Source: Agathobacter sp. (GTDB lineage Bacteria > Bacillota > Clostridia > Lachnospirales > Lachnospiraceae). Taken from it: 64,000 nt of DNA. Below are positions 1 to 64,000 of the stretch, piece after piece. Numbering within the stretch: position 1 is the first letter of the stretch; every line of letters begins with the position of its first letter. A program made the position numbers and the translations under genes. The notes below the pieces were generated by a model. The model saw only the letters and a list, made by a program, of their open reading frames with translations. It searched no databases and was not told where the DNA came from. The stretch is from the NCBI GenBank assembly GCA_022775045.1, contig JALFLB010000043.1:1-64000 (forward strand). The letters run 5' to 3'.

Positions 1-320
1 ATCATTTATCCGATATTCAGAAAAAGGAATTGTTCCGTGAAATATATGATAAGTTACCGACCGGTGGGGTGTTTGCAAATTATGACCAGTTTTGCGCAGA
101 TACATCCGAAATGAGTAACTGGATGGATTCCTATTGGGAATTGCAATTATATCATAGCGGACTTGCTGATAGAGATATTGAACTTTGGAAGGAAAGAAGA
201 AAACTCGATAAAGAGTGTTCGGTTGAAACAGAGATGGCTATGCTCAGAGCCTGCCAATTTACGGAAGTTCAATGTATTTATTTCTACCATAAGTTTTCAG
301 TAATTGTTGCAAAGAAATGA
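1..320 (+). CDS. SAM-dependent methyltransferase, C-terminal part (5' end outside window)
   Basis: The reading frame is open from base 3, so the gene begins upstream of the window. The first codons read HLSDIQKKELF and lead into KLPTGGVFANYDQF. This matches the post-motif region of class I SAM-dependent methyltransferases, where a helix of the type 'H..DE.K..LF..IY..L.PGGVF.N.D' follows the SAM-binding core. About 105 residues are visible. The SAM-binding glycine motif lies outside, so the substrate cannot be judged. The C-terminus (YFYHKFSVIVAKK) resembles the last beta-strands of such enzymes. A TTG at 30 could be mistaken for a start, but the frame clearly continues upstream. The next genes downstream are fragments, so this gene sits at the edge of a degraded region. 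Confidence 0.7.
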   Translation, partial: HLSDIQKKELFREIYDKLPTGGVFANYDQFCADTSEMSNWMDSYWELQLYHSGLADRDIELWKERRKLDKECSVETEMAMLRACQFTEVQCIYFYHKFSVIVAKK

Positions 321-386
321 GATGTATTCTATTTGTTCAAAAGCGGGTGGTTTTTGACTCTACCATGCTATTATGGAGGATTAGGT

Positions 387-503
387 ATGAACGAAGGATT
401 CATTATCAAGGCAAACTGGATCATGTTCAAAAAGCCAATTCTTGATAATCTGTATCTGCTGGGAGAATCGAAGGCGTTTTATAGAAAAGTCAGGGTAGCA
501 TGA
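387..503 (+). CDS. Unrecognised 38-residue ORF, possibly a gene fragment
   Basis: An ATG at 387 follows a good ribosome site (GGAGGA at 375-380, 6 nt spacing) and opens a 38-codon frame ending with TGA at 501-503. The predicted peptide (MNEGFIIKANWIMFKKPILD then a basic tail) matches no family I recognise. The next frame starts at 505 and is shifted by one base relative to this one. The ORF may therefore be the start of a gene whose remainder was lost or frame-shifted rather than a true small protein. The ribosome site is the only positive evidence for translation. Confidence 0.3.
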   Translation: MNEGFIIKANWIMFKKPILDNLYLLGESKAFYRKVRVA

Positions 504-504
504 G

Positions 505-1281
505 GTGAAGCAAGGATGCAAAAGTCAAAAGGCAACCCATCCTTATACCTGGCAATATACTGTTACTGTTGAGGATAAAGACCGATTCACTGCAACTTTC
601 ACCAGATGTGGCATCTATGAATATCTGAAAAGCCGCGGAATGGCAGAAATCGTGCCGGCTATGTGTGCCCTTGACTATACATTCGGAGAAGAAGAAAATC
701 ATATTTTCCTGCGAAAACAAATAATTGCGACCGGCGGAACAGTCTGCGATTGCCACTATGTGCGCAAATTTTCTGCAACACCGGAGGAAATTGCCGAAAG
801 TGCTGAAGATCAAAGAAAAGAAGCACTTCGCGGCGGAAGAAGCAAAGGATACGATTCTGTCATTTTGGTTGCAAACAGTATCGGGGCTTTTTTGTCGATG
901 AATACCTTAGCTGAGAAGAACATTTCCCAAGCCATGTTTATTTCGCCCATCGTAAATATGGAGAGATTAATTACGAATATGATGAAGTGGTCAAATGTAA
1001 TAGAGGAAGAGTTGCAAAGTAAAAAAGAGATTTCTACAGAGTTTGGAGAAAACTTATCTTGGGAGTATCTGTGCTATGTGCGAAAACATCCGATCAAGTG
1101 GAGTATCCCCACCTGCATTCTGTATGGTGGAAAGGATCACCTGACATCCAGAGAAACTATATCCGAGTTTGCGGATCGAATTGGCGCAAATCTTACCGTA
1201 ATGGAGAATGGAGAACACTGGTTCCATACAGAGGAACAGATGAAAGTCCTTGATAATTGGGTGTGCAGCTCCATTCGTTAA
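505..1281 (+). pseudogene. Chimera: tail of an ATC-hydrolase-type protein joined to a headless alpha/beta hydrolase
   Basis: The frame is continuous for 258 residues but reads like two partial genes. Residues about 10-88 (core IYEYLKSRGMAEIVPAMCAL, then GGTVCDC) resemble the C-terminal half of the L-2-amino-thiazoline-4-carboxylic acid hydrolase family (PF14196). From about residue 90 it becomes an alpha/beta hydrolase. A nucleophile-elbow-like VANSIG has Ser at 125, and late Asp (GGKDH) and His (GEHWFH) residues could complete a triad. The N-terminal strands and oxyanion region of the hydrolase are absent. The likely start is a GTG with no clear ribosome site, and an in-frame stop (TAG, 496-498) lies just upstream. 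I read this as a deletion junction between two genes. A functional fusion protein cannot be excluded because the frame is intact. Confidence 0.6.
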
Positions 1282-1488
1282 CTTCATAAGTGTATCAAGA
1301 AAAATGGTACAGAACTCGTTTCAAATGAAATCAAAATAAATATGCTCCAGACTCAGGTCTACAAAAATGGAGAGCAGATTGAACTTACGGTGGGAGAGTA
1401 CAAACTGCTCTGTCTTTTTATGCAGAATCCGAATATCGTTCTGACAAAAAATCAGATACTGCAAAGTCAAAGATCGAGGCATTTTTAG
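1282..1488 (+). pseudogene. Tail of an OmpR/PhoB-family response regulator (DNA-binding domain remnant)
   Basis: In the same frame as the preceding chimera, directly after its TAA, the codons spell a headless winged-helix domain. The recognisable part is VYKNGEQIELTVGEYKLLCL, followed by FMQNPNIVLTKNQIL, typical of the OmpR/PhoB effector domain (compare LTPMEYNLLYLFMRNPGKVL in the intact regulator at 3084). No receiver domain, start codon or ribosome site precedes it. The match stops abruptly after NQIL, before the recognition helix, and a stop follows seven codons later. Its position just ahead of a sensor kinase suggests it was once part of a regulator-kinase pair. Confidence 0.65.
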
Positions 1489-1532
1489 CAGGGAACATAG
1501 ATGAAAAAGCGGAAAATATGGTATACTATTAA
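1467..1532 (+). pseudogene. C-terminal fragment of an unidentified protein overlapping the kinase promoter
   Basis: In the frame beginning at 1467 the codons read SKIEAFLAGNIDEKAENMVY plus Tyr and then TAA (1530-1532). The composition looks like a real protein C-terminus rather than random frame. It begins exactly where the response-regulator homology at 1282-1488 fails, which suggests a second deletion junction at about 1465-1470. I do not recognise the family. The final codons overlap the extended -10 promoter of the downstream kinase gene. Confidence 0.3.
1519..1527 (+). promoter_or_regulatory. Extended -10 promoter for the sensor kinase gene
   Basis: TG-G-TATACT at 1519-1527 is an extended -10 element. 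A recognisable -35 hexamer is missing at 16-18 nt upstream. A start site near 1534 would give a leader of about 30 nt before the TTG at 1564. The element lies inside gene-fragment sequence, so it may have been recruited after the deletions. Confidence 0.45.
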
Positions 1533-1563
1533 AAGTTAATTGTAAATGAAACGAGGTGTTTTT

Positions 1564-3087
1564 TTGGATAATCATAAGAAATATGAGCTGTGGATTATTG
1601 ATATAACAAAATTATTGGCAGTTGTTTGCGGTGCAACTCTGCTTGGAATATTGTTTGTAAAGTCAGGATTTCCCGAAACAAATATTGTTGTAATCTATAT
1701 CTTTGCGGTACTTTTAGTGGCACGTTTTACAACAGGATATTTTTATGGGATTCTGTCCTCAGTCGTGTGTCTTTTATGTTTTAATTATTTTTTTACGGCA
1801 CCTTACCATACTCTGGCAGTCAATGATCCGAGCTACATGATAACCTTTTGTATCATGTTGATTACAGCACTGATTACCAGTGCACTTACAACAAAGGAAA
1901 AGTTGATGACTATGGAAGCTACCAGAAAAGGTATGGAGAGTCAGACACTCTATATGCTTTCCAGCAAACTTTCTGATGCAGCAGATATCGAAGCTGTGAT
2001 AAAGATAGCGGCGGAGAGTATGAGCAGATTGTTACAGGTAAATGTAGGATGTATCTATGTAGGAGAGCAGGCAGAACCAATCTATATTCAGCAGCTTGAA
2101 AAAGAGCAGCTCCACAGAAGTGTTACAGATGTTGATGAAATCCGTAGAAAATTTACAAATCTACGAACAGAATATCTCGAGAATGAGGAAAATTGGACTT
2201 TTCCGGTCAACGGACAGAACAGACTTTTGGCAGTTATCATGATTGACAGAAAAGTATCAGAAGAAGAACTTTCCTCGAATAGGAAACTGATTCATTCCAT
2301 GATTGAAAATATTTCTCTTGCATTGGAACGTATTGAGATTACCATTGAAAGAGTAAGAGACAGACAACGGATGGAACGAGAAAGGGAGAGAGCAAATCTT
2401 CTCAGAGCAATTTCTCATGATTTGCGCACACCTCTTTCCGGAATTATGGGTTCTGCGGAAATGTTAATGGATATGACCGAAAAGGAGGATAATCGCCAGA
2501 AACTTCTAAAAGGTATCTATCAGGATGCGGACTGGTTAAAATCATTAGTGGAAAATATATTAAGTTTGACAAGATTGCAGGATGGAAAGATATTAGTACA
2601 TAAAGAAATGGAGGCACTGGAAGAGGTTATTGCATGTGCGGTGGCACATATAGAAAAAAATTATCCGGACAGGGAAATACAGGTTGAGATACCGGAAGAT
2701 TTTAGAATGGTTCCCATGGATGCAAAGCTGATTGAACAGGTAATCATCAATCTGTTGGATAATGCGGTAAAGCATACTACCTGTGAGGAGAAGGTTACAG
2801 TCTGTGTAAGCTATTTGCCTGACAAGGCACAGGTGACAGTCAAGGACGAAGGAGAAGGGATCGCGAAAGAGGATGAAGGGAATCTGTTCCAGATTTTTTA
2901 TACCTCAAAGACAAGAGCTGCCGATGTCAGAAAGGGGATTGGACTTGGACTTACAATCTGCGAAACAGTTGTGAATGCTCACGGAGGAACGATTACCGGA
3001 AGAAACAGAAAAAACGGTAAGGGTGCTGAGTTTATTTTTACATTACCGGTATCTGTTCAGGAAGAAGGAAAGGAAGGACACCAATGA
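1564..3087 (+). CDS. kdpD: KdpD-type sensor histidine kinase, short form without the N-terminal KdpD domain
   Basis: This membrane sensor kinase of about 507 residues is predicted to phosphorylate the regulator encoded next. Domains in order are a DUF4118-like four-helix membrane block (about residues 10-105), a GAF-like region (about 125-265), a HisKA dimerisation helix with the phosphate-accepting His at about 285 in RAISHDLRTPLSG, and an ATPase domain with N box INLLDNAVKHT and G box GIGLGLTICETV. Full-length KdpD has a large cytosolic KdpD/USP region before the membrane block, which is absent here, as in many Firmicutes homologues. I prefer TTG 1564 as the start because GAGGTG (1553-1558) sits 5 nt before it. 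The ATG at 1546 has no ribosome site. The stop overlaps the next start (ATGA). No kdpFABC pump genes are nearby. Confidence 0.85.
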   Translation: MDNHKKYELWIIDITKLLAVVCGATLLGILFVKSGFPETNIVVIYIFAVLLVARFTTGYFYGILSSVVCLLCFNYFFTAPYHTLAVNDPSYMITFCIMLITALITSALTTKEKLMTMEATRKGMESQTLYMLSSKLSDAADIEAVIKIAAESMSRLLQVNVGCIYVGEQAEPIYIQQLEKEQLHRSVTDVDEIRRKFTNLRTEYLENEENWTFPVNGQNRLLAVIMIDRKVSEEELSSNRKLIHSMIENISLALERIEITIERVRDRQRMERERERANLLRAISHDLRTPLSGIMGSAEMLMDMTEKEDNRQKLLKGIYQDADWLKSLVENILSLTRLQDGKILVHKEMEALEEVIACAVAHIEKNYPDREIQVEIPEDFRMVPMDAKLIEQVIINLLDNAVKHTTCEEKVTVCVSYLPDKAQVTVKDEGEGIAKEDEGNLFQIFYTSKTRAADVRKGIGLGLTICETVVNAHGGTITGRNRKNGKGAEFIFTLPVSVQEEGKEGHQ

Positions 3088-3797
3088 TTCAGGAAAAAAT
3101 ACTCGTGGTAGAAGATGACATACAAATTCAGAATTTTATGGTATATACACTTGAAAATGCCGGATTTGAAGCCTCTGCGGTGCCTAGTGGAAAAGAAGCT
3201 ATTGAATGTATGATAAGAAAAGACATAGACTTAATCCTGCTTGATCTGGGGCTGCCGGATATGGACGGCATGGATGTTTTACACAAAGTCAGGGAATGGT
3301 CTTGTGTGCCAATTATTATCGTATCAGCAAGGGATCAGGATAAAGAAAAGGTAACTGCTCTCGACGATGGGGCAGATGATTATTTGACCAAGCCCTTTTC
3401 AGCTACAGAATTGATGGCAAGAATCCGGGTTGCCTTAAGACATTATTACCGGATGAATCAAAAGGAAGAGGTAGAAAAGCCTGACGATGCTGTTTACACC
3501 AATGGAGAAATTTGTCTGGATAATGGAAAACATATGGTATATAAAAGCGGACAGGAGATACATCTGACGCCAATGGAATATAATCTTTTGTATCTTTTTA
3601 TGAGAAATCCGGGAAAAGTGCTGACATACCATACAATCCTCCAAAAAATCTGGGGAGAAGGTTATGGTGAGGATACGCAGGTCTTACGTTCGGTCATGGC
3701 ATCAACCAGAAGAAAGATTGAGAATAATCCTGCAAAACCGGAGTATATACTGACAGAAATCGGTGTTGGCTATCGTATGAAGGAAAGAGACAAATAA
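3084..3797 (+). CDS. kdpE: KdpE-type response regulator (OmpR family)
   Basis: The 237-residue two-component regulator has a receiver domain (about 1-120) with acidic pocket EDD (10-12), phospho-acceptor Asp54 (LLLDLGLPD) and the conserved Lys in LTKPF. An OmpR/PhoB winged-helix domain follows (about 140-232; HLTPMEYNLL, then GVGYRM at the end). Its start overlaps the kinase stop by 4 nt, so the two are translationally coupled partners. The pairing with a DUF4118 kinase and the overall pattern suit KdpE, whose known job is osmotic/potassium control. With no Kdp pump present, the Trk potassium operon 3 kb downstream is the likely target. Four direct repeats upstream of that operon fit an OmpR-type binding site. 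The copper ATPase directly downstream may be co-transcribed, as I see no terminator between them. Confidence 0.85.
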   Translation: MIQEKILVVEDDIQIQNFMVYTLENAGFEASAVPSGKEAIECMIRKDIDLILLDLGLPDMDGMDVLHKVREWSCVPIIIVSARDQDKEKVTALDDGADDYLTKPFSATELMARIRVALRHYYRMNQKEEVEKPDDAVYTNGEICLDNGKHMVYKSGQEIHLTPMEYNLLYLFMRNPGKVLTYHTILQKIWGEGYGEDTQVLRSVMASTRRKIENNPAKPEYILTEIGVGYRMKERDK

Positions 3798-3812
3798 AGA
3801 GAAGGCAATTGA

Positions 3813-3914
3813 CAAAATGAGGATATATTGGTGCAATCCGCCGCTGTGAATGCTGCAGTCAATGCTTTTAACAAGGAATTGCTGGCACATCACATCAAAG
3901 GCTGTGTTGCATGA
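3813..3914 (+). pseudogene. C-terminal remnant of a CsoR/FrmR-family metal-sensing repressor
   Basis: Sixteen bases after the kdpE stop the frame at 3819 reads [20 protein letters not shown] followed by [10 protein letters not shown] and a stop. This is the C-terminal helix of the CsoR (DUF156) family. It keeps the His-X3-Cys half of the copper site (HIKGC). The first two-thirds, including the other Cys ligand, is gone, and no start or ribosome site is present. Functional csoR genes commonly stand directly upstream of copA, as this remnant does. The repressor therefore appears to have been lost by a deletion that joined kdpE to the csoR tail. Local copper control is then either lost or taken over by another locus. 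Confidence 0.7.
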
Positions 3915-3933
3915 AATAAAAGGAAGTGAATCA

Positions 3934-6465
3934 ATGATGGAACAATATACAGTAACCGGTATGAGCTGTGCCGCCTGCACAGCCCGTGTGGAAAAAGCAG
4001 TATCAGGTGTGAAAGGAGTTACTTCCTGTTCGGTGAGCCTGCTGACCAATTCCATGGGCGTAGAAGGAACAGCATCTGCCGAGGAAATCATAGCGGCGGT
4101 TCGTGATGCAGGATATGAAGCATCTCTGAAAAATGGCAATAAGGATCAAACTACACGTTTATCCTCGGATGAGGATGCATTGAAAGATAGGGAAACTCCT
4201 GTGTTAAAAAAACGGTTAATTGCATCTCTCGGGTTTTGGATAGTACTTATGTATGTTTCCATGGGGCATATGATGTGGGGCTGGCCGCTGCCGCCGTTTT
4301 TTGATGACAACCACGTGGCAATGGGGCTTTTGCAGCTATTGTTAACGATTGCAATTATGGTCATTAATCAGAAGTTCTTTATTAGCGGCTTTAAGAGCTT
4401 GTGGCACCATGCTCCGAATATGGATGCGTTGGTTGCATTAGGCTCTGTGGCAGCTTTCGTCTATAGTACAGTTGCACTGTTTGCTATGACGGATGCACAG
4501 GTTAAAGGCAACGCAGATGCAGTAATGTCATACATGCACGAGTTTTACTTTGAATCTGCTGCCACGATTCTGACGCTGATCACTTTAGGAAAAATGCTTG
4601 AGGCACGTTCAAAAGGAAAAACCACCGATGCGCTAAAGGGGCTGATGAAGCTGGCTCCAAAGACTGCCACGCTTCTACGGGATGGTGCAGAAATTACTGT
4701 GCCGATTGAGCAGGTGGCAAAAGGTGATATTTTTGTTGTGCGTCCAGGTGAAAATATTCCTGTGGATGGAGCTGTTTTGGATGGAAACTCTGCAGTAGAT
4801 GAATCCACCCTGACAGGAGAGAGTATTCCTGTAGACAAAGCGGTCGGGAGTGCAGTTTCCGCAGGAACATTAAACCAATCGGGTTATATACGCTGTGAAG
4901 CGACAAGAGTAGGCGAAGACACTACGCTCTCGCAAATTATCCAGATGGTCAGCAATGCGGCTTCAACAAAAGCACCGATTGCCAAGGTCGCAGACAAGGT
5001 GTCAGGTGTATTTGTTCCTGCCGTTATCGCAATTGCGGTGATAACGGTTATTGCATGGCTTCTCGCCGGACAGACAACAGGATTTGCTTTGGCACGAGGA
5101 ATTTCTGTGTTAGTGATTAGTTGTCCTTGTGCACTTGGTCTTGCTACACCGGTTGCCATTATGGTTGGCAACGGAATGGGTGCAAAAAACGGAATTCTTT
5201 TTAAGACGGCTGTGTCGTTGGAAAAAACGGGCAGGACACAGATTGTGGCACTTGATAAAACAGGAACGATTACCCGGGGAGAACCAAAGGTTACGGACAT
5301 GATTCCGATAAATGGTAAGAGTGAAACGGAACTTTTGGCAATTGCCTATGCGTTGGAGAAAAAGAGCGAACATCCGCTGGCAAGGGCAATCCATCAGGCA
5401 GCTGAGCAGGAGGGAGTGTCGGCAGACGAGGTCGAACAATTTCAGGTATTGCCCGGAAATGGGATTCAAGCAATGCTTAATGGCACAGCTTTGTATGGTG
5501 GCAGTTATAAATTTATCAGTGAACAAATTCAAGTGACTGATGAGATAAATGAAATGTCAGAGCGTCTTTCGGCAGAAGGAAAAACACCCTTGTTTTTTGC
5601 CTGCGATGGTGAGCTTATGGGTATCATTGCCGTAGCGGATACCATCAAAGAGGACAGTCCTCAGGCAATAAAAGAAATGCAGAATATGGGCATCCATGTG
5701 GTGATGCTGACCGGTGATAACGAACGTACAGCTAAAGCAATCGGGTCAAAGGTAGGTGTGGATGAAGTAATCGCCGGAGTACTTCCTGATGGAAAGGAAA
5801 GTGTAATCAGAAAACTTCAGCAAAAAGGAAAAGTCATCATGGTTGGTGATGGCATCAATGACGCTCCGGCACTGACAAGTGCCGATATTGGCATTGCCAT
5901 TGGTGCAGGTGCGGATGTTGCGATTGATGCAGCGGATGTGGTGTTGATGAAAAGCTGCCTGTCCGATGTACCTGCAGCCATACGTCTAAGCCGTGCAACT
6001 CTGCGTAATATTCACGAGAATCTGTTTTGGGCATTCATCTACAACATTATCGGTATTCCATTGGCGGCGGGTGCTTTTATCAGTGTTTTGGGGTGGCAGT
6101 TAGATCCAATGTTCGCTGCGGCAGCCATGAGCTTGTCCAGTTTTAGTGTAGTGACAAACGCACTGCGTTTGAATTTCTTTCGGATGTATGATTCCAAGCG
6201 GGATCATAAAATCAAAAATGAATATAAAATCACAATAAAAAAGGAGATAAAAACTATGGAAAAGACATTGAAAATCGAAGGTATGATGTGTGGGCATTGC
6301 GAAATGCACACAAAAAAAGCTCTGGAAGCAATTGATGGTGTGACAAAGGTGGAGGTCAGTCACAAGACGGGAACCGCTGTTGTAACGCTTGATAAGGACG
6401 TTTCGAACGATGTTCTGAAACAGGCTGTTGCCGATCAGGAATATGAAGTAACAGATATTCAATAA
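3934..6465 (+). CDS. copA: Copper-translocating P1B-type ATPase fused in frame to a C-terminal CopZ-like domain
   Basis: This membrane pump of about 843 residues is predicted to export Cu(I) using ATP. An N-terminal HMA domain has the metal motif GMSCAAC (Cys12, Cys15). The membrane metal site is CPC (about 397-399, [11 protein letters not shown]). The actuator has TGES, the phosphorylated Asp is about 441 in [13 protein letters not shown] carries the P1B His-Pro, and GDGINDAP is the hinge. The core ends near [10 protein letters not shown]. The frame then continues through a linker into a second HMA domain (GMMCGHC), which is unusual because CopZ is normally separate. The start chosen is ATG 3934 (or 3937) after AGGAAG at 3921-3926; an upstream in-frame ATG at 3850 lies in csoR-remnant sequence. 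It may be transcribed with kdpDE. The match to CopA is strong and the metal is inferred from CPC plus HMA. Confidence 0.92.
6256..6465 (+). CDS. copZ: CopZ-like copper chaperone made by internal initiation within copA
   Basis: Inside the 3' end of the copA frame an AAGGAG ribosome site (6241-6246) lies 9 nt before ATG 6256. It would start a 69-residue protein, [15 protein letters not shown] onward, ending at the shared stop. The size and the HMA motif with Cys12 and Cys15 match CopZ, the cytosolic Cu(I) chaperone that hands copper to CopA. The site suggests that the same mRNA yields both a CopA-CopZ fusion and free CopZ. Alternatively the two genes were once separate and loss of the copA stop codon joined them. 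Motif support is strong; use of the internal start is inference. Confidence 0.6.
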
Positions 6466-6504
6466 TCCCCTCTGTTTTTTAATTTTGATTTTTCCTACAG
6501 TCTG

Positions 6505-6551
6505 AAGCAGATAACCTTAAGCTAATATGTTTTAAGGTTATCTGCTTTTTT
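6505..6551 (+). terminator. Rho-independent terminator after copA
   Basis: A perfect 16-bp inverted repeat (arms 6505-6520 and 6532-6547, core GCAGATAACCTTAA) with an 11-nt loop runs into six T residues. It separates the copper gene from the Trk operon. Confidence 0.9.
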
Positions 6552-6577
6552 CACATCATTTTTACACATGGTTATCA

Positions 6578-6628
6578 TTCTCACAGAATTCTCACAAGGC
6601 ACAAGGTAATTCCCACACTATTCTGACA
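6578..6628 (+). promoter_or_regulatory. Four direct repeats upstream of the Trk promoter, probable OmpR-family regulator site
   Basis: TTCTCACA (6578-6585), TTCTCACA (6589-6596), TTCCCACA (6610-6617) and TTCTGACA (6621-6628) are on the same strand with start-to-start spacing of 11, 21 and 11 bp, that is one, two and one helical turns. Direct repeats with 11-bp phasing are the usual binding mode of OmpR/PhoB-family dimers. The last repeat reaches the expected -35 position of the promoter with -10 at 6639-6644, as at activator-dependent promoters. The KdpE-type regulator at 3084 is the obvious candidate. Confidence 0.55.
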
Positions 6629-6638
6629 AGGAACAAAT

Positions 6639-6644
6639 TATAAT
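6639..6644 (+). promoter_or_regulatory. -10 box of the Trk operon promoter
   Basis: TATAAT at 6639-6644 is a consensus -10. The -35 region at 17 nt spacing is poor, which fits a promoter that needs an activator bound to the repeats just upstream. Transcription would start near 6651, about 33 nt before the first gene. Confidence 0.55.
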
Positions 6645-6683
6645 ACAGGTAAATTGATATTCCAATAAAGGGACGAATTTGAA

Positions 6684-7391
6684 ATGAGTCATACATTGGA
6701 AGAAAAATGTAGACAATTGATTTTACAAAGAAAATTTGAACAGTGTCAGAAAGAGATAGAAACAGCGATGGCAGAAATGCCTCATTGTGCGATTCCACAT
6801 AACCTGATGGGAATCTTGATGGAGACGGAATCAAACCATATCCTTGCCATGAACCATTTTAGGGCTGCTTATGCGCTGGATCCTACCTATATTCCTGCCC
6901 GGTATAACATGGAACTGTACGGGCAGATGTACCGCACCGGAAAATACGCCTATACCGAGGAGGATTGCCCGGTCGAAAATGATAAGCTTATGGAAAAGAG
7001 CTATACCATTATTGCCGGTTGTGGGCGCCTGGGAGCAAGCATTGCAGGGAAGCTGTCAGAGCAAAAAAAAGATGTTATGATTATAGATTGCGACAAGACA
7101 GCCTTTCGCAAACTTCCCTTATCTTTCGGCGGATTGACGTTAGCGGCCAGTGTAACTGATTTGGAAAGACTCAAAGTGGCAGAAATCGATAGAGCAACGT
7201 TATTTCTTGCTGTAACGGATGATGACTGTACAAATATCTGCGCAGCACAGATCGCAAAAGAGGTATTTCATATAAAAAAAGTGATAACGCGAATTTATGA
7301 CGAAGAAAGAATACCTCTTGTAACGGGAATGGGAATTGATACGATCTGTCTCACCAAATTGTCGGAAAAAGAAATTTCTGATTATATTTAG
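6684..7391 (+). CDS. TPR-like domain fused to a TrkA_N (RCK) NAD-binding domain, first gene of Trk operon
   Basis: The protein has 235 residues. Residues about 1-95 look like two or three TPR-type helical repeats (DPTYIPARYNMELYGQ is a typical second-helix pattern). From about 108 a Rossmann TrkA_N domain begins with the dinucleotide motif IAGCGRLGAS and continues to LTKLSEKEISDYI. A TrkA_C domain is missing. TrkA-type proteins are cytosolic rings that gate the TrkH channel in response to nucleotides. The TPR extension could add a protein-binding surface. The next genes encode a complete TrkA and TrkH, so this is probably a second gating subunit of the same potassium-uptake system. Architecture is seen directly; the role is inferred from context. 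Confidence 0.75.
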   Translation: MSHTLEEKCRQLILQRKFEQCQKEIETAMAEMPHCAIPHNLMGILMETESNHILAMNHFRAAYALDPTYIPARYNMELYGQMYRTGKYAYTEEDCPVENDKLMEKSYTIIAGCGRLGASIAGKLSEQKKDVMIIDCDKTAFRKLPLSFGGLTLAASVTDLERLKVAEIDRATLFLAVTDDDCTNICAAQIAKEVFHIKKVITRIYDEERIPLVTGMGIDTICLTKLSEKEISDYI

Positions 7392-7419
7392 AATGTTTCA
7401 TTGATGGGAGGACGAAATT

Positions 7420-8103
7420 ATGTGGGCAGATAAAAAGAGAAAAAAGAGCATTTTGATTGTGGGAGGATTTCATGAAGCGAGATCACTGGCTCACTCACTT
7501 CTGGAAAAAGATTATCGTGTCACTGTAGTTAATAAAAACTATGAGGACTGTGAAAAACTTGCAGAGATGAACAGGCTGAATGTGATCTATGGGGATGGAA
7601 GTAAAAAATTTATACTGGAGGATGCAAATGCTGCATCCTGTCAGGTGGCCATTGCCTTAACCGGAAGCGATGAAGCCAATCTGATCATCTGTGAAATGTG
7701 TAAGAAATTTTTTCATGTGGAAAAGACGGTTTCCCTGCTGAACGATCCGTCCAAAACAGAATTTTTTTACCAGATGGGAATTGACCGGGTGGTATGTGCA
7801 TTAAACATGATTACCAATATCATGGAGGAAAATGCCCTTATGGATGAGATGATGAAAATGATTCCCCTTGAAGAAGGCAGACTTCACATTGCAGAGACGG
7901 CAGTCTTACATAATTCTGCCCTGATCGGGAAGAAACTGTGGGAACTGAATCTTCCCAAGGAGATTATTATCGGCTGTATTTTAAGAGGCGATCAGAGCTT
8001 AATCCCCAGAGGAGATACCAGTGTAAAAGAGGGCGATATACTGCTCATGATTACTTCGGATAAACAAAAACTGAACGCAGTAAAGGAGTTGACGGAAAGT
8101 TGA
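7420..8103 (+). CDS. trkA: Trk potassium uptake regulatory subunit TrkA
   Basis: This 227-residue cytosolic subunit has an RCK_N/TrkA_N Rossmann domain (about 9-130) and an RCK_C/TrkA_C domain (about 140-225, ending KEGDILLMITSDKQKL). The dinucleotide motif is written IVGGFHEARSLA, so the usual GxGxxG glycines are partly replaced (G-G-F-H-E-A), and binding may be altered. Partner TrkA proteins with canonical and degenerate motifs could form mixed rings; the upstream gene (6684) has the canonical motif. ATG 7420 is preceded by GGGAGG. The stop overlaps the TTG start of trkH (TTGA), indicating coupled translation. Confidence 0.88.
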   Translation: MWADKKRKKSILIVGGFHEARSLAHSLLEKDYRVTVVNKNYEDCEKLAEMNRLNVIYGDGSKKFILEDANAASCQVAIALTGSDEANLIICEMCKKFFHVEKTVSLLNDPSKTEFFYQMGIDRVVCALNMITNIMEENALMDEMMKMIPLEEGRLHIAETAVLHNSALIGKKLWELNLPKEIIIGCILRGDQSLIPRGDTSVKEGDILLMITSDKQKLNAVKELTES

Positions 8104-9545
8104 ATATTTATGAAAAGACGAAGGCCCGTGGAAACTCCATTGCCGGTAAGATGATGGTACTGGAAGGGATGATCGTACTTGTTCCTCTTTTGGTGATTCC
8201 ATTCTATCCCGGTGAAGCAGGCGTGTCCGGGATTTTTTTGATACCTGCGTGTTTGTCGATTCTGGCAGGGATGTTCGTGTGTCGTTACGGGAAGCAGATC
8301 AGTAATAGCAGCCGCTTTGTTGTATTTTCATGGTTCTATGGGATTCTTCTGGCTGCAATTCCATTTTTCCTGTACGGAGGTGTAACACCTGCGCAGGCAC
8401 TGTTTGAATCGGTAAGCGGCTTTACCACCACCGGACTGTCGGTGCTAAACGTAGAAGAACTTCCCCATATTTTTTTGTTTTACAGAGCTTTTTTGCAATA
8501 CATAGGTGGTCTCGGATTCATTATGACCATGCTGCTTTTTGTGCAGGAAAAGGATTCTGCGGTTTTGTATCAGGAAGAAGGGCATCCGGACAGGCTGATG
8601 CCTGGGATTGGCAAAACGGCAAAGGTGATTGGCATCATGTATGGATTTTTCCTGTTCATTGGCACCGTACTTTATACCATATTCGGCATGCCGTTTTTTG
8701 ACAGTGTGGTACATACGATGTGTGCATTATCTACAGGTGGATTTTCTAATAAAATGGACAGTATTGGGTACTATCACTCACTGCCCATTGAATGTATTAC
8801 TGTTATTTTGATGTTAATTGGCACAACAAATTTTTCCTTTCTCCTACTGCTCTTTAAGGGAAAAATCCGGGATTTCTGCAAGGCGAGTGAAATCCGCTTT
8901 TTGGGCGGCCTTATTTTAATTACCGTTCCTGTTTTGACCGTTTTTCTGGCAGCCGGGGGAAAAACCATAGGGGAAGGACTGCGTCTTTCCCTATTCAATG
9001 CCTTCTCCGCATTGTCCACAACGGGATATGCAACCTGCAGTTACGTTGAATGGCCGGAGTGTGCGCTCGCGGTCATGATTCTTCTTATGGTGATTGGCGG
9101 GGGTCTTGGCTCTACCGCAGGTGGTATCAAACTGGCCCGTGTGTGTATTTTATTGAAAAATCTTGTCAGGAACATACGAAAGAAGATGCTGCCCGACAGA
9201 ACTATCCTTCTTACCTATTACCACAGGGGGACAGAAAAAGAACTGCTGGAGAATGAGCAGATCGAGGAGGCATCCACCTATGCGGGCTGTTATTTATGCA
9301 TCTATCTTCTGGGTACCATGCTTTTGACCTTTTTCTCCGGGTGTACTTTGGTACAGGGAGCGTTTGAATTTGCGTCGTCTCTCGGAACGGTAGGACTTTC
9401 GATCGGAGTCACAAATCCCGATACATCAACCATATGTCTATTCATTGAAATGATAGGAATGATTCTTGGAAGACTGGAGATCTTTGTAACCGAAAAATAT
9501 TCTACCCGATTGTACTGCCTTTCATTTCATGCTAAACTAAAGTAA
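8100..9545 (+). CDS. trkH: Trk-type potassium uptake protein TrkH
   Basis: This integral membrane protein of 481 residues belongs to the TrkH/KtrB family and forms the K+ translocating pore. Four P-loop-like segments are visible, at GFTTTGLSVL, STGGFSNKMDS, STTGYATCSY and SLGTVGLSIGVTN, each with the selectivity glycine. The segment GGGLGSTAGGIK precedes the fourth repeat. The protein reads as a long series of hydrophobic helices and has the usual family length. The start is TTG at 8100 overlapping the trkA stop. Activity should depend on the two TrkA-type proteins encoded upstream, and expression probably depends on the repeats at 6578-6628. Confidence 0.92.
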   Translation: MNIYEKTKARGNSIAGKMMVLEGMIVLVPLLVIPFYPGEAGVSGIFLIPACLSILAGMFVCRYGKQISNSSRFVVFSWFYGILLAAIPFFLYGGVTPAQALFESVSGFTTTGLSVLNVEELPHIFLFYRAFLQYIGGLGFIMTMLLFVQEKDSAVLYQEEGHPDRLMPGIGKTAKVIGIMYGFFLFIGTVLYTIFGMPFFDSVVHTMCALSTGGFSNKMDSIGYYHSLPIECITVILMLIGTTNFSFLLLLFKGKIRDFCKASEIRFLGGLILITVPVLTVFLAAGGKTIGEGLRLSLFNAFSALSTTGYATCSYVEWPECALAVMILLMVIGGGLGSTAGGIKLARVCILLKNLVRNIRKKMLPDRTILLTYYHRGTEKELLENEQIEEASTYAGCYLCIYLLGTMLLTFFSGCTLVQGAFEFASSLGTVGLSIGVTNPDTSTICLFIEMIGMILGRLEIFVTEKYSTRLYCLSFHAKLK

Positions 9546-9578
9546 GAATTTTTACTGAAGAAAGATAGGGAGGATATT

Positions 9579-11063
9579 ATGCCAGTTTTTGATTTTAACC
9601 ATTCACCGGAGAATCCGAAAGGACCGGAGTGTACATATACCGTTTTTCGTTCCAATGCGTCTTTGACTTCTGTCCGGCAGCCGATTCTTGTCCTTGACAA
9701 TAGCAGTCAGAATCTGCTGCATCATACCAGCGGTGTGTTTACGAATCCCATTAAGAGGACATCTTTTGAGTTTAAGGATGAAGGCAGTGCAGTCAGCGCG
9801 GATATTCTTAAAATAGATGCCCGTTTTGTAAGCCTTTTGAAATGGCTGGGGGAAAACCATATCAATGTGCGGCTTTCCGGAGCGGTTCGTGAGGATGGCT
9901 ATGCAGTGTACAAGATTCGTGAAATTGCCTTTGGCGGTGGCTCCAAGCTTTCCGCGGAGGACGGATTTCTACAGTTTATGATTGACCGCCTTCTTGCAAG
10001 CAATGCTCCGACAGAAGAACAGCCGGATGAAGATGAGGAGGAAACCGGCGACAGCATGAAACTGACCAGTATTCAGAGTATTACGGATTTTATCAACTGT
10101 GCAGGAAGAACACTGCCGGATAACATCCGGCTGTGGGCCAGAAGAAATCTGGCGGTTGCTCGTTCGCATGAGGTGTCTGCAGAGGAGCGTAGACATGCTC
10201 AGCGTGCACTTTCTATCATGATGAATATTCAGTGGAAGAGCAATTATTTTGAAGCAATTGATCCGGATGAGGCGCGCCGGATTCTCGACGAGGAGCTTTA
10301 TGGGATGGAGCGTGTGAAGCAGAGAATTATCGAGACGATTATTCAGATTAACCGTACTCACACACTGCCTGCCTATGGTCTTCTTTTGATCGGACCGGCT
10401 GGAACAGGTAAGTCCCAGATTGCTTATGCGGTAGCCCGCATTTTAAAACTGCCGTGGACAACACTGGACATGAGTTCCATCAATGATCCGGAGCAGCTGA
10501 CCGGAAGCTCTCGAATCTATGCCAACGCAAAGCCGGGCATTATCATGGATGCTTTTTCCATGGCGGGAGAGTCCAATCTGGTGTTTATTATCAATGAGCT
10601 GGATAAGGCGGCTTCCGGCAAAGGAAATGGAAATCCTGCCGATGTGCTTCTGACATTGCTGGACAACCTTGGTTTTACTGACAATTATATTGAGTGTATG
10701 ATTCCGACAGTGGGGGTTTACCCGATTGCCACTGCTAATGACAAGGATCAGATCAGTGCACCGTTGATGTCCAGATTTGCGGTTATCGAGATTCCAGATT
10801 ATACTCCGGAAGAGAAGAAAGTGATCTTTTCCAGGTATGCGCTTCCGAAAGTGTTAAAGAGAATTGGTATGAAAGAAAATGAGTGCGTTCTGACACCGGA
10901 TGGGCTGGATGCAGTTATTGATCTGCATAAGAACACCAGCGGAATTCGTGATTTGGAGCAGGCGGCTGAGCATATTGCAGCTAATGCACTGTACCAGATT
11001 GAAGTTAACCATGTGGATTCTGTATCCTTTGACGCACAGATGGTGAGGGAGCTTCTTTCATAA
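9579..11063 (+). CDS. Lon-like AAA+ ATPase without a protease domain
   Basis: The 494-residue protein has an N-terminal region of about 220 residues without a motif I know. It contains an acidic stretch (EEQPDEDEEETGD) near 147-160. A AAA+ module follows with Walker A GPAGTGKS (272-279), a segment LTGSSRIYANAKPG like that of Lon proteases, and the Walker B region FIINELDK. There the usual Asp-Glu pair is Asn339-Glu340. A small helical lid domain ends the protein, and the S16 serine protease domain of Lon is absent. It may be an ATP-dependent remodeller or chaperone with an unknown partner. ATG 9579 follows AGGGAGG. It sits 33 nt after trkH and could be on the same transcript. Substrate and pathway are unknown. 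Confidence 0.7.
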   Translation: MPVFDFNHSPENPKGPECTYTVFRSNASLTSVRQPILVLDNSSQNLLHHTSGVFTNPIKRTSFEFKDEGSAVSADILKIDARFVSLLKWLGENHINVRLSGAVREDGYAVYKIREIAFGGGSKLSAEDGFLQFMIDRLLASNAPTEEQPDEDEEETGDSMKLTSIQSITDFINCAGRTLPDNIRLWARRNLAVARSHEVSAEERRHAQRALSIMMNIQWKSNYFEAIDPDEARRILDEELYGMERVKQRIIETIIQINRTHTLPAYGLLLIGPAGTGKSQIAYAVARILKLPWTTLDMSSINDPEQLTGSSRIYANAKPGIIMDAFSMAGESNLVFIINELDKAASGKGNGNPADVLLTLLDNLGFTDNYIECMIPTVGVYPIATANDKDQISAPLMSRFAVIEIPDYTPEEKKVIFSRYALPKVLKRIGMKENECVLTPDGLDAVIDLHKNTSGIRDLEQAAEHIAANALYQIEVNHVDSVSFDAQMVRELLS

Positions 11064-11087
11064 ATGTGAAGTAGCATGAAATCATTA

Positions 11088-11123
11088 GAGTGTCTGGTTC
11101 ATTTTATTCCGAATCAGGCACTC
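11088..11123 (+). terminator. Imperfect hairpin after the AAA+ gene
   Basis: GAGTGTCTGGTTC (11088-11100) pairs with GAATCAGGCACTC (11111-11123), with two G-U type pairs. The T-run after it is weak (ATTTATATT), so this is a possible but not strong terminator. Confidence 0.4.
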
Positions 11124-11228
11124 ATTTATATTAGCGATAATGGAGATTAATTCCTCCATTGTCGCCTCCTCAGATTGTCAAAAGTTAAAGCTTCGGTTGG
11201 CCAGTGATATGCAGGAATAAGATTCAGT

Positions 11229-11277
11229 CCCCTTAGAATAAGAAATAAGATTCGCTTATTCCAAGGGGGCAATTTTT
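11229..11277 (+). terminator. Hairpin terminator between the AAA+ gene and pdxT
   Basis: CCCCTTAGAATAAG (11229-11242) and CTTATTCCAAGGGG (11255-11268) form a 14-bp stem with one mismatch, followed on the plus strand by GC and AATTTTT. It would stop plus-strand transcripts before they run into the convergent pdxST genes. No T-run is seen on the minus-strand side. Confidence 0.65.
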
Positions 11278-11281
11278 CAGT

Positions 11282-11848
11282 CTATGCGCTTGCAAGCTCG
11301 ATAAATTTCTGGTGGATACGAAGGTCATCATCCAATTCCGGATGAAAAGCGAAGGCAAGCTGGTTGTGGTATTTGACTCCGACAATCTTGTCATCGACAG
11401 TTGCCAGAACTTCAACTCCCTCTGAAACCTGATCCACATATGGCGCACGGATAAAAGTCATTGGTACCTCGCCGATGCCATCTACTTTTGAAACTGTGTG
11501 GAAACTGCCCAGCTGGCGTCCATAGGCGTTACGCTTGACACACATCGGGATGGTGGCGAAGTGTTGCGCACTGTCGCCCTCAAGCTCAGAGGCAAGAAGA
11601 ATCATTCCGGCGCAGGTGGCCAGCACCGGCATTCCGTTCTGAATCTTTTCTAATAAATTATCATACATTCCGAGTTCACGGAGAAGCTTTCCCTGTACCG
11701 TGCTTTCCCCGCCCGGCAGGATGAGTGCATCGAAATCCCGATCAAGATCACTGGCCTGACGAAGCTCAAAATAAGGGATTCCCAGCTGGTCCAAAACCTT
11801 TTCATGTTCAATAAATGCTCCCTGCAGAGCCAATACTGCTATGGTCAT
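11282..11848 (-). CDS. pdxT: Pyridoxal 5'-phosphate synthase glutaminase subunit PdxT
   Basis: PdxT (188 residues) hydrolyses glutamine and passes ammonia to PdxS in the DXP-independent route to vitamin B6. The nucleophile is Cys79 in LATCAGMILLA, and the triad is completed by His169 and Glu171 in FAFHPELDD. PGGEST (45-50) is the oxyanion-strand motif of class I amidotransferases. The length is normal. The start codon overlaps the pdxS stop by one base (TAATG on the minus strand), so the two form an operon in the order pdxS-pdxT. The cytosolic complex is a 12+12 assembly in known homologues. Confidence 0.96.
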   Translation of the reverse strand: MTIAVLALQGAFIEHEKVLDQLGIPYFELRQASDLDRDFDALILPGGESTVQGKLLRELGMYDNLLEKIQNGMPVLATCAGMILLASELEGDSAQHFATIPMCVKRNAYGRQLGSFHTVSKVDGIGEVPMTFIRAPYVDQVSEGVEVLATVDDKIVGVKYHNQLAFAFHPELDDDLRIHQKFIELASA

Positions 11849-12726
11849 TATTTGCCTCTTTCTGCCATAAGTAAGGCGATTTCCTGCTCGTTGATTCCGA
11901 CCATTGCCTCACCCAGATCAGCAGACAATTCTGCAATCAGTTTGGCATCGGTATAATTGGTAACAGCCTTTACGATTGCGTTGGCTCTCTTCTCCGGATT
12001 GCCGGACTTGAAAATACCGGAACCTACGAAGACGCCCTCTGCTCCAAGTTGCATCATCAGAGCTGCGTCAGCAGGAGTAGCAACACCACCGGCTGCAAAG
12101 TTTACAACTGGAAGCTTTCCGTTCTCATGAACATACTCTATCAGGTCATATGGAACCTGAAGCTGCTTTGCAGCCTCGAACAGCTCGTCGGTTCTCATGT
12201 TCTGGATGCGGGCAATTTCACTGTTCATCATGCGCATATGGCGGACTGCCTGTACCACATCACCGGTGCCAGGCTCTCCTTTGGTACGAATCATGGAAGC
12301 CCCCTCACTGATACGTCGGAGTGCTTCACCGAGATCCTTTGCACCACAGACGAATGGAACCTTGAAATCTCTCTTGTTAATATGGTATACATCATCGGCA
12401 GGGGAGAGTACCTCGCTCTCGTCAATATAGTCAATCTCAATTGCCTCTAAAATCTGTGCCTCCACAAAGTGGCCGATGCGGCATTTTGCCATAACCGGGA
12501 TGGATACGGCTTCCTGAATTCCGCGGATCATCTTCGGATCACTCATGCGGGAGACACCGCCTGCAGCACGGATATCTGCCGGAATCCGCTCCAATGCCAT
12601 GACTGCACAGGCACCAGCTGCCTCAGCAATCTTTGCCTGTTCTGGTGTGGTGACATCCATGATGACACCGCCTTTTAACATTTGTGCAAGCTGCTTGTTT
12701 AAATCATATCTTTCTGTTGTGCTCAT
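11848..12726 (-). CDS. pdxS: Pyridoxal 5'-phosphate synthase lyase subunit PdxS
   Basis: PdxS (292 residues) condenses ribose 5-phosphate, glyceraldehyde 3-phosphate and ammonia to PLP. It is a TIM barrel with recognisable stretches [17 protein letters not shown] near the N-terminus (Asp of MDV is catalytic), [12 protein letters not shown] holding the active-site lysine, and [20 protein letters not shown] in the phosphate-binding part. The length is that of the family. A GGAGGAAAAC ribosome site precedes the ATG. The gene runs opposite to its neighbours with its partner pdxT immediately downstream. The upstream leader carries small inverted repeats, but no known riboswitch is recognised. Confidence 0.97.
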
Positions 12727-12982
12727 TGTTTTCCTCCGAAATTGTTTGTTTATTTTTCAACGGGAGGCACTTGTCTCAAAGTCGCTTTGCGATGCAAGCG
12801 CATATGTGCTTTACCGTGATATGGATGATTATAATTACATTTTGGACATAGTGGAATAACCAAAATAAATAAAAAATATAAGACCAAAATATAAAACTTT
12901 CGTGAATTATCGCAGATATCAGATTGAAAAAAAGCAGAAAATATATTAAAATTAACCATATAATTTAAGTGATTTTAACATT
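12727..12982. other. AT-rich gap between pdxS and the GGDEF gene
   Basis: This divergent intergenic region of 256 bases holds the pdxS leader. On the minus strand a TATAAT-like box (around 12832) has no good -35. Short inverted repeats TCGC-TTT-GCGA and GCGCATATGTGC lie between it and the pdxS start. A plus-strand frame ending at 12859 has a protein-like tail (YRDMDDYNYILDIVE), which may be a gene remnant. The right half is very A-rich with a repeated ACCAAAATA. No clear promoter for the GGDEF gene is seen. Confidence 0.3.
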
Positions 12983-13909
12983 GTGGGAACGATGGACTGG
13001 CTGGGTGTTCATAATGCTTTTATCTACACGTTTGAAACACCTATCATTCATTTGAATCATGAACCGTTTCAGATGCCGGAGGAATTGCTTTTGAAAGCGA
13101 TGCAGCGAAAGGGTAAGGTAAGCAGTATCCCGGCGGTCCGGCAGAGAGTGCGTACTGATGATATCTATAATATGGAGCGACGGGGGATTCGGGAACAGGT
13201 CATGCTGGTTGTGCTTCCACTTTATTCTAATGAGATGCTCTATGGGATACTGCTTTGTGATCTCACGAGTGGCAGCATGGAGAATGGTGAATTTCTGGGA
13301 AATCAGATGTCAGCCGCGGTGAAGATGATCAATCTGCTTAAGACGAATGAGTCTATTATGTTGCAGTTGGAGAAATCGCTTGCGGTTCTTCAAGAGAATA
13401 ATCTGGAACTTGAGACTTTGTCCAAGAGGGATCCATTGACGGGAATCAGGAATCGAAGAGGCTTTTTTCATGAGGCAGAGCCGCTTCTGGAAAAGTGCAG
13501 ACAGGAGTATAAACCGTTGACGGTTATTTATGTAGATATGAACAATCTTAAGATCATCAATGACCGTTATGGACATGAGGAGGGAGATTTTTCGCTAAAG
13601 ACGATTGCTGAGGTTCTCAAAGAGCAGGTCGCAGAGTTTGGAGTTGTAGCAAGAATTGATGGGGATGAATATGCCTGTGCACTAGTGACGGAAGAGAAGG
13701 ATGATGATCTGCTGGAGCATATTTACAATGCCTTTGTTCGGTTTAATGAGACAAGTGAGAAGCCTTATAATGTGACGGTTTCTGCTGGAGCCTACCGAAT
13801 TGAGAAAGATGATAAACATACGCTGGAGGACGCAATGACCTTGGCGGACGAAAGATTATATGAGGTGAAGAAAATCCGTAAGAAGGATGTTGCGAAGACA
13901 ACTGTCTGA
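12983..13909 (+). CDS. GGDEF-domain protein, shortened at the N-terminus, with a variant DGDEY motif
   Basis: The predicted protein has 308 residues (305 from ATG 12992). The first ~130 residues resemble the linker/sensor segment of clostridial GGDEF proteins that normally carry a LacI-like sensor ahead of it. Here an in-frame stop at 12953 shows that the sensor is missing. A helix (about 120-150) leads to RDPLTGIRNRRGF and the GGDEF domain (about 150-300). The active-site motif is DGDEY (226-230) instead of GGDEF. NNLKIINDRYGHEEGD is well conserved. Such proteins make cyclic di-GMP or act as degenerate nucleotide sensors; the first-position Asp makes activity uncertain. The ribosome site is weak, so it may be poorly expressed or a decaying gene. 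Confidence 0.7.
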   Translation: MGTMDWLGVHNAFIYTFETPIIHLNHEPFQMPEELLLKAMQRKGKVSSIPAVRQRVRTDDIYNMERRGIREQVMLVVLPLYSNEMLYGILLCDLTSGSMENGEFLGNQMSAAVKMINLLKTNESIMLQLEKSLAVLQENNLELETLSKRDPLTGIRNRRGFFHEAEPLLEKCRQEYKPLTVIYVDMNNLKIINDRYGHEEGDFSLKTIAEVLKEQVAEFGVVARIDGDEYACALVTEEKDDDLLEHIYNAFVRFNETSEKPYNVTVSAGAYRIEKDDKHTLEDAMTLADERLYEVKKIRKKDVAKTTV

Positions 13910-13914
13910 CAGGA

Positions 13915-13948
13915 GATACTGCTCATGATGATGAGCAGTATCTTTTTT
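13915..13948 (+). terminator. Rho-independent terminator after the GGDEF gene
   Basis: A perfect 12-bp inverted repeat GATACTGCTCAT / ATGAGCAGTATC (13915-13926, 13931-13942) with a 4-nt loop is followed by six T residues. Confidence 0.9.
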
Positions 13949-13973
13949 GCTTCAAGTAACAAAAATACAACAC

Positions 13974-13990
13974 GTAGTTTTGAAAACTAC
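13974..13990. promoter_or_regulatory. Palindromic operator candidate upstream of the acyltransferase operon
   Basis: GTAGTTTTGAAAACTAC is a perfect palindrome with 8-bp arms around one G. It lies 9 bp upstream of the -35 box at 14000, and another GTAGT half-repeat follows at 13996-14000. The shape fits a MarR- or TetR-type site, but no regulator gene is adjacent and the binding protein is unknown. Confidence 0.45.
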
Positions 13991-13999
13991 ATAAAGTAG

Positions 14000-14028
14000 T
14001 AGACAAATAACAACAAATGGATTACAAT
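14000..14028 (+). promoter_or_regulatory. Promoter of the acyltransferase/GT8 operon, almost leaderless
   Basis: TAGACA (14000-14005), a 17-nt spacer and TACAAT (14023-14028) form a good sigma-A promoter. Transcription would start near 14035, only 1-3 nt before ATG 14037. No ribosome site precedes that ATG. Confidence 0.6.
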
Positions 14029-14036
14029 AGCATATC

Positions 14037-14837
14037 ATGAAGAACAATCAAAGAATAATTTACTATCAGGATGAATTAAATGATGAGTTTGCAGGAGATC
14101 ATATCAAGGCAAAGAAAATTGATGGTACTTACCAGTATATCCGGGAAGATTTTTGGGGAAAGGTATCTCATATTTTCTGGTATCGGGTAATCGCAATTCC
14201 GCTTGCACGCATTTATATGAAAGTGCATTTCCATCACCGGATTGTGAATCAGGAGCTTTTGAAACAGGCAGGAGACCGTGGATTCTATCTATATGGGAAT
14301 CATACACATTTTCTTGCGGATGCCTTGATTCCAACGCTGGTAAACAGACCGAGGGAAGCATCCGTGATTGTGCATCCCAACAATGTGTCGATGCCGTTTC
14401 TGGGTCGGATTACGCCGAGTCTTGGGGCACTTCCGCTACCGGATGATATGCAGGCGGCGAAGAAGTTTATGAAGGCGTTAGAGCATTGCATCGATAAGGG
14501 ATCCTGTGTTATGATTTATCCCGAAGCTCATATCTGGCCCTTTTATACCGATATTCGTCCATTTAAGGATACGTCATTTCGATATCCGGTTCAGCACCAG
14601 ACGCCTGTATTTTGTCTGACGAATACTTATCAGAAGAGGAAGTCAAAGAAGACACCTGAGATCGTCACCTATATTGACGGTCCTTTTTATGCGGATCATT
14701 CCCTGCCGGTGGGGCAGCAGAAGAAAAAGCTCAGGGATCAGGTTTATGCTGCGATGAAGGAACGGGCAAAAAATAATAATGTTGAGATGATTCACTATGA
14801 GCGGGTAGAACGTAAATCGGGAGAAAGCTATGATTAA
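14037..14837 (+). CDS. PlsC-like 1-acylglycerol-phosphate-type acyltransferase
   Basis: The 266-residue protein is related to glycerolipid acyltransferases. Block I appears as YGNHTHFLADA, where the catalytic His and Asp are spaced HX5D (first His) rather than the textbook HX4D. The same variation occurs in a clostridial subgroup with NHTQ..GD. Block III appears as MIYPEAHIWP. A hydrophobic/aromatic stretch near residues 45-65 probably anchors it at the membrane. It is predicted to transfer a fatty acyl chain to a lipid or glycolipid acceptor. It leads an operon with two GT8 glycosyltransferase genes, the second of which has its own acyltransferase domain, so the acceptor may be a glycolipid. 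The start lacks a ribosome site and lies at the probable transcript 5' end. Confidence 0.75.
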   Translation: MKNNQRIIYYQDELNDEFAGDHIKAKKIDGTYQYIREDFWGKVSHIFWYRVIAIPLARIYMKVHFHHRIVNQELLKQAGDRGFYLYGNHTHFLADALIPTLVNRPREASVIVHPNNVSMPFLGRITPSLGALPLPDDMQAAKKFMKALEHCIDKGSCVMIYPEAHIWPFYTDIRPFKDTSFRYPVQHQTPVFCLTNTYQKRKSKKTPEIVTYIDGPFYADHSLPVGQQKKKLRDQVYAAMKERAKNNNVEMIHYERVERKSGESYD

Positions 14838-15669
14838 TCTGTTATTTTCAGGAAATGGAAAAGTTTTTGATGGAATCTTAAGCTGTTTGTTGTCCATTTT
14901 TAAAAGAACGGACACGAAAGAGCCGTTTCGTGTTTATGTTTTCACCATGAATATTACGAGGGTGAAGCCGGAGTATACTGCGATTTCGCAGGAGATGATC
15001 GATTTCCTGAATGTGGTTGCAAGAGAATATAATAAGGAGAGCGAAGTGCTGCGTGTGGACGTGACAGACCTTTATGAGAAGGAGTTTGCCTACTGCCCGA
15101 ATGAGGGAGCCTATTGTTCTCCGTATACGCTGTTGCGTCTGTTTGCAGATCTTGTCCCGCAGATGCCGGATAAGCTTCTGTATCTGGATGTCGATCTTCT
15201 GTTTAACAGAGATATCCGTTTGCTGTATGATACCGATGTATCGGAGGTGGAGTATGCGGCTGCACGGGATCATTACGGAAAGTATTTGATCAATCCGAAT
15301 TATGTTAATGCAGGTGTGTTGCTTTTTAATCTCGCAAAAATGAAAGAAACCGGACTTCTGGTAAAAGCGCGCAAGTTGATTCAGACAAAAAAGCTGGTAT
15401 TTGCCGATCAGAGCGCAATCATTCGCAGTACAACAAAGAAAAAGATGTTGCCGCAAAAATTTAACGACCAGAAGTTTTTACATAAAAGTACGGTAGTGCG
15501 CCACTTTTCCAAGAGGCTTTTTTATCTTCCATATCCCCATACAGCGAATGTCAAGCAGTGGGAAGTAAGTAAAATACACAGGATTTTTCATTATTATGTA
15601 TTTGATGATATTCTGTATGACTATATTTATCTGAGAAAAAAATATGAAGCAGAGCGAGAGGAGAAATAG
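14830..15669 (+). CDS. Family 8 glycosyltransferase (GT8)
   Basis: The 279-residue protein starts 8 nt inside the previous gene, indicating coupling. The GT8 fold is shown by YTLLRLFADLVPQ followed by LLYLDVDLLF, where DVD is the metal-binding DXD motif. AAARDHY and NYVNAGVLLFNL, the conserved Asn-Ala-Gly acceptor region, come after it. A later HFSKR provides the His expected near the third metal-ligand position. GT8 enzymes use UDP-glucose or UDP-galactose and retain the anomeric configuration. No membrane segment or signal peptide is visible, so it acts in the cytosol or at the inner membrane face. Both the sugar and the acceptor are unknown. Confidence 0.82.
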   Translation: MINLLFSGNGKVFDGILSCLLSIFKRTDTKEPFRVYVFTMNITRVKPEYTAISQEMIDFLNVVAREYNKESEVLRVDVTDLYEKEFAYCPNEGAYCSPYTLLRLFADLVPQMPDKLLYLDVDLLFNRDIRLLYDTDVSEVEYAAARDHYGKYLINPNYVNAGVLLFNLAKMKETGLLVKARKLIQTKKLVFADQSAIIRSTTKKKMLPQKFNDQKFLHKSTVVRHFSKRLFYLPYPHTANVKQWEVSKIHRIFHYYVFDDILYDYIYLRKKYEAEREEK

Positions 15670-15671
15670 GA

Positions 15672-17459
15672 ATGAGTGAACAAAAAAAGATACCGATTTT
15701 TTACGCGTGTGACGACAATTTTGTAAAGTACACAGTTGTGTCCCTGCAGTCTATTATGGAAAATGCATCCGCAGATCAGCAGTATGTAGTTCATGTCCTG
15801 AATACCAATATCTCTGAGGAGATGAAGCAGGTAATGTATCATATGGCAAACGGGCAGTTTGAAATCCGTTTCGATGATGTGACGGATTATTTAAAGTCTA
15901 TCAGAGATAAGCTGCCGCTTCGGGATTACTATTCCAGGACCACATATTTCCGCTTATTTATTGCGGAGATGTTCCCGGAATATGATAAGGCTATTTATAT
16001 TGACAGTGATACTATTGTTCTTGGGGACATTGCAGAGCTGTATGCCTATGATCTCGGAGACAAATATGTTGGGGCCTGCAGTGAACAGGTAATGATGCAG
16101 GAGGATGTGTATGGAACCTATGTGGAGAAAGTTGTTGGTGTGGAGCGTGACAACTTCTTCAATGCCGGGATGATGGTGATCAACTGTGAGCAGTTCCGCC
16201 GCAACCATGTATTGGATCAGTTTATTGAACTGTTGCACATGTATAATTTTGTTGTGACACAGGATGAGGATTATCTGAATGTAATCTGCCATAATAAGGT
16301 CTGCTGGCTGCCGTCCAAGTGGAATGTTGAGATGTTCGGACAGCTGCCTTGCGAGGAGGAGGACATCTGCATGATTCACTATATTATGGTGTCGAAGCCA
16401 TGGCACTATGAGGATTGCCGCATGAAGGAGCATTTCTGGGAATATGCGAAGAAAACGGCTGTATATGAGCAGATTCTTGAAGTCCTGGAGAATTATACGG
16501 ATGCAGATCGTGCAGAAGACGCAGCATCAGCGGAACGCCTGATGCAGTTGGCAAAAGATGAGACGGCAAAGGAAAACAATTATATGAATCTCGTCAAGGC
16601 AGGAAAGCTCAAAGCCAAAGATCGTCTTCAGGTGCTTGACCGGATTGCAAAGCTGGAGCGGGAAGGGCGTTTTGACGAGGATGTGGAGGAAGATCCCCCT
16701 ACACGTGAATTAAAGCCGAAAGAGATTGATTATTTAAAAAAAAAGGTGAGTAGTAAAATTAAGACAAAGCTTACCTACAAAGTGGCAAGGAAGTTTTTGA
16801 ACCGGATTCTGGATGAAAAAAAGCTGATCATTAAGGATGTAAAAGGAGTCGAGAATATGGACGCTCTTTGTTCGGGAGCGGTTATTACCTGTAATCACTT
16901 TAATGCCTATGACAGCTTTGCGGTTCAGATTGCCTATGAGCGTTCCGGTCAGTGCAAAAAGAGACGGCTTTACCGGGTGATTCGTGAGGGAAATTATACG
17001 AATTTTCCGGGATTTTACGGGATGCTGATGCGTAACTGCTATACGTTTCCGCTTAGCTCCAACAAGGAAACTATGAAAAAATTCATGCGTTCTATGGATG
17101 CAGTGCTTCAGCATGGAGATTTTATGGTTGTATATCCGGAACAGAGTATGTGGTGGAATTACCGTAAGCCGAAGCCTTTGAAGAAGGGGGCGTTCACCTT
17201 TGCGGCAAAGAATAATGTTCCGGTGCTGCCAGTATTTATTACCATGGAGGACAGCGATATCCTTGGGGATGACGGTTTCTATGTGCAGGAGTATACCATT
17301 CATATCGCACCGGCCATTTATCCGGATTCGAATTTGACCCGTGCGGAAAATGTAGAAAAAATGAAAGATGCCAACTATAGGATCTGGAAAGAAATCTATG
17401 AGGAAACCTATGGCGAACCATTAGTGTACGATTGTGATGACAGTGCAACAAGTGCGTAA
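15672..17459 (+). CDS. Bifunctional GT8 glycosyltransferase / PlsC-like acyltransferase
   Basis: The 595-residue fusion has two enzymatic domains. Residues about 5-270 are GT8 (YYSRTTYFRLFIAEMFPEYD, DXD motif in YIDSDTIVLGD, FFNAGMMVIN, and a DEDYLN segment). A charged helical linker spans about 270-360. Residues about 375-590 are a PlsC-type acyltransferase with exact HX4D in CNHFNAYDS and PEQSMWW in place of EGTR. The gene follows the previous GT8 gene by two bases. Having sugar transfer and acyl transfer in one chain, beside separate genes for each, strongly suggests stepwise building of an acylated glycolipid or lipid-linked oligosaccharide. I know of no named pathway with this exact set. 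The domain calls are well supported; the product is inferred. Confidence 0.82.
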   Translation: MSEQKKIPIFYACDDNFVKYTVVSLQSIMENASADQQYVVHVLNTNISEEMKQVMYHMANGQFEIRFDDVTDYLKSIRDKLPLRDYYSRTTYFRLFIAEMFPEYDKAIYIDSDTIVLGDIAELYAYDLGDKYVGACSEQVMMQEDVYGTYVEKVVGVERDNFFNAGMMVINCEQFRRNHVLDQFIELLHMYNFVVTQDEDYLNVICHNKVCWLPSKWNVEMFGQLPCEEEDICMIHYIMVSKPWHYEDCRMKEHFWEYAKKTAVYEQILEVLENYTDADRAEDAASAERLMQLAKDETAKENNYMNLVKAGKLKAKDRLQVLDRIAKLEREGRFDEDVEEDPPTRELKPKEIDYLKKKVSSKIKTKLTYKVARKFLNRILDEKKLIIKDVKGVENMDALCSGAVITCNHFNAYDSFAVQIAYERSGQCKKRRLYRVIREGNYTNFPGFYGMLMRNCYTFPLSSNKETMKKFMRSMDAVLQHGDFMVVYPEQSMWWNYRKPKPLKKGAFTFAAKNNVPVLPVFITMEDSDILGDDGFYVQEYTIHIAPAIYPDSNLTRAENVEKMKDANYRIWKEIYEETYGEPLVYDCDDSATSA

Positions 17460-17554
17460 TGCGGTGCTCCCCAATGGGATTATTGCATAGTACGTTAGTA
17501 CTGTACTTGGATAAAGAGCATAAAAATTGTGAACATTTTGTGAAATTCTTTTAC

Positions 17555-17583
17555 TTGAAAATTTTTTTCTGCTATGTGATACT
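17555..17583 (+). promoter_or_regulatory. Promoter of the secreted Big2-domain gene
   Basis: TTGAAA (17555-17560), 17 nt, then GATACT (17578-17583) preceded by TG at one-base distance (extended -10). It would give a leader of about 85 nt before ATG 17677. It suggests that the secreted-protein gene is transcribed separately from the glycolipid operon. Confidence 0.5.
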
Positions 17584-17676
17584 AAATTTGAACGTTCGCT
17601 TGTGGGTCATTTATATGATTGACGGCAGGCGAAGGAAAAGGATCACGAAAAAGAAGATAAAGAAAGGATTGGATTG

Positions 17677-18702
17677 ATGAAAACGAAAGTTTCAAAGAAA
17701 ATTGGCAGTTTAGTGTTAGCACTTGCTATTGCTTTTACAGCCGTATTTGCGACTGTTACTCCGGTAGAGGCAGCGACAACAGATTATAAGTCATTGTATG
17801 CATCACCAGAGATGGGCGAAGAAGGTTATGCAAATACGGAAGTGAGAATTCATTTTACGGTCCCAAGTGAGGGAAAAGTGTGGTTTTTAATCCAGACGCT
17901 TGCTCCATGTGAAATGAAACTGGCTCTCTATAATAGTGCTGGAAATCTTGTCGCGGATGATTATTTGGGAAATCCATATACAGTAAGTGCGTATGATAGT
18001 AATTGGTATGCGAATAGTTATGGATATGCTGAGTATGATGAGACATGGAACTTAGCTGCTGGAGATTATACATATGGAATTACTTTTACAGAGGATACCC
18101 CTTTTCTTTTAGATGTTATTGAAGAGGGAACAAAAGCAACCATCAGCCAGACAAAGGCGACCATCACTAAGGGATTTACCAAGAAGCTTTCTGTAAGTGG
18201 TGGCACAGTTAAGTCATGGTCTTCCAATAAGAAGTCTGTTGCAACCGTTGACAAGAAAGGTAAGGTTACTGCTAAGAAGGCAGGTAAGGCAACAATTACT
18301 GCTACATTGACTGACGGAACAAAGTTAAAGTGTAATGTGACCGTTAAGGATAACAAGTACTCTGCCAGCAAGATTACCACTTCTGATGTTTATTATGGCA
18401 AGTGTGCTATGAGTGCCTACAGTGCAAGCTTCGATACCAAGGGAAATCTTGTTGTAAAGACGAAATTTGTAAACAATGATTATTATAAGGTCGTTGCACT
18501 TAAGAATATTAAGATCGTTGTCAAGGATGGTAATGGTAAGACGGTTGGAACATACAAGGCATCCAAGAAGAATGTGACTGTTTCATCTGGTTCAACCAAA
18601 GATATAACCTTTACCATTAAGAAATCCAGTCTGAAGAAGAAGAAGGCGGATTTGAGAAATTGTACAATTACATGTGATGGAATATACGAGTATTATTACT
18701 AA
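17677..18702 (+). CDS. Secreted protein with a Big2 (Ig-like) domain
   Basis: The protein has about 341 residues. A signal peptide is clear, with basic MKTKVSKKIG, a hydrophobic core and a probable cleavage near PVEAATT. A jelly-roll-like region follows (about 35-150; rich in Tyr, Asp, Asn), resembling pre-peptidase C-terminal-type domains. A bacterial Ig-like group 2 domain (about 155-230; SWSSNKKSVATVDKKGKVTA, then KKAGKATITATL) comes next. A lysine-rich C-terminal domain (about 235-341) looks like another beta-sandwich. There is no cell-wall sorting motif or membrane anchor, so it is probably released or bound to the wall by charge. The gene stands alone between its own promoter and a terminator. 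Its function is unknown; adhesion or glycan binding would be typical of Big2 proteins. Confidence 0.75.
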   Translation: MKTKVSKKIGSLVLALAIAFTAVFATVTPVEAATTDYKSLYASPEMGEEGYANTEVRIHFTVPSEGKVWFLIQTLAPCEMKLALYNSAGNLVADDYLGNPYTVSAYDSNWYANSYGYAEYDETWNLAAGDYTYGITFTEDTPFLLDVIEEGTKATISQTKATITKGFTKKLSVSGGTVKSWSSNKKSVATVDKKGKVTAKKAGKATITATLTDGTKLKCNVTVKDNKYSASKITTSDVYYGKCAMSAYSASFDTKGNLVVKTKFVNNDYYKVVALKNIKIVVKDGNGKTVGTYKASKKNVTVSSGSTKDITFTIKKSSLKKKKADLRNCTITCDGIYEYYY

Positions 18703-18729
18703 ATCGCATTTCAAATGAACAAGTAGGTT

Positions 18730-18760
18730 ACAGGCATCCTTTGGATGCCTGTTTTCTTTT
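18730..18760 (+). terminator. Rho-independent terminator after the Big2 gene
   Basis: A perfect 10-bp stem ACAGGCATCC / GGATGCCTGT (18730-18739, 18743-18752) with a 3-nt loop is followed by TTTCTTTT. Confidence 0.9.
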
Positions 18761-18792
18761 ACCCGTTATTGATGTATCAAATCCTTCATTGC

Positions 18793-18821
18793 TTGACAAA
18801 ATACACCGATGACAGTATCAT
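18793..18821 (+). promoter_or_regulatory. Orphan promoter upstream of the tRNA-Gly region
   Basis: TTGACA (18793-18798), 17 nt and TATCAT (18816-18821) make a strong-looking sigma-A promoter, but no gene starts nearby. Only very short frames (8 and 19 codons) follow before the tRNA promoter at 18944. It could drive a small RNA, a longer tRNA precursor or a lost gene. Confidence 0.4.
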
Positions 18822-18943
18822 AACTGCTTATGAGTAAGAAAAGGGGATTGGAATAATATGGAAAAAATTGGATTACGATCGTAGATGGATTTTGTGTCAA
18901 ATTGCGCCGGAAAAAATATTTTTATTAAAATATCAAATTTATG

Positions 18944-18972
18944 ATGACATATGTGGGATGATGTGTTATAAT
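18944..18972 (+). promoter_or_regulatory. tRNA-Gly promoter
   Basis: ATGACA (18944-18949), 17-nt spacer and TATAAT (18967-18972), with the predicted start about 10 nt before the tRNA 5' end. Confidence 0.7.
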
Positions 18973-18988
18973 AATTAAGTTGATATTT

Positions 18989-19059
18989 GCAGATGTAGTT
19001 CATCGGTAGAACACCAGCTTCCCAAGCTGGGGAGGCGGGTTCGACTCCCGTCATCTGCT
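18989..19059 (+). tRNA. tRNA-Gly (anticodon CCC)
   Basis: A complete cloverleaf can be folded. The acceptor is GCAGATG / CATCTGC with discriminator T, the D-arm is GTTC...GAAC, the anticodon stem is CCAGC / GCTGG around the loop TTCCCAA, and the T-arm has the loop TTCGACT. The CCC anticodon reads GGG glycine codons. CCA is not encoded. It has its own promoter and terminator, so it is a single-gene unit. Confidence 0.95.
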
Positions 19060-19064
19060 TTTTG

Positions 19065-19093
19065 CCACATGACAGATGCCATGTGGTTTTTTT
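19065..19093 (+). terminator. Terminator of tRNA-Gly
   Basis: CCACATG (19065-19071) pairs with CATGTGG (19080-19086), followed by seven T residues. It ends only about 20 nt before the MATE start codon, which rules out the upstream in-frame start at 19069. Confidence 0.8.
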
Positions 19094-19113
19094 GCGGGGA
19101 CACAGGAGGAAAT

Positions 19114-20466
19114 ATGGATCAGGCATTTATGAAGGAGAAGAAGATACTGCCGCTGGTGTTGTCGATGTCACTGCCGATGGTAGTATCAATGATGGTAAAT
19201 TCTCTATATAACATTGTGGATAGTTTCTTTGTGGCTAAAGTCAGTGAAGAGGCTATGACAGCACTGTCACTAGTCTATCCGGTGCAGATTGTGGTGACAG
19301 CAATTTCAGTGGGATTTGGAGTGGGAATGAATGCCATGATTGCATTTTTTCTCGGTGAAGGAAATGAGAAAAATGCGAATCGGACTACAACTCTTGGAAT
19401 TTTTTTCAGTATGATACATGGTCTCGCTTTGACGGTCGGATGTATTGTCCTGATGCCATATTTTCTTCGGCTCTTTACGAAAGATGCGGCTGTGATGGAG
19501 TTGGGGATTCGTTATTCAAATATTGCGTTTGCATTCTCTGTGGCAGTAACAGTAGGGATTGCCTTTGAGAAGGTGTTTCAGGCAGTGGGAAGGATGAGAA
19601 TTTCGATGATCAGTATGTCTATTGGATTTGCCGCCAATATTTTACTGGATCCAATCCTGATATTTGGAATGGGACCATTTCCGGAGATGGGGATGGCAGG
19701 GGCCGCTCTGGCAACTGGAATTGGTCAGGTTTTGACGCTGCTTTCCTATCTGCTGTTTTATGTGATATGCCCGATTCCTGCGAGAATTGATGTGCATGAT
19801 TTGAATTTTGATGCAGCGATTGTTCGGAAAGTCTATTCTATCGGTATTCCGGCAATGCTCAACATGGCGCTCCCGTCATTTTTAATTTCTGTTTTAAACG
19901 GGATTCTGTCTGCATTTGGTGAGGCATATGTGTTGGTGTTAGGTGCTTACTACAAACTGCAGACGTTTATTTATCTTCCGGTAAATGGAATTATCCAGGG
20001 AATCCGACCGCTGGTAGGGTATAATTACGGTGCGGGAGAATATTCCAGGGTGAAAAAGATTGTGCACACAGCCTTTGGTATGGCGGTTGTTATTATGGGA
20101 ATTGGAATGGTTTTGTGTTGGAGTATACCGGATGTACTGATGGGGATTTTTACAGAAAATCCGACAACAGTTTCAATCGGAGGGAAGGCACTTTGTATCA
20201 TCAGTCTTGGATTTGTGGTGTCGGCGGTCTCGGTTACCTCTTGTGGAGCCTTGGAGGGACTGGGAGAGGGAATGGCATCTTTGTGGATTTCTCTGGCGCG
20301 TGATCTTGTGGTTATTCTTCCTATTGCATACGTGTTGAGTTATGCTTTTGATTCGGTTGGAGTATGGATTGCATTTCCGGTGGCAGAGTTTTTAACTGCA
20401 CTATTTGCACTTTTGCTTTTTCAAAGAAAGACACACCAGTTGTTTGCGGCAGACGTACATCCATGA
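19114..20466 (+). CDS. MATE-family efflux transporter
   Basis: This 450-residue membrane protein of the multidrug and toxin extrusion family has twelve predicted helices. Family features include the N-terminal PLVLSMSLPMVVSMMVNSLY, the stretch NIVDSFFVAKV, and the second-half repeat IPAMLNMALPSFLISVLNGI followed by GIIQGIRPLVGYNYGA. It should export organic cations or drugs in exchange for Na+ or H+. The start is ATG 19114 with AGGAGG 4-9 nt upstream; the longer frame begins inside the tRNA terminator. A terminator follows. The LuxR-type regulator next door could control it, though no operator is identified. The substrate cannot be told from sequence. Confidence 0.9.
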   Translation: MDQAFMKEKKILPLVLSMSLPMVVSMMVNSLYNIVDSFFVAKVSEEAMTALSLVYPVQIVVTAISVGFGVGMNAMIAFFLGEGNEKNANRTTTLGIFFSMIHGLALTVGCIVLMPYFLRLFTKDAAVMELGIRYSNIAFAFSVAVTVGIAFEKVFQAVGRMRISMISMSIGFAANILLDPILIFGMGPFPEMGMAGAALATGIGQVLTLLSYLLFYVICPIPARIDVHDLNFDAAIVRKVYSIGIPAMLNMALPSFLISVLNGILSAFGEAYVLVLGAYYKLQTFIYLPVNGIIQGIRPLVGYNYGAGEYSRVKKIVHTAFGMAVVIMGIGMVLCWSIPDVLMGIFTENPTTVSIGGKALCIISLGFVVSAVSVTSCGALEGLGEGMASLWISLARDLVVILPIAYVLSYAFDSVGVWIAFPVAEFLTALFALLLFQRKTHQLFAADVHP

Positions 20467-20527
20467 AAATCATCTTGCAAAAAGGAAGTTTAATTATTAT
20501 AATAAAATAGAATAAGAAGCCAAAGGT

Positions 20528-20562
20528 GGCGTACCCGGGAGAGGGTGCGCCCCTTTTTATTT
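20528..20562 (+). terminator. Rho-independent terminator after the MATE gene
   Basis: GGCGTACCC (20528-20536) pairs with GGGTGCGCC (20543-20551), one G-U pair, followed by CC and TTTTTATTT. Confidence 0.85.
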
Positions 20563-20594
20563 GAGAATAGACTGGAAATCGGGAGAATACGTGT

Positions 20595-21347
20595 ATGAAG
20601 ACACTGGAAACAAATGATTGGGTAATTCTGAACACAATAATTTACAAGATTTATACCATGGAGGATTTTGATGAAATGCGTAGGGAGCTTTTGGAACAGT
20701 TAAAGCTTCTTATAAATTTTGACAGCGCAGATTTTTACCTTGCATCCTCACGGGAAGGGAAAATGCTGGATCGTCCGGTGATGCTGAATTGTGAAGTTGA
20801 TCTGTCAGAGACCTATGAACAGTTGGATGAATCCAGGGGAATCATGATGAGCGGAAAATCATTGATCTATCGGGAGACGGATATCGTCAGTGATGAGATG
20901 CGCACTGAGACCGAATTTTATCAGAAAGTGTATAAGCCCAACAATTGGCATTATTCGCTTCAGATGGTTCTGGCGAAGGAAAAAAAGTTTTTGGGTGTGA
21001 TTACATTTTATCGTACAATCGGAAAGGAAAATTTCCGGTATAATGACATTTTTATACTGGATATGTTAAAGGAACATCTTGCTTACCGGATTGACCGCAA
21101 TTTTATGAGTGGTGGAGACGAAAGTGTGAAACTGACAGTGTCAGAGGCAGTGGAACAGTATTCCCTGACCCGCAGGGAACACACGATTCTCAGAATGCTG
21201 ATGCAGGGGAAGGAGAGCAATGCTATCTGTGAGGAATTGTCGATCAGTGCGAATACCCTGAAAAAACATATACTGAATATTTACCGGAAACTTGGCATTC
21301 GTAATCGTGTGCAGCTGTTTAAGAAAATCAAAGAAAGGGAAGACTAA
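20595..21347 (+). CDS. LuxR-family transcriptional regulator with GAF-like N-terminal domain
   Basis: The 250-residue protein has an N-terminal domain (about 20-165) that looks GAF-like (DSADFYLAS, then LGVITFYR), suggesting binding of a small ligand. The C-terminal LuxR/GerE helix-turn-helix (about 180-245) contains LTRREHTILRMLMQGKESNA, then ICEELSISANTLKKHILNIY and RKLGIRNR, a textbook match. It has no receiver domain, so it is not a standard response regulator. ATG 20595 follows GGGAG. It lies between a terminator upstream and a separate promoter downstream, so it is monocistronic. The target may be the neighbouring MATE exporter or distant genes; nothing in the sequence settles this. Confidence 0.82.
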   Translation: MKTLETNDWVILNTIIYKIYTMEDFDEMRRELLEQLKLLINFDSADFYLASSREGKMLDRPVMLNCEVDLSETYEQLDESRGIMMSGKSLIYRETDIVSDEMRTETEFYQKVYKPNNWHYSLQMVLAKEKKFLGVITFYRTIGKENFRYNDIFILDMLKEHLAYRIDRNFMSGGDESVKLTVSEAVEQYSLTRREHTILRMLMQGKESNAICEELSISANTLKKHILNIYRKLGIRNRVQLFKKIKERED

Positions 21348-21355
21348 ACTCAGCC

Positions 21356-21384
21356 TTGTGAGGCAGCTCGGACAATGTTATAAT
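21356..21384 (+). promoter_or_regulatory. Promoter of the rhodanese-TtcA gene
   Basis: TTGTGA (21356-21361), 17 nt and TATAAT (21379-21384). The predicted leader is only about 16 nt and contains the ribosome site before ATG 21407. Confidence 0.65.
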
Positions 21385-21406
21385 CGGGGAGAAAGAGAGG
21401 ACAGAA

Positions 21407-22567
21407 ATGATGTACCGAAAAACAGTTGACGAGCTACAGGCAGACCAGAGGGAAAAACTGGTTATCGATATCAGAAGTGCGCAGGATTATGAAAAGGAAA
21501 CTTATCCGGGAGCTAAAAATATTTTCTGGGAAGAGTTCGGGGAACACATGAATGAGATTCCGAAGGACAAACCGGTATATTTGATCTGCTATACCGGTCA
21601 GAAAAGTGATGAGATTGCGGAGAGACTGTCGGAGCTGGGCTATGAGATTTTCAGCGTGGAGGGTGGATACCGTTCCTATCTGCGCAAAAAGCTGGCTGAT
21701 TTTATGAAAGAAGATGCATCGCAGGAAGAGCGCCTGAATGAGAAGGCGCGCGATGTAGAACGAAGTATTATCAAAAAGTTCAAAAAGACGATCTGGCGTC
21801 CCTTTACCAAGGCAATCAATGAGTATGAGATGATTCAGGACGGGGATAAGATTGCCGTATGTATTTCCGGAGGCAAGGATTCGATGCTGATGGCCAAGCT
21901 TTTTCAGGAGTTAGAGCGCCATGGCCGTAGGAATTTTGAAGTGGTGTTCCTTGTGATGAATCCGGGTTACAATGAGATTAACTATCAGACGATTGAGAAT
22001 AATGCAAGGATGTTGGATGTACCGATTACGGTTTTTAGAACGGAAATTTTTGACACGGTTGCCGATATTACAGATTCACCGTGTTATTTATGTGCCCGGA
22101 TGCGAAGAGGGTATCTGTACAGTAAGGCGAAGGAATTGGGATGTAACAAGATCGCGTTGGGGCATCATTTTGATGATGTGATTGAGACGATTGTTATGGG
22201 AATGTTGTATGGGGCGCAGATTCAGACAATGATGCCGAAGCTTCACAGCACGAATTTCCCGGGAATGGAGCTGATTCGACCGCTCTATCTGATTCGGGAA
22301 TCCGATATCATTCACTGGGCAGCTTACAATGATCTTCATTTCATCCAATGTGCATGTCGATTTACTGAAAATTGTGCATCCTGTGGTGGAACGGAAAAGG
22401 GATCGAAAAGGGCAGATGTAAAGGCACTCATTCATCAGTTGGAAAAAGATAATCCGTATGTTGCCAAGAATATTTTCCGAAGCGTGGAGAATGTTAATCT
22501 GAATACAGTAATCGCCTACAAGAAGGATGGTAAGCGCCATCACTTCCTGGATACGTATGAAGAGTAG
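21407..22567 (+). CDS. Rhodanese domain fused to a TtcA-like tRNA thiolation ATPase
   Basis: The protein has 386 residues. The N-terminal rhodanese domain (about 1-105) has its catalytic loop as CYTGQKS, a Cys able to carry a persulfide. The C-terminal part (about 140-380) is a PP-loop ATPase of the TtcA/TilS superfamily with SGGKDS, the CXXC pair PCYLCARMRRG, GHHFDDVIET, and a later cysteine cluster near CACRFTENCASCGG. TtcA proteins make 2-thiocytidine in tRNA using an iron-sulfur cluster. Fusion with rhodanese suggests that the sulfur donor is built in. In a group of clostridia such proteins are annotated only as ATPases. The gene converges on the DtxR-type regulator and has its own promoter. 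The tRNA target is inferred and other thiolation substrates are possible. Confidence 0.8.
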   Translation: MMYRKTVDELQADQREKLVIDIRSAQDYEKETYPGAKNIFWEEFGEHMNEIPKDKPVYLICYTGQKSDEIAERLSELGYEIFSVEGGYRSYLRKKLADFMKEDASQEERLNEKARDVERSIIKKFKKTIWRPFTKAINEYEMIQDGDKIAVCISGGKDSMLMAKLFQELERHGRRNFEVVFLVMNPGYNEINYQTIENNARMLDVPITVFRTEIFDTVADITDSPCYLCARMRRGYLYSKAKELGCNKIALGHHFDDVIETIVMGMLYGAQIQTMMPKLHSTNFPGMELIRPLYLIRESDIIHWAAYNDLHFIQCACRFTENCASCGGTEKGSKRADVKALIHQLEKDNPYVAKNIFRSVENVNLNTVIAYKKDGKRHHFLDTYEE

Positions 22568-22587
22568 AATGAAAGTTGACCTGGAAT

Positions 22588-22965
22588 TTATTGTTCAGAT
22601 GAATGCTCTGCCAAATGGGATTTGATAGCAGAAAAGCTCTCTGCACTGATGACATGTTCAATGCGGCAGGCATCTTCTGCCGCAGTCTGGGAATCTACAC
22701 CCAGCCGTACCAGACATTCCGAGAGAAGCTCGTGTCGTTCATAGATCATTTCCGCAATCTGCTTGCCTTCATCGGTTAGATAGATAAAACCGGCATCTGT
22801 TACCGTAATCTGATTTTTTTCCCGAAGATTTTTCATGGCGATGCTGACGCTGGATTTTTTATACCCAAGTTCGTTAGCGATATCCACGGAGCGGACTACC
22901 GGGAGTTTTTTGCTCAGAATCAGTATGGTTTCTAAATAATTTTCTGCGGATTCGTTGTAATGCAT
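22588..22965 (-). CDS. DtxR/MntR-family metal-dependent transcriptional regulator, probably iron-sensing
   Basis: The 125-residue repressor has a winged-helix domain (about 1-65; NESAENYLETILIL, then SSVSIAMKNLREKN) and a metal-binding dimerisation domain. Likely ligands are Glu8, His78 (YERHEL), Cys100, Glu103 and His104 (DACRIEH). A Cys at this place is typical of iron-sensing DtxR/IdeR, whereas MntR has Glu there, so iron is the better guess than manganese. The SH3-like third domain of DtxR is absent, as is common in Clostridia. It is divergent from the mini-protein/ABC gene set whose promoter carries a DtxR-like palindrome at 23095-23114. Confidence 0.85.
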   Translation of the reverse strand: MHYNESAENYLETILILSKKLPVVRSVDIANELGYKKSSVSIAMKNLREKNQITVTDAGFIYLTDEGKQIAEMIYERHELLSECLVRLGVDSQTAAEDACRIEHVISAESFSAIKSHLAEHSSEQ

Positions 22966-23080
22966 AGTATTCCTCCGGAGTTCTTATGTCAAAAGGTGAT
23001 TGCAGATTTACGATTTTCTGCATATAACTAGAGTATAGCATAAGGAATGAGAATATACCAGTGAAAAAACTACGGAATCA

Positions 23081-23109
23081 TTGACAGTCAACAATGGTTA
23101 GTGTATACT
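23081..23109 (+). promoter_or_regulatory. Strong promoter of the FeoB-associated peptide/ABC genes
   Basis: TTGACA (23081-23086), 17-nt spacer and TATACT (23104-23109) is near-consensus. The -10 box lies inside the palindrome at 23095-23114, so a bound repressor would block RNA polymerase. Confidence 0.8.
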
Positions 23110-23114
23110 AACCA
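23095..23114. promoter_or_regulatory. DtxR/IdeR-like operator palindrome
   Basis: TGGTTAGT-GTAT-ACTAACCA has 8-bp perfect arms. The half-site GGTTAG / CTAACC is the core of the known DtxR/IdeR iron box. It covers the -10 element of the promoter above and faces the divergent DtxR-type gene, so iron-dependent repression is the natural reading. Confidence 0.7.
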
Positions 23115-23163
23115 CGGATTAGAAAACGGATATAAGGTATTTTTTTCGAAAGGAGTTGTTATA

Positions 23164-23298
23164 ATGGGTACAGCAATTGTATTGATTATATTAGCTGTTG
23201 TAGTTACATTGGCAATAAGGAGCCTGATCAAGGATAAGTTGAACGGAAAGTCCATATCCTGTGGTGGCGACTGCAAGAACTGCCATGGGTGCCATTGA
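23164..23298 (+). CDS. FeoB-associated Cys-rich membrane mini-protein
   Basis: The 44-residue protein starts at ATG 23164, 9 nt after AAAGGAG. It has one N-terminal membrane helix (GTAIVLIILAVVVTLAIRSL) and a cytosolic cysteine-rich tail (CGGDCKNCHGCH). This is the pattern of the FeoB-associated Cys-rich membrane protein family (PF12669), usually found next to feoA/feoB and thought to help ferrous-iron uptake or sensing. No feo gene is in this window. The promoter with an iron-box palindrome supports an iron-related role, and an ABC exporter pair follows within 55 nt. Metal binding through the Cys/His tail is inferred. Confidence 0.75.
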   Translation: MGTAIVLIILAVVVTLAIRSLIKDKLNGKSISCGGDCKNCHGCH

Positions 23299-23351
23299 TG
23301 GACGTGCATGATGAATGATGGCGGAAAAATGAAAAAGTAAGAAGGAAGACG

Positions 23352-25091
23352 ATGAAAAAATTATTGGTTTATTTGAAAGAATATAAAAAGGAGTGTGTAC
23401 TGGCTCCGCTTTTTAAGCTCCTTGAGGCATCCTTTGAATTGATTGTACCATTGGTTATGGCGGCAATCATTGACAGGGGAATTGCAACGGCAGATCGCGG
23501 GTATATTCTTAAGATGGGTGGGGTACTGGTACTTCTGGCTCTGATTGGACTGACCTGTTCTGTTACGGCGCAATTTTTTGCGGCGAAGGCGGCGGTTGGT
23601 TTTTCTACGAAGATTCGATATTGTTTGTTTTCTCATATTGAAAAGCTTTCTTTTTCAGAGATGGATACAGTGGGAACCTCAACGCTGATTACGCGAATGA
23701 CGAGTGATATTAATCAGGTGCAGTCGGGAGTGAACCTGGTACTGCGTCTGTTTTTGAGATCGCCGTTTATTGTGTTTGGTGCGATGATTATGGCATTCAC
23801 TGTTAATGTGAATGCAGCTTTTGTGTTTGTGGTGACGATTCCACTTTTGTCGATGGTTGTATTTACTGTAATGCTGTTAAGTATTCCCTTGTTTAAAAAG
23901 GTGCAAAACGGTTTGGACCGTGTGCTCGGACATACAAGGGAGAATCTCGAAGGGGCCCGTGTGATTCGTGCCTTCAATAAGGAGAAGGCACAGACACAGG
24001 AATTTAATGACAGTAACGAGTATCTGACTAATATGCAGATGGTTGTTGGAAGAATTTCGACACTTATGAATCCTCTCACCTACGTTATGATTAACTGTGC
24101 AATTCTTGCTGTAATATGGATTGGCGGCAGGGAGGTATTTGCGGGGATCATTAGCCAGGGAGAGGTAGTGGCGCTTGTCAATTATATGTCTCAGATTTTG
24201 GTAGAATTAGTCAAGCTTGCAAACCTGATCATTTCCGTAAATAAATCCCTGGCATGTGGGAACCGGATTCAGGAGATATTTGAAATTTCACCGTCGATTT
24301 TATCTGAGGGAGAAAATCAAGCGCAGGAGTTACAACAGCTGGAAGCGGAAAATGTACCGGTTGTTGCATTTTCCCACGTGTCGATGTCATATGCCGGCAG
24401 TGCAGAGGAAGCACTTACGGATATTAACTTTCAGGTGAAAAGAGGACAGACCATTGGTATTATTGGGGGTACCGGTTCGGGCAAGTCTTCCATCGTTCAT
24501 TTGATTCCGCGCTTTTATGAGGTGACAAAGGGGGCGGTCTATGTGGATGGAAAAGATGTGCGGACGTATGATCTGACCGAACTTCGGGAAAAGATTGGTA
24601 TTGTGATGCAAAAAGCTGTGCTTTTTCAAGGGACCATTGCCGAAAATCTGCGATGGGGAAAACCGGATGCCTCAGAGGATGAAATGTGGAAGGCTCTGGA
24701 GGTGGCCCAGGCGAAGGATGTGGTCGAGGGGAAGGAAGGTGGTCTGAATTATCAGATTGAACAGGGAGGGCGTAATCTTTCGGGTGGACAGAAGCAGCGT
24801 CTGACCATTGCACGTGCTGTTGTAAAAGATCCGGATATTCTGATTTTGGATGACAGCGCATCGGCTCTCGATTTTGCAACAGATGCAAAGCTTCGGGCTG
24901 CACTAAGAGGACTGCAGAAAGATAAGACGATTTTTATTGTATCGCAGCGAACCTCTTCCATTCAGTTTGCAGACCAGATTCTTGTGATGGATGACGGAGA
25001 ACTGGCGGGAATCGGAACCCATGAACAATTGCTGGAAAATTGTGAGATTTACCGTGAAATTTATGAGTCGCAGTTTAAGAAGGAAGGCTGA
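23352..25091 (+). CDS. ABC transporter half with degenerate ATP site (subunit A of a heterodimer)
   Basis: The 579-residue protein is a type IV ABC exporter half, with six membrane helices (about 15-300) then an ATPase domain (about 345-575). Walker A is GGTGSGKSS and the signature LSGGQKQR is canonical. The catalytic Glu after Walker B is replaced by Asp501 (ILDDSASALD), and the switch His is Gln532 (VSQRTSS). These changes are the hallmark of the non-hydrolysing site in asymmetric pairs such as TM287/288, BmrCD and LmrCD. The second half follows 2 nt later with the opposite pattern. Together they should export lipophilic compounds, peptides or lipids; the iron-box promoter upstream could point to a metal-linked substrate. 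Confidence 0.9.
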   Translation: MKKLLVYLKEYKKECVLAPLFKLLEASFELIVPLVMAAIIDRGIATADRGYILKMGGVLVLLALIGLTCSVTAQFFAAKAAVGFSTKIRYCLFSHIEKLSFSEMDTVGTSTLITRMTSDINQVQSGVNLVLRLFLRSPFIVFGAMIMAFTVNVNAAFVFVVTIPLLSMVVFTVMLLSIPLFKKVQNGLDRVLGHTRENLEGARVIRAFNKEKAQTQEFNDSNEYLTNMQMVVGRISTLMNPLTYVMINCAILAVIWIGGREVFAGIISQGEVVALVNYMSQILVELVKLANLIISVNKSLACGNRIQEIFEISPSILSEGENQAQELQQLEAENVPVVAFSHVSMSYAGSAEEALTDINFQVKRGQTIGIIGGTGSGKSSIVHLIPRFYEVTKGAVYVDGKDVRTYDLTELREKIGIVMQKAVLFQGTIAENLRWGKPDASEDEMWKALEVAQAKDVVEGKEGGLNYQIEQGGRNLSGGQKQRLTIARAVVKDPDILILDDSASALDFATDAKLRAALRGLQKDKTIFIVSQRTSSIQFADQILVMDDGELAGIGTHEQLLENCEIYREIYESQFKKEG

Positions 25092-25093
25092 AG

Positions 25094-26857
25094 ATGAAGA
25101 AACAAATTATAAAAAAAGGACAGATGGTAACGCTTTACAAGGTGTTCCGCTATATGAAACACTATATTCCGATTCTGATTCTGTCGATTGTGCTGGCTAC
25201 GATCAGTGTTGCGCTGACATTATATTTTCCAATTCTGACAGGAAGGGCAATTGATCTGATCCTGGAGAAAGGAAAGGTGGATTTTACTGGTATCTGGACA
25301 ATTGTAAAAGAGGGAATGGTGGTAATTGCCATAACGGCTGTGGCACAGTGGATAATGAATATGTGCAATAACCGTATGACATATCAGATTGTCAGGGATA
25401 TTCGAAAGGATGCTTTTGATAAAATAGAGCATTTGCCCCTCAGTTATATTGACAGCCATTCCCATGGTGATATGGTGAGTCGGATCATTGCAGATGTGGA
25501 TACGTTTGCAGATGGTCTTCTGATGGGATTTACGCAGTTGTTTACCGGACTTGCGACGATTGCGGGAACGCTTTTATTCATGCTGTCCATCAATGTGAAG
25601 ATTACACTTGTAGTAGTGATACTGACGCCGATTTCACTCTTTGTGGCGAGCTTCATTGCCCGCAGGACGTATTCGATGTTTCAGCTGCAATCAAAGACAA
25701 GAGGAGAGCAGACAGCACTCATTGAGGAGATGGTGGGAAATCAGAAGGTGGTGCAGGCATTCAATCACGAGGATGAAGCACTGGAACAGTTTGATGAGAT
25801 CAACAACCGGTTGCAGAAGTGCTCTCTCCGGGCAACCTTTTTTTCGAGCTTGACAAACCCGTGTACTCGTTTTGTCAACAGTCTGGTGTATGCATCAGTT
25901 GGAATTGCGGGTGCATTTGCGGTGATTCTGACAGGCGGAGCCTTTTCGGTTGGTAATTTGTCTTGTTTTCTGACTTATGCAAATCAGTATACCAAGCCAT
26001 TTAATGAAATTTCAGGTGTGATTACCGAATTGCAGAATGCCCTTGCTTGTGCTGCCCGTATTTTTGAATTGATTGAGGAGCCGTCCGAGGAACCGGATCC
26101 AGAAGATGCTTATGTCCTGGATGATGCAGACGGACATGTTGATATTGATCATGTATATTTCTCGTATACGCCTGAGCAGAGGCTGATCGAGGATTTTAAT
26201 CTGCATGTGGAGCCGGGAAAGCGGATCGCAATCGTTGGACCAACCGGCTGCGGCAAGACAACGTTAATCAATCTTTTGATGCGATTTTACGATGTGAATG
26301 CAGGAATGATTCAGGTGAGTGGGAATGATGTGATGGATACGACCAGAGAAAGTCTGCGCCAGAATTACGGGATGGTATTGCAGGAGACCTGGCTTAAAAA
26401 GGGGACGATTCGGGATAATATCTGCATGGGAAAACCGGATGCCACTGATGAAGAGATGATTGCTGCGGCAAAGGCGTCTTATGCCCATGGATTTATAAAG
26501 CGTCTGCCCCAGGGATATGATACTACAATTGGAGAGGATGGAGGAAATCTGTCGCAGGGACAGAAGCAGCTTTTATGCATTGCGCGTGTGATGCTTTGTC
26601 TGCCGCCGATGTTGATTCTGGATGAGGCTACCTCATCCATTGATACCCGCACAGAAATCCGGATTCAGAGAGCATTTCTTACGATGATGCAGGGAAGAAC
26701 CAGCTTTATTGTTGCACATCGTTTGTCCACAATCCGGGAGGCGGATGTCATTCTTGTAATGAAGGATGGAAAAATTATTGAACAGGGAAACCATGAGACA
26801 CTTTTAGCTCAGAATGGATTTTATGCGAAATTATACAATAGTCAGTTTGCATCCTGA
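25094..26857 (+). CDS. ABC transporter half with catalytic ATP site (subunit B of a heterodimer)
   Basis: The 587-residue exporter half has six membrane helices (about 20-315) and an ATPase domain (about 350-580). Walker A is GPTGCGKTT, the catalytic residue is Glu511 (ILDEATSSID) and the switch is His542 (VAHRLST), all canonical. The signature is LSQGQKQ, with the second Gly replaced by Gln, so the composite site formed with subunit A's Walker A is weak. This is complementary to subunit A, which has a good signature but lacks the catalytic residues. The start lies 2 nt after the previous stop, so the two are translated together. A strong bidirectional terminator follows. Confidence 0.92.
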   Translation: MKKQIIKKGQMVTLYKVFRYMKHYIPILILSIVLATISVALTLYFPILTGRAIDLILEKGKVDFTGIWTIVKEGMVVIAITAVAQWIMNMCNNRMTYQIVRDIRKDAFDKIEHLPLSYIDSHSHGDMVSRIIADVDTFADGLLMGFTQLFTGLATIAGTLLFMLSINVKITLVVVILTPISLFVASFIARRTYSMFQLQSKTRGEQTALIEEMVGNQKVVQAFNHEDEALEQFDEINNRLQKCSLRATFFSSLTNPCTRFVNSLVYASVGIAGAFAVILTGGAFSVGNLSCFLTYANQYTKPFNEISGVITELQNALACAARIFELIEEPSEEPDPEDAYVLDDADGHVDIDHVYFSYTPEQRLIEDFNLHVEPGKRIAIVGPTGCGKTTLINLLMRFYDVNAGMIQVSGNDVMDTTRESLRQNYGMVLQETWLKKGTIRDNICMGKPDATDEEMIAAAKASYAHGFIKRLPQGYDTTIGEDGGNLSQGQKQLLCIARVMLCLPPMLILDEATSSIDTRTEIRIQRAFLTMMQGRTSFIVAHRLSTIREADVILVMKDGKIIEQGNHETLLAQNGFYAKLYNSQFAS

Positions 26858-26864
26858 TTGCGCC

Positions 26865-26904
26865 GATAAAAATAAGAGGCATTTTGAGCCTCTTATTTTT
26901 TATC
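26865..26904. terminator. Bidirectional terminator between the ABC genes and the L,D-transpeptidase
   Basis: GATAAAAATAAGAGGC (26865-26880) and its near-perfect complement (26888-26904) flank a 7-nt loop. The A-rich and T-rich arms act as U-tracts for either direction. It serves the convergent ABC operon and L,D-transpeptidase gene and overlaps the last codons of the latter. Confidence 0.85.
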
Positions 26905-28380
26905 GGGTTCTTTATAGGAATATGCATTGGAAATTCGGGCATTCTCGGCAGTCAGCGTGACGGGATCGCGGTAGTAGGCAATGACCGGAGTGCCGGTCTC
27001 CACCGTTTGAAACAATTTCTTTGCTTTTTTCTCAGGTACATTAATACAGCCGTGAGAGCCGGAGGTCTTATAGATTTCTTTGCCGAATGTGTTTCGCCAG
27101 CTGGCATCGTGGATGCCGACATTGTATGCAAAAGGCATGAAGTATTTGACATCTGAGGCATAATTTTCACCGATTAAGGTTGCATCCCGCTGCAGATAGA
27201 CGATTTTAAAGACACCGTCCGGAGAGCCGTTGCCGCGGCTGATGTTGCCGGACACGATATCGGTATCCGTCACAAGCTCTCCCTCTTTATAATACCACAG
27301 ATGCTGGTTCGTGTAATCAATTTCTATGTAGGTGTTACCGATGTCATCGAGTCCACTTTGCAGGGCTCGTTGTTCATACATTGGCTCGCGTTCAACAGGA
27401 ATGCCTCCTTCTAAATCCTTTAAGAGCTCATCCTTTTCTTTGACCTTGTTGATTACCCAGCCGTAATCCCCACCACCGATTTTGACAGTATCACCTTTTG
27501 AGGTTTTGAACTTTCGGACATCTCCGTAGGTATTATAGGTGCTGGCAAGTCGTTGGACAAACTGGGTCACTCGGTTGTCATTGACTGTAACGGTGCCGTC
27601 CTCTCCAATATCGAGGAACGAGAGAATCGTGCCTTTGTCCAGATTCTCATCAGCACCATCAATGTCATAGTGGATGGTGGCTGCAGTGTATTTGTCAATC
27701 TGTGCCGCAGTGTCGGCAATGATACTGTCCGAGGCACAGACTGCAGGATTTTCATAGCATTTATCCGAGAGAAGGATGCTTGTTTTCTGGTCATCGACTG
27801 CAGCTGTAATCTCTGCTGTCATAGTATCAGGAATCGGAGTGTTGCCCCCAACTTCGTCAATGATTTCATAGCCGTCTTCGGTAATATTCAGGTGTGCATC
27901 CTGTGGAGGTTCGATGTAATCCTCGTCAAAGAGTGGCAGGGCCTGAATTTGTTCGGTAAGGGCATTTACATCATAGGAAAAGGAACGGTTCAGATCGTAG
28001 ACATGCGTCTGAAATATGGAAATTGGCCAGAGAAAACCGTTCTGTTTGCGTAGAAGTGCAGCTTCCTCACCGTTGGCATCATATGTATATCCGAAATCGG
28101 TACCGGCAAGTTCAAAGTGAGAGCCTTTGCGGTCCGTAATGGTAAGCACATAATTCCTGGCATTGTCAATGTTTTCGGATTCTACATATGAGTCGGTTTT
28201 ATTGCCACAGGCAATCCCGCCAATAGATGTCTTTGGAAAAAAATGCCCCTTGTAATAGATGCCGAAGCCGATGTATACCCCAAGCAGCGCAACGCCGGTT
28301 CCAATGAGCGCTGCAGTCACTGCCCGGTGGCTCTTGTACTGCTTTTTTCTTTTTTTTAAACTGGTTGTATGTGCTGCCAT
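26893..28380 (-). CDS. L,D-transpeptidase (YkuD) with PG_binding_4-type repeats
   Basis: The 495-residue cell-wall enzyme has a cytosolic basic N-terminus, one membrane helix (about 22-42; AALIGTGVALLGVYIGFGIY), and two extracellular PG_binding_4/YoaR-like modules (about 65-330). The YkuD catalytic domain (about 345-475) contains YIEIDYTNQHLWYYKEG at its start and SGSHGCIN with the nucleophile Cys445. L,D-transpeptidases make 3-3 crosslinks in peptidoglycan or attach proteins to it. The architecture is typical for Clostridia. It is transcribed toward the ABC genes, and phosphofructokinase is 12 nt upstream on the same strand, so the two may share a transcript despite unrelated roles. Confidence 0.93.
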   Translation of the reverse strand: MAAHTTSLKKRKKQYKSHRAVTAALIGTGVALLGVYIGFGIYYKGHFFPKTSIGGIACGNKTDSYVESENIDNARNYVLTITDRKGSHFELAGTDFGYTYDANGEEAALLRKQNGFLWPISIFQTHVYDLNRSFSYDVNALTEQIQALPLFDEDYIEPPQDAHLNITEDGYEIIDEVGGNTPIPDTMTAEITAAVDDQKTSILLSDKCYENPAVCASDSIIADTAAQIDKYTAATIHYDIDGADENLDKGTILSFLDIGEDGTVTVNDNRVTQFVQRLASTYNTYGDVRKFKTSKGDTVKIGGGDYGWVINKVKEKDELLKDLEGGIPVEREPMYEQRALQSGLDDIGNTYIEIDYTNQHLWYYKEGELVTDTDIVSGNISRGNGSPDGVFKIVYLQRDATLIGENYASDVKYFMPFAYNVGIHDASWRNTFGKEIYKTSGSHGCINVPEKKAKKLFQTVETGTPVIAYYRDPVTLTAENARISNAYSYKEPDKK

Positions 28381-28392
28381 AGAGAAACTCCT

Positions 28393-29631
28393 TTAGATCT
28401 GTGGCTTTAAGTGAGGTACCGGCATATAGACCGGAATACCGTCTTTGTATTGAACGGATACCTCACCCTGAATCAGCGGTCGTAAGTAATCATATAATTG
28501 CGGAAGAATATCGTTGCCTGCATCATTGATCCATTCACGCGGAATGGATTTGGCCTCGTTGGCGATGCCGCGGATTGGGGCGTGATCATAGGATACTGTG
28601 TATGGAGTGTTTGAGGTGCGCTCCAAGGTGACCATCGAAGCAGTAACACCTTCTTCTGCGAGTGAGACTGCTTTACGACCAAGCGCAAATGCTTCATCGA
28701 GATCGGTCTGTGAAGACATATGTGCTGCACACCGCTGTAATACATTGATTTCGATAGAACGAACTTTTACACCGATATTCTCTTTGACCAAGAATTCCAA
28801 GGCTTTTCCGGCACCGGAAAGCTGTTGATGACCAAACTGGTCCGCTACCGCTTTGGAGGCGGTGATATAATCCCCGTTTTCATCCCGGATTCCTTCGGAT
28901 ACGGCAACAATTACGTTGTTTAACGTTTTGAGTTTTTCCCGGATATCATTTAAAAACTGTTCTTTATTGAATGCAACCTCCGGCAGGTAAATAAAGTGAG
29001 GAGCCGTGTTATAACGGTTCCTTGCAAGAGCACTTGCAGCGGTAAGCCAACCGGCATCTCTTCCCATGATTTCCACGATAGTTACACTTTTTACGGCATA
29101 AATAAAGGTGTCGTGTGCGATTTCCAGCATGGTGCTGGCAATGTACTTGGCAGCAGAACCAAAGCCCGGTGTATGGTCAATCATGCACAGGTCGTTGTCG
29201 ATTGTCTTTGGAATACCGATAATGCGGATATCGCTATTGATTTTTGTCGCATAATCAGATAACTTAAGAACAGTATCCATGGAATCATTGCCACCGATAT
29301 AGAAAAAGGCCTTGATGTTCAGCCGGGCAAACTGGTTAAATATATATACATAAGGAGAATCGTCATCCTTATAATTCGGAAGTTTGTGCCGGCAGGAACC
29401 TAAATACATAGCCGGTGTTACACGAAGACGCGCAAGGCTGCCGTCCTCTTTCATCATTTCAGAGAGATTTAAGTAGCGCTCGTTTAATATGCCGAGGATA
29501 CCGTTGATGGCACCATAGCAGATGTCGTATTTGCCGGATTCCATTACGCCTGAGATGACGCCAGCAAGACTTGCGTTAATTGCAGTAGTTGGGCCGCCGG
29601 ACTGGGCAACCATACAGTTGGATTGATTCAT
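28393..29631 (-). CDS. pfkA: 6-phosphofructokinase, probably pyrophosphate-dependent
   Basis: The 412-residue enzyme phosphorylates fructose 6-phosphate in glycolysis. The N-terminal loop AQSGGPTTAINASL binds the phosphoryl donor. The motifs that separate donors are GGNDS, where ATP enzymes have GGDGS and most PPi enzymes GGDDS, and PKTIDND. The Lys of PKTIDND is the signature of PPi-dependent enzymes, since ATP enzymes have PGTIDND. MGRDAGWLTAASAL is the substrate-binding helix. PPi use would make the step reversible and save ATP. The start is ATG 29631, preceded by AAGGAG on the minus strand; an in-frame ATG at 29664 has no ribosome site. The donor assignment rests on motifs only. Confidence 0.9.
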   Translation of the reverse strand: MNQSNCMVAQSGGPTTAINASLAGVISGVMESGKYDICYGAINGILGILNERYLNLSEMMKEDGSLARLRVTPAMYLGSCRHKLPNYKDDDSPYVYIFNQFARLNIKAFFYIGGNDSMDTVLKLSDYATKINSDIRIIGIPKTIDNDLCMIDHTPGFGSAAKYIASTMLEIAHDTFIYAVKSVTIVEIMGRDAGWLTAASALARNRYNTAPHFIYLPEVAFNKEQFLNDIREKLKTLNNVIVAVSEGIRDENGDYITASKAVADQFGHQQLSGAGKALEFLVKENIGVKVRSIEINVLQRCAAHMSSQTDLDEAFALGRKAVSLAEEGVTASMVTLERTSNTPYTVSYDHAPIRGIANEAKSIPREWINDAGNDILPQLYDYLRPLIQGEVSVQYKDGIPVYMPVPHLKPQI

Positions 29632-29719
29632 AAACAGCTCCTTATTTTTATTGTATGTTATCATGTGTAATTCATAACCATATTGTAGAGGTTTTATTTC
29701 AGATTCGCAAGAGGTAGGT

Positions 29720-30691
29720 ATGAAAAACCATAATTTGTATGATCATTGTAAACTTTGTCCGCGAGAGTGTGATGTGGCACGCTCTCAGGGACAGAAGGGG
29801 ATTTGTGGTGTGACTGACCGTCTTCGCATTGCCCGTGCTGCCCTTCATTTTTGGGAGGAGCCGTGTATCAGCGGAACCAAAGGGTCAGGAGCCGTATTTT
29901 TTGGAGGTTGTGCTCTGCACTGTGTATTTTGCCAGAATGAGCCCATCGCTCAGGGGAACGTAGGAAAAGAAGTCACGGTGGAGAACCTGACGGAAATATT
30001 TCTTGAGTTGCAGGAACAGGGGGCAAATAATATCAACCTTGTTACGCCGGGGCAGTATGTGCCTCACATTATTTCTGCGGTTGAAGCTGCCAGGGCGCAG
30101 GGAATGACTCTTCCGGTCATCTACAATACCGGTGGGTATGAAAAGGTTGACACCTTAAAGATGCTGGAGGGAATTGTAGATGTTTATCTGCCGGATTTTA
30201 AATATATGGATGAAACATTGTCTTTACAGTTTTCCAAGGCACCGGATTATGCAAGAGTGGCAAAAGCCGCGGTTGCTGAGATGGTAAGACAACAGCCGAA
30301 ATGTGTTTTCGGGTGGGAGGAGACAGGACAGAATAGAATGGAAGAACCTTCCGAAGCCTGTGAGGGAGCGCTGATCCGGCAGGGAGTTATGGTGCGCCAG
30401 CTGCTTCTTCCGGGACACAGGAAAGATGCGGAACGTATTGTTCGATATTTGTATGAAACCTATGGAAACCAGATATACTTAAGTATGATGAACCAGTATA
30501 CGCCTCTTTTCAACGAGCGCGCACGGAAATTTCCGGAGCTTTCCCGAACGGTAACTCGCAGAGAATATGAGAGGCTGATTGATTATGCACTTGATCTGGG
30601 AGTGGAACAGGCTTTTATTCAGGAAGGGGAGACTGCAAAGGAGAGTTTTATTCCGGATTTTAATTGTGAAGAGGGGGTGAAATTTTTTTGA
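29720..30691 (+). CDS. Radical SAM protein, PflX / pyruvate formate-lyase-activase-like
   Basis: The 323-residue iron-sulfur enzyme has its radical SAM cluster motif as CALHCVFC (Cys64, Cys68, Cys71; CX3CX2C). An N-terminal cysteine set, CKLCPRECDV and KGICG, precedes it, a pattern of the PflX group related to glycyl-radical activases. The TIM-barrel core follows, with NNINLVTPGQYVPHI and YNTGGYEKVDTLKML. PflX proteins are widespread but their substrates are not established; activation of a glycyl radical enzyme is only a guess because no such enzyme is nearby. It is transcribed alone, divergent from phosphofructokinase across an 88-nt gap. Confidence 0.82.
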   Translation: MKNHNLYDHCKLCPRECDVARSQGQKGICGVTDRLRIARAALHFWEEPCISGTKGSGAVFFGGCALHCVFCQNEPIAQGNVGKEVTVENLTEIFLELQEQGANNINLVTPGQYVPHIISAVEAARAQGMTLPVIYNTGGYEKVDTLKMLEGIVDVYLPDFKYMDETLSLQFSKAPDYARVAKAAVAEMVRQQPKCVFGWEETGQNRMEEPSEACEGALIRQGVMVRQLLLPGHRKDAERIVRYLYETYGNQIYLSMMNQYTPLFNERARKFPELSRTVTRREYERLIDYALDLGVEQAFIQEGETAKESFIPDFNCEEGVKFF

Positions 30692-30734
30692 AAATGTCAA
30701 ATTATAGGTGGTTTTTTGTCTGAAAATGTAGTAC

Positions 30735-30751
30735 TATGGTAACATACCATA
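30735..30751. promoter_or_regulatory. Palindrome ahead of the 96-residue hypothetical gene
   Basis: TATGGTA-ACA-TACCATA is a perfect inverted repeat with 7-bp arms. It lies just upstream of the ribosome site of the next gene, so it could be an operator or a small leader hairpin. No clear promoter boxes are visible around it. Confidence 0.35.
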
Positions 30752-30766
30752 GGGGAGGATAAAAAC

Positions 30767-31057
30767 TTGAGAGGAAAACATGCTGGACAGATTATGATTG
30801 AGTGTCCTAACACTATTTTTCATCTGTATGTCAATAATGAAAGGGAACTGTCAAAGATTGAGATTTTCATGAGTAATATCAGGACGATTAAGAGGCTTGG
30901 ACTGAATGATATCTATACATGGTGTAATCGGCAGGGGATTCAGTATGATACACGTTTTAATTACCATAAGGAATGCTCGTTGTGGATGAATGTGAAATCT
31001 TACTTTCTATATTCCAGACAGAAGATGAAATACCAGCTTCTATTGGGAGCAATTTGA
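30767..31057 (+). CDS. Hypothetical protein, 96 residues
   Basis: I do not recognise this protein. A TTG start at 30767 follows a strong GGGGAGG site. The composition is ordinary and slightly basic, with no signal peptide or membrane segment. It contains FHLYVNNERELSKIEIFMSN early and aromatic residues near the end (YFLYSRQKMKYQ). It lies between the PflX-like gene and an S66 peptidase gene and is followed directly by a good terminator. Its own ribosome site, palindrome and terminator support a real small gene, but function cannot be inferred. Confidence 0.55.
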   Translation: MRGKHAGQIMIECPNTIFHLYVNNERELSKIEIFMSNIRTIKRLGLNDIYTWCNRQGIQYDTRFNYHKECSLWMNVKSYFLYSRQKMKYQLLLGAI

Positions 31058-31058
31058 G

Positions 31059-31089
31059 CCGCTGTGCATATGGCATGGCGGTTTTTATT
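31059..31089 (+). terminator. Rho-independent terminator after the hypothetical gene
   Basis: CCGCTGTGC (31059-31067) pairs with GCATGGCGG (31073-31081), including two G-U pairs, followed by TTTTTATTT. Confidence 0.8.
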
Positions 31090-31184
31090 TGTTCATAAAT
31101 ATTTAAGGAACTCATTCTTGCGTATACAGAGTTTTTAGAGTAGGATGAAGTGTATCAGGATGATGCTTCTGAAGGAGGGGAGAT

Positions 31185-32207
31185 ATGAGATATCCGGAAT
31201 TTTTAAAAGAGAATGGAACGATTGGCTTTGTTGCTCCGTCATTTGGCTGTGCGACAGAACCCTATTATACAGCATTTTCCCATGCAAGAGAACGTTTTGA
31301 GAAGATGGGATACCGAATGCAGCTGGGACCAAACTGCCTTGTGGAAAAGGGAATCGGTATCAGCAACAAACCGGAACTTTGTGCCGAAGAGTTGAATGAG
31401 AGCTACTGCGGAGAGAAGAATGATGTGATCATATCCTGTGGTGGTGGAGAGCTGATGTGTGAGGTTGTACCATTTATTGATTTTGATAGAATTCGTGCCG
31501 CAAAGCCGAAGTGGTATATGGGATTTTCGGACAATACGAATTTTACTTTTCTTTCCACAACAATCTGTGATACCGCTGCAATCTACGGACCGTGTGCGTC
31601 TGCATTTGGTATGGAGCCGTGGCATGAATCGGTGCAGGATGCATTTGATGTGCTCTGCGGCAGACAGAAAGAAGTCCATAATTATGATAAGTGGGAGCGT
31701 GAGTGGACGAAGGATGAGGAACATCCACTGCTTCCATATAATGTTACGGAGCCTGTGTATATCCGTAGATTTCCGGATCGGGAAGCGGTATTTGAAGGTC
31801 GGCTGGTAGGTGGATGTATGGATTGTCTGGTCAATCTTTTGGGAACAGAATTTGATCATGTCGCAGAATTTAATGAACGCTATGCAGATGAGGGTATTAT
31901 CTGGTTTTTGGAGGCCTGTGACTTGAACATCATGTCGATTCGTCGTGCAATCTGGCATATGAAGCATGCGGGGTGGTTTTCTCATGTGAGAGGATTTTTG
32001 ATTGGACGTCCGCTCTGCTTTGGAGAGGAGATGTTCGGAATTGATCAGTACCGGGCGGTGACAGATCTGCTCTCCGAATATCAGGTCCCGGTAATCATGG
32101 ATCTCGATATCGGACATTTGTCGCCAATGATGCCGATGGTAAGCGGTGCCTATGCAAAGGTACATTCGGAAGGAAATTCGTTTGAGCTTGTATATGAGTG
32201 GAGGTAA
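31185..32207 (+). CDS. S66-family serine peptidase (L,D-carboxypeptidase / MccF-like)
   Basis: The 340-residue protein belongs to the LdcA/MccF family. The nucleophile elbow is GFSDNTN with Ser115, and the other triad members fit Glu in WFLEACDLN and His in DIGHLSP. N-terminal GTIGFVAPSFG is typical. LdcA trims the fourth residue from muropeptide tails during wall recycling, whereas MccF cleaves aminoacyl-nucleotide antibiotics such as microcin C. Without tools I cannot separate the two; the length (about 340) and the ACDLN context are somewhat closer to MccF. ATG 31185 follows a GGAGGGGAG stretch. The next gene begins 5 nt after the stop, so the two may be co-expressed. Confidence 0.85.
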   Translation: MRYPEFLKENGTIGFVAPSFGCATEPYYTAFSHARERFEKMGYRMQLGPNCLVEKGIGISNKPELCAEELNESYCGEKNDVIISCGGGELMCEVVPFIDFDRIRAAKPKWYMGFSDNTNFTFLSTTICDTAAIYGPCASAFGMEPWHESVQDAFDVLCGRQKEVHNYDKWEREWTKDEEHPLLPYNVTEPVYIRRFPDREAVFEGRLVGGCMDCLVNLLGTEFDHVAEFNERYADEGIIWFLEACDLNIMSIRRAIWHMKHAGWFSHVRGFLIGRPLCFGEEMFGIDQYRAVTDLLSEYQVPVIMDLDIGHLSPMMPMVSGAYAKVHSEGNSFELVYEWR

Positions 32208-32212
32208 GAAAA

Positions 32213-33151
32213 ATGAATAAGAGAAAACATAGATTTTTTGCACTATTTCTTGCAGTGGTGACGGTATCGGGTGTGGTGTTTGCACCGGTTACGGCTCATG
32301 CTGCTGAGACGGAGACTGTAACGGAGCAGGGGGATAATGTTGTAATCACGGAGGATGATCGTCCTTATCTGGCACTTGGTGGTGATCTCACAGCAGATCA
32401 GCAGCATAAGGTTTTGGAGTATATGGGAGTCGAGGCGGCAGATTTTGATCAGTATGACGTGGTATATGTCACTAATGCGGAGGAGCATAAGTATCTGGAT
32501 GCTTATGTCCCGAAGGAGAAGATAGGAACGAAGGCGTTATCTTCCGTTTTAATTTCCCTTACCGAGGAAGGAAGTGGGCTCAAAGTGTCCACTTACAATA
32601 TTAATTATTGTACGTCCGGTATGTATAAAAATGCACTTGCTACTGCAGGAATTCAGGATGCAAATGTGATCGTTGCAGGACCGTTTCCACTTTCTGGTAC
32701 AGCTGCACTTATCGGAACCTTTGAGGCATATGAAAAATTATCAGGTGAAGAATTGGATGAAGATGTTGTTGATGCAGCAATGGATGAGCTGGTTACGACC
32801 GGCGAATTGGAGCAGAGCATTGACGGAGATTCCGAGGATGTAGAGGCAATGATTGCAGACCTCAAGGGACGGATCGCGCGAGGAGAGCTCGATACCAGAG
32901 AGGAGATCGCAGCAGCAATCGATGAGGTGGCAAAGGAATATGACTTAAAGATTTCGGAAGAAGACAAGGAACAGATTCTTGCATTGTTGGAGAAGCTTAA
33001 GAATCTTGATCTGGATTGGGACAGTATTGCCGATCAGGCGCAGGACTGGGCAAATCAGATTCAGAATGCTATTGACAGCAAGGGAATCGGGGAGTCTATT
33101 CGCAACTTTTTCAAGAAAATATGGGATGCTATTACCGCACTTTTTTCGTAG
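32213..33151 (+). CDS. Secreted DUF1002-family protein
   Basis: The protein has about 312 residues. It has a signal peptide (MNKRKHRFF, hydrophobic core, cleavage near AHAAETE). The DUF1002 region follows (about 45-180), with LALGGDLTADQQHKVLEYMG and STYNINYCTSGMYKNALATA as recognisable blocks. A helical acidic tail extends to about residue 290, and a hydrophobic C-terminus (FFKKIWDAITALFS) could contact the membrane. The family has no established function; it is common in Firmicutes and exported. The start chosen is ATG 32213, 8 nt after GGAGG; a longer frame from GTG 32198 overlaps the previous gene. It lies directly behind the S66 peptidase gene, so a cell-envelope role is plausible. Confidence 0.82.
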   Translation: MNKRKHRFFALFLAVVTVSGVVFAPVTAHAAETETVTEQGDNVVITEDDRPYLALGGDLTADQQHKVLEYMGVEAADFDQYDVVYVTNAEEHKYLDAYVPKEKIGTKALSSVLISLTEEGSGLKVSTYNINYCTSGMYKNALATAGIQDANVIVAGPFPLSGTAALIGTFEAYEKLSGEELDEDVVDAAMDELVTTGELEQSIDGDSEDVEAMIADLKGRIARGELDTREEIAAAIDEVAKEYDLKISEEDKEQILALLEKLKNLDLDWDSIADQAQDWANQIQNAIDSKGIGESIRNFFKKIWDAITALFS

Positions 33152-33199
33152 AAAATAAATGGGTTTATGAAAAAAATAAGTAAATTATGCGTAAAGTGA

Positions 33200-33229
33200 T
33201 TGTAAAAAGCCTGCAAAGTGTTCTATAAT
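33200..33229 (+). promoter_or_regulatory. Promoter of the Na/Pi cotransporter gene
   Basis: TTGTAA (33200-33205), 18-nt spacer and TATAAT (33224-33229). The -10 box overlaps the palindrome at 33225-33247. The leader would be about 35 nt with AAAAGGAA before ATG 33272. Confidence 0.65.
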
Positions 33230-33247
33230 AAAGCGATACTTTATTAT
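33225..33247. promoter_or_regulatory. Palindrome covering the -10 and start region of the Na/Pi gene
   Basis: ATAATAAAG-CGATA-CTTTATTAT has 9-bp perfect arms. It spans the -10 box and the predicted transcription start, where a bound protein would repress. The binding protein is unknown. A chance AT-rich repeat is possible. Confidence 0.4.
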
Positions 33248-33271
33248 TTGAAAGAGAAAAGGAATTAAATT

Positions 33272-35083
33272 ATGAATGGCATAACAATCATTCTGTCACT
33301 GCTTAGCGGTGTGGCGCTATTTCTTTTTGGTATGTCTCTGATGGGAGACGGTCTGAAAAAGGTGGCAGGAAATAAGCTTGAACTTGTGCTTTATAAGCTT
33401 ACGAATACTCCAATCAAAGGAGTTCTTCTTGGAACTGTTGTTACTGCAATTATCCAGTCATCTTCAGCGACTACTGTTATGGTTGTAGGTTTTGTTAACT
33501 CCGGAATTATGAAGGTGTCTCAGGCGATTGGTATCATTATGGGTGCCAATATCGGTACGAGTGTGACAGGATGGATTCTGTGTCTGTCCTATATCGATGG
33601 TACGGGTGGAATCGCACAACTTCTGTCTACAGCTACAATTTCCGCGGTTGTTGCAATTGTCGGTATTATTTTTAAGATGTTCATTAAGAAGACCGCATAT
33701 AAAAATGTGGGAGATATCATGCTTGGCTTTTCGATTTTGATGACAGGAATGCAGATGATGAGTGGGGCCGTGTCTCCACTTAAGGAAAATGAGCATTTTG
33801 TCAATGCTCTGACGATGTTCTCCAACCCGTTTATGGGAATTGTTGTCGGAATCCTGTTTACAGCGGTATTGCAGAGTGCTTCGGCTTCCGTTGGTATTCT
33901 GCAGGCACTTTCAATTACGGGCAGCATTACGTTTGCAACAGCGCTTCCGATTACGATGGGAATCGGTGTCGGTGCGGCTTGTCCTGTTTTGCTTTCGTCG
34001 ATTGGCACTAACAAGAATGGTAAGCGTACCGCATTGATTTATCTGATGAATGATTTGTTTGGTATGATATTCTGGTCAGTTGCCTTTTACAGTGTGAATG
34101 CGTTTGTACATTTTCCGTTTATGAATATGGCGATGAGTCCGGTTAAGATTGCGATGCTGAACACGGTGTTCCGTATGGCGACAATCTTACTTCTGATTCC
34201 GTTTATATCCCAGATTGAGAAGCTGGTGTTTAAGCTTGTGAAAGATGATCCGGAAGAACTTGAGGAACAGGCAGATTTTGATCTGTTAGAGGAGCGTTTT
34301 CTTGCGTATCCGGCACTTGCGATTGGTCAGTGCCATACGGCAATGAATGGAATGGCAAAGAAGTCCCGTAAGAATATTTACCGGGCAATGTCTCTGCTTT
34401 CCGATTATTCGCAGGACAAGTTTAATAAGATTCAGGAAAAAGAAAATCTGATTGACCAATATGAGGATAAGCTGGGGACCTATCTGATGCAGTTGACCGC
34501 TCATGAGTTGTCGATGCCACAGAGTCAGGAGGTTTCAAAGTTTTTACATACACTAAGCGATTTTGAAAGGCTTGGTGATCATGCGGTCAATATCTCTATG
34601 GTGGCCAAAGAGCTTGAGGAAAAGCATTTTCAGTTTTCGGAATTTGCACAGTATGAGCTGGAAGTGCTTGTATCAGCGGTTCGGGAACTGGTAAGTATAA
34701 CCGTGGATGCTTTCTGTGACGATAATCTTGAGCAGGCAGCACATGTAGAACCTCTGCGTGAATTAATAGGAATGCTTTGTAATGAGTTGAAGAATCGTCA
34801 TGTTGCAAGACTTCGTGAAGGAAAATGCGAGATGAAGCAGGGGTTTGCGTTTAATGATCTTTTGACGAATCTGGAACGAATTTCTGCACATTGTTCCAAT
34901 GTGGCAGTAGCAATGATTGAGATTGAGACTGCAGACTTTGACACTCATGAGTATTTACGGAGTGTTCGTCAGATGAAGAATGATCAGTATCTGGACTGGT
35001 TTGAGGAATATGCAAAAAAATATAATATTGCGTCCAGTAAGAAGGAACGGAAGAAACTTCTTGCGGCGGCAAAAAACAGCTGA
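33272..35083 (+). CDS. Na+/phosphate cotransporter family protein with PhoU-like C-terminal domain
   Basis: The 603-residue membrane protein has two inverted Na/Pi repeats carrying the family motifs QSSSATTVMVVGF and QSASASVGILQAL. The helices extend to about residue 320. A cytosolic PhoU-like helical bundle follows (about 340-590), with FLHTLSDFERLGDHAVNISM, then FNDLLTNLERISAHCSNVAV, the E-R-x-x-D/A-H pattern of PhoU metal sites. It should import phosphate with sodium, and the PhoU domain probably adjusts transport to phosphate status. The gene has its own promoter with a palindrome across the -10 and a strong terminator after it. Confidence 0.9.
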   Translation: MNGITIILSLLSGVALFLFGMSLMGDGLKKVAGNKLELVLYKLTNTPIKGVLLGTVVTAIIQSSSATTVMVVGFVNSGIMKVSQAIGIIMGANIGTSVTGWILCLSYIDGTGGIAQLLSTATISAVVAIVGIIFKMFIKKTAYKNVGDIMLGFSILMTGMQMMSGAVSPLKENEHFVNALTMFSNPFMGIVVGILFTAVLQSASASVGILQALSITGSITFATALPITMGIGVGAACPVLLSSIGTNKNGKRTALIYLMNDLFGMIFWSVAFYSVNAFVHFPFMNMAMSPVKIAMLNTVFRMATILLLIPFISQIEKLVFKLVKDDPEELEEQADFDLLEERFLAYPALAIGQCHTAMNGMAKKSRKNIYRAMSLLSDYSQDKFNKIQEKENLIDQYEDKLGTYLMQLTAHELSMPQSQEVSKFLHTLSDFERLGDHAVNISMVAKELEEKHFQFSEFAQYELEVLVSAVRELVSITVDAFCDDNLEQAAHVEPLRELIGMLCNELKNRHVARLREGKCEMKQGFAFNDLLTNLERISAHCSNVAVAMIEIETADFDTHEYLRSVRQMKNDQYLDWFEEYAKKYNIASSKKERKKLLAAAKNS

Positions 35084-35086
35084 GAT

Positions 35087-35119
35087 AAGACCTTCGGATT
35101 TGATGATCCGAAGGTCTTT
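35087..35119 (+). terminator. Rho-independent terminator after the Na/Pi gene
   Basis: GACCTTCGGAT (35089-35099) and ATCCGAAGGTC (35106-35116) form a perfect 11-bp stem with a 6-nt loop, extended by AA/TT, then TTTC. Confidence 0.85.
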
Positions 35120-35197
35120 CTATGTGTCCGTTTTATGTCACTTATAAAATGAGATACTTGCCCCAGAACAAAAAGAAAGAGAAAAGGAGCGAGCGAC

Positions 35198-35302
35198 ATG
35201 AAAGGATATGTAGTTGACAGCGGCTATATGGGACTGATTGATGGAGAGTACCTCCTGTTTGCAGATGAGAGGGATTACATGGAAGCATATGAGCAAAAAT
35301 AA
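35198..35302 (+). CDS. 34-residue conserved-looking small protein
   Basis: ATG 35198 follows AAAAGGAG at 35182-35189. The frame encodes 34 residues, beginning MKGYVVDSGYMGLIDGEYLL and ending in an acidic, aromatic segment (ADERDYMEAYEQK). The pattern 'GYV...GYMG..DG.Y.LF..E.DY.E' seems familiar from small unannotated proteins in Lachnospiraceae, but I cannot verify this. It has no membrane helix. It lies between the Na/Pi terminator and the thioesterase gene, whose start is 62 nt after the stop. The function is unknown. Confidence 0.6.
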   Translation: MKGYVVDSGYMGLIDGEYLLFADERDYMEAYEQK

Positions 35303-35363
35303 GAGTGCTTCATTGAATTTCCATGCGCCTTGTGGCATAATAAGATGCGATAGGAGGGATTTG

Positions 35364-35831
35364 ATGATGAAACAGGAAATTGAGGTCGCAGGACCGGCAA
35401 CAGACATTAAATTACGTCCATATGAGCACAAGGCTAAATATTATGAGACGGATCAGATGGGCATTATCCATCATAGCAATTATGTGAAATGGATGGAGGA
35501 GGCGCGAATGGATCTGATGGATCAGATCGGTCTTAACTATAAAGAGATGGAGGAGATGGAGATCATCAGTCCGGTACTCTCGGTCTCGGTGGAGTATCAC
35601 AGTATGGTACATTTTGATGACACAGTTGTCATCCAGACGAGACTGGTAAAGTATAATGGAGTCAAAATGGAAATTGAATATGTGATGACAGATAAAGAGA
35701 CCGGAGAATTGCGTACAACAGGAAAGAGCAGTCATTGCTTTTTGAATCGTTCCGGAAAGCCGATTTCCTTGAAACGTTCTTATCCGGAGCTGGATACAAA
35801 GTTTTTTGAAATGAAGGATGATCCGCAATGA
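35364..35831 (+). CDS. Acyl-CoA thioesterase, YbgC/4-hydroxybenzoyl-CoA thioesterase type
   Basis: The 155-residue hot-dog-fold protein has the active-site region YYETDQMGIIHHSNYVKWME, carrying the catalytic Asp and the following His-x-Asn-Tyr helix of the family. MEIEYVMTDKETGELRTTGKS forms later strands. These enzymes hydrolyse acyl-CoA or acyl-ACP thioesters in the cytosol; chain preference cannot be read. The start is ATG 35364, placed 5 nt after AGGAGG (35353-35358); a longer frame begins at 35238 inside the small-protein gene and is not used. The stop overlaps the start of the Xaa-Pro peptidase gene (ATGA). Confidence 0.88.
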   Translation: MMKQEIEVAGPATDIKLRPYEHKAKYYETDQMGIIHHSNYVKWMEEARMDLMDQIGLNYKEMEEMEIISPVLSVSVEYHSMVHFDDTVVIQTRLVKYNGVKMEIEYVMTDKETGELRTTGKSSHCFLNRSGKPISLKRSYPELDTKFFEMKDDPQ

Positions 35832-37606
35832 TTCAGGAGAGACTTGAAGCCCTTCGGACAGAAATGAAGAAGCGGGATATCGCGATGTATATTGTCCCAA
35901 CCGCAGACTTTCATGAGTCGGAATATGTGGGAGAACATTTTAAGGCAAGAGAGTTTATCACCGGATTTACAGGATCTGCAGGTACGGCGGTTATTACAAT
36001 GACACAGGCAGGTCTGTGGACAGATGGCCGTTATTTTGTACAGGCTGAAAAGCAGCTTGAGGGAACAACGATTCACCTGTATAAGATGGGGGAGGACGGA
36101 GTTCCTGCTATCAGCGAATATATTACCCGGACCCTGGAAGAAGGTGAGTGTCTCAGTTTTGATGGAAGGGTGGTTAATGGAAAGTGGGGGGATGAGCTTG
36201 CTCAGATTGTGGAACAGAAGCATGGTCGTCTATATACCGAAGAGGATTTGATCGATCTGATCTGGGAGAATAGACCTTCGCTTTCGAGAGAATCTGTGTG
36301 GCTGTTGGACCAAAAAGTCAGTGGAAGAAGCATTGCTGAAAAGCTCGCTGCTGTGCGAAGAAAGATGGAAGAGGAGAGAGCTTCTCTCCATATTTTGTCT
36401 TCGCTTGTCGATATTGCATGGCTTTTGAATGTGCGGGGAAATGATATCAGCTATGTACCGGTGGTTTTGTCCTATCTTTTGCTATCAGCGGATAGCTGTA
36501 TCTGGTTTTTGCAGGAGGAGACACTGGAGGATGAGTTGCGTGCTGAGCTGGAGAAGAACGGGATTGTTACACGTCCTTATGAGAGCTTTTACGACACAGT
36601 GAAGACGCTGGAGAAACAGACGATCCTTTTGAATCGGTCGGTTGTAAATTATCGAATCTGCAGTGCCATTCCAGCGTCAAATACGATTGTAGACAGACCG
36701 GATCCTACTGCGGCTATGAAAGCGGCCAAGAATTGGATCGAAATCGATCATATCAGGCAGGCGCATGTCAGGGATGCGGTAGCTATGTGCAAATTTATGT
36801 ATTGGCTTAAGAAGAATGTGGGGAAGATACCAATGACAGAGTTGTCGGTATCGGAGCATTTGGAGAAGCTGCGCGCTGAGCAGGATGGCTTTCTGGATCT
36901 TAGTTTTGAAACTATATGTGGGTATCAGGAGCATGGGGCAATCGTGCATTATGCCGCAACACTAGAGACGGATGCTGCATTAGAGGCAAAGGGATTTCTC
37001 CTTGTGGATTCCGGAGGCCATTATCTGGAGGGGACGACAGATATTACCCGTACGTTCGTACTTGGCCCGGTGACAGATGAGATGAAAGAAGATTATACCC
37101 GTGTATGCCGGGCAAATCTGAATTTGGCCAATACACGTTTTTTACATGGATGTACTGGAAGGAATCTGGACATAATTGCGCGTGAACCATTTTGGGAGGC
37201 CGGTCTTGATTATAAACACGGAACAGGACATGGCGTGGGATACATTCTGAATGTCCATGAGGGACCGAATGCGTTTCGATGGAAGGCATCCGGGGAAGAT
37301 GCGGTGCTGGAGGAAGGTATGATTACAACGGATGAACCGGGAATCTACCTGGAAGGCAGGTATGGAATCCGGCTGGAGAACGAACTCCTTTGCCGAAAAG
37401 GCAGGAAGAATGAGTATGGACAGTTTATGTATTTTGAGAATCTGACCTATGTTCCGTTTGATCTGGATGCAATTGTTCCGGAGCAGATGACAGAGGTAGA
37501 GCGAAGACGGCTGAATGAATATCATATGAATGTTTATCGGACGGTATCTCCATTCTTACACGGAGAGGAGCTTGCGTGGCTGAAAGAGGCAACGAGGGAA
37601 ATCTAG
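35828..37606 (+). CDS. Xaa-Pro aminopeptidase, M24B family
   Basis: This 592-residue cytosolic metallopeptidase removes N-terminal residues preceding proline. Two N-terminal creatinase-like domains span about 1-310, and the pita-bread catalytic domain lies at about 315-530. Metal ligands are visible as Asp in LVDSGGHYLEG, Asp in TTDITRTF, His in KHGTGHGVGY, Glu in TTDEPGIYLEG and Glu in IRLENEL. A C-terminal extension (about 535-592; RRRLNEYHMNVYRTVSPFL) is typical of the long, AMPP-type forms. It starts within the thioesterase stop (4-nt overlap), and polA follows 30 nt after its end. Confidence 0.93.
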   Translation: MIQERLEALRTEMKKRDIAMYIVPTADFHESEYVGEHFKAREFITGFTGSAGTAVITMTQAGLWTDGRYFVQAEKQLEGTTIHLYKMGEDGVPAISEYITRTLEEGECLSFDGRVVNGKWGDELAQIVEQKHGRLYTEEDLIDLIWENRPSLSRESVWLLDQKVSGRSIAEKLAAVRRKMEEERASLHILSSLVDIAWLLNVRGNDISYVPVVLSYLLLSADSCIWFLQEETLEDELRAELEKNGIVTRPYESFYDTVKTLEKQTILLNRSVVNYRICSAIPASNTIVDRPDPTAAMKAAKNWIEIDHIRQAHVRDAVAMCKFMYWLKKNVGKIPMTELSVSEHLEKLRAEQDGFLDLSFETICGYQEHGAIVHYAATLETDAALEAKGFLLVDSGGHYLEGTTDITRTFVLGPVTDEMKEDYTRVCRANLNLANTRFLHGCTGRNLDIIAREPFWEAGLDYKHGTGHGVGYILNVHEGPNAFRWKASGEDAVLEEGMITTDEPGIYLEGRYGIRLENELLCRKGRKNEYGQFMYFENLTYVPFDLDAIVPEQMTEVERRRLNEYHMNVYRTVSPFLHGEELAWLKEATREI

Positions 37607-37635
37607 AAAGATTACAGAGAAGGAGCAAAGAATCG

Positions 37636-40368
37636 ATGAGTAAAAAGCTGGTGCTGATGGATGGGCACAGTATTTTAAACCGTGCATTTTTCGGATTGCC
37701 GGATCTGACCACTTCGGAGGGACTACACACCAATGCGGTATATGGCTTCCTCAATATTATGTTTAAAATTTTAGAGGAGGAGCAGCCGGATTATCTGACT
37801 GTTGCATTTGATGTACATGCACCGACTTTTCGTCATAAAATGTATGAGGCGTACAAGGGGACCAGGGCACCGATGGATGATGCGCTGCGGCAGCAGGTGC
37901 CATTGATTAAGCAGATGCTTACAGCAATGGGAATCCGTATCATAGAAATGGAAGGATATGAGGCGGATGATCTGCTGGGAACACTTGCCGGAATGGGCGA
38001 GAGGGAAGGAATGGAGGTATCTGTGATATCTGGAGATCGCGATCTGCTCCAGCTTGCGACAGATCATGTCAGAATCCGGATTCCGAAGACCAAGAAGACC
38101 GGTACGGAGATAGAGGATTACTATGCTTTGGATGTTAAGAATCGCTATCAGGTCACACCGAAGGAGTTCATCGATGTAAAGGCTCTGATGGGGGATACGG
38201 CAGATAATATTCCGGGAGTGCCGGGAATCGGAGAGAAGACGGCTACAGCACTCATTGAACACTACGGAAGTATTGAGGAAGTTCATGCCCATGCGGATGT
38301 GGTAAAGCCGCCCCGCGCATCCAAAAATATTGTGGAATACTGGGAACAGGCTGTAATGAGCAAGGAACTTGCAACGATTATTACAGATGTACCGGTGGAA
38401 TATGATTTCTCGGAGGCAGAACTGGATTCTATTACGGATCTCTACACTGAGGAGGCATATCTGCTCTGTAAAAAGCTTGAATTTAAAAATCTGCTTGGTC
38501 GTTTTGAAGTGGACGCACCGAATAATCATGTGAAGGAGCATTTTAAGATTGTCCGCACGAAGACAGAGGCTGAGAACGTGTGGCGCAAGGTGGGGACACA
38601 GCCAATTGGATTTAGTCTTGTTGAGAATGATACAAAAATAATGGGAGACAATCAACAGATGAGTCTGTTTGAGCAGCAGCCCCAAAATGCATTTGCAGGT
38701 CTTGCGGTTGCCTTTTCCAATGAGGATATTTATCTGTTTGTGACTGGCGGGGAACTTACTTCTTCCTATCTTGCAGAGCAGCTGTTGGAATCGAAGAGTA
38801 CACAGCTGATTGCCGCCGATCTAAAGCCAATGTTGCGCTATCTGGATCTGTGCAGGGGGAAAAGTCCGGCGGAGGACTGGGATGGCTATCAGAGAGAACG
38901 GGCCAGGTTTTTTGACCGGACGGTTGCCGCGTATCTTTTGAATCCACTTAAGGGCGATTATCCGTATGATGATGTGGCAAAGGACTATCTGGGGATTTAT
39001 GTGCCGACAAGAGCAGATCTGTTGGGGAAGTCAACTCCGGGGGCCATGCTTGCCGAAGATGAGCAGGCGGTTATGGAATATGCATGCTATGAGGCTTATA
39101 CCGCATGGGCATCCTGTCCGATTCTGGCGGGAAAACTTAAGGAACACGGAATGTTCGAATTGATGACCGAAATTGAGATGCCGCTGGTGTTTGTTCTGGC
39201 GGACATGGAGCGCGAAGGCATCTGTATGGATGCAGACGCTCTCCGGGAATATGGTCAAAAGCTGTCGGTTTCTATTGCTGAACTGGAAGAGAAAATCTAT
39301 GAGCAGGCGGGGGAGAAGTTTAATATCAACTCGCCGAAACAGCTTGGAGTTATTCTATTTGAAAAAATGCAGTTGCCGAATGGCAAGAAGACGAAGACTG
39401 GTTTTTCCACTTCGGCGGAAGTGCTTGAGAAGCTTGCAGTGGATTTTCCGATTGTTGCAGATATATTGGAGTACCGCAAGCTGGCAAAGTTAAAATCGAC
39501 TTATGCGGATGGACTGGCCAATTTTGTGGATGAGACAGGAAAGATTCATACAACTTTTAATCAGACCATTACTGCAACAGGACGGCTGAGCAGTACGGAT
39601 CCGAATCTGCAGAATATTCCAATCCGTATTGAACTTGGTAAAATGATTCGAAAGGTGTTCCATCCGATGGATGGAAATCTGTTTGTTGATTCAGATTATT
39701 CCCAGATTGAGCTCCGGCTTTTGGCACATATGTCAGGGGATGAGCAATTGATTGAAGCATTTCGCGAAAATCAGGATATACACAGGAGTACTGCCTCGAA
39801 GGTGTTTCATGTGCCGTTTGAAGAGGTAAGTGATTTGCAGCGACGCAATGCGAAGGCGGTTAATTTTGGTATCGTCTACGGAATCAGTGCGTTTGGACTG
39901 AGTCAGGATCTGAATGTGAGCCAAAAGGAAGCACAGGGTTTTATTGACAGCTACTTTGAAACATATCCAAAGATTAAAGAATTTCTCGATCGCTCTGTTG
40001 CGGAGGCCAAGGAAAAAGGCTATTCCAAAACGATGTTTGGAAGAATCCGTCCGATTCCGGAATTGTCGGCAAGTAATTATATGCAGCGGCAGTTTGGGGA
40101 ACGTGTGGCAATGAATGCACCGATTCAGGGTACTGCGGCAGATATAATTAAGATCGCGATGATCCGTGTGCATGACCGGCTGATCCGGGAAGGATATCAG
40201 TCTCGTTTGATTTTGCAGGTGCATGATGAACTATTAATCGAGACGGCAGAGTCTGAGAAGGATGCCGTGATTGCACTTCTGGAGGAGGAGATGCGCGGTG
40301 CAGCGGATTTACAGGTTGAGCTTGCCGTTGGAACCGAGTGTGGTTATGACTGGTATGAGGCGCATTGA
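37636..40368 (+). CDS. polA: DNA polymerase I
   Basis: The 910-residue replication and repair polymerase has a 5'-nuclease domain (about 1-290; KLVLMDGHSILNRAFF, GYEADDLLGTLA, DTADNIPGVPGIGEKTA). A 3'-5' exonuclease-like domain (about 310-500) lacks the catalytic acidic residues: the DTET position reads GFSLVEND. Proofreading is therefore probably absent, as in Bacillus stearothermophilus and Taq enzymes. The polymerase domain (about 520-910) has motif A DYSQIELRLLA, motif B RRNAKAVNFGIVYG and motif C QVHDELLIE. The start is ATG 37636, after AAGGAG at 37619-37624; the longer frame from 37576 overlaps the previous gene. The gene for dephospho-CoA kinase follows closely. Confidence 0.97.
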   Translation: MSKKLVLMDGHSILNRAFFGLPDLTTSEGLHTNAVYGFLNIMFKILEEEQPDYLTVAFDVHAPTFRHKMYEAYKGTRAPMDDALRQQVPLIKQMLTAMGIRIIEMEGYEADDLLGTLAGMGEREGMEVSVISGDRDLLQLATDHVRIRIPKTKKTGTEIEDYYALDVKNRYQVTPKEFIDVKALMGDTADNIPGVPGIGEKTATALIEHYGSIEEVHAHADVVKPPRASKNIVEYWEQAVMSKELATIITDVPVEYDFSEAELDSITDLYTEEAYLLCKKLEFKNLLGRFEVDAPNNHVKEHFKIVRTKTEAENVWRKVGTQPIGFSLVENDTKIMGDNQQMSLFEQQPQNAFAGLAVAFSNEDIYLFVTGGELTSSYLAEQLLESKSTQLIAADLKPMLRYLDLCRGKSPAEDWDGYQRERARFFDRTVAAYLLNPLKGDYPYDDVAKDYLGIYVPTRADLLGKSTPGAMLAEDEQAVMEYACYEAYTAWASCPILAGKLKEHGMFELMTEIEMPLVFVLADMEREGICMDADALREYGQKLSVSIAELEEKIYEQAGEKFNINSPKQLGVILFEKMQLPNGKKTKTGFSTSAEVLEKLAVDFPIVADILEYRKLAKLKSTYADGLANFVDETGKIHTTFNQTITATGRLSSTDPNLQNIPIRIELGKMIRKVFHPMDGNLFVDSDYSQIELRLLAHMSGDEQLIEAFRENQDIHRSTASKVFHVPFEEVSDLQRRNAKAVNFGIVYGISAFGLSQDLNVSQKEAQGFIDSYFETYPKIKEFLDRSVAEAKEKGYSKTMFGRIRPIPELSASNYMQRQFGERVAMNAPIQGTAADIIKIAMIRVHDRLIREGYQSRLILQVHDELLIETAESEKDAVIALLEEEMRGAADLQVELAVGTECGYDWYEAH

Positions 40369-40380
40369 ATAGGAGAAATG

Positions 40381-40986
40381 ATGAGATTTATTGGAATTAC
40401 AGGTGGTGTTGGTGCAGGAAAATCACAGATTCTTGCTTATCTTGCAAAAAGACCTGTGACAAGAGTGATGCTTGCTGATGAGATTGCTCACAAATTGATG
40501 GAGCCGGGGACAGATTGCTATGAAAAGTTGAGGAACCGCTTTTTACATGAGGATATATATCTTGAGGATGGGCATTTTGACCGCAATAAGCTGGCTTCTG
40601 CTATTTTTGCAGACGATGAGAAGAGAGAAGCTTTGAACACAATTGTACATCCGGCAGTGAAGGAGTATGTGTGTGTGCAGGCGGAGAAAGAGCGCAAGGA
40701 GGGCAGGATAAGTCTGCTTGTTTTGGAGGCGGCTTTATTAATTGAAGAACATTATGATGAAATTTGTGATGAACTTTGGTATATTTATACTAGCAGGGAA
40801 GTTCGCAGGGAGCGTTTAAAGGCTTCCCGGGGATATTCGGATGCCAGGGTGGACCGGATTTTTGCAAGTCAGTTAAGTGAAGAGCAGTACCGGAGTCACT
40901 GTAGTGAAGTCATTGACAACAATGGGGCATTGGAAGAGACACTTGCACAGATTGAGGAAGCTTTGAGGAGAAAAGCATATGAATAA
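40381..40986 (+). CDS. coaE: Dephospho-CoA kinase
   Basis: The protein of about 201 residues carries out the last step of coenzyme A synthesis, phosphorylating dephospho-CoA with ATP. The P-loop GITGGVGAGKSQIL is at the N-terminus, VMLADEIAH corresponds to the DAD-type substrate motif, VLEAALLIEE to the usual D-x-PLL region, and RRERLKASRGYSDARVDRIF to the lid arginines. Two adjacent ATGs (40378, 40381) follow AGGAG (40371-40375); the second has the better spacing of 5 nt. The end overlaps the FtsA-like gene by 8 nt. The polA-coaE order is common in Firmicutes. Confidence 0.93.
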   Translation: MRFIGITGGVGAGKSQILAYLAKRPVTRVMLADEIAHKLMEPGTDCYEKLRNRFLHEDIYLEDGHFDRNKLASAIFADDEKREALNTIVHPAVKEYVCVQAEKERKEGRISLLVLEAALLIEEHYDEICDELWYIYTSREVRRERLKASRGYSDARVDRIFASQLSEEQYRSHCSEVIDNNGALEETLAQIEEALRRKAYE

Positions 40987-43072
40987 CGTATTTGGTTTGG
41001 ATATTGGGACCCGTAATGTTGTGGGAACTGTTGGGCATCTTACGGAAGATGGCGGGTTTGTTGTGAAGGCACAGTATATGAAACAGCATGAAACGCGGGC
41101 GATGCTGGATGGACAGATTCATGATATCGGTCGGGTCGGGCGCACTGTCGCTGCGGTGAAAACAGAGCTGGAGTCGCAGATGGATGAGACTCTGACAGAG
41201 GTGTGCATTGCTGCCGCAGGCCGTGTGCTTAAGACTGTGACTACGCATGTGGAATATGAGTATGCAGAGGAGAGCGTGGTGACTGGAGAGGATCTTCATA
41301 CATTAAATCTTCTTGGTGTGGAAAGTGCGCAGAATATTCTGAAGGAAAAGAATGATACCAAGTATAAGTTTTACTGTGTTGGATATTCGGTTGTGAAGTA
41401 TTATCTGAACGATGAAGTGTTTATCAGCATTGAGGGACATAAGGCACATAAAATCGGCGAGGACATTATTGTGACATTCCTCCCGGAGGATGTTGTGGAT
41501 GGTTTGTACTCGGCTGTGGGACAGGCAGGACTGACGGTGGCAAATATGACGCTGGAGCCAATTGCGGCAATCAATGTTGCAATTCCGGAAAATTTCCGTA
41601 TGCTGAATATTGCTCTGGTGGATGTTGGCGCGGGAACATCTGATATCTCAATCACAAGAGAGGGAAGTATTATTGCATATGGAATGATTCCATATGCGGG
41701 AGATGAGCTTACTGAGTTGATCGTGCAGCATTATCTGGTGGACTTTAAGACGGCTGAGGCCATGAAACTTGCATCAACCACAGAGGAAGAGGTTACATAT
41801 GAAGATATTATGAGTATTACCCATACAATTCCATCCAAGGAAGTCTGGGAACTGGTGGCACCGGCGGTAGATAAAATTACGACAGAGGTTGCAGATAAGA
41901 TTAAGGAACTCAATGGAGACAAGACAGTAAGTGCCTGTTTTGTGGTCGGAGGAGGCGGTAAGATTCATGGATTTACTGATATGCTTGCTGACCGGCTTGA
42001 GCTGCCGAAGGAGCGTGTGGCATTGCGTGGGGAGGAAGTCTTAAAGGAGGTGACATTTGAGCAGGAAGATATCAAAAAGGATCCACTGCTTGTCACACCG
42101 ATTGGAATCTGTCTGAACTATTATGAACAGAAAAATAACTTTATTATGGTCCGTTTTAACGGTGAGCGTCTGAAGCTTTATGACAATAACCGCCTTACGA
42201 TTGTGGATGCGGCCCTTCAGGCTGGTTTCCCTAATGATCAGTTGTTCCCGAAGCGAGGCGTGCCAATCAATTTTATGGTCAATGGTTCGGCGAGAATTGC
42301 ACGGGGGGAAGCAGGGGAGCCGGCCATTGTTACAATGAATGGAGAACCGGCTAATATAAATACGCCGCTGGAGCCAAACTGTGACATTACGATTGAACCG
42401 TCTACGGCAGGAGAGGATGCAGTCTACACAGTTGGACAGCTGCCGGAATATCACGAGTCAACAATATCGTTTGTTATCAATGGGAAAATGGTGGTTTGCC
42501 CGAAATTTGTTGAAGTCAATGGAAGCCTTGAACCTGCTTCCTACGAGATTCAGGAAGGGGATATAATTGAGACCAGGAATTTCTACACGGTCGGTCAGGT
42601 GGCGGAATTTATGGATGTGGAGGTTGATCCTGACCATGATATTCTGGTTAATAACCGGGTGGCAGACTTTGATACACTGGTATATGAGAATTTTTCAATT
42701 GACTGGACGGTTCTTGGTTTCGGGGTTGCACCGGAGAGTCAGAATCTGTATAATGCTACAGAGGGAGCGGATGAATTTGTTGAGGGGTCTGCTGCATCCG
42801 GAACAGGGGAGATGCACAGTGATGTGACGGAGGAAGTGGAAGAGGTACCAAAGGAAGTTATAAATACATGCACCGTTACTGTCAATGGAGAGATGGTTGA
42901 ACTGATGGGAAAAGAGTCATATATATTTGTAGACATTTTCGATCGGATTACGTTTGACCTGAATGCAGGCAGAGGACGGGCGATTGCAACGATGGTTAAC
43001 GGAGTGGAGGCTGAGTTTTCCCAGGAACTTCATGACGGAGATCGTATTGAATTATATTGGAAAGAGAATTAA
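40979..43072 (+). CDS. FtsA/PilM-like actin-fold ATPase with a long repeat-like C-terminus
   Basis: The 697-residue protein's first ~390 residues are an FtsA-type actin fold. They have phosphate-1 loop GLDIGTRNVVG, an SHS2-like insertion (about 85-170), phosphate-2 LVDVGAGTSDIS (Asp215) and adenosine motif VVGGGGKIHG. FtsA tethers FtsZ rings to the membrane, but here no C-terminal amphipathic helix is visible. Instead about 300 residues follow, built from segments with recurring V-NG patterns (FMVNGSARIARGEAGEPA, FVINGKMVV, CTVTVNGEMVEL, TMVNGVEAEF) that look like small beta-rich, possibly ubiquitin-like, domains. Such proteins are annotated 'cell division protein FtsA' in Lachnospiraceae but stand outside the dcw cluster. 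It is coupled to coaE (8-nt overlap). ATPase fold confidence is high; the role is unknown. Confidence 0.78.
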   Translation: MNNVFGLDIGTRNVVGTVGHLTEDGGFVVKAQYMKQHETRAMLDGQIHDIGRVGRTVAAVKTELESQMDETLTEVCIAAAGRVLKTVTTHVEYEYAEESVVTGEDLHTLNLLGVESAQNILKEKNDTKYKFYCVGYSVVKYYLNDEVFISIEGHKAHKIGEDIIVTFLPEDVVDGLYSAVGQAGLTVANMTLEPIAAINVAIPENFRMLNIALVDVGAGTSDISITREGSIIAYGMIPYAGDELTELIVQHYLVDFKTAEAMKLASTTEEEVTYEDIMSITHTIPSKEVWELVAPAVDKITTEVADKIKELNGDKTVSACFVVGGGGKIHGFTDMLADRLELPKERVALRGEEVLKEVTFEQEDIKKDPLLVTPIGICLNYYEQKNNFIMVRFNGERLKLYDNNRLTIVDAALQAGFPNDQLFPKRGVPINFMVNGSARIARGEAGEPAIVTMNGEPANINTPLEPNCDITIEPSTAGEDAVYTVGQLPEYHESTISFVINGKMVVCPKFVEVNGSLEPASYEIQEGDIIETRNFYTVGQVAEFMDVEVDPDHDILVNNRVADFDTLVYENFSIDWTVLGFGVAPESQNLYNATEGADEFVEGSAASGTGEMHSDVTEEVEEVPKEVINTCTVTVNGEMVELMGKESYIFVDIFDRITFDLNAGRGRAIATMVNGVEAEFSQELHDGDRIELYWKEN

Positions 43073-43073
43073 T

Positions 43074-43877
43074 ATGTTAGAGCTATGCAGCATTGCGAGT
43101 GGAAGCAGCGGTAATTGTATCTGTGTCGGTTCTGAGGAGTGTCATGTCCTGATCGATGCAGGAATTAGTGGAAAGAGAATTGAGAATGGTCTTAATGCAA
43201 TTGATCTGAAGAGTCAGGATATGGAAGGAATTCTTATTACCCATGAGCATATTGACCATATTGCAGGTCTTGGAGTTATGGCAAGACGTTACGGTCTTCC
43301 AATGTATGCGACTGCCGGGACCATTGCCGCAATTAAAAACACATCTTCGGTGGGAAAGATTGACGAGTCGTTGTTTCATACGATTATGCCGGAGGAAGAG
43401 TTTGCCATTGGGGATTTATGTATTACACCGATTTCTATTTCCCATGATGCAGCGGATCCGGTGGCTTACCGGATTACCAGAGGAGAACGTACATTTGCGG
43501 TTGTGACAGATCTTGGAACATATGATGATGCTCTTGTAGAACGATTGCAGGGATTGGATGGTCTGTTGCTGGAAGCAAATCACGATATACATATGCTAGA
43601 GACTGGGGTGTATCCTTATCCACTCAAACGAAGAATTATGGGAGATCGCGGTCATCTGTCCAACGAACGGAGCGGACAGCTGCTCTGCGAACTTCTTCAT
43701 GATCAATTTGGTACTGTGATGCTGGGACATCTGAGCAAGGAAAATAATTACGAGGAACTGGCTTATGAGGCGGTAAGGCTTGAGGTCACAATGGGAGATA
43801 ACCCGTACAAGGCGGAGGATTTCCCAATGATGGTGGCAAAGCGTGATACGGTGTCACCGGTGATTCGTGCTGAGTAA
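43074..43877 (+). CDS. YycJ/WalJ-type metallo-beta-lactamase-fold hydrolase
   Basis: The 267-residue protein shows the dinuclear metal motif ITHEHIDHIAG, an N-terminal LCSIASGSSGNCICV typical of the YycJ branch, further ligands in SHDAADPVAYRI, VVTDLGTYDD and LLLEANHD, and the terminal LGHLSKENN. YycJ/WalJ proteins are predicted cytosolic nucleases linked in Bacillus and streptococci to cell-division and DNA coordination. The start is ATG 43074, just after the stop of the FtsA-like gene (43072); the longer frame from 42963 overlaps that gene and is rejected. The tight order coaE, FtsA-like, YycJ suggests a single transcript. Confidence 0.9.
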   Translation: MLELCSIASGSSGNCICVGSEECHVLIDAGISGKRIENGLNAIDLKSQDMEGILITHEHIDHIAGLGVMARRYGLPMYATAGTIAAIKNTSSVGKIDESLFHTIMPEEEFAIGDLCITPISISHDAADPVAYRITRGERTFAVVTDLGTYDDALVERLQGLDGLLLEANHDIHMLETGVYPYPLKRRIMGDRGHLSNERSGQLLCELLHDQFGTVMLGHLSKENNYEELAYEAVRLEVTMGDNPYKAEDFPMMVAKRDTVSPVIRAE

Positions 43878-43909
43878 TTATAAAATAAAATATTAGGAGA
43901 ATAAAAATT

Positions 43910-44194
43910 ATGGAAAAAGCATTAGACAAAGCAATTATTACAGTTGTCGGCAAGGATACCGTAGGCATTATTGCGAAGGTTTGTACTTACCTTTCAGAAG
44001 GTGGAGTGAACGTTTTAGATATTTCGCAGACGATTGTATCCGGTTACTTTAATATGATGATGATTGTTGATCTGAGTGGGGCAAAGAAATCTTTTGCAGA
44101 GATTTCTGATGAGATGGATAGCCTGGGCGAGCAGATTGGTGTCGCAATCAAGTGCCAGAGAGAAGAAATTTTTGAAAAAATGCATAGAATATAG
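43910..44194 (+). CDS. ACT-domain protein (UPF0237, GcvR-like)
   Basis: The 94-residue protein is one ACT domain: KAIITVVGKDTVGIIAKVCT, YLSEGGVNVLDISQTIV and FNMMMIVDLS are the usual ligand-binding loop and helix. ACT domains bind amino acids or other small ligands. In many Firmicutes this family stands directly before a DUF711 gene, as here (27-nt gap), and the two are thought to work together, although the pathway is not established. A GGAGAATAAAAATT leader provides the ribosome site. Confidence 0.9.
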   Translation: MEKALDKAIITVVGKDTVGIIAKVCTYLSEGGVNVLDISQTIVSGYFNMMMIVDLSGAKKSFAEISDEMDSLGEQIGVAIKCQREEIFEKMHRI

Positions 44195-44221
44195 TTTGGC
44201 CAAAGAAGAAGGAGTAGACTC

Positions 44222-45586
44222 ATGATTAATATCGGAGAAGTAATAGAGACCAATGATATGATTGAAAAGGAAAATCTCGATGTCCGGACGATTACACTGG
44301 GTATCAGCCTTATGGATTGTATCGATGCAGATCTGGAGCGTTTGAACCAGAAGATTTATGACAAGATCACAACTGTTGCAAAGAATCTGGTTGAGGTTGG
44401 TCAGAGTATTGAAAACAATTATTGTATACCAATCGTTAATAAGAGAATTTCTGTCACACCAATCGCATTGGTTGGTGGCGCGGCATGTAAATGCCCGGAG
44501 GATTTTGTGACGATTGCACAGACCCTTGATCGTGCGGCAAAGCAGGTGGGAGTCAATTTTATCGGCGGTTATTCGGCACTGGTATCCAAGGGAATGACAA
44601 TGGCAGATGAGAATCTGATCCGTTCAATTCCAAAGGCACTTGCCACAACTGAGTTCGTCTGCAGTTCCGTTAATTTGGGATCTACCAAAACAGGAATCAA
44701 TATGGATGCCGTTCGGCTGATGGGCGAAATTGTCAAGGCAACGGCAGAGGAGACCAAGGAGCAGGATTCCCTCGGCTGTGCCAAGCTGGTAGTATTCTGT
44801 AATGCACCGGATGATAATCCATTTATGGCGGGAGCATTCCATGGTGTGACTGAGGCAGATGCCATCATCAACGTCGGTGTGAGTGGACCGGGTGTTGTGA
44901 AAACGGCATTGGAGAAGGTGCGTGGAGAGAGTTTTGAGGTTTTATGTGAGACAATTAAGAAGACGGCCTTTAAGGTGACTCGTGTCGGACAGCTTGTGGC
45001 AAAAGAAGCATCGAAAAAGCTGGGCATTCCATTTGGTATTATTGACCTGTCCCTTGCGCCGACACCGGCGATTGGTGACAGTGTTGCAGATATTCTCTGT
45101 GAAATCGGACTGGAGCATGCAGGGGCACCGGGTACAACCGCAGCACTTGCACTCCTGAATGATCAGGTAAAGAAGGGCGGTATTATGGCATCTTCTTATG
45201 TCGGCGGTTTAAGTGGTGCATTTATTCCGGTCAGTGAGGATCAGGGTATGATCAATGCAGTTGTGGATGGTGCATTGACATTGGAAAAATTAGAGGCTAT
45301 GACATGTGTTTGTTCCGTAGGACTTGATATGATTGCAATTCCAGGCGATACAAAGGCAACGACCATTTCAGGAATCATTGCGGACGAGATGGCAATCGGT
45401 ATGGTGAATCAGAAGACGACAGCGGTTCGTTTGATTCCGGTTATTGGAAAGGGCGTAGGAGAGACTGTTGAGTTTGGTGGACTATTGGGGTATGCGCCGA
45501 TTATGCCGGTCAACCAGTTTTCCTGTGATGCGTTTGTAGGCAGACAGGGGCGGATTCCGGCACCGGTGCATTCTTTTAAGAATTAG
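44222..45586 (+). CDS. DUF711 / UPF0210 family protein (PFL-like fold)
   Basis: The 454-residue cytosolic protein belongs to DUF711, structurally related to pyruvate formate-lyase-type barrels but without a glycyl-radical motif. Conserved stretches include [43 protein letters not shown] and [15 protein letters not shown], with [16 protein letters not shown] near residue 280. The function is unknown. Pairing with the ACT protein suggests that its activity is ligand-controlled. It ends 4 nt before the HD-GYP gene. Confidence 0.92.
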
Positions 45587-45590
45587 AACT

Positions 45591-46883
45591 ATGAATTATT
45601 TTAGATTGCAAATAGGCTGTCTGGTAGTGATTCTTTACATAATTATCACATATATCAGGGAGACATGTTTTAGAAAAATATCATGCAATAGATTGTTTGA
45701 CCTGCTTATGTTTTTTGCTCCGTGGGCAGTGGTTTTCGATGGAGTGACAGCATGGACGGTAAATCATCTTGAAATCGTTCCGGATTCCGTAAACAGAATT
45801 ACGCATCTTATATTTTTACTGTTTATGGATTTTACGCTTATTGTGACGGCAATGTACATGTTCGATCAGACAGTGGGATTCAGTAAGCAAAATAGAAAAA
45901 GAAACCTGGTTCTTGGAATTCCGGGAGTGCTGTCAATCGTTTTGATTCTTGTAGGAATTACAAAAATCAGATATGTGCATGGAATCAATACCAATTATTC
46001 TATGGGACTACCCGTGTACGCCTGCTATGTCTCTGTGGCAGTTCATTATGGATTTATTCTGATTTTGCTGATCTTAAGACACAATTTCCTGCCACGGGAA
46101 AAGAAAATCGGGATTTTTTCGTTTATTGGAATAACCGGTGTATTTCTGATATTGCAGATTATGTATCCGGAGATTTTGATGACATCTATTTTGCCTACGA
46201 TTTTGCTGCTGGGGATATATATTTATTTTGAGGATCCTTTTATCAGAAAATTGACCTTGTATCATTCTAAAATGGTTGAGGGATTTGCGTCCATGATTGA
46301 AAGCAGGGATGACAACACGGGCGGACATGTTAAGAGAACACAGGCTTATGTGAATCTGATGTTGCACAGGATGAGGCATGATAGCAGATACAGCAGGGTG
46401 ATCAATAAGGATTACCTGGAAGATGTCAGTAATGCAGCCCCGCTTCATGATATTGGAAAGATTGCAACACCGGATCATATTCTGCAGAAGCCGGGAAAAC
46501 TGACTGATGAGGAATATGCGGTTATGAAACAGCATGCAGCCTGTGGTGGAGATATTATAAAAAATATTTTCAAAGATCTGGATGCTCAGGAGTTTGAACA
46601 AATTGCCTATGAAGTGGCAAGGCATCATCATGAAAAGTATAATGGAAAGGGATATCCGGATGGACTTGCCGGTGATGCTATTCCACTTCATGCCCGTATC
46701 ATGGCGATTGCGGATGTGTTTGATGCGGTATCCCAGAAACGCTGTTACAGAGATGCGATGCCAATCGATGAGTGTTTTCAGATTATAGAAAAAGGATCCG
46801 GTGAAGATTTCGATCCGGAACTTACGGAAATTTTTCTGAATGCAAGAGAAGAAGTGGAGGCATTGATGGAAAGGATTAGGTAG
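45591..46883 (+). CDS. Membrane HD-GYP protein, predicted cyclic di-GMP phosphodiesterase
   Basis: The 430-residue protein's first ~220 residues contain six or seven hydrophobic helices, likely a membrane sensor. An HD-GYP domain follows (about 228-425). Metal and catalytic motifs are intact: HDIGK with His286 and Asp287, the His run at 345-347 followed by EKYNGKGYPDGL (the GYP signature), and IMAIADVFDAVSQKRCYRD. HD-GYP enzymes open and cleave cyclic di-GMP to GMP. The window also has a variant GGDEF protein, so cyclic-dinucleotide signalling is probably used here, though no link between the two is shown. It is preceded by a 4-nt gap and may ride on the ACT/DUF711 transcript. Confidence 0.88.
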   Translation: MNYFRLQIGCLVVILYIIITYIRETCFRKISCNRLFDLLMFFAPWAVVFDGVTAWTVNHLEIVPDSVNRITHLIFLLFMDFTLIVTAMYMFDQTVGFSKQNRKRNLVLGIPGVLSIVLILVGITKIRYVHGINTNYSMGLPVYACYVSVAVHYGFILILLILRHNFLPREKKIGIFSFIGITGVFLILQIMYPEILMTSILPTILLLGIYIYFEDPFIRKLTLYHSKMVEGFASMIESRDDNTGGHVKRTQAYVNLMLHRMRHDSRYSRVINKDYLEDVSNAAPLHDIGKIATPDHILQKPGKLTDEEYAVMKQHAACGGDIIKNIFKDLDAQEFEQIAYEVARHHHEKYNGKGYPDGLAGDAIPLHARIMAIADVFDAVSQKRCYRDAMPIDECFQIIEKGSGEDFDPELTEIFLNAREEVEALMERIR

Positions 46884-46894
46884 GGCATTTTTTC

Positions 46895-46923
46895 TTGACA
46901 ACCTACCTCTTCCATGATTAAAT
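46895..46923 (+). promoter_or_regulatory. Promoter of the purine (purO-purH) transcript
   Basis: TTGACA (46895-46900), 17 nt and TTAAAT (46918-46923). The start would fall near 46930, just ahead of the riboswitch aptamer. Confidence 0.55.
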
Positions 46924-46935
46924 AATATTAGTTAT

Positions 46936-47016
46936 ATGACTGACGGATAAGTGGAGAACCACGTGGAGTATAACAGAGATTGTAAGGAGTACGATAACAG
47001 CCGACCGTCTGGGCAG
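46936..47016 (+). ncRNA. ZTP riboswitch (pfl motif)
   Basis: The aptamer features are present. There is an ACTGACGG segment, a hairpin GTGG-AGAA-CCAC (46951-46962), a GTGGAG internal-loop segment, a variable stem, and the 3' block CCGTCTGGGCA (47005-47015). GACGG (46942-46946) is complementary to CCGTC (47005-47009), the expected pseudoknot. ZTP riboswitches sense AICAR triphosphate, made when 10-formyl-THF is short, and switch on folate and purine genes. The genes downstream encode the AICAR formylation step itself and IMP cyclohydrolase, which fits exactly. Confidence 0.85.
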
Positions 47017-47057
47017 ACATCGCAAGATGGTTCTGTCTGGATGTGTTGGCTCTTTTT
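46999..47057 (+). terminator. Riboswitch-controlled terminator
   Basis: AGCCGAC (46999-47005) pairs with GTTGGCT (47045-47051), and CAGAC (47014-47018) pairs with GTCTG (47035-47039) inside the same hairpin, followed by C and TTTTT. The hairpin uses the aptamer's 3' CCGTC strand. Ligand-bound aptamer and terminator should therefore exclude each other, giving an ON switch. Confidence 0.75.
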
Positions 47058-47102
47058 ATTTCCAGAACAGATACAAATTATTTAACACAGAAGGGAGAAA
47101 TC

Positions 47103-47816
47103 ATGCAAAAGAAAGCTCTGAGTAGTGAATTAAGTGCAACAACATATCCGGGACGTGGAATTGTAATCGGACGTTCCAAGGATGGAAAGAAGGCGGTAAC
47201 TGCCTATTTTATTATGGGACGAAGTGCCAACAGCCGCAACCGTGTATTTGTGGAGGACGGAGAGGGAATCCGTACACAGGCATTTGATCCGTCCAAGCTG
47301 GAGGATCCAAGCCTTATTATCTATGCACCAGTCCGTGTATTGGGAAATAAGACCATTGTGACCAATGGAGATCAGACCGATACCATCTATGAGCTGATGG
47401 ACAAGCAGCAGACATTTGAGCAGGCTCTGCGTACCAGAGAGTTTGAGCCGGATGCACCGAACTATACACCTCGTATTTCCGGTATTATGCATATTGACAA
47501 TGGCGAGTTTAACTATGCAATGTCTATTTTAAAGAGCAACAACGGTAATCCAGATGCGTGCAACCGTTATACCTTTGCATACTCCGATCCGGTGGCAGGG
47601 GAGGGACATTTCATTCATACCTATATGGGAGACGGTAATCCGCTTCCAAGCTTTGAAGGAGAGCCGACATGGGTGGATATCGATGGTGATATTGACAGCT
47701 TTACCAAGATGGTATGGGAGAACTTGAACGAGGACAATAAGGTCTCTCTTTTTGTACGTTTTATTGACATTGAGACAGGTACCTATGAGTCAAGAATTGT
47801 AAATAAAAATCAATAA
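47103..47816 (+). CDS. purO: IMP cyclohydrolase, PurO type
   Basis: The 237-residue protein is of the PF07826 IMP cyclohydrolase family, first defined in archaea. It closes the ring of FAICAR to give IMP, the last step of purine synthesis. Recognisable blocks are TYPGRGIVIGRSKDGKKAVT, AYFIMGRSANSRNRVF and IYAPVRVLGNKTIVTNGDQT. It replaces the N-terminal domain of bifunctional PurH, and the other half is a separate gene 28 nt downstream. The start is ATG 47103 after AGGGAG; a longer frame from 47043 begins inside the terminator. Expression is probably governed by the ZTP riboswitch upstream. Confidence 0.9.
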   Translation: MQKKALSSELSATTYPGRGIVIGRSKDGKKAVTAYFIMGRSANSRNRVFVEDGEGIRTQAFDPSKLEDPSLIIYAPVRVLGNKTIVTNGDQTDTIYELMDKQQTFEQALRTREFEPDAPNYTPRISGIMHIDNGEFNYAMSILKSNNGNPDACNRYTFAYSDPVAGEGHFIHTYMGDGNPLPSFEGEPTWVDIDGDIDSFTKMVWENLNEDNKVSLFVRFIDIETGTYESRIVNKNQ

Positions 47817-47844
47817 ATAAAAGAAATCACGAGAGGAGAAAGCA

Positions 47845-49023
47845 ATGCAGGAATATGAATTAAAATACGGATGTAACCCGAATCAGAAGCCTTCAAGAAT
47901 TTACATGCAGGATGGAGAACTGCCAATTAAAGTTTTGTCCGGAAGAGCAGGATATATCAATTTTTTGGACGCTTTTAATGGATGGCAGCTGGTAAAAGAA
48001 TTAAAGAAAGCAACCGGACTTCCGGCAGCAACTTCATTTAAACATGTGTCCCCAGCTGGTGCAGCAGTCGGACTTCCACTTACGGATGTGGAGAAGAAGA
48101 TTTACTGGGTGGACGATATGGATATTGAATTTACCCCGCTTGCAAACGCTTACATCCGTGCAAGAGGTGCAGACCGTATGTCTTCTTTCGGTGATTTTAT
48201 TTCTCTGTCAGATGTCTGTGATGCTTCTACAGCACTTGTCATCAAGCGTGAAGTATCTGATGGTGTTATTGCTCCGGGATATACAGATGAGGCGCTTGAA
48301 ATCTTAAAGCAGAAAAAGAAGGGTAACTACTGTGTGATTGAGATTGATCCGAATTATGAGCCGGCACCGATTGAGCACAAAGATGTGTTTGGAATCACAT
48401 TTGAGCAGGGAAGAAATGAACTTCGTATCGGGGAGGACTTCTTCGACAATATCGTAACGGAGAATAAGGATCTGACCAAGGAAGCAAAGATTGATCTTGC
48501 GATTGCAATGATTACATTAAAGTATACTCAGTCCAATTCCGTATGTTATGTCAAGGGTGGACAGGCAATCGGTATCGGTGCAGGGCAGCAGTCAAGAATC
48601 CACTGTACCCGTCTTGCCGGATCCAAGGCAGACAACTGGTGGCTTCGCCAGTCTCCGCAGGTGCTTGGGTTACAGTTTGTAGACGGCATCAAGCGTGCCG
48701 ACAGAGATAATGCTATTGATCTGTACATGGGTGACGACTATATGGATGTTCTCGCAGACGGTGCATGGGAGAACATCTTTAAGGTAAAGCCGGATGTTTT
48801 TACCCCGGAGGAGAAGCGTGCATGGCTGGATAAAAACACGGATGTTGCGCTTGGTTCCGATGCATTTTTCCCGTTTGGAGACAACATTGAACGTGCACAC
48901 AAGAGCGGTGTTAAGTATGTTGCGGAGCCGGGGGGATCTGTGCGTGATGATAATGTTATTGAGACCTGCAACAAATATGGAATGGTGATGAGCTTTACCG
49001 GAATTCGTCTGTTCCATCATTAA
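47845..49023 (+). CDS. purH: AICAR formyltransferase (stand-alone PurH transformylase domain)
   Basis: The 392-residue enzyme formylates AICAR with 10-formyl-THF to FAICAR. The sequence is the AICARFT half of PurH only: ELKYGCNPNQKPSRIY at the start, TSFKHVSPAGAAVG with the catalytic Lys-His, ITLKYTQSNSVCYVKGGQAI, GIGAGQQSRIHCTRLAG and a terminal GIRLFHH. The IMP cyclohydrolase half is missing and supplied by purO upstream. The pair forms one transcript under the ZTP riboswitch, which responds to the substrate's triphosphate form. AGGAG precedes the ATG. Confidence 0.95.
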   Translation: MQEYELKYGCNPNQKPSRIYMQDGELPIKVLSGRAGYINFLDAFNGWQLVKELKKATGLPAATSFKHVSPAGAAVGLPLTDVEKKIYWVDDMDIEFTPLANAYIRARGADRMSSFGDFISLSDVCDASTALVIKREVSDGVIAPGYTDEALEILKQKKKGNYCVIEIDPNYEPAPIEHKDVFGITFEQGRNELRIGEDFFDNIVTENKDLTKEAKIDLAIAMITLKYTQSNSVCYVKGGQAIGIGAGQQSRIHCTRLAGSKADNWWLRQSPQVLGLQFVDGIKRADRDNAIDLYMGDDYMDVLADGAWENIFKVKPDVFTPEEKRAWLDKNTDVALGSDAFFPFGDNIERAHKSGVKYVAEPGGSVRDDNVIETCNKYGMVMSFTGIRLFHH

Positions 49024-49073
49024 TTTGAATTTTAAGAAAATAGACAAGCATTTTACCCACAGTATTTTCTGAG

Positions 49074-49092
49074 GCAAGATCCTTGCTTTTTC
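49074..49092 (+). terminator. Small hairpin terminator after purH
   Basis: GCAAG-ATC-CTTGC (49074-49086) followed by TTTTTC; short but in the right place. Confidence 0.5.
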
Positions 49093-49157
49093 TAAGAAAG
49101 ATAAACGATTACTCTGACACGGAAACACTGGTTAACGTGAAAGGTATGGCAGAGGCT

Positions 49158-49191
49158 GGGGCTGTACCTTTTTATAGGGTACAGCCCTTTT
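49158..49191 (+). terminator. Hairpin ahead of the hydrogenase-maturation genes
   Basis: GGGCTGTACC (49159-49168) pairs with GGTACAGCCC (49178-49187), then TTTT. It is a strong stem with a short U-tract, 34 nt before the first hyd gene. It could terminate upstream transcription or act as a leader structure. Confidence 0.65.
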
Positions 49192-49224
49192 GAATGATTG
49201 AGTAAACTTGAAAGAAAGGGACGC

Positions 49225-49482
49225 ATGGAGACAAGAATTGCATTAATTGGAATCATTGTGGAAAATGAGGAGGCGGCGGAACCATTGAATCGGCTTTTAC
49301 ATGAGTATCGGGAATGTGTAGTGGGAAGAATGGGAATCCCATACCGTGAGAAGGGTGTGAATATTATCAGCGTGGCGGTGGATGCCTCGCAGGATCAGAT
49401 AAATGCCCTGTCTGGAAAAATAGGAAGATTGGATGGCGTCAGTGCCAAAACGGTGTATTCAAATGTTACGGGAAATCATTGA
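49225..49482 (+). CDS. TM1266-family iron-only hydrogenase system regulator
   Basis: The 85-residue protein has an ACT/NikR-C-like fold (METRIALIGIIVENEEAAEP, then RMGIPYREKGVNIISVAVDA and INALSGKIGRLDGVSAKT). This family is found with [FeFe]-hydrogenase maturation genes and named for that, though its mechanism is not established. It has no DNA-binding helix. The start is ATG 49225 after AAAGAAAGGG; an in-frame TTG lies at 49198. The 3' end overlaps hydE by 20 nt, so the two are tightly coupled. Confidence 0.85.
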   Translation: METRIALIGIIVENEEAAEPLNRLLHEYRECVVGRMGIPYREKGVNIISVAVDASQDQINALSGKIGRLDGVSAKTVYSNVTGNH

Positions 49483-50509
49483 CAGAATAGAAAGAGAACG
49501 GAATATTGACCGCGAGAGTTTAGCGCTTTTGCTGGAAATAAAGGATCAAGAGGCAGTTTCTTATCTGCATGAGAGAGCACGTGAAGCAGCGGATCGCGTC
49601 TATGGAAAACAGGTGTTTATCCGTGGACTGATTGAGTTTACCAACTACTGTAAAAATGATTGTTTTTATTGTGGTATTCGAAGGAGCAATACTTGTGCTG
49701 ACCGTTATCGGCTGTCGGAAGAGGAAATTTTTTCCTGTTGTGAAAGAGGGTATGAACTTGGTTTTCGTACCTTTGTTTTGCAGGGAGGAGAGGATCCCTA
49801 TTATACGGATGACAGGATGGTTGCTATTATCCGGAAAATCAAACGGAGATACCCGGACTGTGCGCTGACGCTCTCCATTGGAGAAAAGACAAAGGAGAGC
49901 TATCAGGCCTATTATGAGGCTGGGGCTGACCGCTATCTGCTGCGGCACGAAACAGCGAATGAGGAACATTACAGGACTCTGCATCCGGCAGAGATGTCCC
50001 TTGCGAACCGCAAACAGTGTCTTTGGAATTTGAAAGAAATGGGCTATCAGGTTGGCTGCGGATTTATGGTGGGTTCGCCGAATCAGACAGTGGATACGAT
50101 ATATGAGGATCTGCAGTTTATCAGAGAACTGCAACCTCATATGGTGGGGATTGGTCCTTTCATTCCGCAGAAGGACACGCCATTTGGATTGGAAAAGGCG
50201 GGTACGATGGAGAATACCTTGCGGCTGCTTTCTATCATCCGGTTGATTCATCCTCATGTGCTATTACCGGCAACGACAGCTCTTGGAACGATTCATCCGT
50301 TGGGGAGGGAGAAAGGAATTCAGGCGGGGGCAAATGTTGTGATGCCGAACCTTTCGCCGGTTGCCGTGCGGGATAAGTATTTACTTTATGATAATAAAAT
50401 CTGCACCGGGGATGAGGCGGCCGAGTGCCGGTATTGTATGCAGCGGCGTATGGAGAGTATCGGATATGAGGTTGTCGTAAGCCGTGGGGACTATATATCA
50501 GATAAATGA
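49463..50509 (+). CDS. hydE: [FeFe]-hydrogenase H-cluster maturase HydE (radical SAM)
   Basis: The 348-residue enzyme of the biotin-synthase-like radical SAM family has its cluster motif as NYCKNDCFYCGIR (Cys63, Cys67, Cys70). LQGGEDPYYTDDRMVAIIRK is the GGED SAM-ribose motif, and GCGFMVGSPNQTVDTIYEDL and MPNLSPVAVRDKY follow. HydE helps build the dithiomethylamine-bridged di-iron site from HydG products. The start is ATG 49463 inside the preceding gene; no separate ribosome site is seen, so translation is probably coupled. hydG follows within 20 nt. Confidence 0.95.
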   Translation: MLREIIDRIERERNIDRESLALLLEIKDQEAVSYLHERAREAADRVYGKQVFIRGLIEFTNYCKNDCFYCGIRRSNTCADRYRLSEEEIFSCCERGYELGFRTFVLQGGEDPYYTDDRMVAIIRKIKRRYPDCALTLSIGEKTKESYQAYYEAGADRYLLRHETANEEHYRTLHPAEMSLANRKQCLWNLKEMGYQVGCGFMVGSPNQTVDTIYEDLQFIRELQPHMVGIGPFIPQKDTPFGLEKAGTMENTLRLLSIIRLIHPHVLLPATTALGTIHPLGREKGIQAGANVVMPNLSPVAVRDKYLLYDNKICTGDEAAECRYCMQRRMESIGYEVVVSRGDYISDK

Positions 50510-50528
50510 GAAAAAGGAGAAAAGAAAT

Positions 50529-51956
50529 ATGTACGACGTAAAATCAATGAAAGCGGAGGAATTTATCTCGGATGAGGAAATCAGGGAGACATTGGCATAT
50601 GCGGATGCCAATAAGGATAATATGGAGCTGGTGGATGCCATAATTGAGAAGGCGAAGGAGCGCAAGGGCTTGACTCATCGAGAGGCATCTGTGCTTCTGG
50701 CTTGTGAAAACGAGGATAGAATACAGGAAATATACGAACTGGCACAGCAGATCAAGAAGGACTTTTATGGAAACAGGATTGTCATGTTTGCACCGTTGTA
50801 TCTCTCCAATTATTGTGTGAACGGCTGCGTGTACTGTCCGTATCATCTGAAAAATAAGCATATTGCGAGGAAGAAGCTGACACAGGAGGAAATTGTAAAG
50901 GAAGTTACGGCGCTGCAGGATATGGGGCACAAGCGTCTGGCGATTGAGGCTGGAGAGGATCCGGTCAACAATCCGATTGAGTATATTTTAGAGTGTATCA
51001 AGACTATTTACAGTATTAAGCATAAAAACGGAGCCATCCGCCGTGTCAATGTTAACATTGCAGCAACGACAGTGGAGAATTATCGAAAGCTGAAGGAGGC
51101 GGGAATAGGAACCTATATTCTTTTCCAGGAGACCTACCATAAAGCTGGCTACGAAGAACTTCACCCGACAGGACCGAAGCACGATTATGCTTATCATACG
51201 GAGGCTATGGATCGTGCCATGGAAGGTGGAATTGATGATGTGGGGCTGGGAGTACTGTTTGGTCTGGATAAGTATCGTTATGAGTTTGCAGGACTTCTTA
51301 TGCATGCGGAGCATTTGGAGGCCGTGCATGGAGTGGGACCACACACGATTAGTGTGCCACGTCTAAAGAAGGCGGACGATATTGATCCAACTACATTTGA
51401 TAATGGAATTAGTGATGATATCTTTGCAAAGATTTGTGCCCTGATCCGCATTTCAGTGCCATATACGGGAATGATCATTTCTACTCGTGAGAGTCAGGCT
51501 GTTCGTGAGAAGGTGCTTCCGCTGGGGGTATCCCAGATTAGCGGTGCCTCCAAAACCAGTGTTGGCGGCTATGCAGACCCGGATGCAGAGAAGAATGCTG
51601 AGGCAACTTCAGAACAGTTTGATGTCAGTGACCAGAGAACCCTTGATGAGGTAGTGAACTGGCTTATGAAGCTGGGCTATATTCCATCCTTCTGTACAGC
51701 ATGCTACCGTGAGGGGAGAACCGGTGACCGTTTTATGACATTGTGCAAGAATATGCAGATCTTAAACTGCTGTCACCCGAATGCACTTATGACTCTTAAG
51801 GAGTATCTGGAGGATTATGCCAGTGAGGAGACCAGAAAGATTGGTATGGAGTTAATTGAGCGGGAACTTGAAAAAATCCCGAATCCGAAGGTTAAGCAGA
51901 CAACTTATGAGCATATTCATGATATCGCAGAGGGAAAGAGAGATTTCAGATTCTAA
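50529..51956 (+). CDS. hydG: [FeFe]-hydrogenase H-cluster maturase HydG (tyrosine lyase)
   Basis: The 475-residue radical SAM enzyme cleaves tyrosine to p-cresol, CO and cyanide for the H-cluster. The SAM cluster is NYCVNGCVYCPY (Cys96, Cys100, Cys103), and AIEAGEDPVNNPIEYIL is the GED motif. The C-terminal auxiliary cluster region FCTACYREGRTGDRFMTLCK is the HydG hallmark and separates it from ThiH. The start is ATG 50529 after AAAAAGGAG; a longer frame from 50484 overlaps hydE. It lies between hydE and hydF in one operon. Confidence 0.97.
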   Translation: MYDVKSMKAEEFISDEEIRETLAYADANKDNMELVDAIIEKAKERKGLTHREASVLLACENEDRIQEIYELAQQIKKDFYGNRIVMFAPLYLSNYCVNGCVYCPYHLKNKHIARKKLTQEEIVKEVTALQDMGHKRLAIEAGEDPVNNPIEYILECIKTIYSIKHKNGAIRRVNVNIAATTVENYRKLKEAGIGTYILFQETYHKAGYEELHPTGPKHDYAYHTEAMDRAMEGGIDDVGLGVLFGLDKYRYEFAGLLMHAEHLEAVHGVGPHTISVPRLKKADDIDPTTFDNGISDDIFAKICALIRISVPYTGMIISTRESQAVREKVLPLGVSQISGASKTSVGGYADPDAEKNAEATSEQFDVSDQRTLDEVVNWLMKLGYIPSFCTACYREGRTGDRFMTLCKNMQILNCCHPNALMTLKEYLEDYASEETRKIGMELIERELEKIPNPKVKQTTYEHIHDIAEGKRDFRF

Positions 51957-52016
51957 ATCAGAGGAGAATTTCACAAGGACTGCCATGGCTGATGAGCAGG
52001 AATGGAGGACATAAGT

Positions 52017-53231
52017 ATGGGTGTGACTTTGAATGATACCCCGTCGGCAAACCGGCTTCACATCGGGGTGTTTGGAAAAACAAACAGTGGGAAATCATCG
52101 TTTATCAATGCTTTTACCGGGCAGGAGGTGTCCATTGTTGCAGATGTGGCAGGAACGACAACGGATCCGGTATATAAAGCGATGGAGATTCATCCCCTTG
52201 GTCCATGCACGATTATTGATACTGCGGGGTTTGATGATGAGAGTATTCTCGGAGAACAACGGATCGAACGTACAAAACAGGCGGCGGATAAGTCCGATTT
52301 GGCTGTAATCGTGTTTGCGGCGGATGAAGTGGTGGATGCTGCAAACATGAGGGAGGAGCTGGAGTGGTACCGTTTTTTCCAGAAGAAAAATACACCCGTT
52401 CTTCTTGTTATTAATAAGGCAGATATGGCGGATACAAAACGCCTTTTCGAGTTCCTCAAAAAGGAGACGAATGAGGAAGCGCTTGTAGTAAGTGCAAAGA
52501 CCGGAGAGGGAATGACTGTAGTCAAGGATGCATTGACTCGCAAGGTTCCGGAGAATTATGGAGAGCGTTTGATTACCGGGGAGCTGGTAGGGGAAAATGA
52601 TCTGGTTATGCTTGTGATGCCACAGGATATTCAGGCTCCGAAGGGACGGCTGATTCTGCCGCAGGTACAGACCCTTCGGGAGCTTCTTGATAAAAAATGT
52701 CTGGTAATGAGTGTGACGACAGATAAGTTTGTTTCGGCTCTTACGGCGCTAAATGGGGCACCAAAACTGATTATTACAGATTCGCAGGTCTTTGGTGATG
52801 TGTATGAGCATAAACCGAAAGAAAGCATGCTGACTTCTTTTTCGGTGCTGTTTGCTGCGTATAAGGGGGATTTGCCATATTATGTGGAAGGTGCAAAAAA
52901 AATCGATTCTCTGACGGAACAGTCCCGTGTGCTGATTGCAGAGTGCTGTACCCATGCGCCTCTCTCAGAGGATATTGGCAGGGTAAAGATTCCGCGGATG
53001 TTAAGAAAGCGTTTTGGAGAGAATATGGTCATTGATCATGTGAGCGGAACTGATTTTCCGGAGAATTTGTCAGATTACGACCTTGTTATTCAGTGTGGGG
53101 CCTGTATGTTTAACCGCAGGTATGTGATGTCAAGAATCGAGCGCACAAAGGAGCAGGCGGTTCCAATGACAAATTATGGCATCGTGATTGCCCATTTGAC
53201 CGGAATTTTGGAACAGGTAGTGACACCCTAA
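52017..53231 (+). CDS. hydF: [FeFe]-hydrogenase maturation GTPase HydF
   Basis: The 404-residue scaffold protein assembles the di-iron subcluster and delivers it to the hydrogenase. The GTPase domain (about 14-170) has P-loop GKTNSGKS (20-27), G3 DTAGFDD and G4 NKAD. A middle dimerisation domain follows. The C-terminal cluster domain shows ECCTHAPLSED and, about 45 residues on, IQCGACMFNRR, matching the His/Cys-X..-CXXC cluster site. The start is ATG 52017, 8 nt after TGGAGG; a frame from 52002 overlaps that ribosome site. No hydrogenase structural gene is in the window, so HydA must be elsewhere. Confidence 0.95.
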   Translation: MGVTLNDTPSANRLHIGVFGKTNSGKSSFINAFTGQEVSIVADVAGTTTDPVYKAMEIHPLGPCTIIDTAGFDDESILGEQRIERTKQAADKSDLAVIVFAADEVVDAANMREELEWYRFFQKKNTPVLLVINKADMADTKRLFEFLKKETNEEALVVSAKTGEGMTVVKDALTRKVPENYGERLITGELVGENDLVMLVMPQDIQAPKGRLILPQVQTLRELLDKKCLVMSVTTDKFVSALTALNGAPKLIITDSQVFGDVYEHKPKESMLTSFSVLFAAYKGDLPYYVEGAKKIDSLTEQSRVLIAECCTHAPLSEDIGRVKIPRMLRKRFGENMVIDHVSGTDFPENLSDYDLVIQCGACMFNRRYVMSRIERTKEQAVPMTNYGIVIAHLTGILEQVVTP

Positions 53232-53257
53232 AAGAGGTTTCCTTTTATATGAAAAAT

Positions 53258-53266
53258 TGATATACT
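53258..53266 (+). promoter_or_regulatory. Extended -10 promoter of the cysteine synthase gene
   Basis: TG-A-TATACT (53258-53266) with a poor -35 (TTTCCT, 53238-53243, 17-nt spacing). It suggests separate expression of the gene from hydEGF. Confidence 0.45.
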
Positions 53267-53300
53267 ATAGAAAGAGAATTAGGAAACAGGGAGAAATACA

Positions 53301-54236
53301 ATGATATATCAGAATATTCTTGAGGCAATGGGAAATACGCCGATAATCCGTCTGAATCACATGGTGGATGCGGATAGTGCACAGGTGCTTGTAAAGTTTG
53401 AGGGGCTGAATGTGGGCGGATCCATTAAGACACGTACCGCCTATAATATGTTAAAGGATGCCAGGGAGCGTGGACTGATCAGGGAGGACACGATCATCGT
53501 GGAACCGACAAGCGGTAATCAGGGAATAGGATTGTCGCTTGTCGGGGCGGTATTGGGTTATACAGTAAAGATTCTTATGCCGGATTCTGTCAGTGAGGAG
53601 CGCAGAAAGCTGATGCGTCATTATGGCGCTGAAGTGATTCTTGTCCATGATGCAGGCAATATTGGAAAAGCAATAGAGGAATGTGTGAATCTTGCACTTC
53701 AGATGGCAAAGGATGATCCAAGGGTGTTTGTTCCTCAACAGTTTGAAAATCCTGCCAATCCGCAGGTGCATAGAGACCGGACTGGAATGGAAATTCTGGA
53801 ACAGGTGGGGGGACCGATTCATGGTTTTTGTTCTGGAATAGGAACCGGAGGTACAATCACTGGAATTGGTGAAATTTTAAAAGAAAAGAATCCGGATATT
53901 ACCATCTGGGCTGTAGAGCCGGAGCATGCGGCAATTCTTTCCGGTGGCTCCATTGGAACACATTTGCAGATGGGAATCGGAGATGGGGTAATTCCGGCAA
54001 TTCTCAATCAGAATATCTATGAGGATATATGCATTGTTACAGATGAGGAAGCAATTCAGACCGCCAGAGAGCTTGCCAGCAGGGAGGGAATTATGTGTGG
54101 CATTTCCAGTGGAACGAATGTGGCGGCAGCACTCCGGCTTGCAAAGAAACTTGGCAGAGGTAAGACGGTAGTTACGGTTCTGCCGGATACGGCGGAGCGC
54201 TATTTTTCCACCCCACTGTTTGAAGAGATGGAATAA
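53301..54236 (+). CDS. cysK: PLP-dependent cysteine synthase family protein
   Basis: The 311-residue fold type II PLP enzyme has its Schiff-base Lys at about 43 in NVGGSIKTRTAYNM and the phosphate-binding loop as CSGIGTGGTITG. The substrate loop reads EPTSGNQGIGLS, with Gln where O-acetylserine sulfhydrylases usually have Thr (TSGNTGIGLA). The C-terminal region includes MCGISSGTNVAAAL. Most likely it makes cysteine from O-acetylserine and sulfide. The loop change could indicate a different acceptor, for example a cystathionine beta-synthase-like reaction. It lies after hydF with its own probable promoter. Confidence 0.82.
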   Translation: MIYQNILEAMGNTPIIRLNHMVDADSAQVLVKFEGLNVGGSIKTRTAYNMLKDARERGLIREDTIIVEPTSGNQGIGLSLVGAVLGYTVKILMPDSVSEERRKLMRHYGAEVILVHDAGNIGKAIEECVNLALQMAKDDPRVFVPQQFENPANPQVHRDRTGMEILEQVGGPIHGFCSGIGTGGTITGIGEILKEKNPDITIWAVEPEHAAILSGGSIGTHLQMGIGDGVIPAILNQNIYEDICIVTDEEAIQTARELASREGIMCGISSGTNVAAALRLAKKLGRGKTVVTVLPDTAERYFSTPLFEEME

Positions 54237-54248
54237 GAGACTGATATC

Positions 54249-54277
54249 TTTTCATTTGTATGCATAATAGGTATAAT
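54249..54277 (+). promoter_or_regulatory. Promoter of the cytidylate-kinase-like/lrgAB genes
   Basis: TTTTCA (54249-54254), 17 nt and TATAAT (54272-54277), about 30 nt before ATG 54307, which has GGAGAGGAG upstream. Confidence 0.6.
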
Positions 54278-54306
54278 GGAATCATAAACGGAGAGGAGAT
54301 GGGGTA

Positions 54307-54876
54307 ATGATTATTACAATTGCGAGAGAATGTGGGTGTTATGGGGATGAGATAGGTGCCGAGTTGGCGAAGAGACTTGGAGTTCTGCTGTTTGACAAGA
54401 AGAAGATCCTGGAGCTTGCCAAAGAAAAAGGGGTTTATGACCAGTTTCCATTCTTTTATAAAGAGAGGCAGAGCAATATGCTGCTTTCCTCAATTGTGGA
54501 GGAGGAGCAGCTTGGTATCGCACGGCAGACACCGAGGAAAGCATTAGATGCTGTTGTCGGGGATCATTCCTGTGTGATTCTGGGAAGATGTGGTGGCTAT
54601 GCATATGAGGGAGAGCCTCATGTTGTTCGTGTTTTTTTAAGTGGAAAAAGAGAAAATCGCATTACACATTTGATGGAAAAACACAGAGTAAGCAGAAATG
54701 AAGCAATTGCTACAATGGATCAGACAGATAACCGGAGAAGGACCTATTATCGATACTATACAGGTCAGGAATGGGGATATGCAAATAATTATGATTTGTG
54801 TATTAATGTATCAGATTTGGGGATTGGGGGGACAGTAGAGATGATTATTCACTATATAGAACAATATAAGGAGTAG
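54307..54876 (+). CDS. Cytidylate-kinase-like family protein
   Basis: The 189-residue protein belongs to the cytidylate_kin2 family (PF13189): MIITIARECGCYGDEIGAEL is the N-terminal nucleotide-binding loop, in which the usual G-S-G-G run is altered. LLFDKKKILELA follows, then CVILGRCGGYAYEG and a basic lid region (RENRITHLMEKHRVSRNEAI, then DNRRRTYYRYYTGQEWG). Housekeeping CMP kinase (cmk) differs, so the true substrate is unknown. It starts a short unit with lrgA and lrgB (4-nt gap). Confidence 0.8.
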   Translation: MIITIARECGCYGDEIGAELAKRLGVLLFDKKKILELAKEKGVYDQFPFFYKERQSNMLLSSIVEEEQLGIARQTPRKALDAVVGDHSCVILGRCGGYAYEGEPHVVRVFLSGKRENRITHLMEKHRVSRNEAIATMDQTDNRRRTYYRYYTGQEWGYANNYDLCINVSDLGIGGTVEMIIHYIEQYKE

Positions 54877-54880
54877 ACTC

Positions 54881-55258
54881 ATGAAATATTTGAGACAGTT
54901 TTTAGTTATTCTTTTATTTTCCTTTGTGGGAGAATTATTGCATGAATTGATTCCGCTTCAGATTCCGGCGAGTATTTATGGACTGGTACTGTTGTTTATT
55001 GCATTGCTGGCAGGATGGATTCGATTGTCACAGGTAAAAGAGGCAGCAAAGTTTCTTATTGAAATCATGCCGCTAATGTTTATACCTGCGGGTGTTGGTC
55101 TGTTGGAGAGTTGGGGTGTCTTAAAGCCAATTCTGTTGCCGGTCTGTGTGATAATGGTGATTTCCACTATTCTTGTGCTTGGAATTTCAGGGGTTGTTAC
55201 ACAGAAGATGATGGGAAGCAAATTTGCAAAAAAGGAAGAGGAACTGGATCATGAATGA
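54881..55258 (+). CDS. lrgA: CidA/LrgA-family membrane protein (holin-like)
   Basis: The 125-residue protein has four hydrophobic helices and the family motif IPASIYGLVLLF early, followed by PLMFIPAGVGLLES. LrgA/CidA proteins are holin-like membrane proteins linked to murein hydrolase control and, in some bacteria, pyruvate or small-acid transport. It overlaps lrgB by 8 nt, the standard arrangement. An AAGGAG site lies before the ATG. Confidence 0.9.
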   Translation: MKYLRQFLVILLFSFVGELLHELIPLQIPASIYGLVLLFIALLAGWIRLSQVKEAAKFLIEIMPLMFIPAGVGLLESWGVLKPILLPVCVIMVISTILVLGISGVVTQKMMGSKFAKKEEELDHE

Positions 55259-55943
55259 ATTTTTACAGAATTCCGTTTTTTTTGGAGTTTTTATCAGTAT
55301 TGTAACTTATGAGATTGGTGTATTGATTAAGCAGAAATGGAAGATGGCAATATTTAATCCGCTTTTGATCTCAATTGCATTAATTATCATTTTTTTACTG
55401 GTATTTCATGTGGATTATGAAACTTATGAGGCGGGGGCAAAATACCTGTCTTATCTGCTGACACCGGCAACTGTTGCGCTTGCGGTGCCACTGTATGAGC
55501 AGATCGAGCCGCTCAGAAAGAACTGGAAGGCTATTATGGCAGGAATTTTGGCGGGGGCATTGACCTCCGCCACTTGTGTATTGGTTTTGTCTGTATTGTT
55601 TGGGTTGAATCATCAGCAATATGTGACTTTGCTTCCAAAGTCAATTACCACTGCGATTGGTATGGGACTTTCCGAAGAGTTGGGTGGAATCGTAACGATT
55701 ACAGTTGCAGTCATTGTAGTTACTGGAGTGATTGGCAATATGTTTGCCGAAGGAATCTGCAAACTTTTCCATATTACGAATCCAGTTGCGAAGGGAATCG
55801 GAATTGGTTCGGCATCCCATGCGATGGGAACTGCAAAGGCGATGGAGATGGGGGAAGTCGAAGGTGCAATGAGCAGTCTGTCCATTGCGGTATCTGGTTT
55901 ACTTACGGTTTTGGTATCGCTTTTGTTTGCGCAGATTTATTGA
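55251..55943 (+). CDS. lrgB: LrgB-family membrane protein
   Basis: The 230-residue polytopic membrane protein partners LrgA. Family stretches include TPATVALAVPLYEQIEPLRK, LLPKSITTAIGMGLSEELGG and KGIGIGSASHAMGTAKAMEM. It acts with LrgA in envelope or autolysis control or small-acid export. The start is ATG 55251, inside the lrgA end; an in-frame codon at 55224 is less likely. addB begins 17 nt after its stop. Confidence 0.93.
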   Translation: MNEFLQNSVFFGVFISIVTYEIGVLIKQKWKMAIFNPLLISIALIIIFLLVFHVDYETYEAGAKYLSYLLTPATVALAVPLYEQIEPLRKNWKAIMAGILAGALTSATCVLVLSVLFGLNHQQYVTLLPKSITTAIGMGLSEELGGIVTITVAVIVVTGVIGNMFAEGICKLFHITNPVAKGIGIGSASHAMGTAKAMEMGEVEGAMSSLSIAVSGLLTVLVSLLFAQIY

Positions 55944-55959
55944 TTTAGGGGAGGATGTT

Positions 55960-58900
55960 ATGGCTCTGCAATTTGTGCTGGGAAGTTCGGGAAGCGGTAA
56001 AACAGAGTATATTTATCAGCAGATTGTGGCATCTGCAGTGCTTCACCCAAAGAAAAATTACCTGGTGATTGTTCCGGAGCAGTTTACCATGCAGACACAG
56101 CAAACGTTGGTGGAGCTTGCTCCGAACCATGCAATTATGAACATTGATGTGCTGAGTTTCAAGAGGCTTGCTTACCGTGTGTTTGATGAGCTTGGAAGGA
56201 CAGATATCCAGGTGCTGGAGGAAACCGGAAAAAATCTTGTTTTGAGAAGATTGGCACAGCAGCAGGAGAAAAAACTTACAGTGCTGCGTCCGAATATGAA
56301 CCGGATGGGATATATCGGAGAGGTAAAATCCCTGATTTCAGAATTGGTACAGTATAATATTTCCCCACAGGAGCTGGAGAAACTGATGGAAAAGGAAACT
56401 TTTCCACAGGTCCTTACGGCGAAGCTTCGGGATATTGTGACGATGTATCGGGCATTTCAGGAATTTATGGAGGGAAGTTTTGTAACAGCAGAGGAAATTT
56501 TAAATGTATTAAAGCAACTGGCACCCCAATCGGAACTCCTTAAGGACAGTGTTCTGGTGTTTGACGAATTTACCGGTTTTACACCGATTCAGAATGAGCT
56601 GATGAGGGAACTTCTGACGATTGCGGAGCAGATTTATGTAACTCTGACGATTGATGCAGGAGAAGATTTTTATCACAGCAATGGGAGCGAGGAACTTTTT
56701 GATTTGTCTAAGAAGACGATTGCCACGCTGTTTAAGATGGCAGAGTCTTTGCATGTGGAGGTGTTAGAGCCGGTGGTGCTTGCGGATGGTGTAAAAAAGA
56801 GGTTTATGCATGCGCCGGCATTAGCATTTCTGGAACAGAATCTGTTTCGTCCCGGATATAGCAGGATGCAGAATGAGGTGAGCGAAATTCATCTTTCTGT
56901 CATGCGGACTCCCCGGGAGGAACTGGCTATGGTTGCACGGCAGATTAATGGTCTGATTCGGCAAGGCTATCGTTATCGGGAGATTGCAGTGGTGACAGGG
57001 ACTCTGGAGACTTATCAGAGTTATGTGGAGCCTCTGTTTACAAAGTATGAAATTCCGTATTTTATGGATACAACAAAAGAAGTATTGTTTCATCCCTTCA
57101 TTGAATTTTTGCGTGCAGTTTTGCAGGTTGTGGAGAGCGATTACAGTTATGAGTCAATCATGAGGTTCCTGCGGTGTGGTTTCTGTGGAATTGAGGAGGA
57201 TGATCTGGATCGTCTGGACAATTATCTCGTGGCAACCGGAATTCGTGGAAAATTGGCGTGGAGCAGGCGATGGGTACATATGCCCGTGCAGAAGGAACTC
57301 TATGATCTGGAGCGTTTGGAGGAGCTGCGCGTACAGATTTTTGATCTGCTGGAACCGGTATGCGAAGTGTTTGCCAGAAAGGATGCGTGTGTCAGTGACG
57401 GCATTGTTGTACTGTATCAGCTTCTGGTTCGATTGGATACAGAAAAACAGCTCTGGGAAAAGGAGAAGGAGCTTTTAGAGCGGGGGGAGCAGACACGATC
57501 AAAAGAATACGGGCAGATTTATCAGATTGTCATGCAGTTACTGGAAAAATATTATGCACTACTCGGGGAGGAAGCTCTGGATATTACAGATTTTACAGAG
57601 GTGCTCGAAGCAGGACTGTCTGCTGCCACAGTTGCAACGATTCCTCCGGGATATGACTGTGTTACGATCGGTGATATTGAGAGAACAAGACTTGACCATA
57701 TTAAAGTTTTATTTTTTGTTGGTGTAAACGATGGTGTCATTCCAAAGGCAGCCAATGCTGGTGGAATTATTTCTGAATACGAAAGAGAATTACTTTTGGC
57801 AGCGGATGTGGAGATGGCACCGGGCGCCAGGGAGCAGGCGTTTATACAGAGATTCTATCTTTACCGGAATCTGACGAAACCATCGGAGCAGCTCTATCTC
57901 AGCTATGCAAAGGTGGATCGCGACGGGAAGGCGATTCGGCCGTCTTATCTCGTAGGTGTTGTACGAAAGCTTTTTCCGAAGCTTAAGCTGCAGGAAATCG
58001 AGTCTGTTGAGACCCGTCCGGATTTCTATACAAAGGATGCAGCATTGGATTATCTGATCCATGGGCAAAAGGACGAGGCATGGTATGCGTTAGCAAAGTG
58101 GTTTGATCAAGGTGATGAAATGTCGCAGAAGACGGTTCATAAGCTTCTTGAGGCTGCTTACACCTGCTATAAAGGGGAACCAATCAGCAGGGCAGTTGCT
58201 TTGGCTTTGTATGGAAGAAAACCTATGGGAAGTATTACGAGGCTTGAACGTTTTGCTGCGTGTGCCTATGCGCATTACCTCGAGTATGGATTATATCTCA
58301 GGGAACGGGAGACGAGTGGGTTTGAGAGCGTAGATATGGGAAATCTTTATCATGATGCGCTGGAACGGTATAGCCGAAAGGTTGAGCAGTCGGTTTATGA
58401 TTGGTTTCAAATTCCTGATGAGGTAAGAGAATCTTTTGCGGGGGAGGCAATAGCAGAGGCAATTGAAGCCTATCCGAATACGGGAATTCATGCAACGGCG
58501 GAGAATGAATATCAGGCACAGCGGATGGAGGAGATATTCAGCCAAACGGTGTGGGCATTGACCAAGCAGGTCCGTGCCGGGCACTTTGTACCGGAAAAGT
58601 TTGAGATCACCTTTTCGGAATTAGAAAATGTGCAAGCGCTTCAGGTGGTTTTATCTGAGAATGTGAAAATGCGATTGACCGGTCGAATTGATCGATTGGA
58701 TGTCTATGACAATGGAAATGAAATTTCAATTAAAGTGATTGATTATAAGTCGGGGAACACAAAGTTTGACCTGATTAAGTTTTATCAGGGACTTCAGCTG
58801 CAGTTGGTTGTCTATATGGATGCCGCTATGGAATTGGGGAGTATTGAGCATTCGAAGCGAAAAATCCTGCCGGGTGGAATTCTATATTATCATATTGATG

Positions 58901-59361
58901 ATCCGGTTTTGGAAGCAGAGGAAGAATTGACACCTGAGGAGGCAGAGCATGCTCTGATGATGGCTCTTCGGCCGGATGGCCTGGTTAATTCCGATGAACA
59001 GATTTACCGTGCGATGGATCAGGATCTGGAGGGGAAATCTGAGGTAATTCCGCTGGAACTTAAGAAGTCAGGAGAACTATCCGCAGCACGTTCTCATGTC
59101 GCATCTACCGAAGAGTTTGCATTGATGGAACGCTATGCAAAGATGGAAATCAGGCGGCTTGGTCAGGAGATTTATGCAGGGGATGTGCGCGTGAATCCTT
59201 ATCAGAACGGGACGGAGTGCAGCTGTAATTTTTGCCCGTACAGATCTGTTTGTGGTATGGATAGCAGAATTTCGGGATATGGATACCGTTATACAGAGGC
59301 ACTGACGAGAGAAGAAGTGTTTGATCGAATGCGTACAGAGCTTGCGCGTGAAGGGTTATAA
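55960..59361 (+). CDS. addB: ATP-dependent helicase/deoxyribonuclease subunit AddB
   Basis: The 1133-residue subunit of the AddAB recombination nuclease processes double-strand DNA ends and recognises regulatory sequences. Walker A GSSGSGKTEYI is at the N-terminus, and the middle is an inactivated helicase-like region. The C-terminal nuclease domain has LTGRIDRLDVYDNGNE and VIDYKSG, the PD-(D/E)XK core. Iron-sulfur cysteines are CAYAHYLEYG and, near the end, CSCNFCPYRSVCG. The start is ATG 55960 after GGGGAGG; a longer frame from 55885 overlaps lrgB. addA follows after 97 nt. Confidence 0.96.
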   Translation: MALQFVLGSSGSGKTEYIYQQIVASAVLHPKKNYLVIVPEQFTMQTQQTLVELAPNHAIMNIDVLSFKRLAYRVFDELGRTDIQVLEETGKNLVLRRLAQQQEKKLTVLRPNMNRMGYIGEVKSLISELVQYNISPQELEKLMEKETFPQVLTAKLRDIVTMYRAFQEFMEGSFVTAEEILNVLKQLAPQSELLKDSVLVFDEFTGFTPIQNELMRELLTIAEQIYVTLTIDAGEDFYHSNGSEELFDLSKKTIATLFKMAESLHVEVLEPVVLADGVKKRFMHAPALAFLEQNLFRPGYSRMQNEVSEIHLSVMRTPREELAMVARQINGLIRQGYRYREIAVVTGTLETYQSYVEPLFTKYEIPYFMDTTKEVLFHPFIEFLRAVLQVVESDYSYESIMRFLRCGFCGIEEDDLDRLDNYLVATGIRGKLAWSRRWVHMPVQKELYDLERLEELRVQIFDLLEPVCEVFARKDACVSDGIVVLYQLLVRLDTEKQLWEKEKELLERGEQTRSKEYGQIYQIVMQLLEKYYALLGEEALDITDFTEVLEAGLSAATVATIPPGYDCVTIGDIERTRLDHIKVLFFVGVNDGVIPKAANAGGIISEYERELLLAADVEMAPGAREQAFIQRFYLYRNLTKPSEQLYLSYAKVDRDGKAIRPSYLVGVVRKLFPKLKLQEIESVETRPDFYTKDAALDYLIHGQKDEAWYALAKWFDQGDEMSQKTVHKLLEAAYTCYKGEPISRAVALALYGRKPMGSITRLERFAACAYAHYLEYGLYLRERETSGFESVDMGNLYHDALERYSRKVEQSVYDWFQIPDEVRESFAGEAIAEAIEAYPNTGIHATAENEYQAQRMEEIFSQTVWALTKQVRAGHFVPEKFEITFSELENVQALQVVLSENVKMRLTGRIDRLDVYDNGNEISIKVIDYKSGNTKFDLIKFYQGLQLQLVVYMDAAMELGSIEHSKRKILPGGILYYHIDDPVLEAEEELTPEEAEHALMMALRPDGLVNSDEQIYRAMDQDLEGKSEVIPLELKKSGELSAARSHVASTEEFALMERYAKMEIRRLGQEIYAGDVRVNPYQNGTECSCNFCPYRSVCGMDSRISGYGYRYTEALTREEVFDRMRTELAREGL

Positions 59362-59458
59362 AAGACAAATGTGAACACCTTTTCAACAGGCAGTGTAAAT
59401 AGAAAGTCGTTTCGCAATTGCTTAAAGAGTAAGTAAGAAAGAGAGGATATGTCCGCAT

Positions 59459-62400
59459 ATGGAATGGACAAAGGAACAGCAGAAAGTCATCAATCTGCGG
59501 AATCGCGATATTCTGGTATCAGCAGCAGCCGGTTCTGGTAAAACTGCAGTTCTGGTGGAGCGAATCATCAAACGGATTACACAGGGGGAGAATCCGCTTG
59601 ATATTGACAATCTGCTGGTTGTGACATTCACAAAAGCGGCGGCTGCAGAGATGCGGGAACGTATTGGTGGCGCAATCGAGGAATTATGCGAGAAATTTCC
59701 CGAGGATTCTCATCTGCGCAGACAGTCGGCGCTTATCCATAATGCGATGATTACAACGATTGACAGTTTCTGTCTGTTCGTTGTGCGCAATCATTTTGAG
59801 GAGATTAATCTGGATCCTGATTTTCGGATTGCGGATGAAGGTGAAATCAAGCTTTTGGAGCAGGATGTCCGTAAGAAGGTATTTGAACAGAATTATCAGA
59901 AGAAGAGAGAAGGTTTTTTGCGTTTGATCGATACTTATGCAGGAAAACGTAACGATCAGGCGGTACATGATATGGTTGGTAAGCTCTATCGTATGGCTTT
60001 AAGCAGCCCGTGGCCACGAGAGTGGATCCGGGATCTTGCACAGCCTTATCAGGTTTCCAGTGTGGAGGAACTTACAAACTCTCCAATGATTTTGGATATT
60101 GTGGAAAATGTGCGACTACTTTTTGTCGATATGAGAAGTCAGCTGGAGCATTTGCTGGAGCTTTCGCTTGCATCGGATGGCCCACAGGCGTACGCGGGAA
60201 CATTGAAGAAGGATATTGAACTTTTGACCTCTGCGGAGCAGCTGAAGGACTATGTGGAGATGAGAAGTTTCTTTTCAACATTCCGGTTGGGAAATCTTTC
60301 TCCGATACGGAAATTTGAAGGGGATACGGTCAAGAAAGATGCTGTTCAAACAGGAAGGAATGCTATAAAAAAAGAGCTGGAAGGTTTGAAAAAGAAATAT
60401 TTTATCGGGGATCTGCAGATGCTTCTTGAACAGATTAAGCGTCTTCGCCCGCTGGCGGAAGAACTGGTACGACTTACGCTGGAATATGAGGAGGCAATGG
60501 GGAATGCGAAGAGGCGTAAACGCATTGTCGACTTTTCTGATATTGAACATTTTGCCCTGCAGATTCTTGTTGATCCTGAAACGAAAAAGAGCAAACGCAC
60601 GGCAGATGAATTTCGCAGGCATTTTGCAGAGATTATGATTGATGAGTATCAAGACAGCAATCAGGTGCAGGAAGAAATTTTGAGAGCAATTTCCCGGACG
60701 GAGGAGGGCACTCACAATATGTTTATGGTGGGGGATGTCAAACAGAGTATTTATCGTTTCCGTCTGGCAAGGCCAGAGCTTTTTATGGAAAAATATGCTT
60801 CATTTACATTGGAGGATAGTCTGCAACAGCGCATTGATCTGCATCAGAATTTCCGAAGCAGACCTGAGGTCATTGATTTCTGTAATGATATTTTTTATAA
60901 GATTATGAGCCCGGATCTGGGAAGAGTTGCCTATGATACCGATGCGGCTCTATATTGTGGTGCACATTATCCGGACAATCCGGGGATGGATGCAGAGCTT
61001 TTATTGTTGGATGAGGCGGATGAACTTCTGTTGGAAGAAAGACAGAATAAAAAGCAGCTGGAGGCTCATCTGGTGGCAAATCGTATTCGGATACTCATGC
61101 AAAAGACAAAGGTGACAGACAAGGAGTCCGGGAAGCTCCGAGCTCTGCGGTATTCGGATATTGTGATTCTTTTCCGGAGTCTTAAGGATTGGGGAACAGA
61201 GTTTGTGCAAGTGCTTGGGGATCATGGAATTCCTGCACATGTAGAGTCTTCTACGGGCTATTTTTCTGCGCTTGAAGTGCAGACGGTACTCAGTATGTTG
61301 CGCATTCTGGATAATCCGTATCAGGATATTCCTATGGCATCTGTGTTGAAGTCTCCAATCGTGGGACTGGACGAGGAGGAACTGGCACAGATTCGGGTGA
61401 GTGAACCGTCCCTGCCGTTTGCAGCAGCAGCATTTAAGCAGATGCAGGAGGCAACGGAGGGAGTATTGTATGAGTTTTATCAGAGTTATACAAGCCTTCG
61501 TGCAAAGCGTGAGCTGCCGGTTCATGAATTGATTCAGAGCATTCTTGATGAGACCGGTTATGGGAATTATGCAGCGGCACTTCCGGCAGGGGAACGGCGC
61601 GCAGCCAATCTTGAAATGTTGATTGAAAAGGCAATCGACTACGAGAAAACCAGCTATCGTGGGTTGTTTCATTTTGTTCGCTATATTGATCAGCTGCAGA
61701 CATATGAGATTGACTTTGGTGAGGCGGATATAACGAGTGAAAATGCAGATGTGGTGCGTATTATGACCATTCATAAAAGTAAGGGACTTGAATTTCCGGT
61801 TGTGTTTGTGTCGGGGCTTTCCAAGAGGTTCAATCAGATGGATACAAGTGAAAAGCTGGTGGTTCATCCGGATCTGGGGATGGGAATTTGCGAGATTTCC
61901 GGGAAACCGAAGGTAAAGAAGAATTGCATTTTCCGTTCGGAGATTGCGGATCGCCTGCGTCGGGAAAATCTGGGGGAAGAACTTCGTGTTCTTTATGTGG
62001 CATTGACCCGTGCAAAGGAAAAGCTGATTTTGACCGGAATCATTAAGGATGAGAAAAAGACCATATCCGGTTATACTGGGAATGTGCTGCCGCAAAAGCC
62101 TATCAGTTATCGGGAACGTGTGAGTGCGGCTTCATATCTGGACTGGATTATGCCGGCGATGCTTTCCTATCCAGACAAGTATCACATTGAGACCGTGAAT
62201 CCGGCGGAAATGGTATGGGAGACAATTGCGGGGGAAGGACAAAAGAGAATAGATTACGATGCCCTTATTGCGGCTGTTGATGGAGCAGATGAAAGTCTGG
62301 TACAGCAGTATGATCAATTATTTTCTTATCAATATCCGTATCAGAATGAGATATGGAGAAAAAGTAAGTACTCAGTATCAGAATTAAAGCATGATTCGAT

Positions 62401-63061
62401 GCTGCTTCAATATGATCAGTCGGAAGGTGGTGCACAGATTCCTGATTTTCTGACGGGAGAGAGGGAACATTATATACCGGACTTTGCACAGGACATTTTC
62501 AGGAAGACGGAGGTGGAACATTTCAGGGAGGATGGTGTCAGTCCCGGAGCCCTTCGGGGAACTGCGGTGCACCGGGTGATGGAATGTCTGGACTTTGCAG
62601 CAATGGCATCGGTGGATTTCAAAGATGAAGAAGCTGTTCGTACATTTGTGAAGCAGGAGCTGGACCGGATGCTTGCGACGGGGGAACTGACGGGTGAAGC
62701 ATATGAACTTGTGATTCCGTCGATGATTGAGGGATTTGTGGTAAGTGATGTGGCATCCCGTATGGCACAGGCAGCGTTGAAGGGAGAGCTATACCGGGAG
62801 AAGCCGTTTGTGATGCAGCATGAGAATGTGTTGGTGCAGGGAATCATCGATGTCTTCTGGTTGGAAGGAGACTCGATTGTTCTTCTGGACTATAAGACCG
62901 ATCGTGTGAAAAATGCGGGCGAACTGGTGCTGCGTTATCAAACACAGTTAGATCTTTATGCAGATGCGCTGGAGCGTGTTTTTTCCACGGAAACAAAAAA
63001 ATGGACGGCCAGAGAGAAGTTGATTTATTCTTTCCGGTTGCAGGAGGTAGTAAATTTATGA
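59459..63061 (+). CDS. addA: ATP-dependent helicase/nuclease subunit AddA
   Basis: The 1200-residue UvrD-family motor and nuclease subunit of AddAB has helicase motif I SAAAGSGKTAVLVERI, motif II MIDEYQDSNQVQEE, QNFRSRPEVIDFCN (IV region), VRIMTIHKSKGLEFPVVF (V) and LRVLYVALTRAKEKL (VI). The C-terminal nuclease is marked by GALRGTAVHRVMECL and VLLDYKTDRV. ATG 59459 is preceded by AGAGAGG. Its stop overlaps maf (ATGA). Together with AddB it provides RecBCD-like break repair. Confidence 0.97.
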   Translation: MEWTKEQQKVINLRNRDILVSAAAGSGKTAVLVERIIKRITQGENPLDIDNLLVVTFTKAAAAEMRERIGGAIEELCEKFPEDSHLRRQSALIHNAMITTIDSFCLFVVRNHFEEINLDPDFRIADEGEIKLLEQDVRKKVFEQNYQKKREGFLRLIDTYAGKRNDQAVHDMVGKLYRMALSSPWPREWIRDLAQPYQVSSVEELTNSPMILDIVENVRLLFVDMRSQLEHLLELSLASDGPQAYAGTLKKDIELLTSAEQLKDYVEMRSFFSTFRLGNLSPIRKFEGDTVKKDAVQTGRNAIKKELEGLKKKYFIGDLQMLLEQIKRLRPLAEELVRLTLEYEEAMGNAKRRKRIVDFSDIEHFALQILVDPETKKSKRTADEFRRHFAEIMIDEYQDSNQVQEEILRAISRTEEGTHNMFMVGDVKQSIYRFRLARPELFMEKYASFTLEDSLQQRIDLHQNFRSRPEVIDFCNDIFYKIMSPDLGRVAYDTDAALYCGAHYPDNPGMDAELLLLDEADELLLEERQNKKQLEAHLVANRIRILMQKTKVTDKESGKLRALRYSDIVILFRSLKDWGTEFVQVLGDHGIPAHVESSTGYFSALEVQTVLSMLRILDNPYQDIPMASVLKSPIVGLDEEELAQIRVSEPSLPFAAAAFKQMQEATEGVLYEFYQSYTSLRAKRELPVHELIQSILDETGYGNYAAALPAGERRAANLEMLIEKAIDYEKTSYRGLFHFVRYIDQLQTYEIDFGEADITSENADVVRIMTIHKSKGLEFPVVFVSGLSKRFNQMDTSEKLVVHPDLGMGICEISGKPKVKKNCIFRSEIADRLRRENLGEELRVLYVALTRAKEKLILTGIIKDEKKTISGYTGNVLPQKPISYRERVSAASYLDWIMPAMLSYPDKYHIETVNPAEMVWETIAGEGQKRIDYDALIAAVDGADESLVQQYDQLFSYQYPYQNEIWRKSKYSVSELKHDSMLLQYDQSEGGAQIPDFLTGEREHYIPDFAQDIFRKTEVEHFREDGVSPGALRGTAVHRVMECLDFAAMASVDFKDEEAVRTFVKQELDRMLATGELTGEAYELVIPSMIEGFVVSDVASRMAQAALKGELYREKPFVMQHENVLVQGIIDVFWLEGDSIVLLDYKTDRVKNAGELVLRYQTQLDLYADALERVFSTETKKWTAREKLIYSFRLQEVVNL

Positions 63062-63696
63062 GTCGTATTATACTGGCATCAGCGTCTCCGCGGCGCAGGG
63101 AACTTTTGGAACAGGTTGGTGTGGAATTTGAAATCTGCCCAGCCAAGGGAGAAGAAGTAATCACACATACGTCGCCAGAGGATGTGGTACTTGAACTTTC
63201 CCGACAGAAAGCACAAGAGGTCGCAGCAGGAATACTTTCCTATAATACGTCTCATCCAGAACTTACAACACCGCAGGATATTCTGGTAATTGGTGCAGAT
63301 ACGGTTGTAGCGTATGAGGGGAATATCCTCGGAAAACCAAGAGATGAAGCTGATGCAAGCCGTACAATTGCGATGTTGGCAGGACATACGCATAGTGTGT
63401 ATACCGGTGTGGCACTTGTGTTTATGGATGCATCCGGACGTGCCGGAGTACATTCTTTTTACGAAAAGACAGATGTCACGGTGTATCCAATGAATGAGCA
63501 GGAGATTGCCCGATATGTGGCAAGCAAAGAACCGATGGACAAGGCGGGAAGCTATGGAATTCAGGGACTTTTTGCGGTGCATATCAAAGAAATATGCGGG
63601 GATTACAACAACGTGGTGGGGTTGCCGGTGGCGCGGCTTTATCAGGAACTTAAGGGACTTGGAATCGATATCCGGGAGGATATGCAGGAGCATTGA
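63058..63696 (+). CDS. maf: Maf-family nucleoside triphosphate pyrophosphatase
   Basis: The 212-residue protein begins MSRIILASASPRRRELLEQV, the nucleotide-binding signature of Maf. LVIGADTVVAYEGNILGKPR carries the catalytic Asp region, and KAGSYGIQGLFAVHIKEICG the last family block. Maf proteins hydrolyse dTTP/UTP-type or modified nucleotides and have been linked to septum formation. The start is ATG 63058, 6 nt after AGGAGG (63046-63051) and within the addA stop; a longer frame from 63001 lies in addA. Confidence 0.94.
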   Translation: MSRIILASASPRRRELLEQVGVEFEICPAKGEEVITHTSPEDVVLELSRQKAQEVAAGILSYNTSHPELTTPQDILVIGADTVVAYEGNILGKPRDEADASRTIAMLAGHTHSVYTGVALVFMDASGRAGVHSFYEKTDVTVYPMNEQEIARYVASKEPMDKAGSYGIQGLFAVHIKEICGDYNNVVGLPVARLYQELKGLGIDIREDMQEH

Positions 63697-63752
63697 TTTT
63701 ATGGTTGTAGCAGAATAGGGAACAGAGTATACTAGGAAGAAGGAGGAAAGAA

Positions 63753-64000
63753 ATGATGTACAAGTATGATGAGGAAATATTGACTTATTTTCTGGCTAAC
63801 CAGCAGCAGCTTTTTTCTGAGAACGTTGCAGAAACAAAGGAGGAGGCTGAGGAATTTCTGAATGACTGTATGGCAGTTGTCTGCAGTAGTCTGAAGGAAA
63901 TCAGGGATTATTTTGATGAGGCCGGTATGGATATTGCAGGGATGAGTGATGAGGAACTGCTTGCTGCCAGTGAAGTGTTTTCGTTGCCGGATGGACGGTT
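63753..64000 (+). CDS. Conserved small acidic protein, truncated by the window edge
   Basis: ATG 63753 (or 63756) follows AGGAGG at 63741-63746, and the frame is open to the window end (82 residues visible). The protein is acidic and helical, with YKYDEEILTYFLANQQQLFS, a cysteine in FLNDCMAVV, LKEIRDYFDEAGMDIAG and MSDEELLAASEVF. I have seen this type in Lachnospiraceae, sometimes labelled glyoxalase without good reason; I assign no function. It could be co-transcribed with addBA-maf. Confidence 0.7.
   Translation, partial: MMYKYDEEILTYFLANQQQLFSENVAETKEEAEEFLNDCMAVVCSSLKEIRDYFDEAGMDIAGMSDEELLAASEVFSLPDGR

Follow-up and report, generated by a model that had tools for sequence, protein, structure and literature searches.

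The window, a 64,000-nucleotide stretch of one contig of Agathobacter sp. (Lachnospiraceae), contains three genes that together encode two acyltransferase (AT) and two glycosyltransferase (GT) domains. The features of the locus are as follows:

13914..13943, + strand: terminator-like hairpin, a perfect 13-bp stem (inverted repeat, 100% complementary) followed by Ts
14000..14028, + strand: promoter-like TAGACA-17-TACAAT before AT1, 10/12 consensus matches
14037..14837, + strand: AT1, PlsC-superfamily acyltransferase of 266 aa, with HX5D (H89/D95) and block III YPEAHxW; PF01553, 31.3 bits
14830..15669, + strand: GT8b, GT8 glycosyltransferase of 279 aa, with the DXD motif YLDVD; PF01501, 50.5 bits
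15672..17459, + strand: GT8a-AT2 fusion of 595 aa; PF01501, 156.5 bits (residues 8-247), and PF01553, 48.1 bits (residues 393-523)

The AT1 and GT8b open reading frames (ORFs) overlap by 8 bp and a gap of 2 bp separates GT8b from the fusion, all three being on the same strand. All four domains scored above the curated Pfam cut-offs (24.3 bits for PF01501 and 23 bits for PF01553), confirming the initial annotation of three tightly linked genes with two GT8 and two PlsC-like domains. The fusion comprises a GT8 domain (residues ~1-275), a helical linker and a PlsC-type domain (~316-590), and its DXD (YIDSD) and HX4D (NHFNAYDS) motifs are intact, as had also been claimed.

The hairpin lies between an upstream GGDEF gene and AT1. 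Folding of positions 13908-13955, which cover it, gave an energy of -22.8 kcal/mol (z -5.8); the hairpin was absent from the list of a separate terminator scan. The presence of a hairpin and T tail at this position indicates that the cassette is probably transcribed independently, and the GGDEF gene was set aside as a separate unit. The promoter-like match was graded as weak because 15 such sites were present in the region as against 9.2 expected. The only Rfam matches in the window were one tRNA and one ZMP/ZTP riboswitch, and no PHROGs match was obtained for the cassette proteins. PADLOC matched 21 residues of AT1 to Cas2 (E 0.0014), which was taken as chance.

Motifs and predicted folds of the cassette enzymes

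Conservation was examined in aligned relatives of each enzyme. The DXD motif was present in all 21 GT8b rows and in 22 of 23 GT8a rows, the exception (L046) having EAA. The GT8b profile (A2) matched LgtC, WbbM, GlyE and 3tzt by sequence in the PDB. The predicted fold of GT8a is the GT-A fold of GT8 enzymes, with LgtC and WbbM as the nearest structures and GlyE as a further match; the window enzyme has a Glu at the position of LgtC Gln189. The closest relatives of GT8a are enzymes that extend existing glycans, LgtC acting in LOS synthesis and WbbM in O-antigen synthesis, while GlyE functions in protein glycosylation. Both GT8b and GT8a are probably retaining, DXD-type enzymes with UDP-galactose or UDP-glucose as donor. 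Hydropathy analysis detected no clear transmembrane helix in the cassette enzymes. Soluble LgtC converts lactosylceramide into Gb3 on model membranes (PMC9952996).

The HX5D motif of AT1 (H89, D95) was invariant in 17/17 aligned relatives and was also found in the AT1 proteins of two variant loci (L070 and L071; see below), while a relative from outside the family (G564) has HX4D. One AT1 relative (L041) scored 21.9 bits on PF01553, slightly below the cut-off of 23. The predicted AT1 fold is that of the PlsC superfamily, resembling PlsC, GPAT, PatA and LpxM. Foldseek gave the best E-value to LpxM, the lipid A acyltransferase, whereas the VIA ranking placed PlsC at the top, with PlsC and GPAT above LpxM and PlsC above PatA. 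With the AT1 profile (A1), the PDB gave no sequence match at an E-value cut-off of 0.001. For AT2, HX4D was conserved in 18 of 19 rows (L052 has HX4E), and a sequence search of the PDB with an E-value cut-off of 10 produced only weak, unrelated matches. Profiles were built with some rows left out, i.e. L050 from A1, L047 from A2 and part of the separate GT8a/AT2 genes from A3.

Neither acyltransferase retains the EGTR block, whose arginine binds the acceptor phosphate: this position reads EAHx in AT1 (17/17 rows) and EQ in AT2 (19/19 rows). This shared loss makes a sugar or glycolipid acceptor likelier than a lysophospholipid and argues against both enzymes being ordinary LPA acyltransferases. 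The TIGR00530 model for 1-acylglycerol-3-phosphate acyltransferases gave 17.3 bits for AT1 and 37.2 for the fusion, far below its cut-off of 102.95. Departures from HX4D are known within the superfamily from PatA and LpxJ. PatA, a sugar-acylating enzyme of this fold, uses its His together with a block-3 Glu (PMC4792965).

Distribution of the cassette

The order of the four domains was mapped by tblastn on stretches fetched from a sample of 397 Lachnospiraceae genomes. All four genes were contiguous and on one strand in 18 of these genomes, indicating that the cassette is not a chance arrangement; the order was AT1-GT8b-GT8a-AT2 in 15/397 and GT8b-GT8a-AT2-AT1 in 3/397 (G061, G047 and G259, with the AT2 frame of G061 interrupted in the assembly). 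Most junctions overlapped or were within ~20 bp, with exceptions among the complete cassettes of as much as 118 bp. Full-length, uninterrupted matches to the fusion were obtained in seven family genomes, counting the window, while 11 of the 18 contiguous cassettes had GT8a and AT2 as separate genes. Two more complete fused copies, L033 and L034 (sheep rectum; best-segment identities of 79% and 63%), were the named loci obtained with a single-protein scan; both belong to Lachnospiraceae, which is the basis for giving the sampled family that name. The search for the fusion and its neighbours across relatives that the initial annotation had called for thus bears out a recurring set, but the conserved unit is a four-enzyme cassette, fused in 7/18 complete copies, of which the three genes are one form.

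With a threshold of E 1e-20, the AT1 profile matched 27/397 genomes of the family. The 24 strong matches (E up to 1e-80) consisted of 18 in complete cassettes, two located elsewhere in a genome with GT8b-GT8a-AT2 (G130 and G324), two in variants with a GT2 enzyme (G358 and G042) and two solo genes (G216 and G134). With a threshold of E 1e-25, the GT8b profile matched 18/299 genomes of the family, and all matches fell within mapped cassettes, i.e. 16 complete copies, G130 and the GT2 variant of G042. The solo and distant AT1 genes indicate that AT1 is less tied to the set than GT8b. One genome (G189) had GT8a-AT2 alone within its 19-kb stretch.

Wider samples were also searched. GT8b was detected in 3/295 genomes of an order-wide sample, all from the same family as the window; one of the three (G1019) carries GT8b-GT8a-AT2 on a short locus that extends no further. 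A phylum sample contained three AT1 profile matches among 398 genomes at E up to 1e-10, i.e. the window and two much weaker ones, and a search of an order sample with the single AT1 protein matched 8/196 genomes at E up to 0.001. The one good AT1 match outside the family (G564) had 38% identity. No complete cassette was seen outside the family in the order and phylum samples, and the three levels of search together indicate a patchy distribution within the family.

History of the fusion and replacement of GT8a

Trees were examined for each enzyme, leaving out L033, L047, L051 and L069 from the AT1 set and L041 (interrupted), L044, L054 and L069 from the AT2 set, whose ORFs the ORF caller had missed or split, and L046 from the GT8a tree. 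The nine fused loci occupied one side of a single branch in the GT8a tree (support 100/99) and in the GT8b tree (96/95), and eight AT1 rows from fused loci clustered at 100/99. The AT2 tree did not separate fused from unfused rows, as the unfused L042 was placed within the fused group (support of 93/99 for the set containing L042). These topologies fit one fusion, followed by a split or an exchange of AT2 in the L042 line; two fusion events are a possible alternative history. A joint tree of AT1, AT2 and PlsC has long branches that join one another and was rooted at its midpoint, such that the relation among the three is not rooted.

In the two GT2-variant genomes, G358 (L070) and G042 (L071), the GT8a slot is occupied by an enzyme of 406-407 aa. 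These two proteins are 67% identical over most of their length, and the L070 enzyme matches the GT2 profiles PF13632 and PF13641 and has four hydrophobic stretches. AT1 and GT8b are retained at both loci, together with a diverged AT2 that shares 31% and 35% identity with the AT2 of the window over the matched parts. A predicted membrane GT2 thus stands in for GT8a in two genomes, and this exchangeable third slot suggests that the pathway is modular and yields related products.

Genomic context

The flanks of 25 loci (L046 was left out) were surveyed by clustering their ORFs, of which not all clusters were profiled. Cassette proteins were present at 25/25 loci. The next commonest cluster, ABC-type ATPases as judged by eye, occurred at 14 loci in scattered positions, and clusters at 7 to 10 loci were antisense shadows of cassette genes. 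Every remaining gene cluster was limited to 4 or fewer of the 25 loci, the flanks being variable, and no polymerase, sugar-nucleotide or acceptor-making gene was seen to recur with the cassette at these loci. Across 16 loci, the pairwise identities of the four families were correlated with Pearson coefficients of 0.79 to 0.96, as joint inheritance would predict; plain vertical descent would yield the same.

Other lipid genes were sought in the source assembly (2.45 Mb, about 90% complete), in which the cassette lies on contig C18. The two GT8 domains of the cassette were the only ones in the assembly (E up to 0.001). Four PF01553 domains were present, i.e. AT1, AT2 and two encoded elsewhere, on contig C41 with the canonical block FPEGTR and on contig C43 with FPEGGY. 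Contigs other than that of the cassette carry five PF00884 matches (candidate LtaS type) and one match to MGDG_synth (PF06925, UgtP-type), the latter indicating that the cassette is not the sole possible glycolipid route of this genome. A single CDP-alcohol phosphatidyltransferase (PF01066), presumably PG-phosphate synthase, was detected in this ~90% complete assembly.

A proposed glycolipid pathway

The enzyme families, their motifs, the predicted folds of AT1 and GT8a and the conserved linkage were established directly. Two GT8 and two PlsC-type domains that stay linked across wide divergence would fit one lipid pathway, whose product is most likely a membrane glycolipid with acylated sugars. 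The model that we favour, and regard as somewhat probable, is a four-enzyme, peripheral-membrane pathway on the cytosolic face that would lead to an acylated dihexosyl glycolipid, with a logic like that of PIM assembly but with unrelated GTs. GT8b and GT8a would add two sugars successively to a shared membrane acceptor, for which diacylglycerol or glycosyl-diacylglycerol is the probable candidate, and AT1 and AT2 would then transfer acyl chains from an activated donor to sugar hydroxyls. Fusion of GT8a with AT2 would allow the sugar added by GT8a to be acylated without release. Action of all four enzymes on one molecule, and the acceptor, donors, order and product, are what we infer from these observations. 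The initial annotation had predicted a lipid that carries two sugars plus one or two acyl groups; the domain set, the fusion and the conserved linkage fit a single pathway of this kind, but GT8a can be replaced by a GT2.

The pairing of two acyltransferases with two GTs, the loss of EGTR from both acyltransferases, the lack of a recurrent acceptor-making gene at the 25 loci and the best Foldseek E-value of AT1 could also be read as signs of a saccharolipid made de novo. The GT8 enzymes would then assemble a disaccharide, starting from a small soluble acceptor, and AT1 and AT2 would provide the only acyl chains of the resulting diacyl sugar lipid, which would have no glycerol core. This reading was judged unlikely, given that PlsC and GPAT outrank LpxM in VIA and that the nearest relatives of GT8a extend existing glycans. 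Slightly less likely still is a lipid-A-like saccharolipid in some gut-type Lachnospiraceae, i.e. a disaccharide with chains from AT1 and AT2 alone, on which the fused enzyme would place the last sugar and the last acyl group.

The cassette might instead modify a glycolipid anchor of LTA type that is already present, perhaps by attaching short acyl chains, e.g. butyryl. Butyrivibrio has unusual butyryl-bearing lipids, and the PF00884 and MGDG_synth matches of the source genome are compatible with such an anchor. Those matches are on other contigs, no such family was prominent among the ORF clusters of the 25 loci (not all of which were profiled) and acyl length is not readable from sequence, so that we consider this reading as improbable as the de novo saccharolipid. 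Diabolic-acid lipids also occur in Butyrivibrio (PMC13274423).

Two separate activities could in principle share one operon, with the GT8 enzymes producing a glycan or glycoprotein of the cell surface while the PlsC-like enzymes remodel phospholipids. Many PF01553 members are lysophospholipid acyltransferases and GlyE, a protein-glycosylating enzyme, matches GT8a structurally, but GT8a is fused to AT2 at nine examined loci and adjoins it elsewhere, EGTR has been lost from AT1 and AT2, and the genome has two other PlsC-type genes; this division of labour was considered distinctly unlikely. A PIM-like product built on phosphatidylinositol is very improbable, as the only CDP-alcohol phosphatidyltransferase in the ~90% complete assembly is presumably PG-phosphate synthase.

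Discussion

The favoured acylated dihexosyl glycolipid was compared with the products of known systems. Dihexosyl glycolipids are also made by the diglycosyl-DAG synthases of Firmicutes, which belong to other GT families (UgtP to GT28, LafA/LafB to GT4) and are not known to include acyltransferases in the set. The neisserial LgtC and the GT8 domain of Klebsiella WbbM have no PlsC domain, and LgtC has Gln189 where the window enzyme has Glu. The cassette acyltransferases differ from PlsC/LPAAT enzymes (T. maritima 5kym; TIGR00530) in their loss of EGTR, the HX5D of AT1 and sub-cut-off TIGR00530 scores, the last indicating that this is not an LPAAT set. A fused frame in G891 (L073:457-2475, 672 aa) joins a GT-looking half to one matched by the AT1 profile; its GT half is GT4-like by eye, and the frame comes from another family of the phylum and is apparently an independent fusion. 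Mycobacterial PIM assembly (PimA, PimB and PatA; PMC4792965) shares with the cassette two GTs and a PlsC-fold acyltransferase, which in PIM assembly acylates a sugar of a membrane glycolipid, as is predicted for the cassette. PimA and PimB are GT-B mannosyltransferases, whereas the cassette has GT8 enzymes, two acyltransferases, a GT-AT fusion and a single CDP-alcohol enzyme in its genome; the different GT family indicates that the cassette is not the PIM pathway, and the lone phosphatidyltransferase of the ~90% complete assembly points the same way.

Searches of the open-access literature (i.e. excluding preprints and subscription papers) yielded no description of this layout, or of glycolipids of this type in the family, among the matches listed, which is weak evidence of absence and agrees with the earlier view that the pathway has no name. 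The cassette is a real, conserved and apparently undescribed four-enzyme set, probably for a glycolipid, in a minority of one family. The enzyme families are ordinary; new to us are the combination of enzymes, the GT8-PlsC fusion and the confinement of the GT8b subfamily to the cassette.

The GT8-PlsC fusion would provide a model for the coupling of glycosylation to sugar acylation, and a natural Glu at the LgtC Gln189 position bears on the mechanism of retaining glycosyltransferases. A lipid-A-like saccharolipid, if real, would be an unknown lipid class for Gram-positive bacteria. Little is known about membrane glycolipids in the Gram-positive commensals of the gut, and in other bacteria glycolipids with alpha linkages can act as immune ligands. 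As the four enzymes form a compact, contiguous set suited to heterologous expression, the cassette makes a lipid of this gut family directly testable.

Genes and other features around the cassette

Genes encoding GGDEF domains were observed beside the cassette both in the window and at L070, the GT2 variant locus of genome G358, where a GGDEF-EAL gene (3387-5246) ends 24 bp ahead of the acyltransferase gene AT1. The following features of the window were recorded:

12983-13909, GGDEF gene, upstream of the cassette
17674-18702, protein with a Big_2 domain and also a SLAP-type match, perhaps surface-exposed, downstream of the cassette
18989-19059, tRNA-Gly (ccc)
46926-47021, ZMP/ZTP riboswitch

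A 672-aa frame (L073:457-2475) of genome G891, which belongs to a different family of the same phylum as the window, combines a half resembling GT4 with a half matching the AT1 profile. The GT4 half was judged by eye. This frame is apparently an independent glycosyltransferase-PlsC fusion.

A natural glutamate at the LgtC Gln189 position

Comparison with LgtC showed that the GT8a domain of the fusion (15672-17459) carries Glu, within TQDEDYLN, at the site equivalent to Gln189. The same residue was found in five of the nine fused proteins (i.e. those of the window and L033-L036), which form a single clade with support of 100/99, and in the diverged relative at L046, whilst the remaining 17 of 23 GT8a rows have Gln. 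Among 12 further distinct GT8 matches examined, the site was Gln in 10, Glu in one and Lys in one.

The L046 relative (8829-9800, G068) is solitary and has EAA in place of DXD; on this sequence it is perhaps non-catalytic.

Structure 1ss9 is the LgtC Q189E mutant. In LgtC, according to PMC3731257, Q189 is the polar group closest to donor C1, and the Glu of GT8a therefore constitutes a test of the retaining mechanism supplied by nature.
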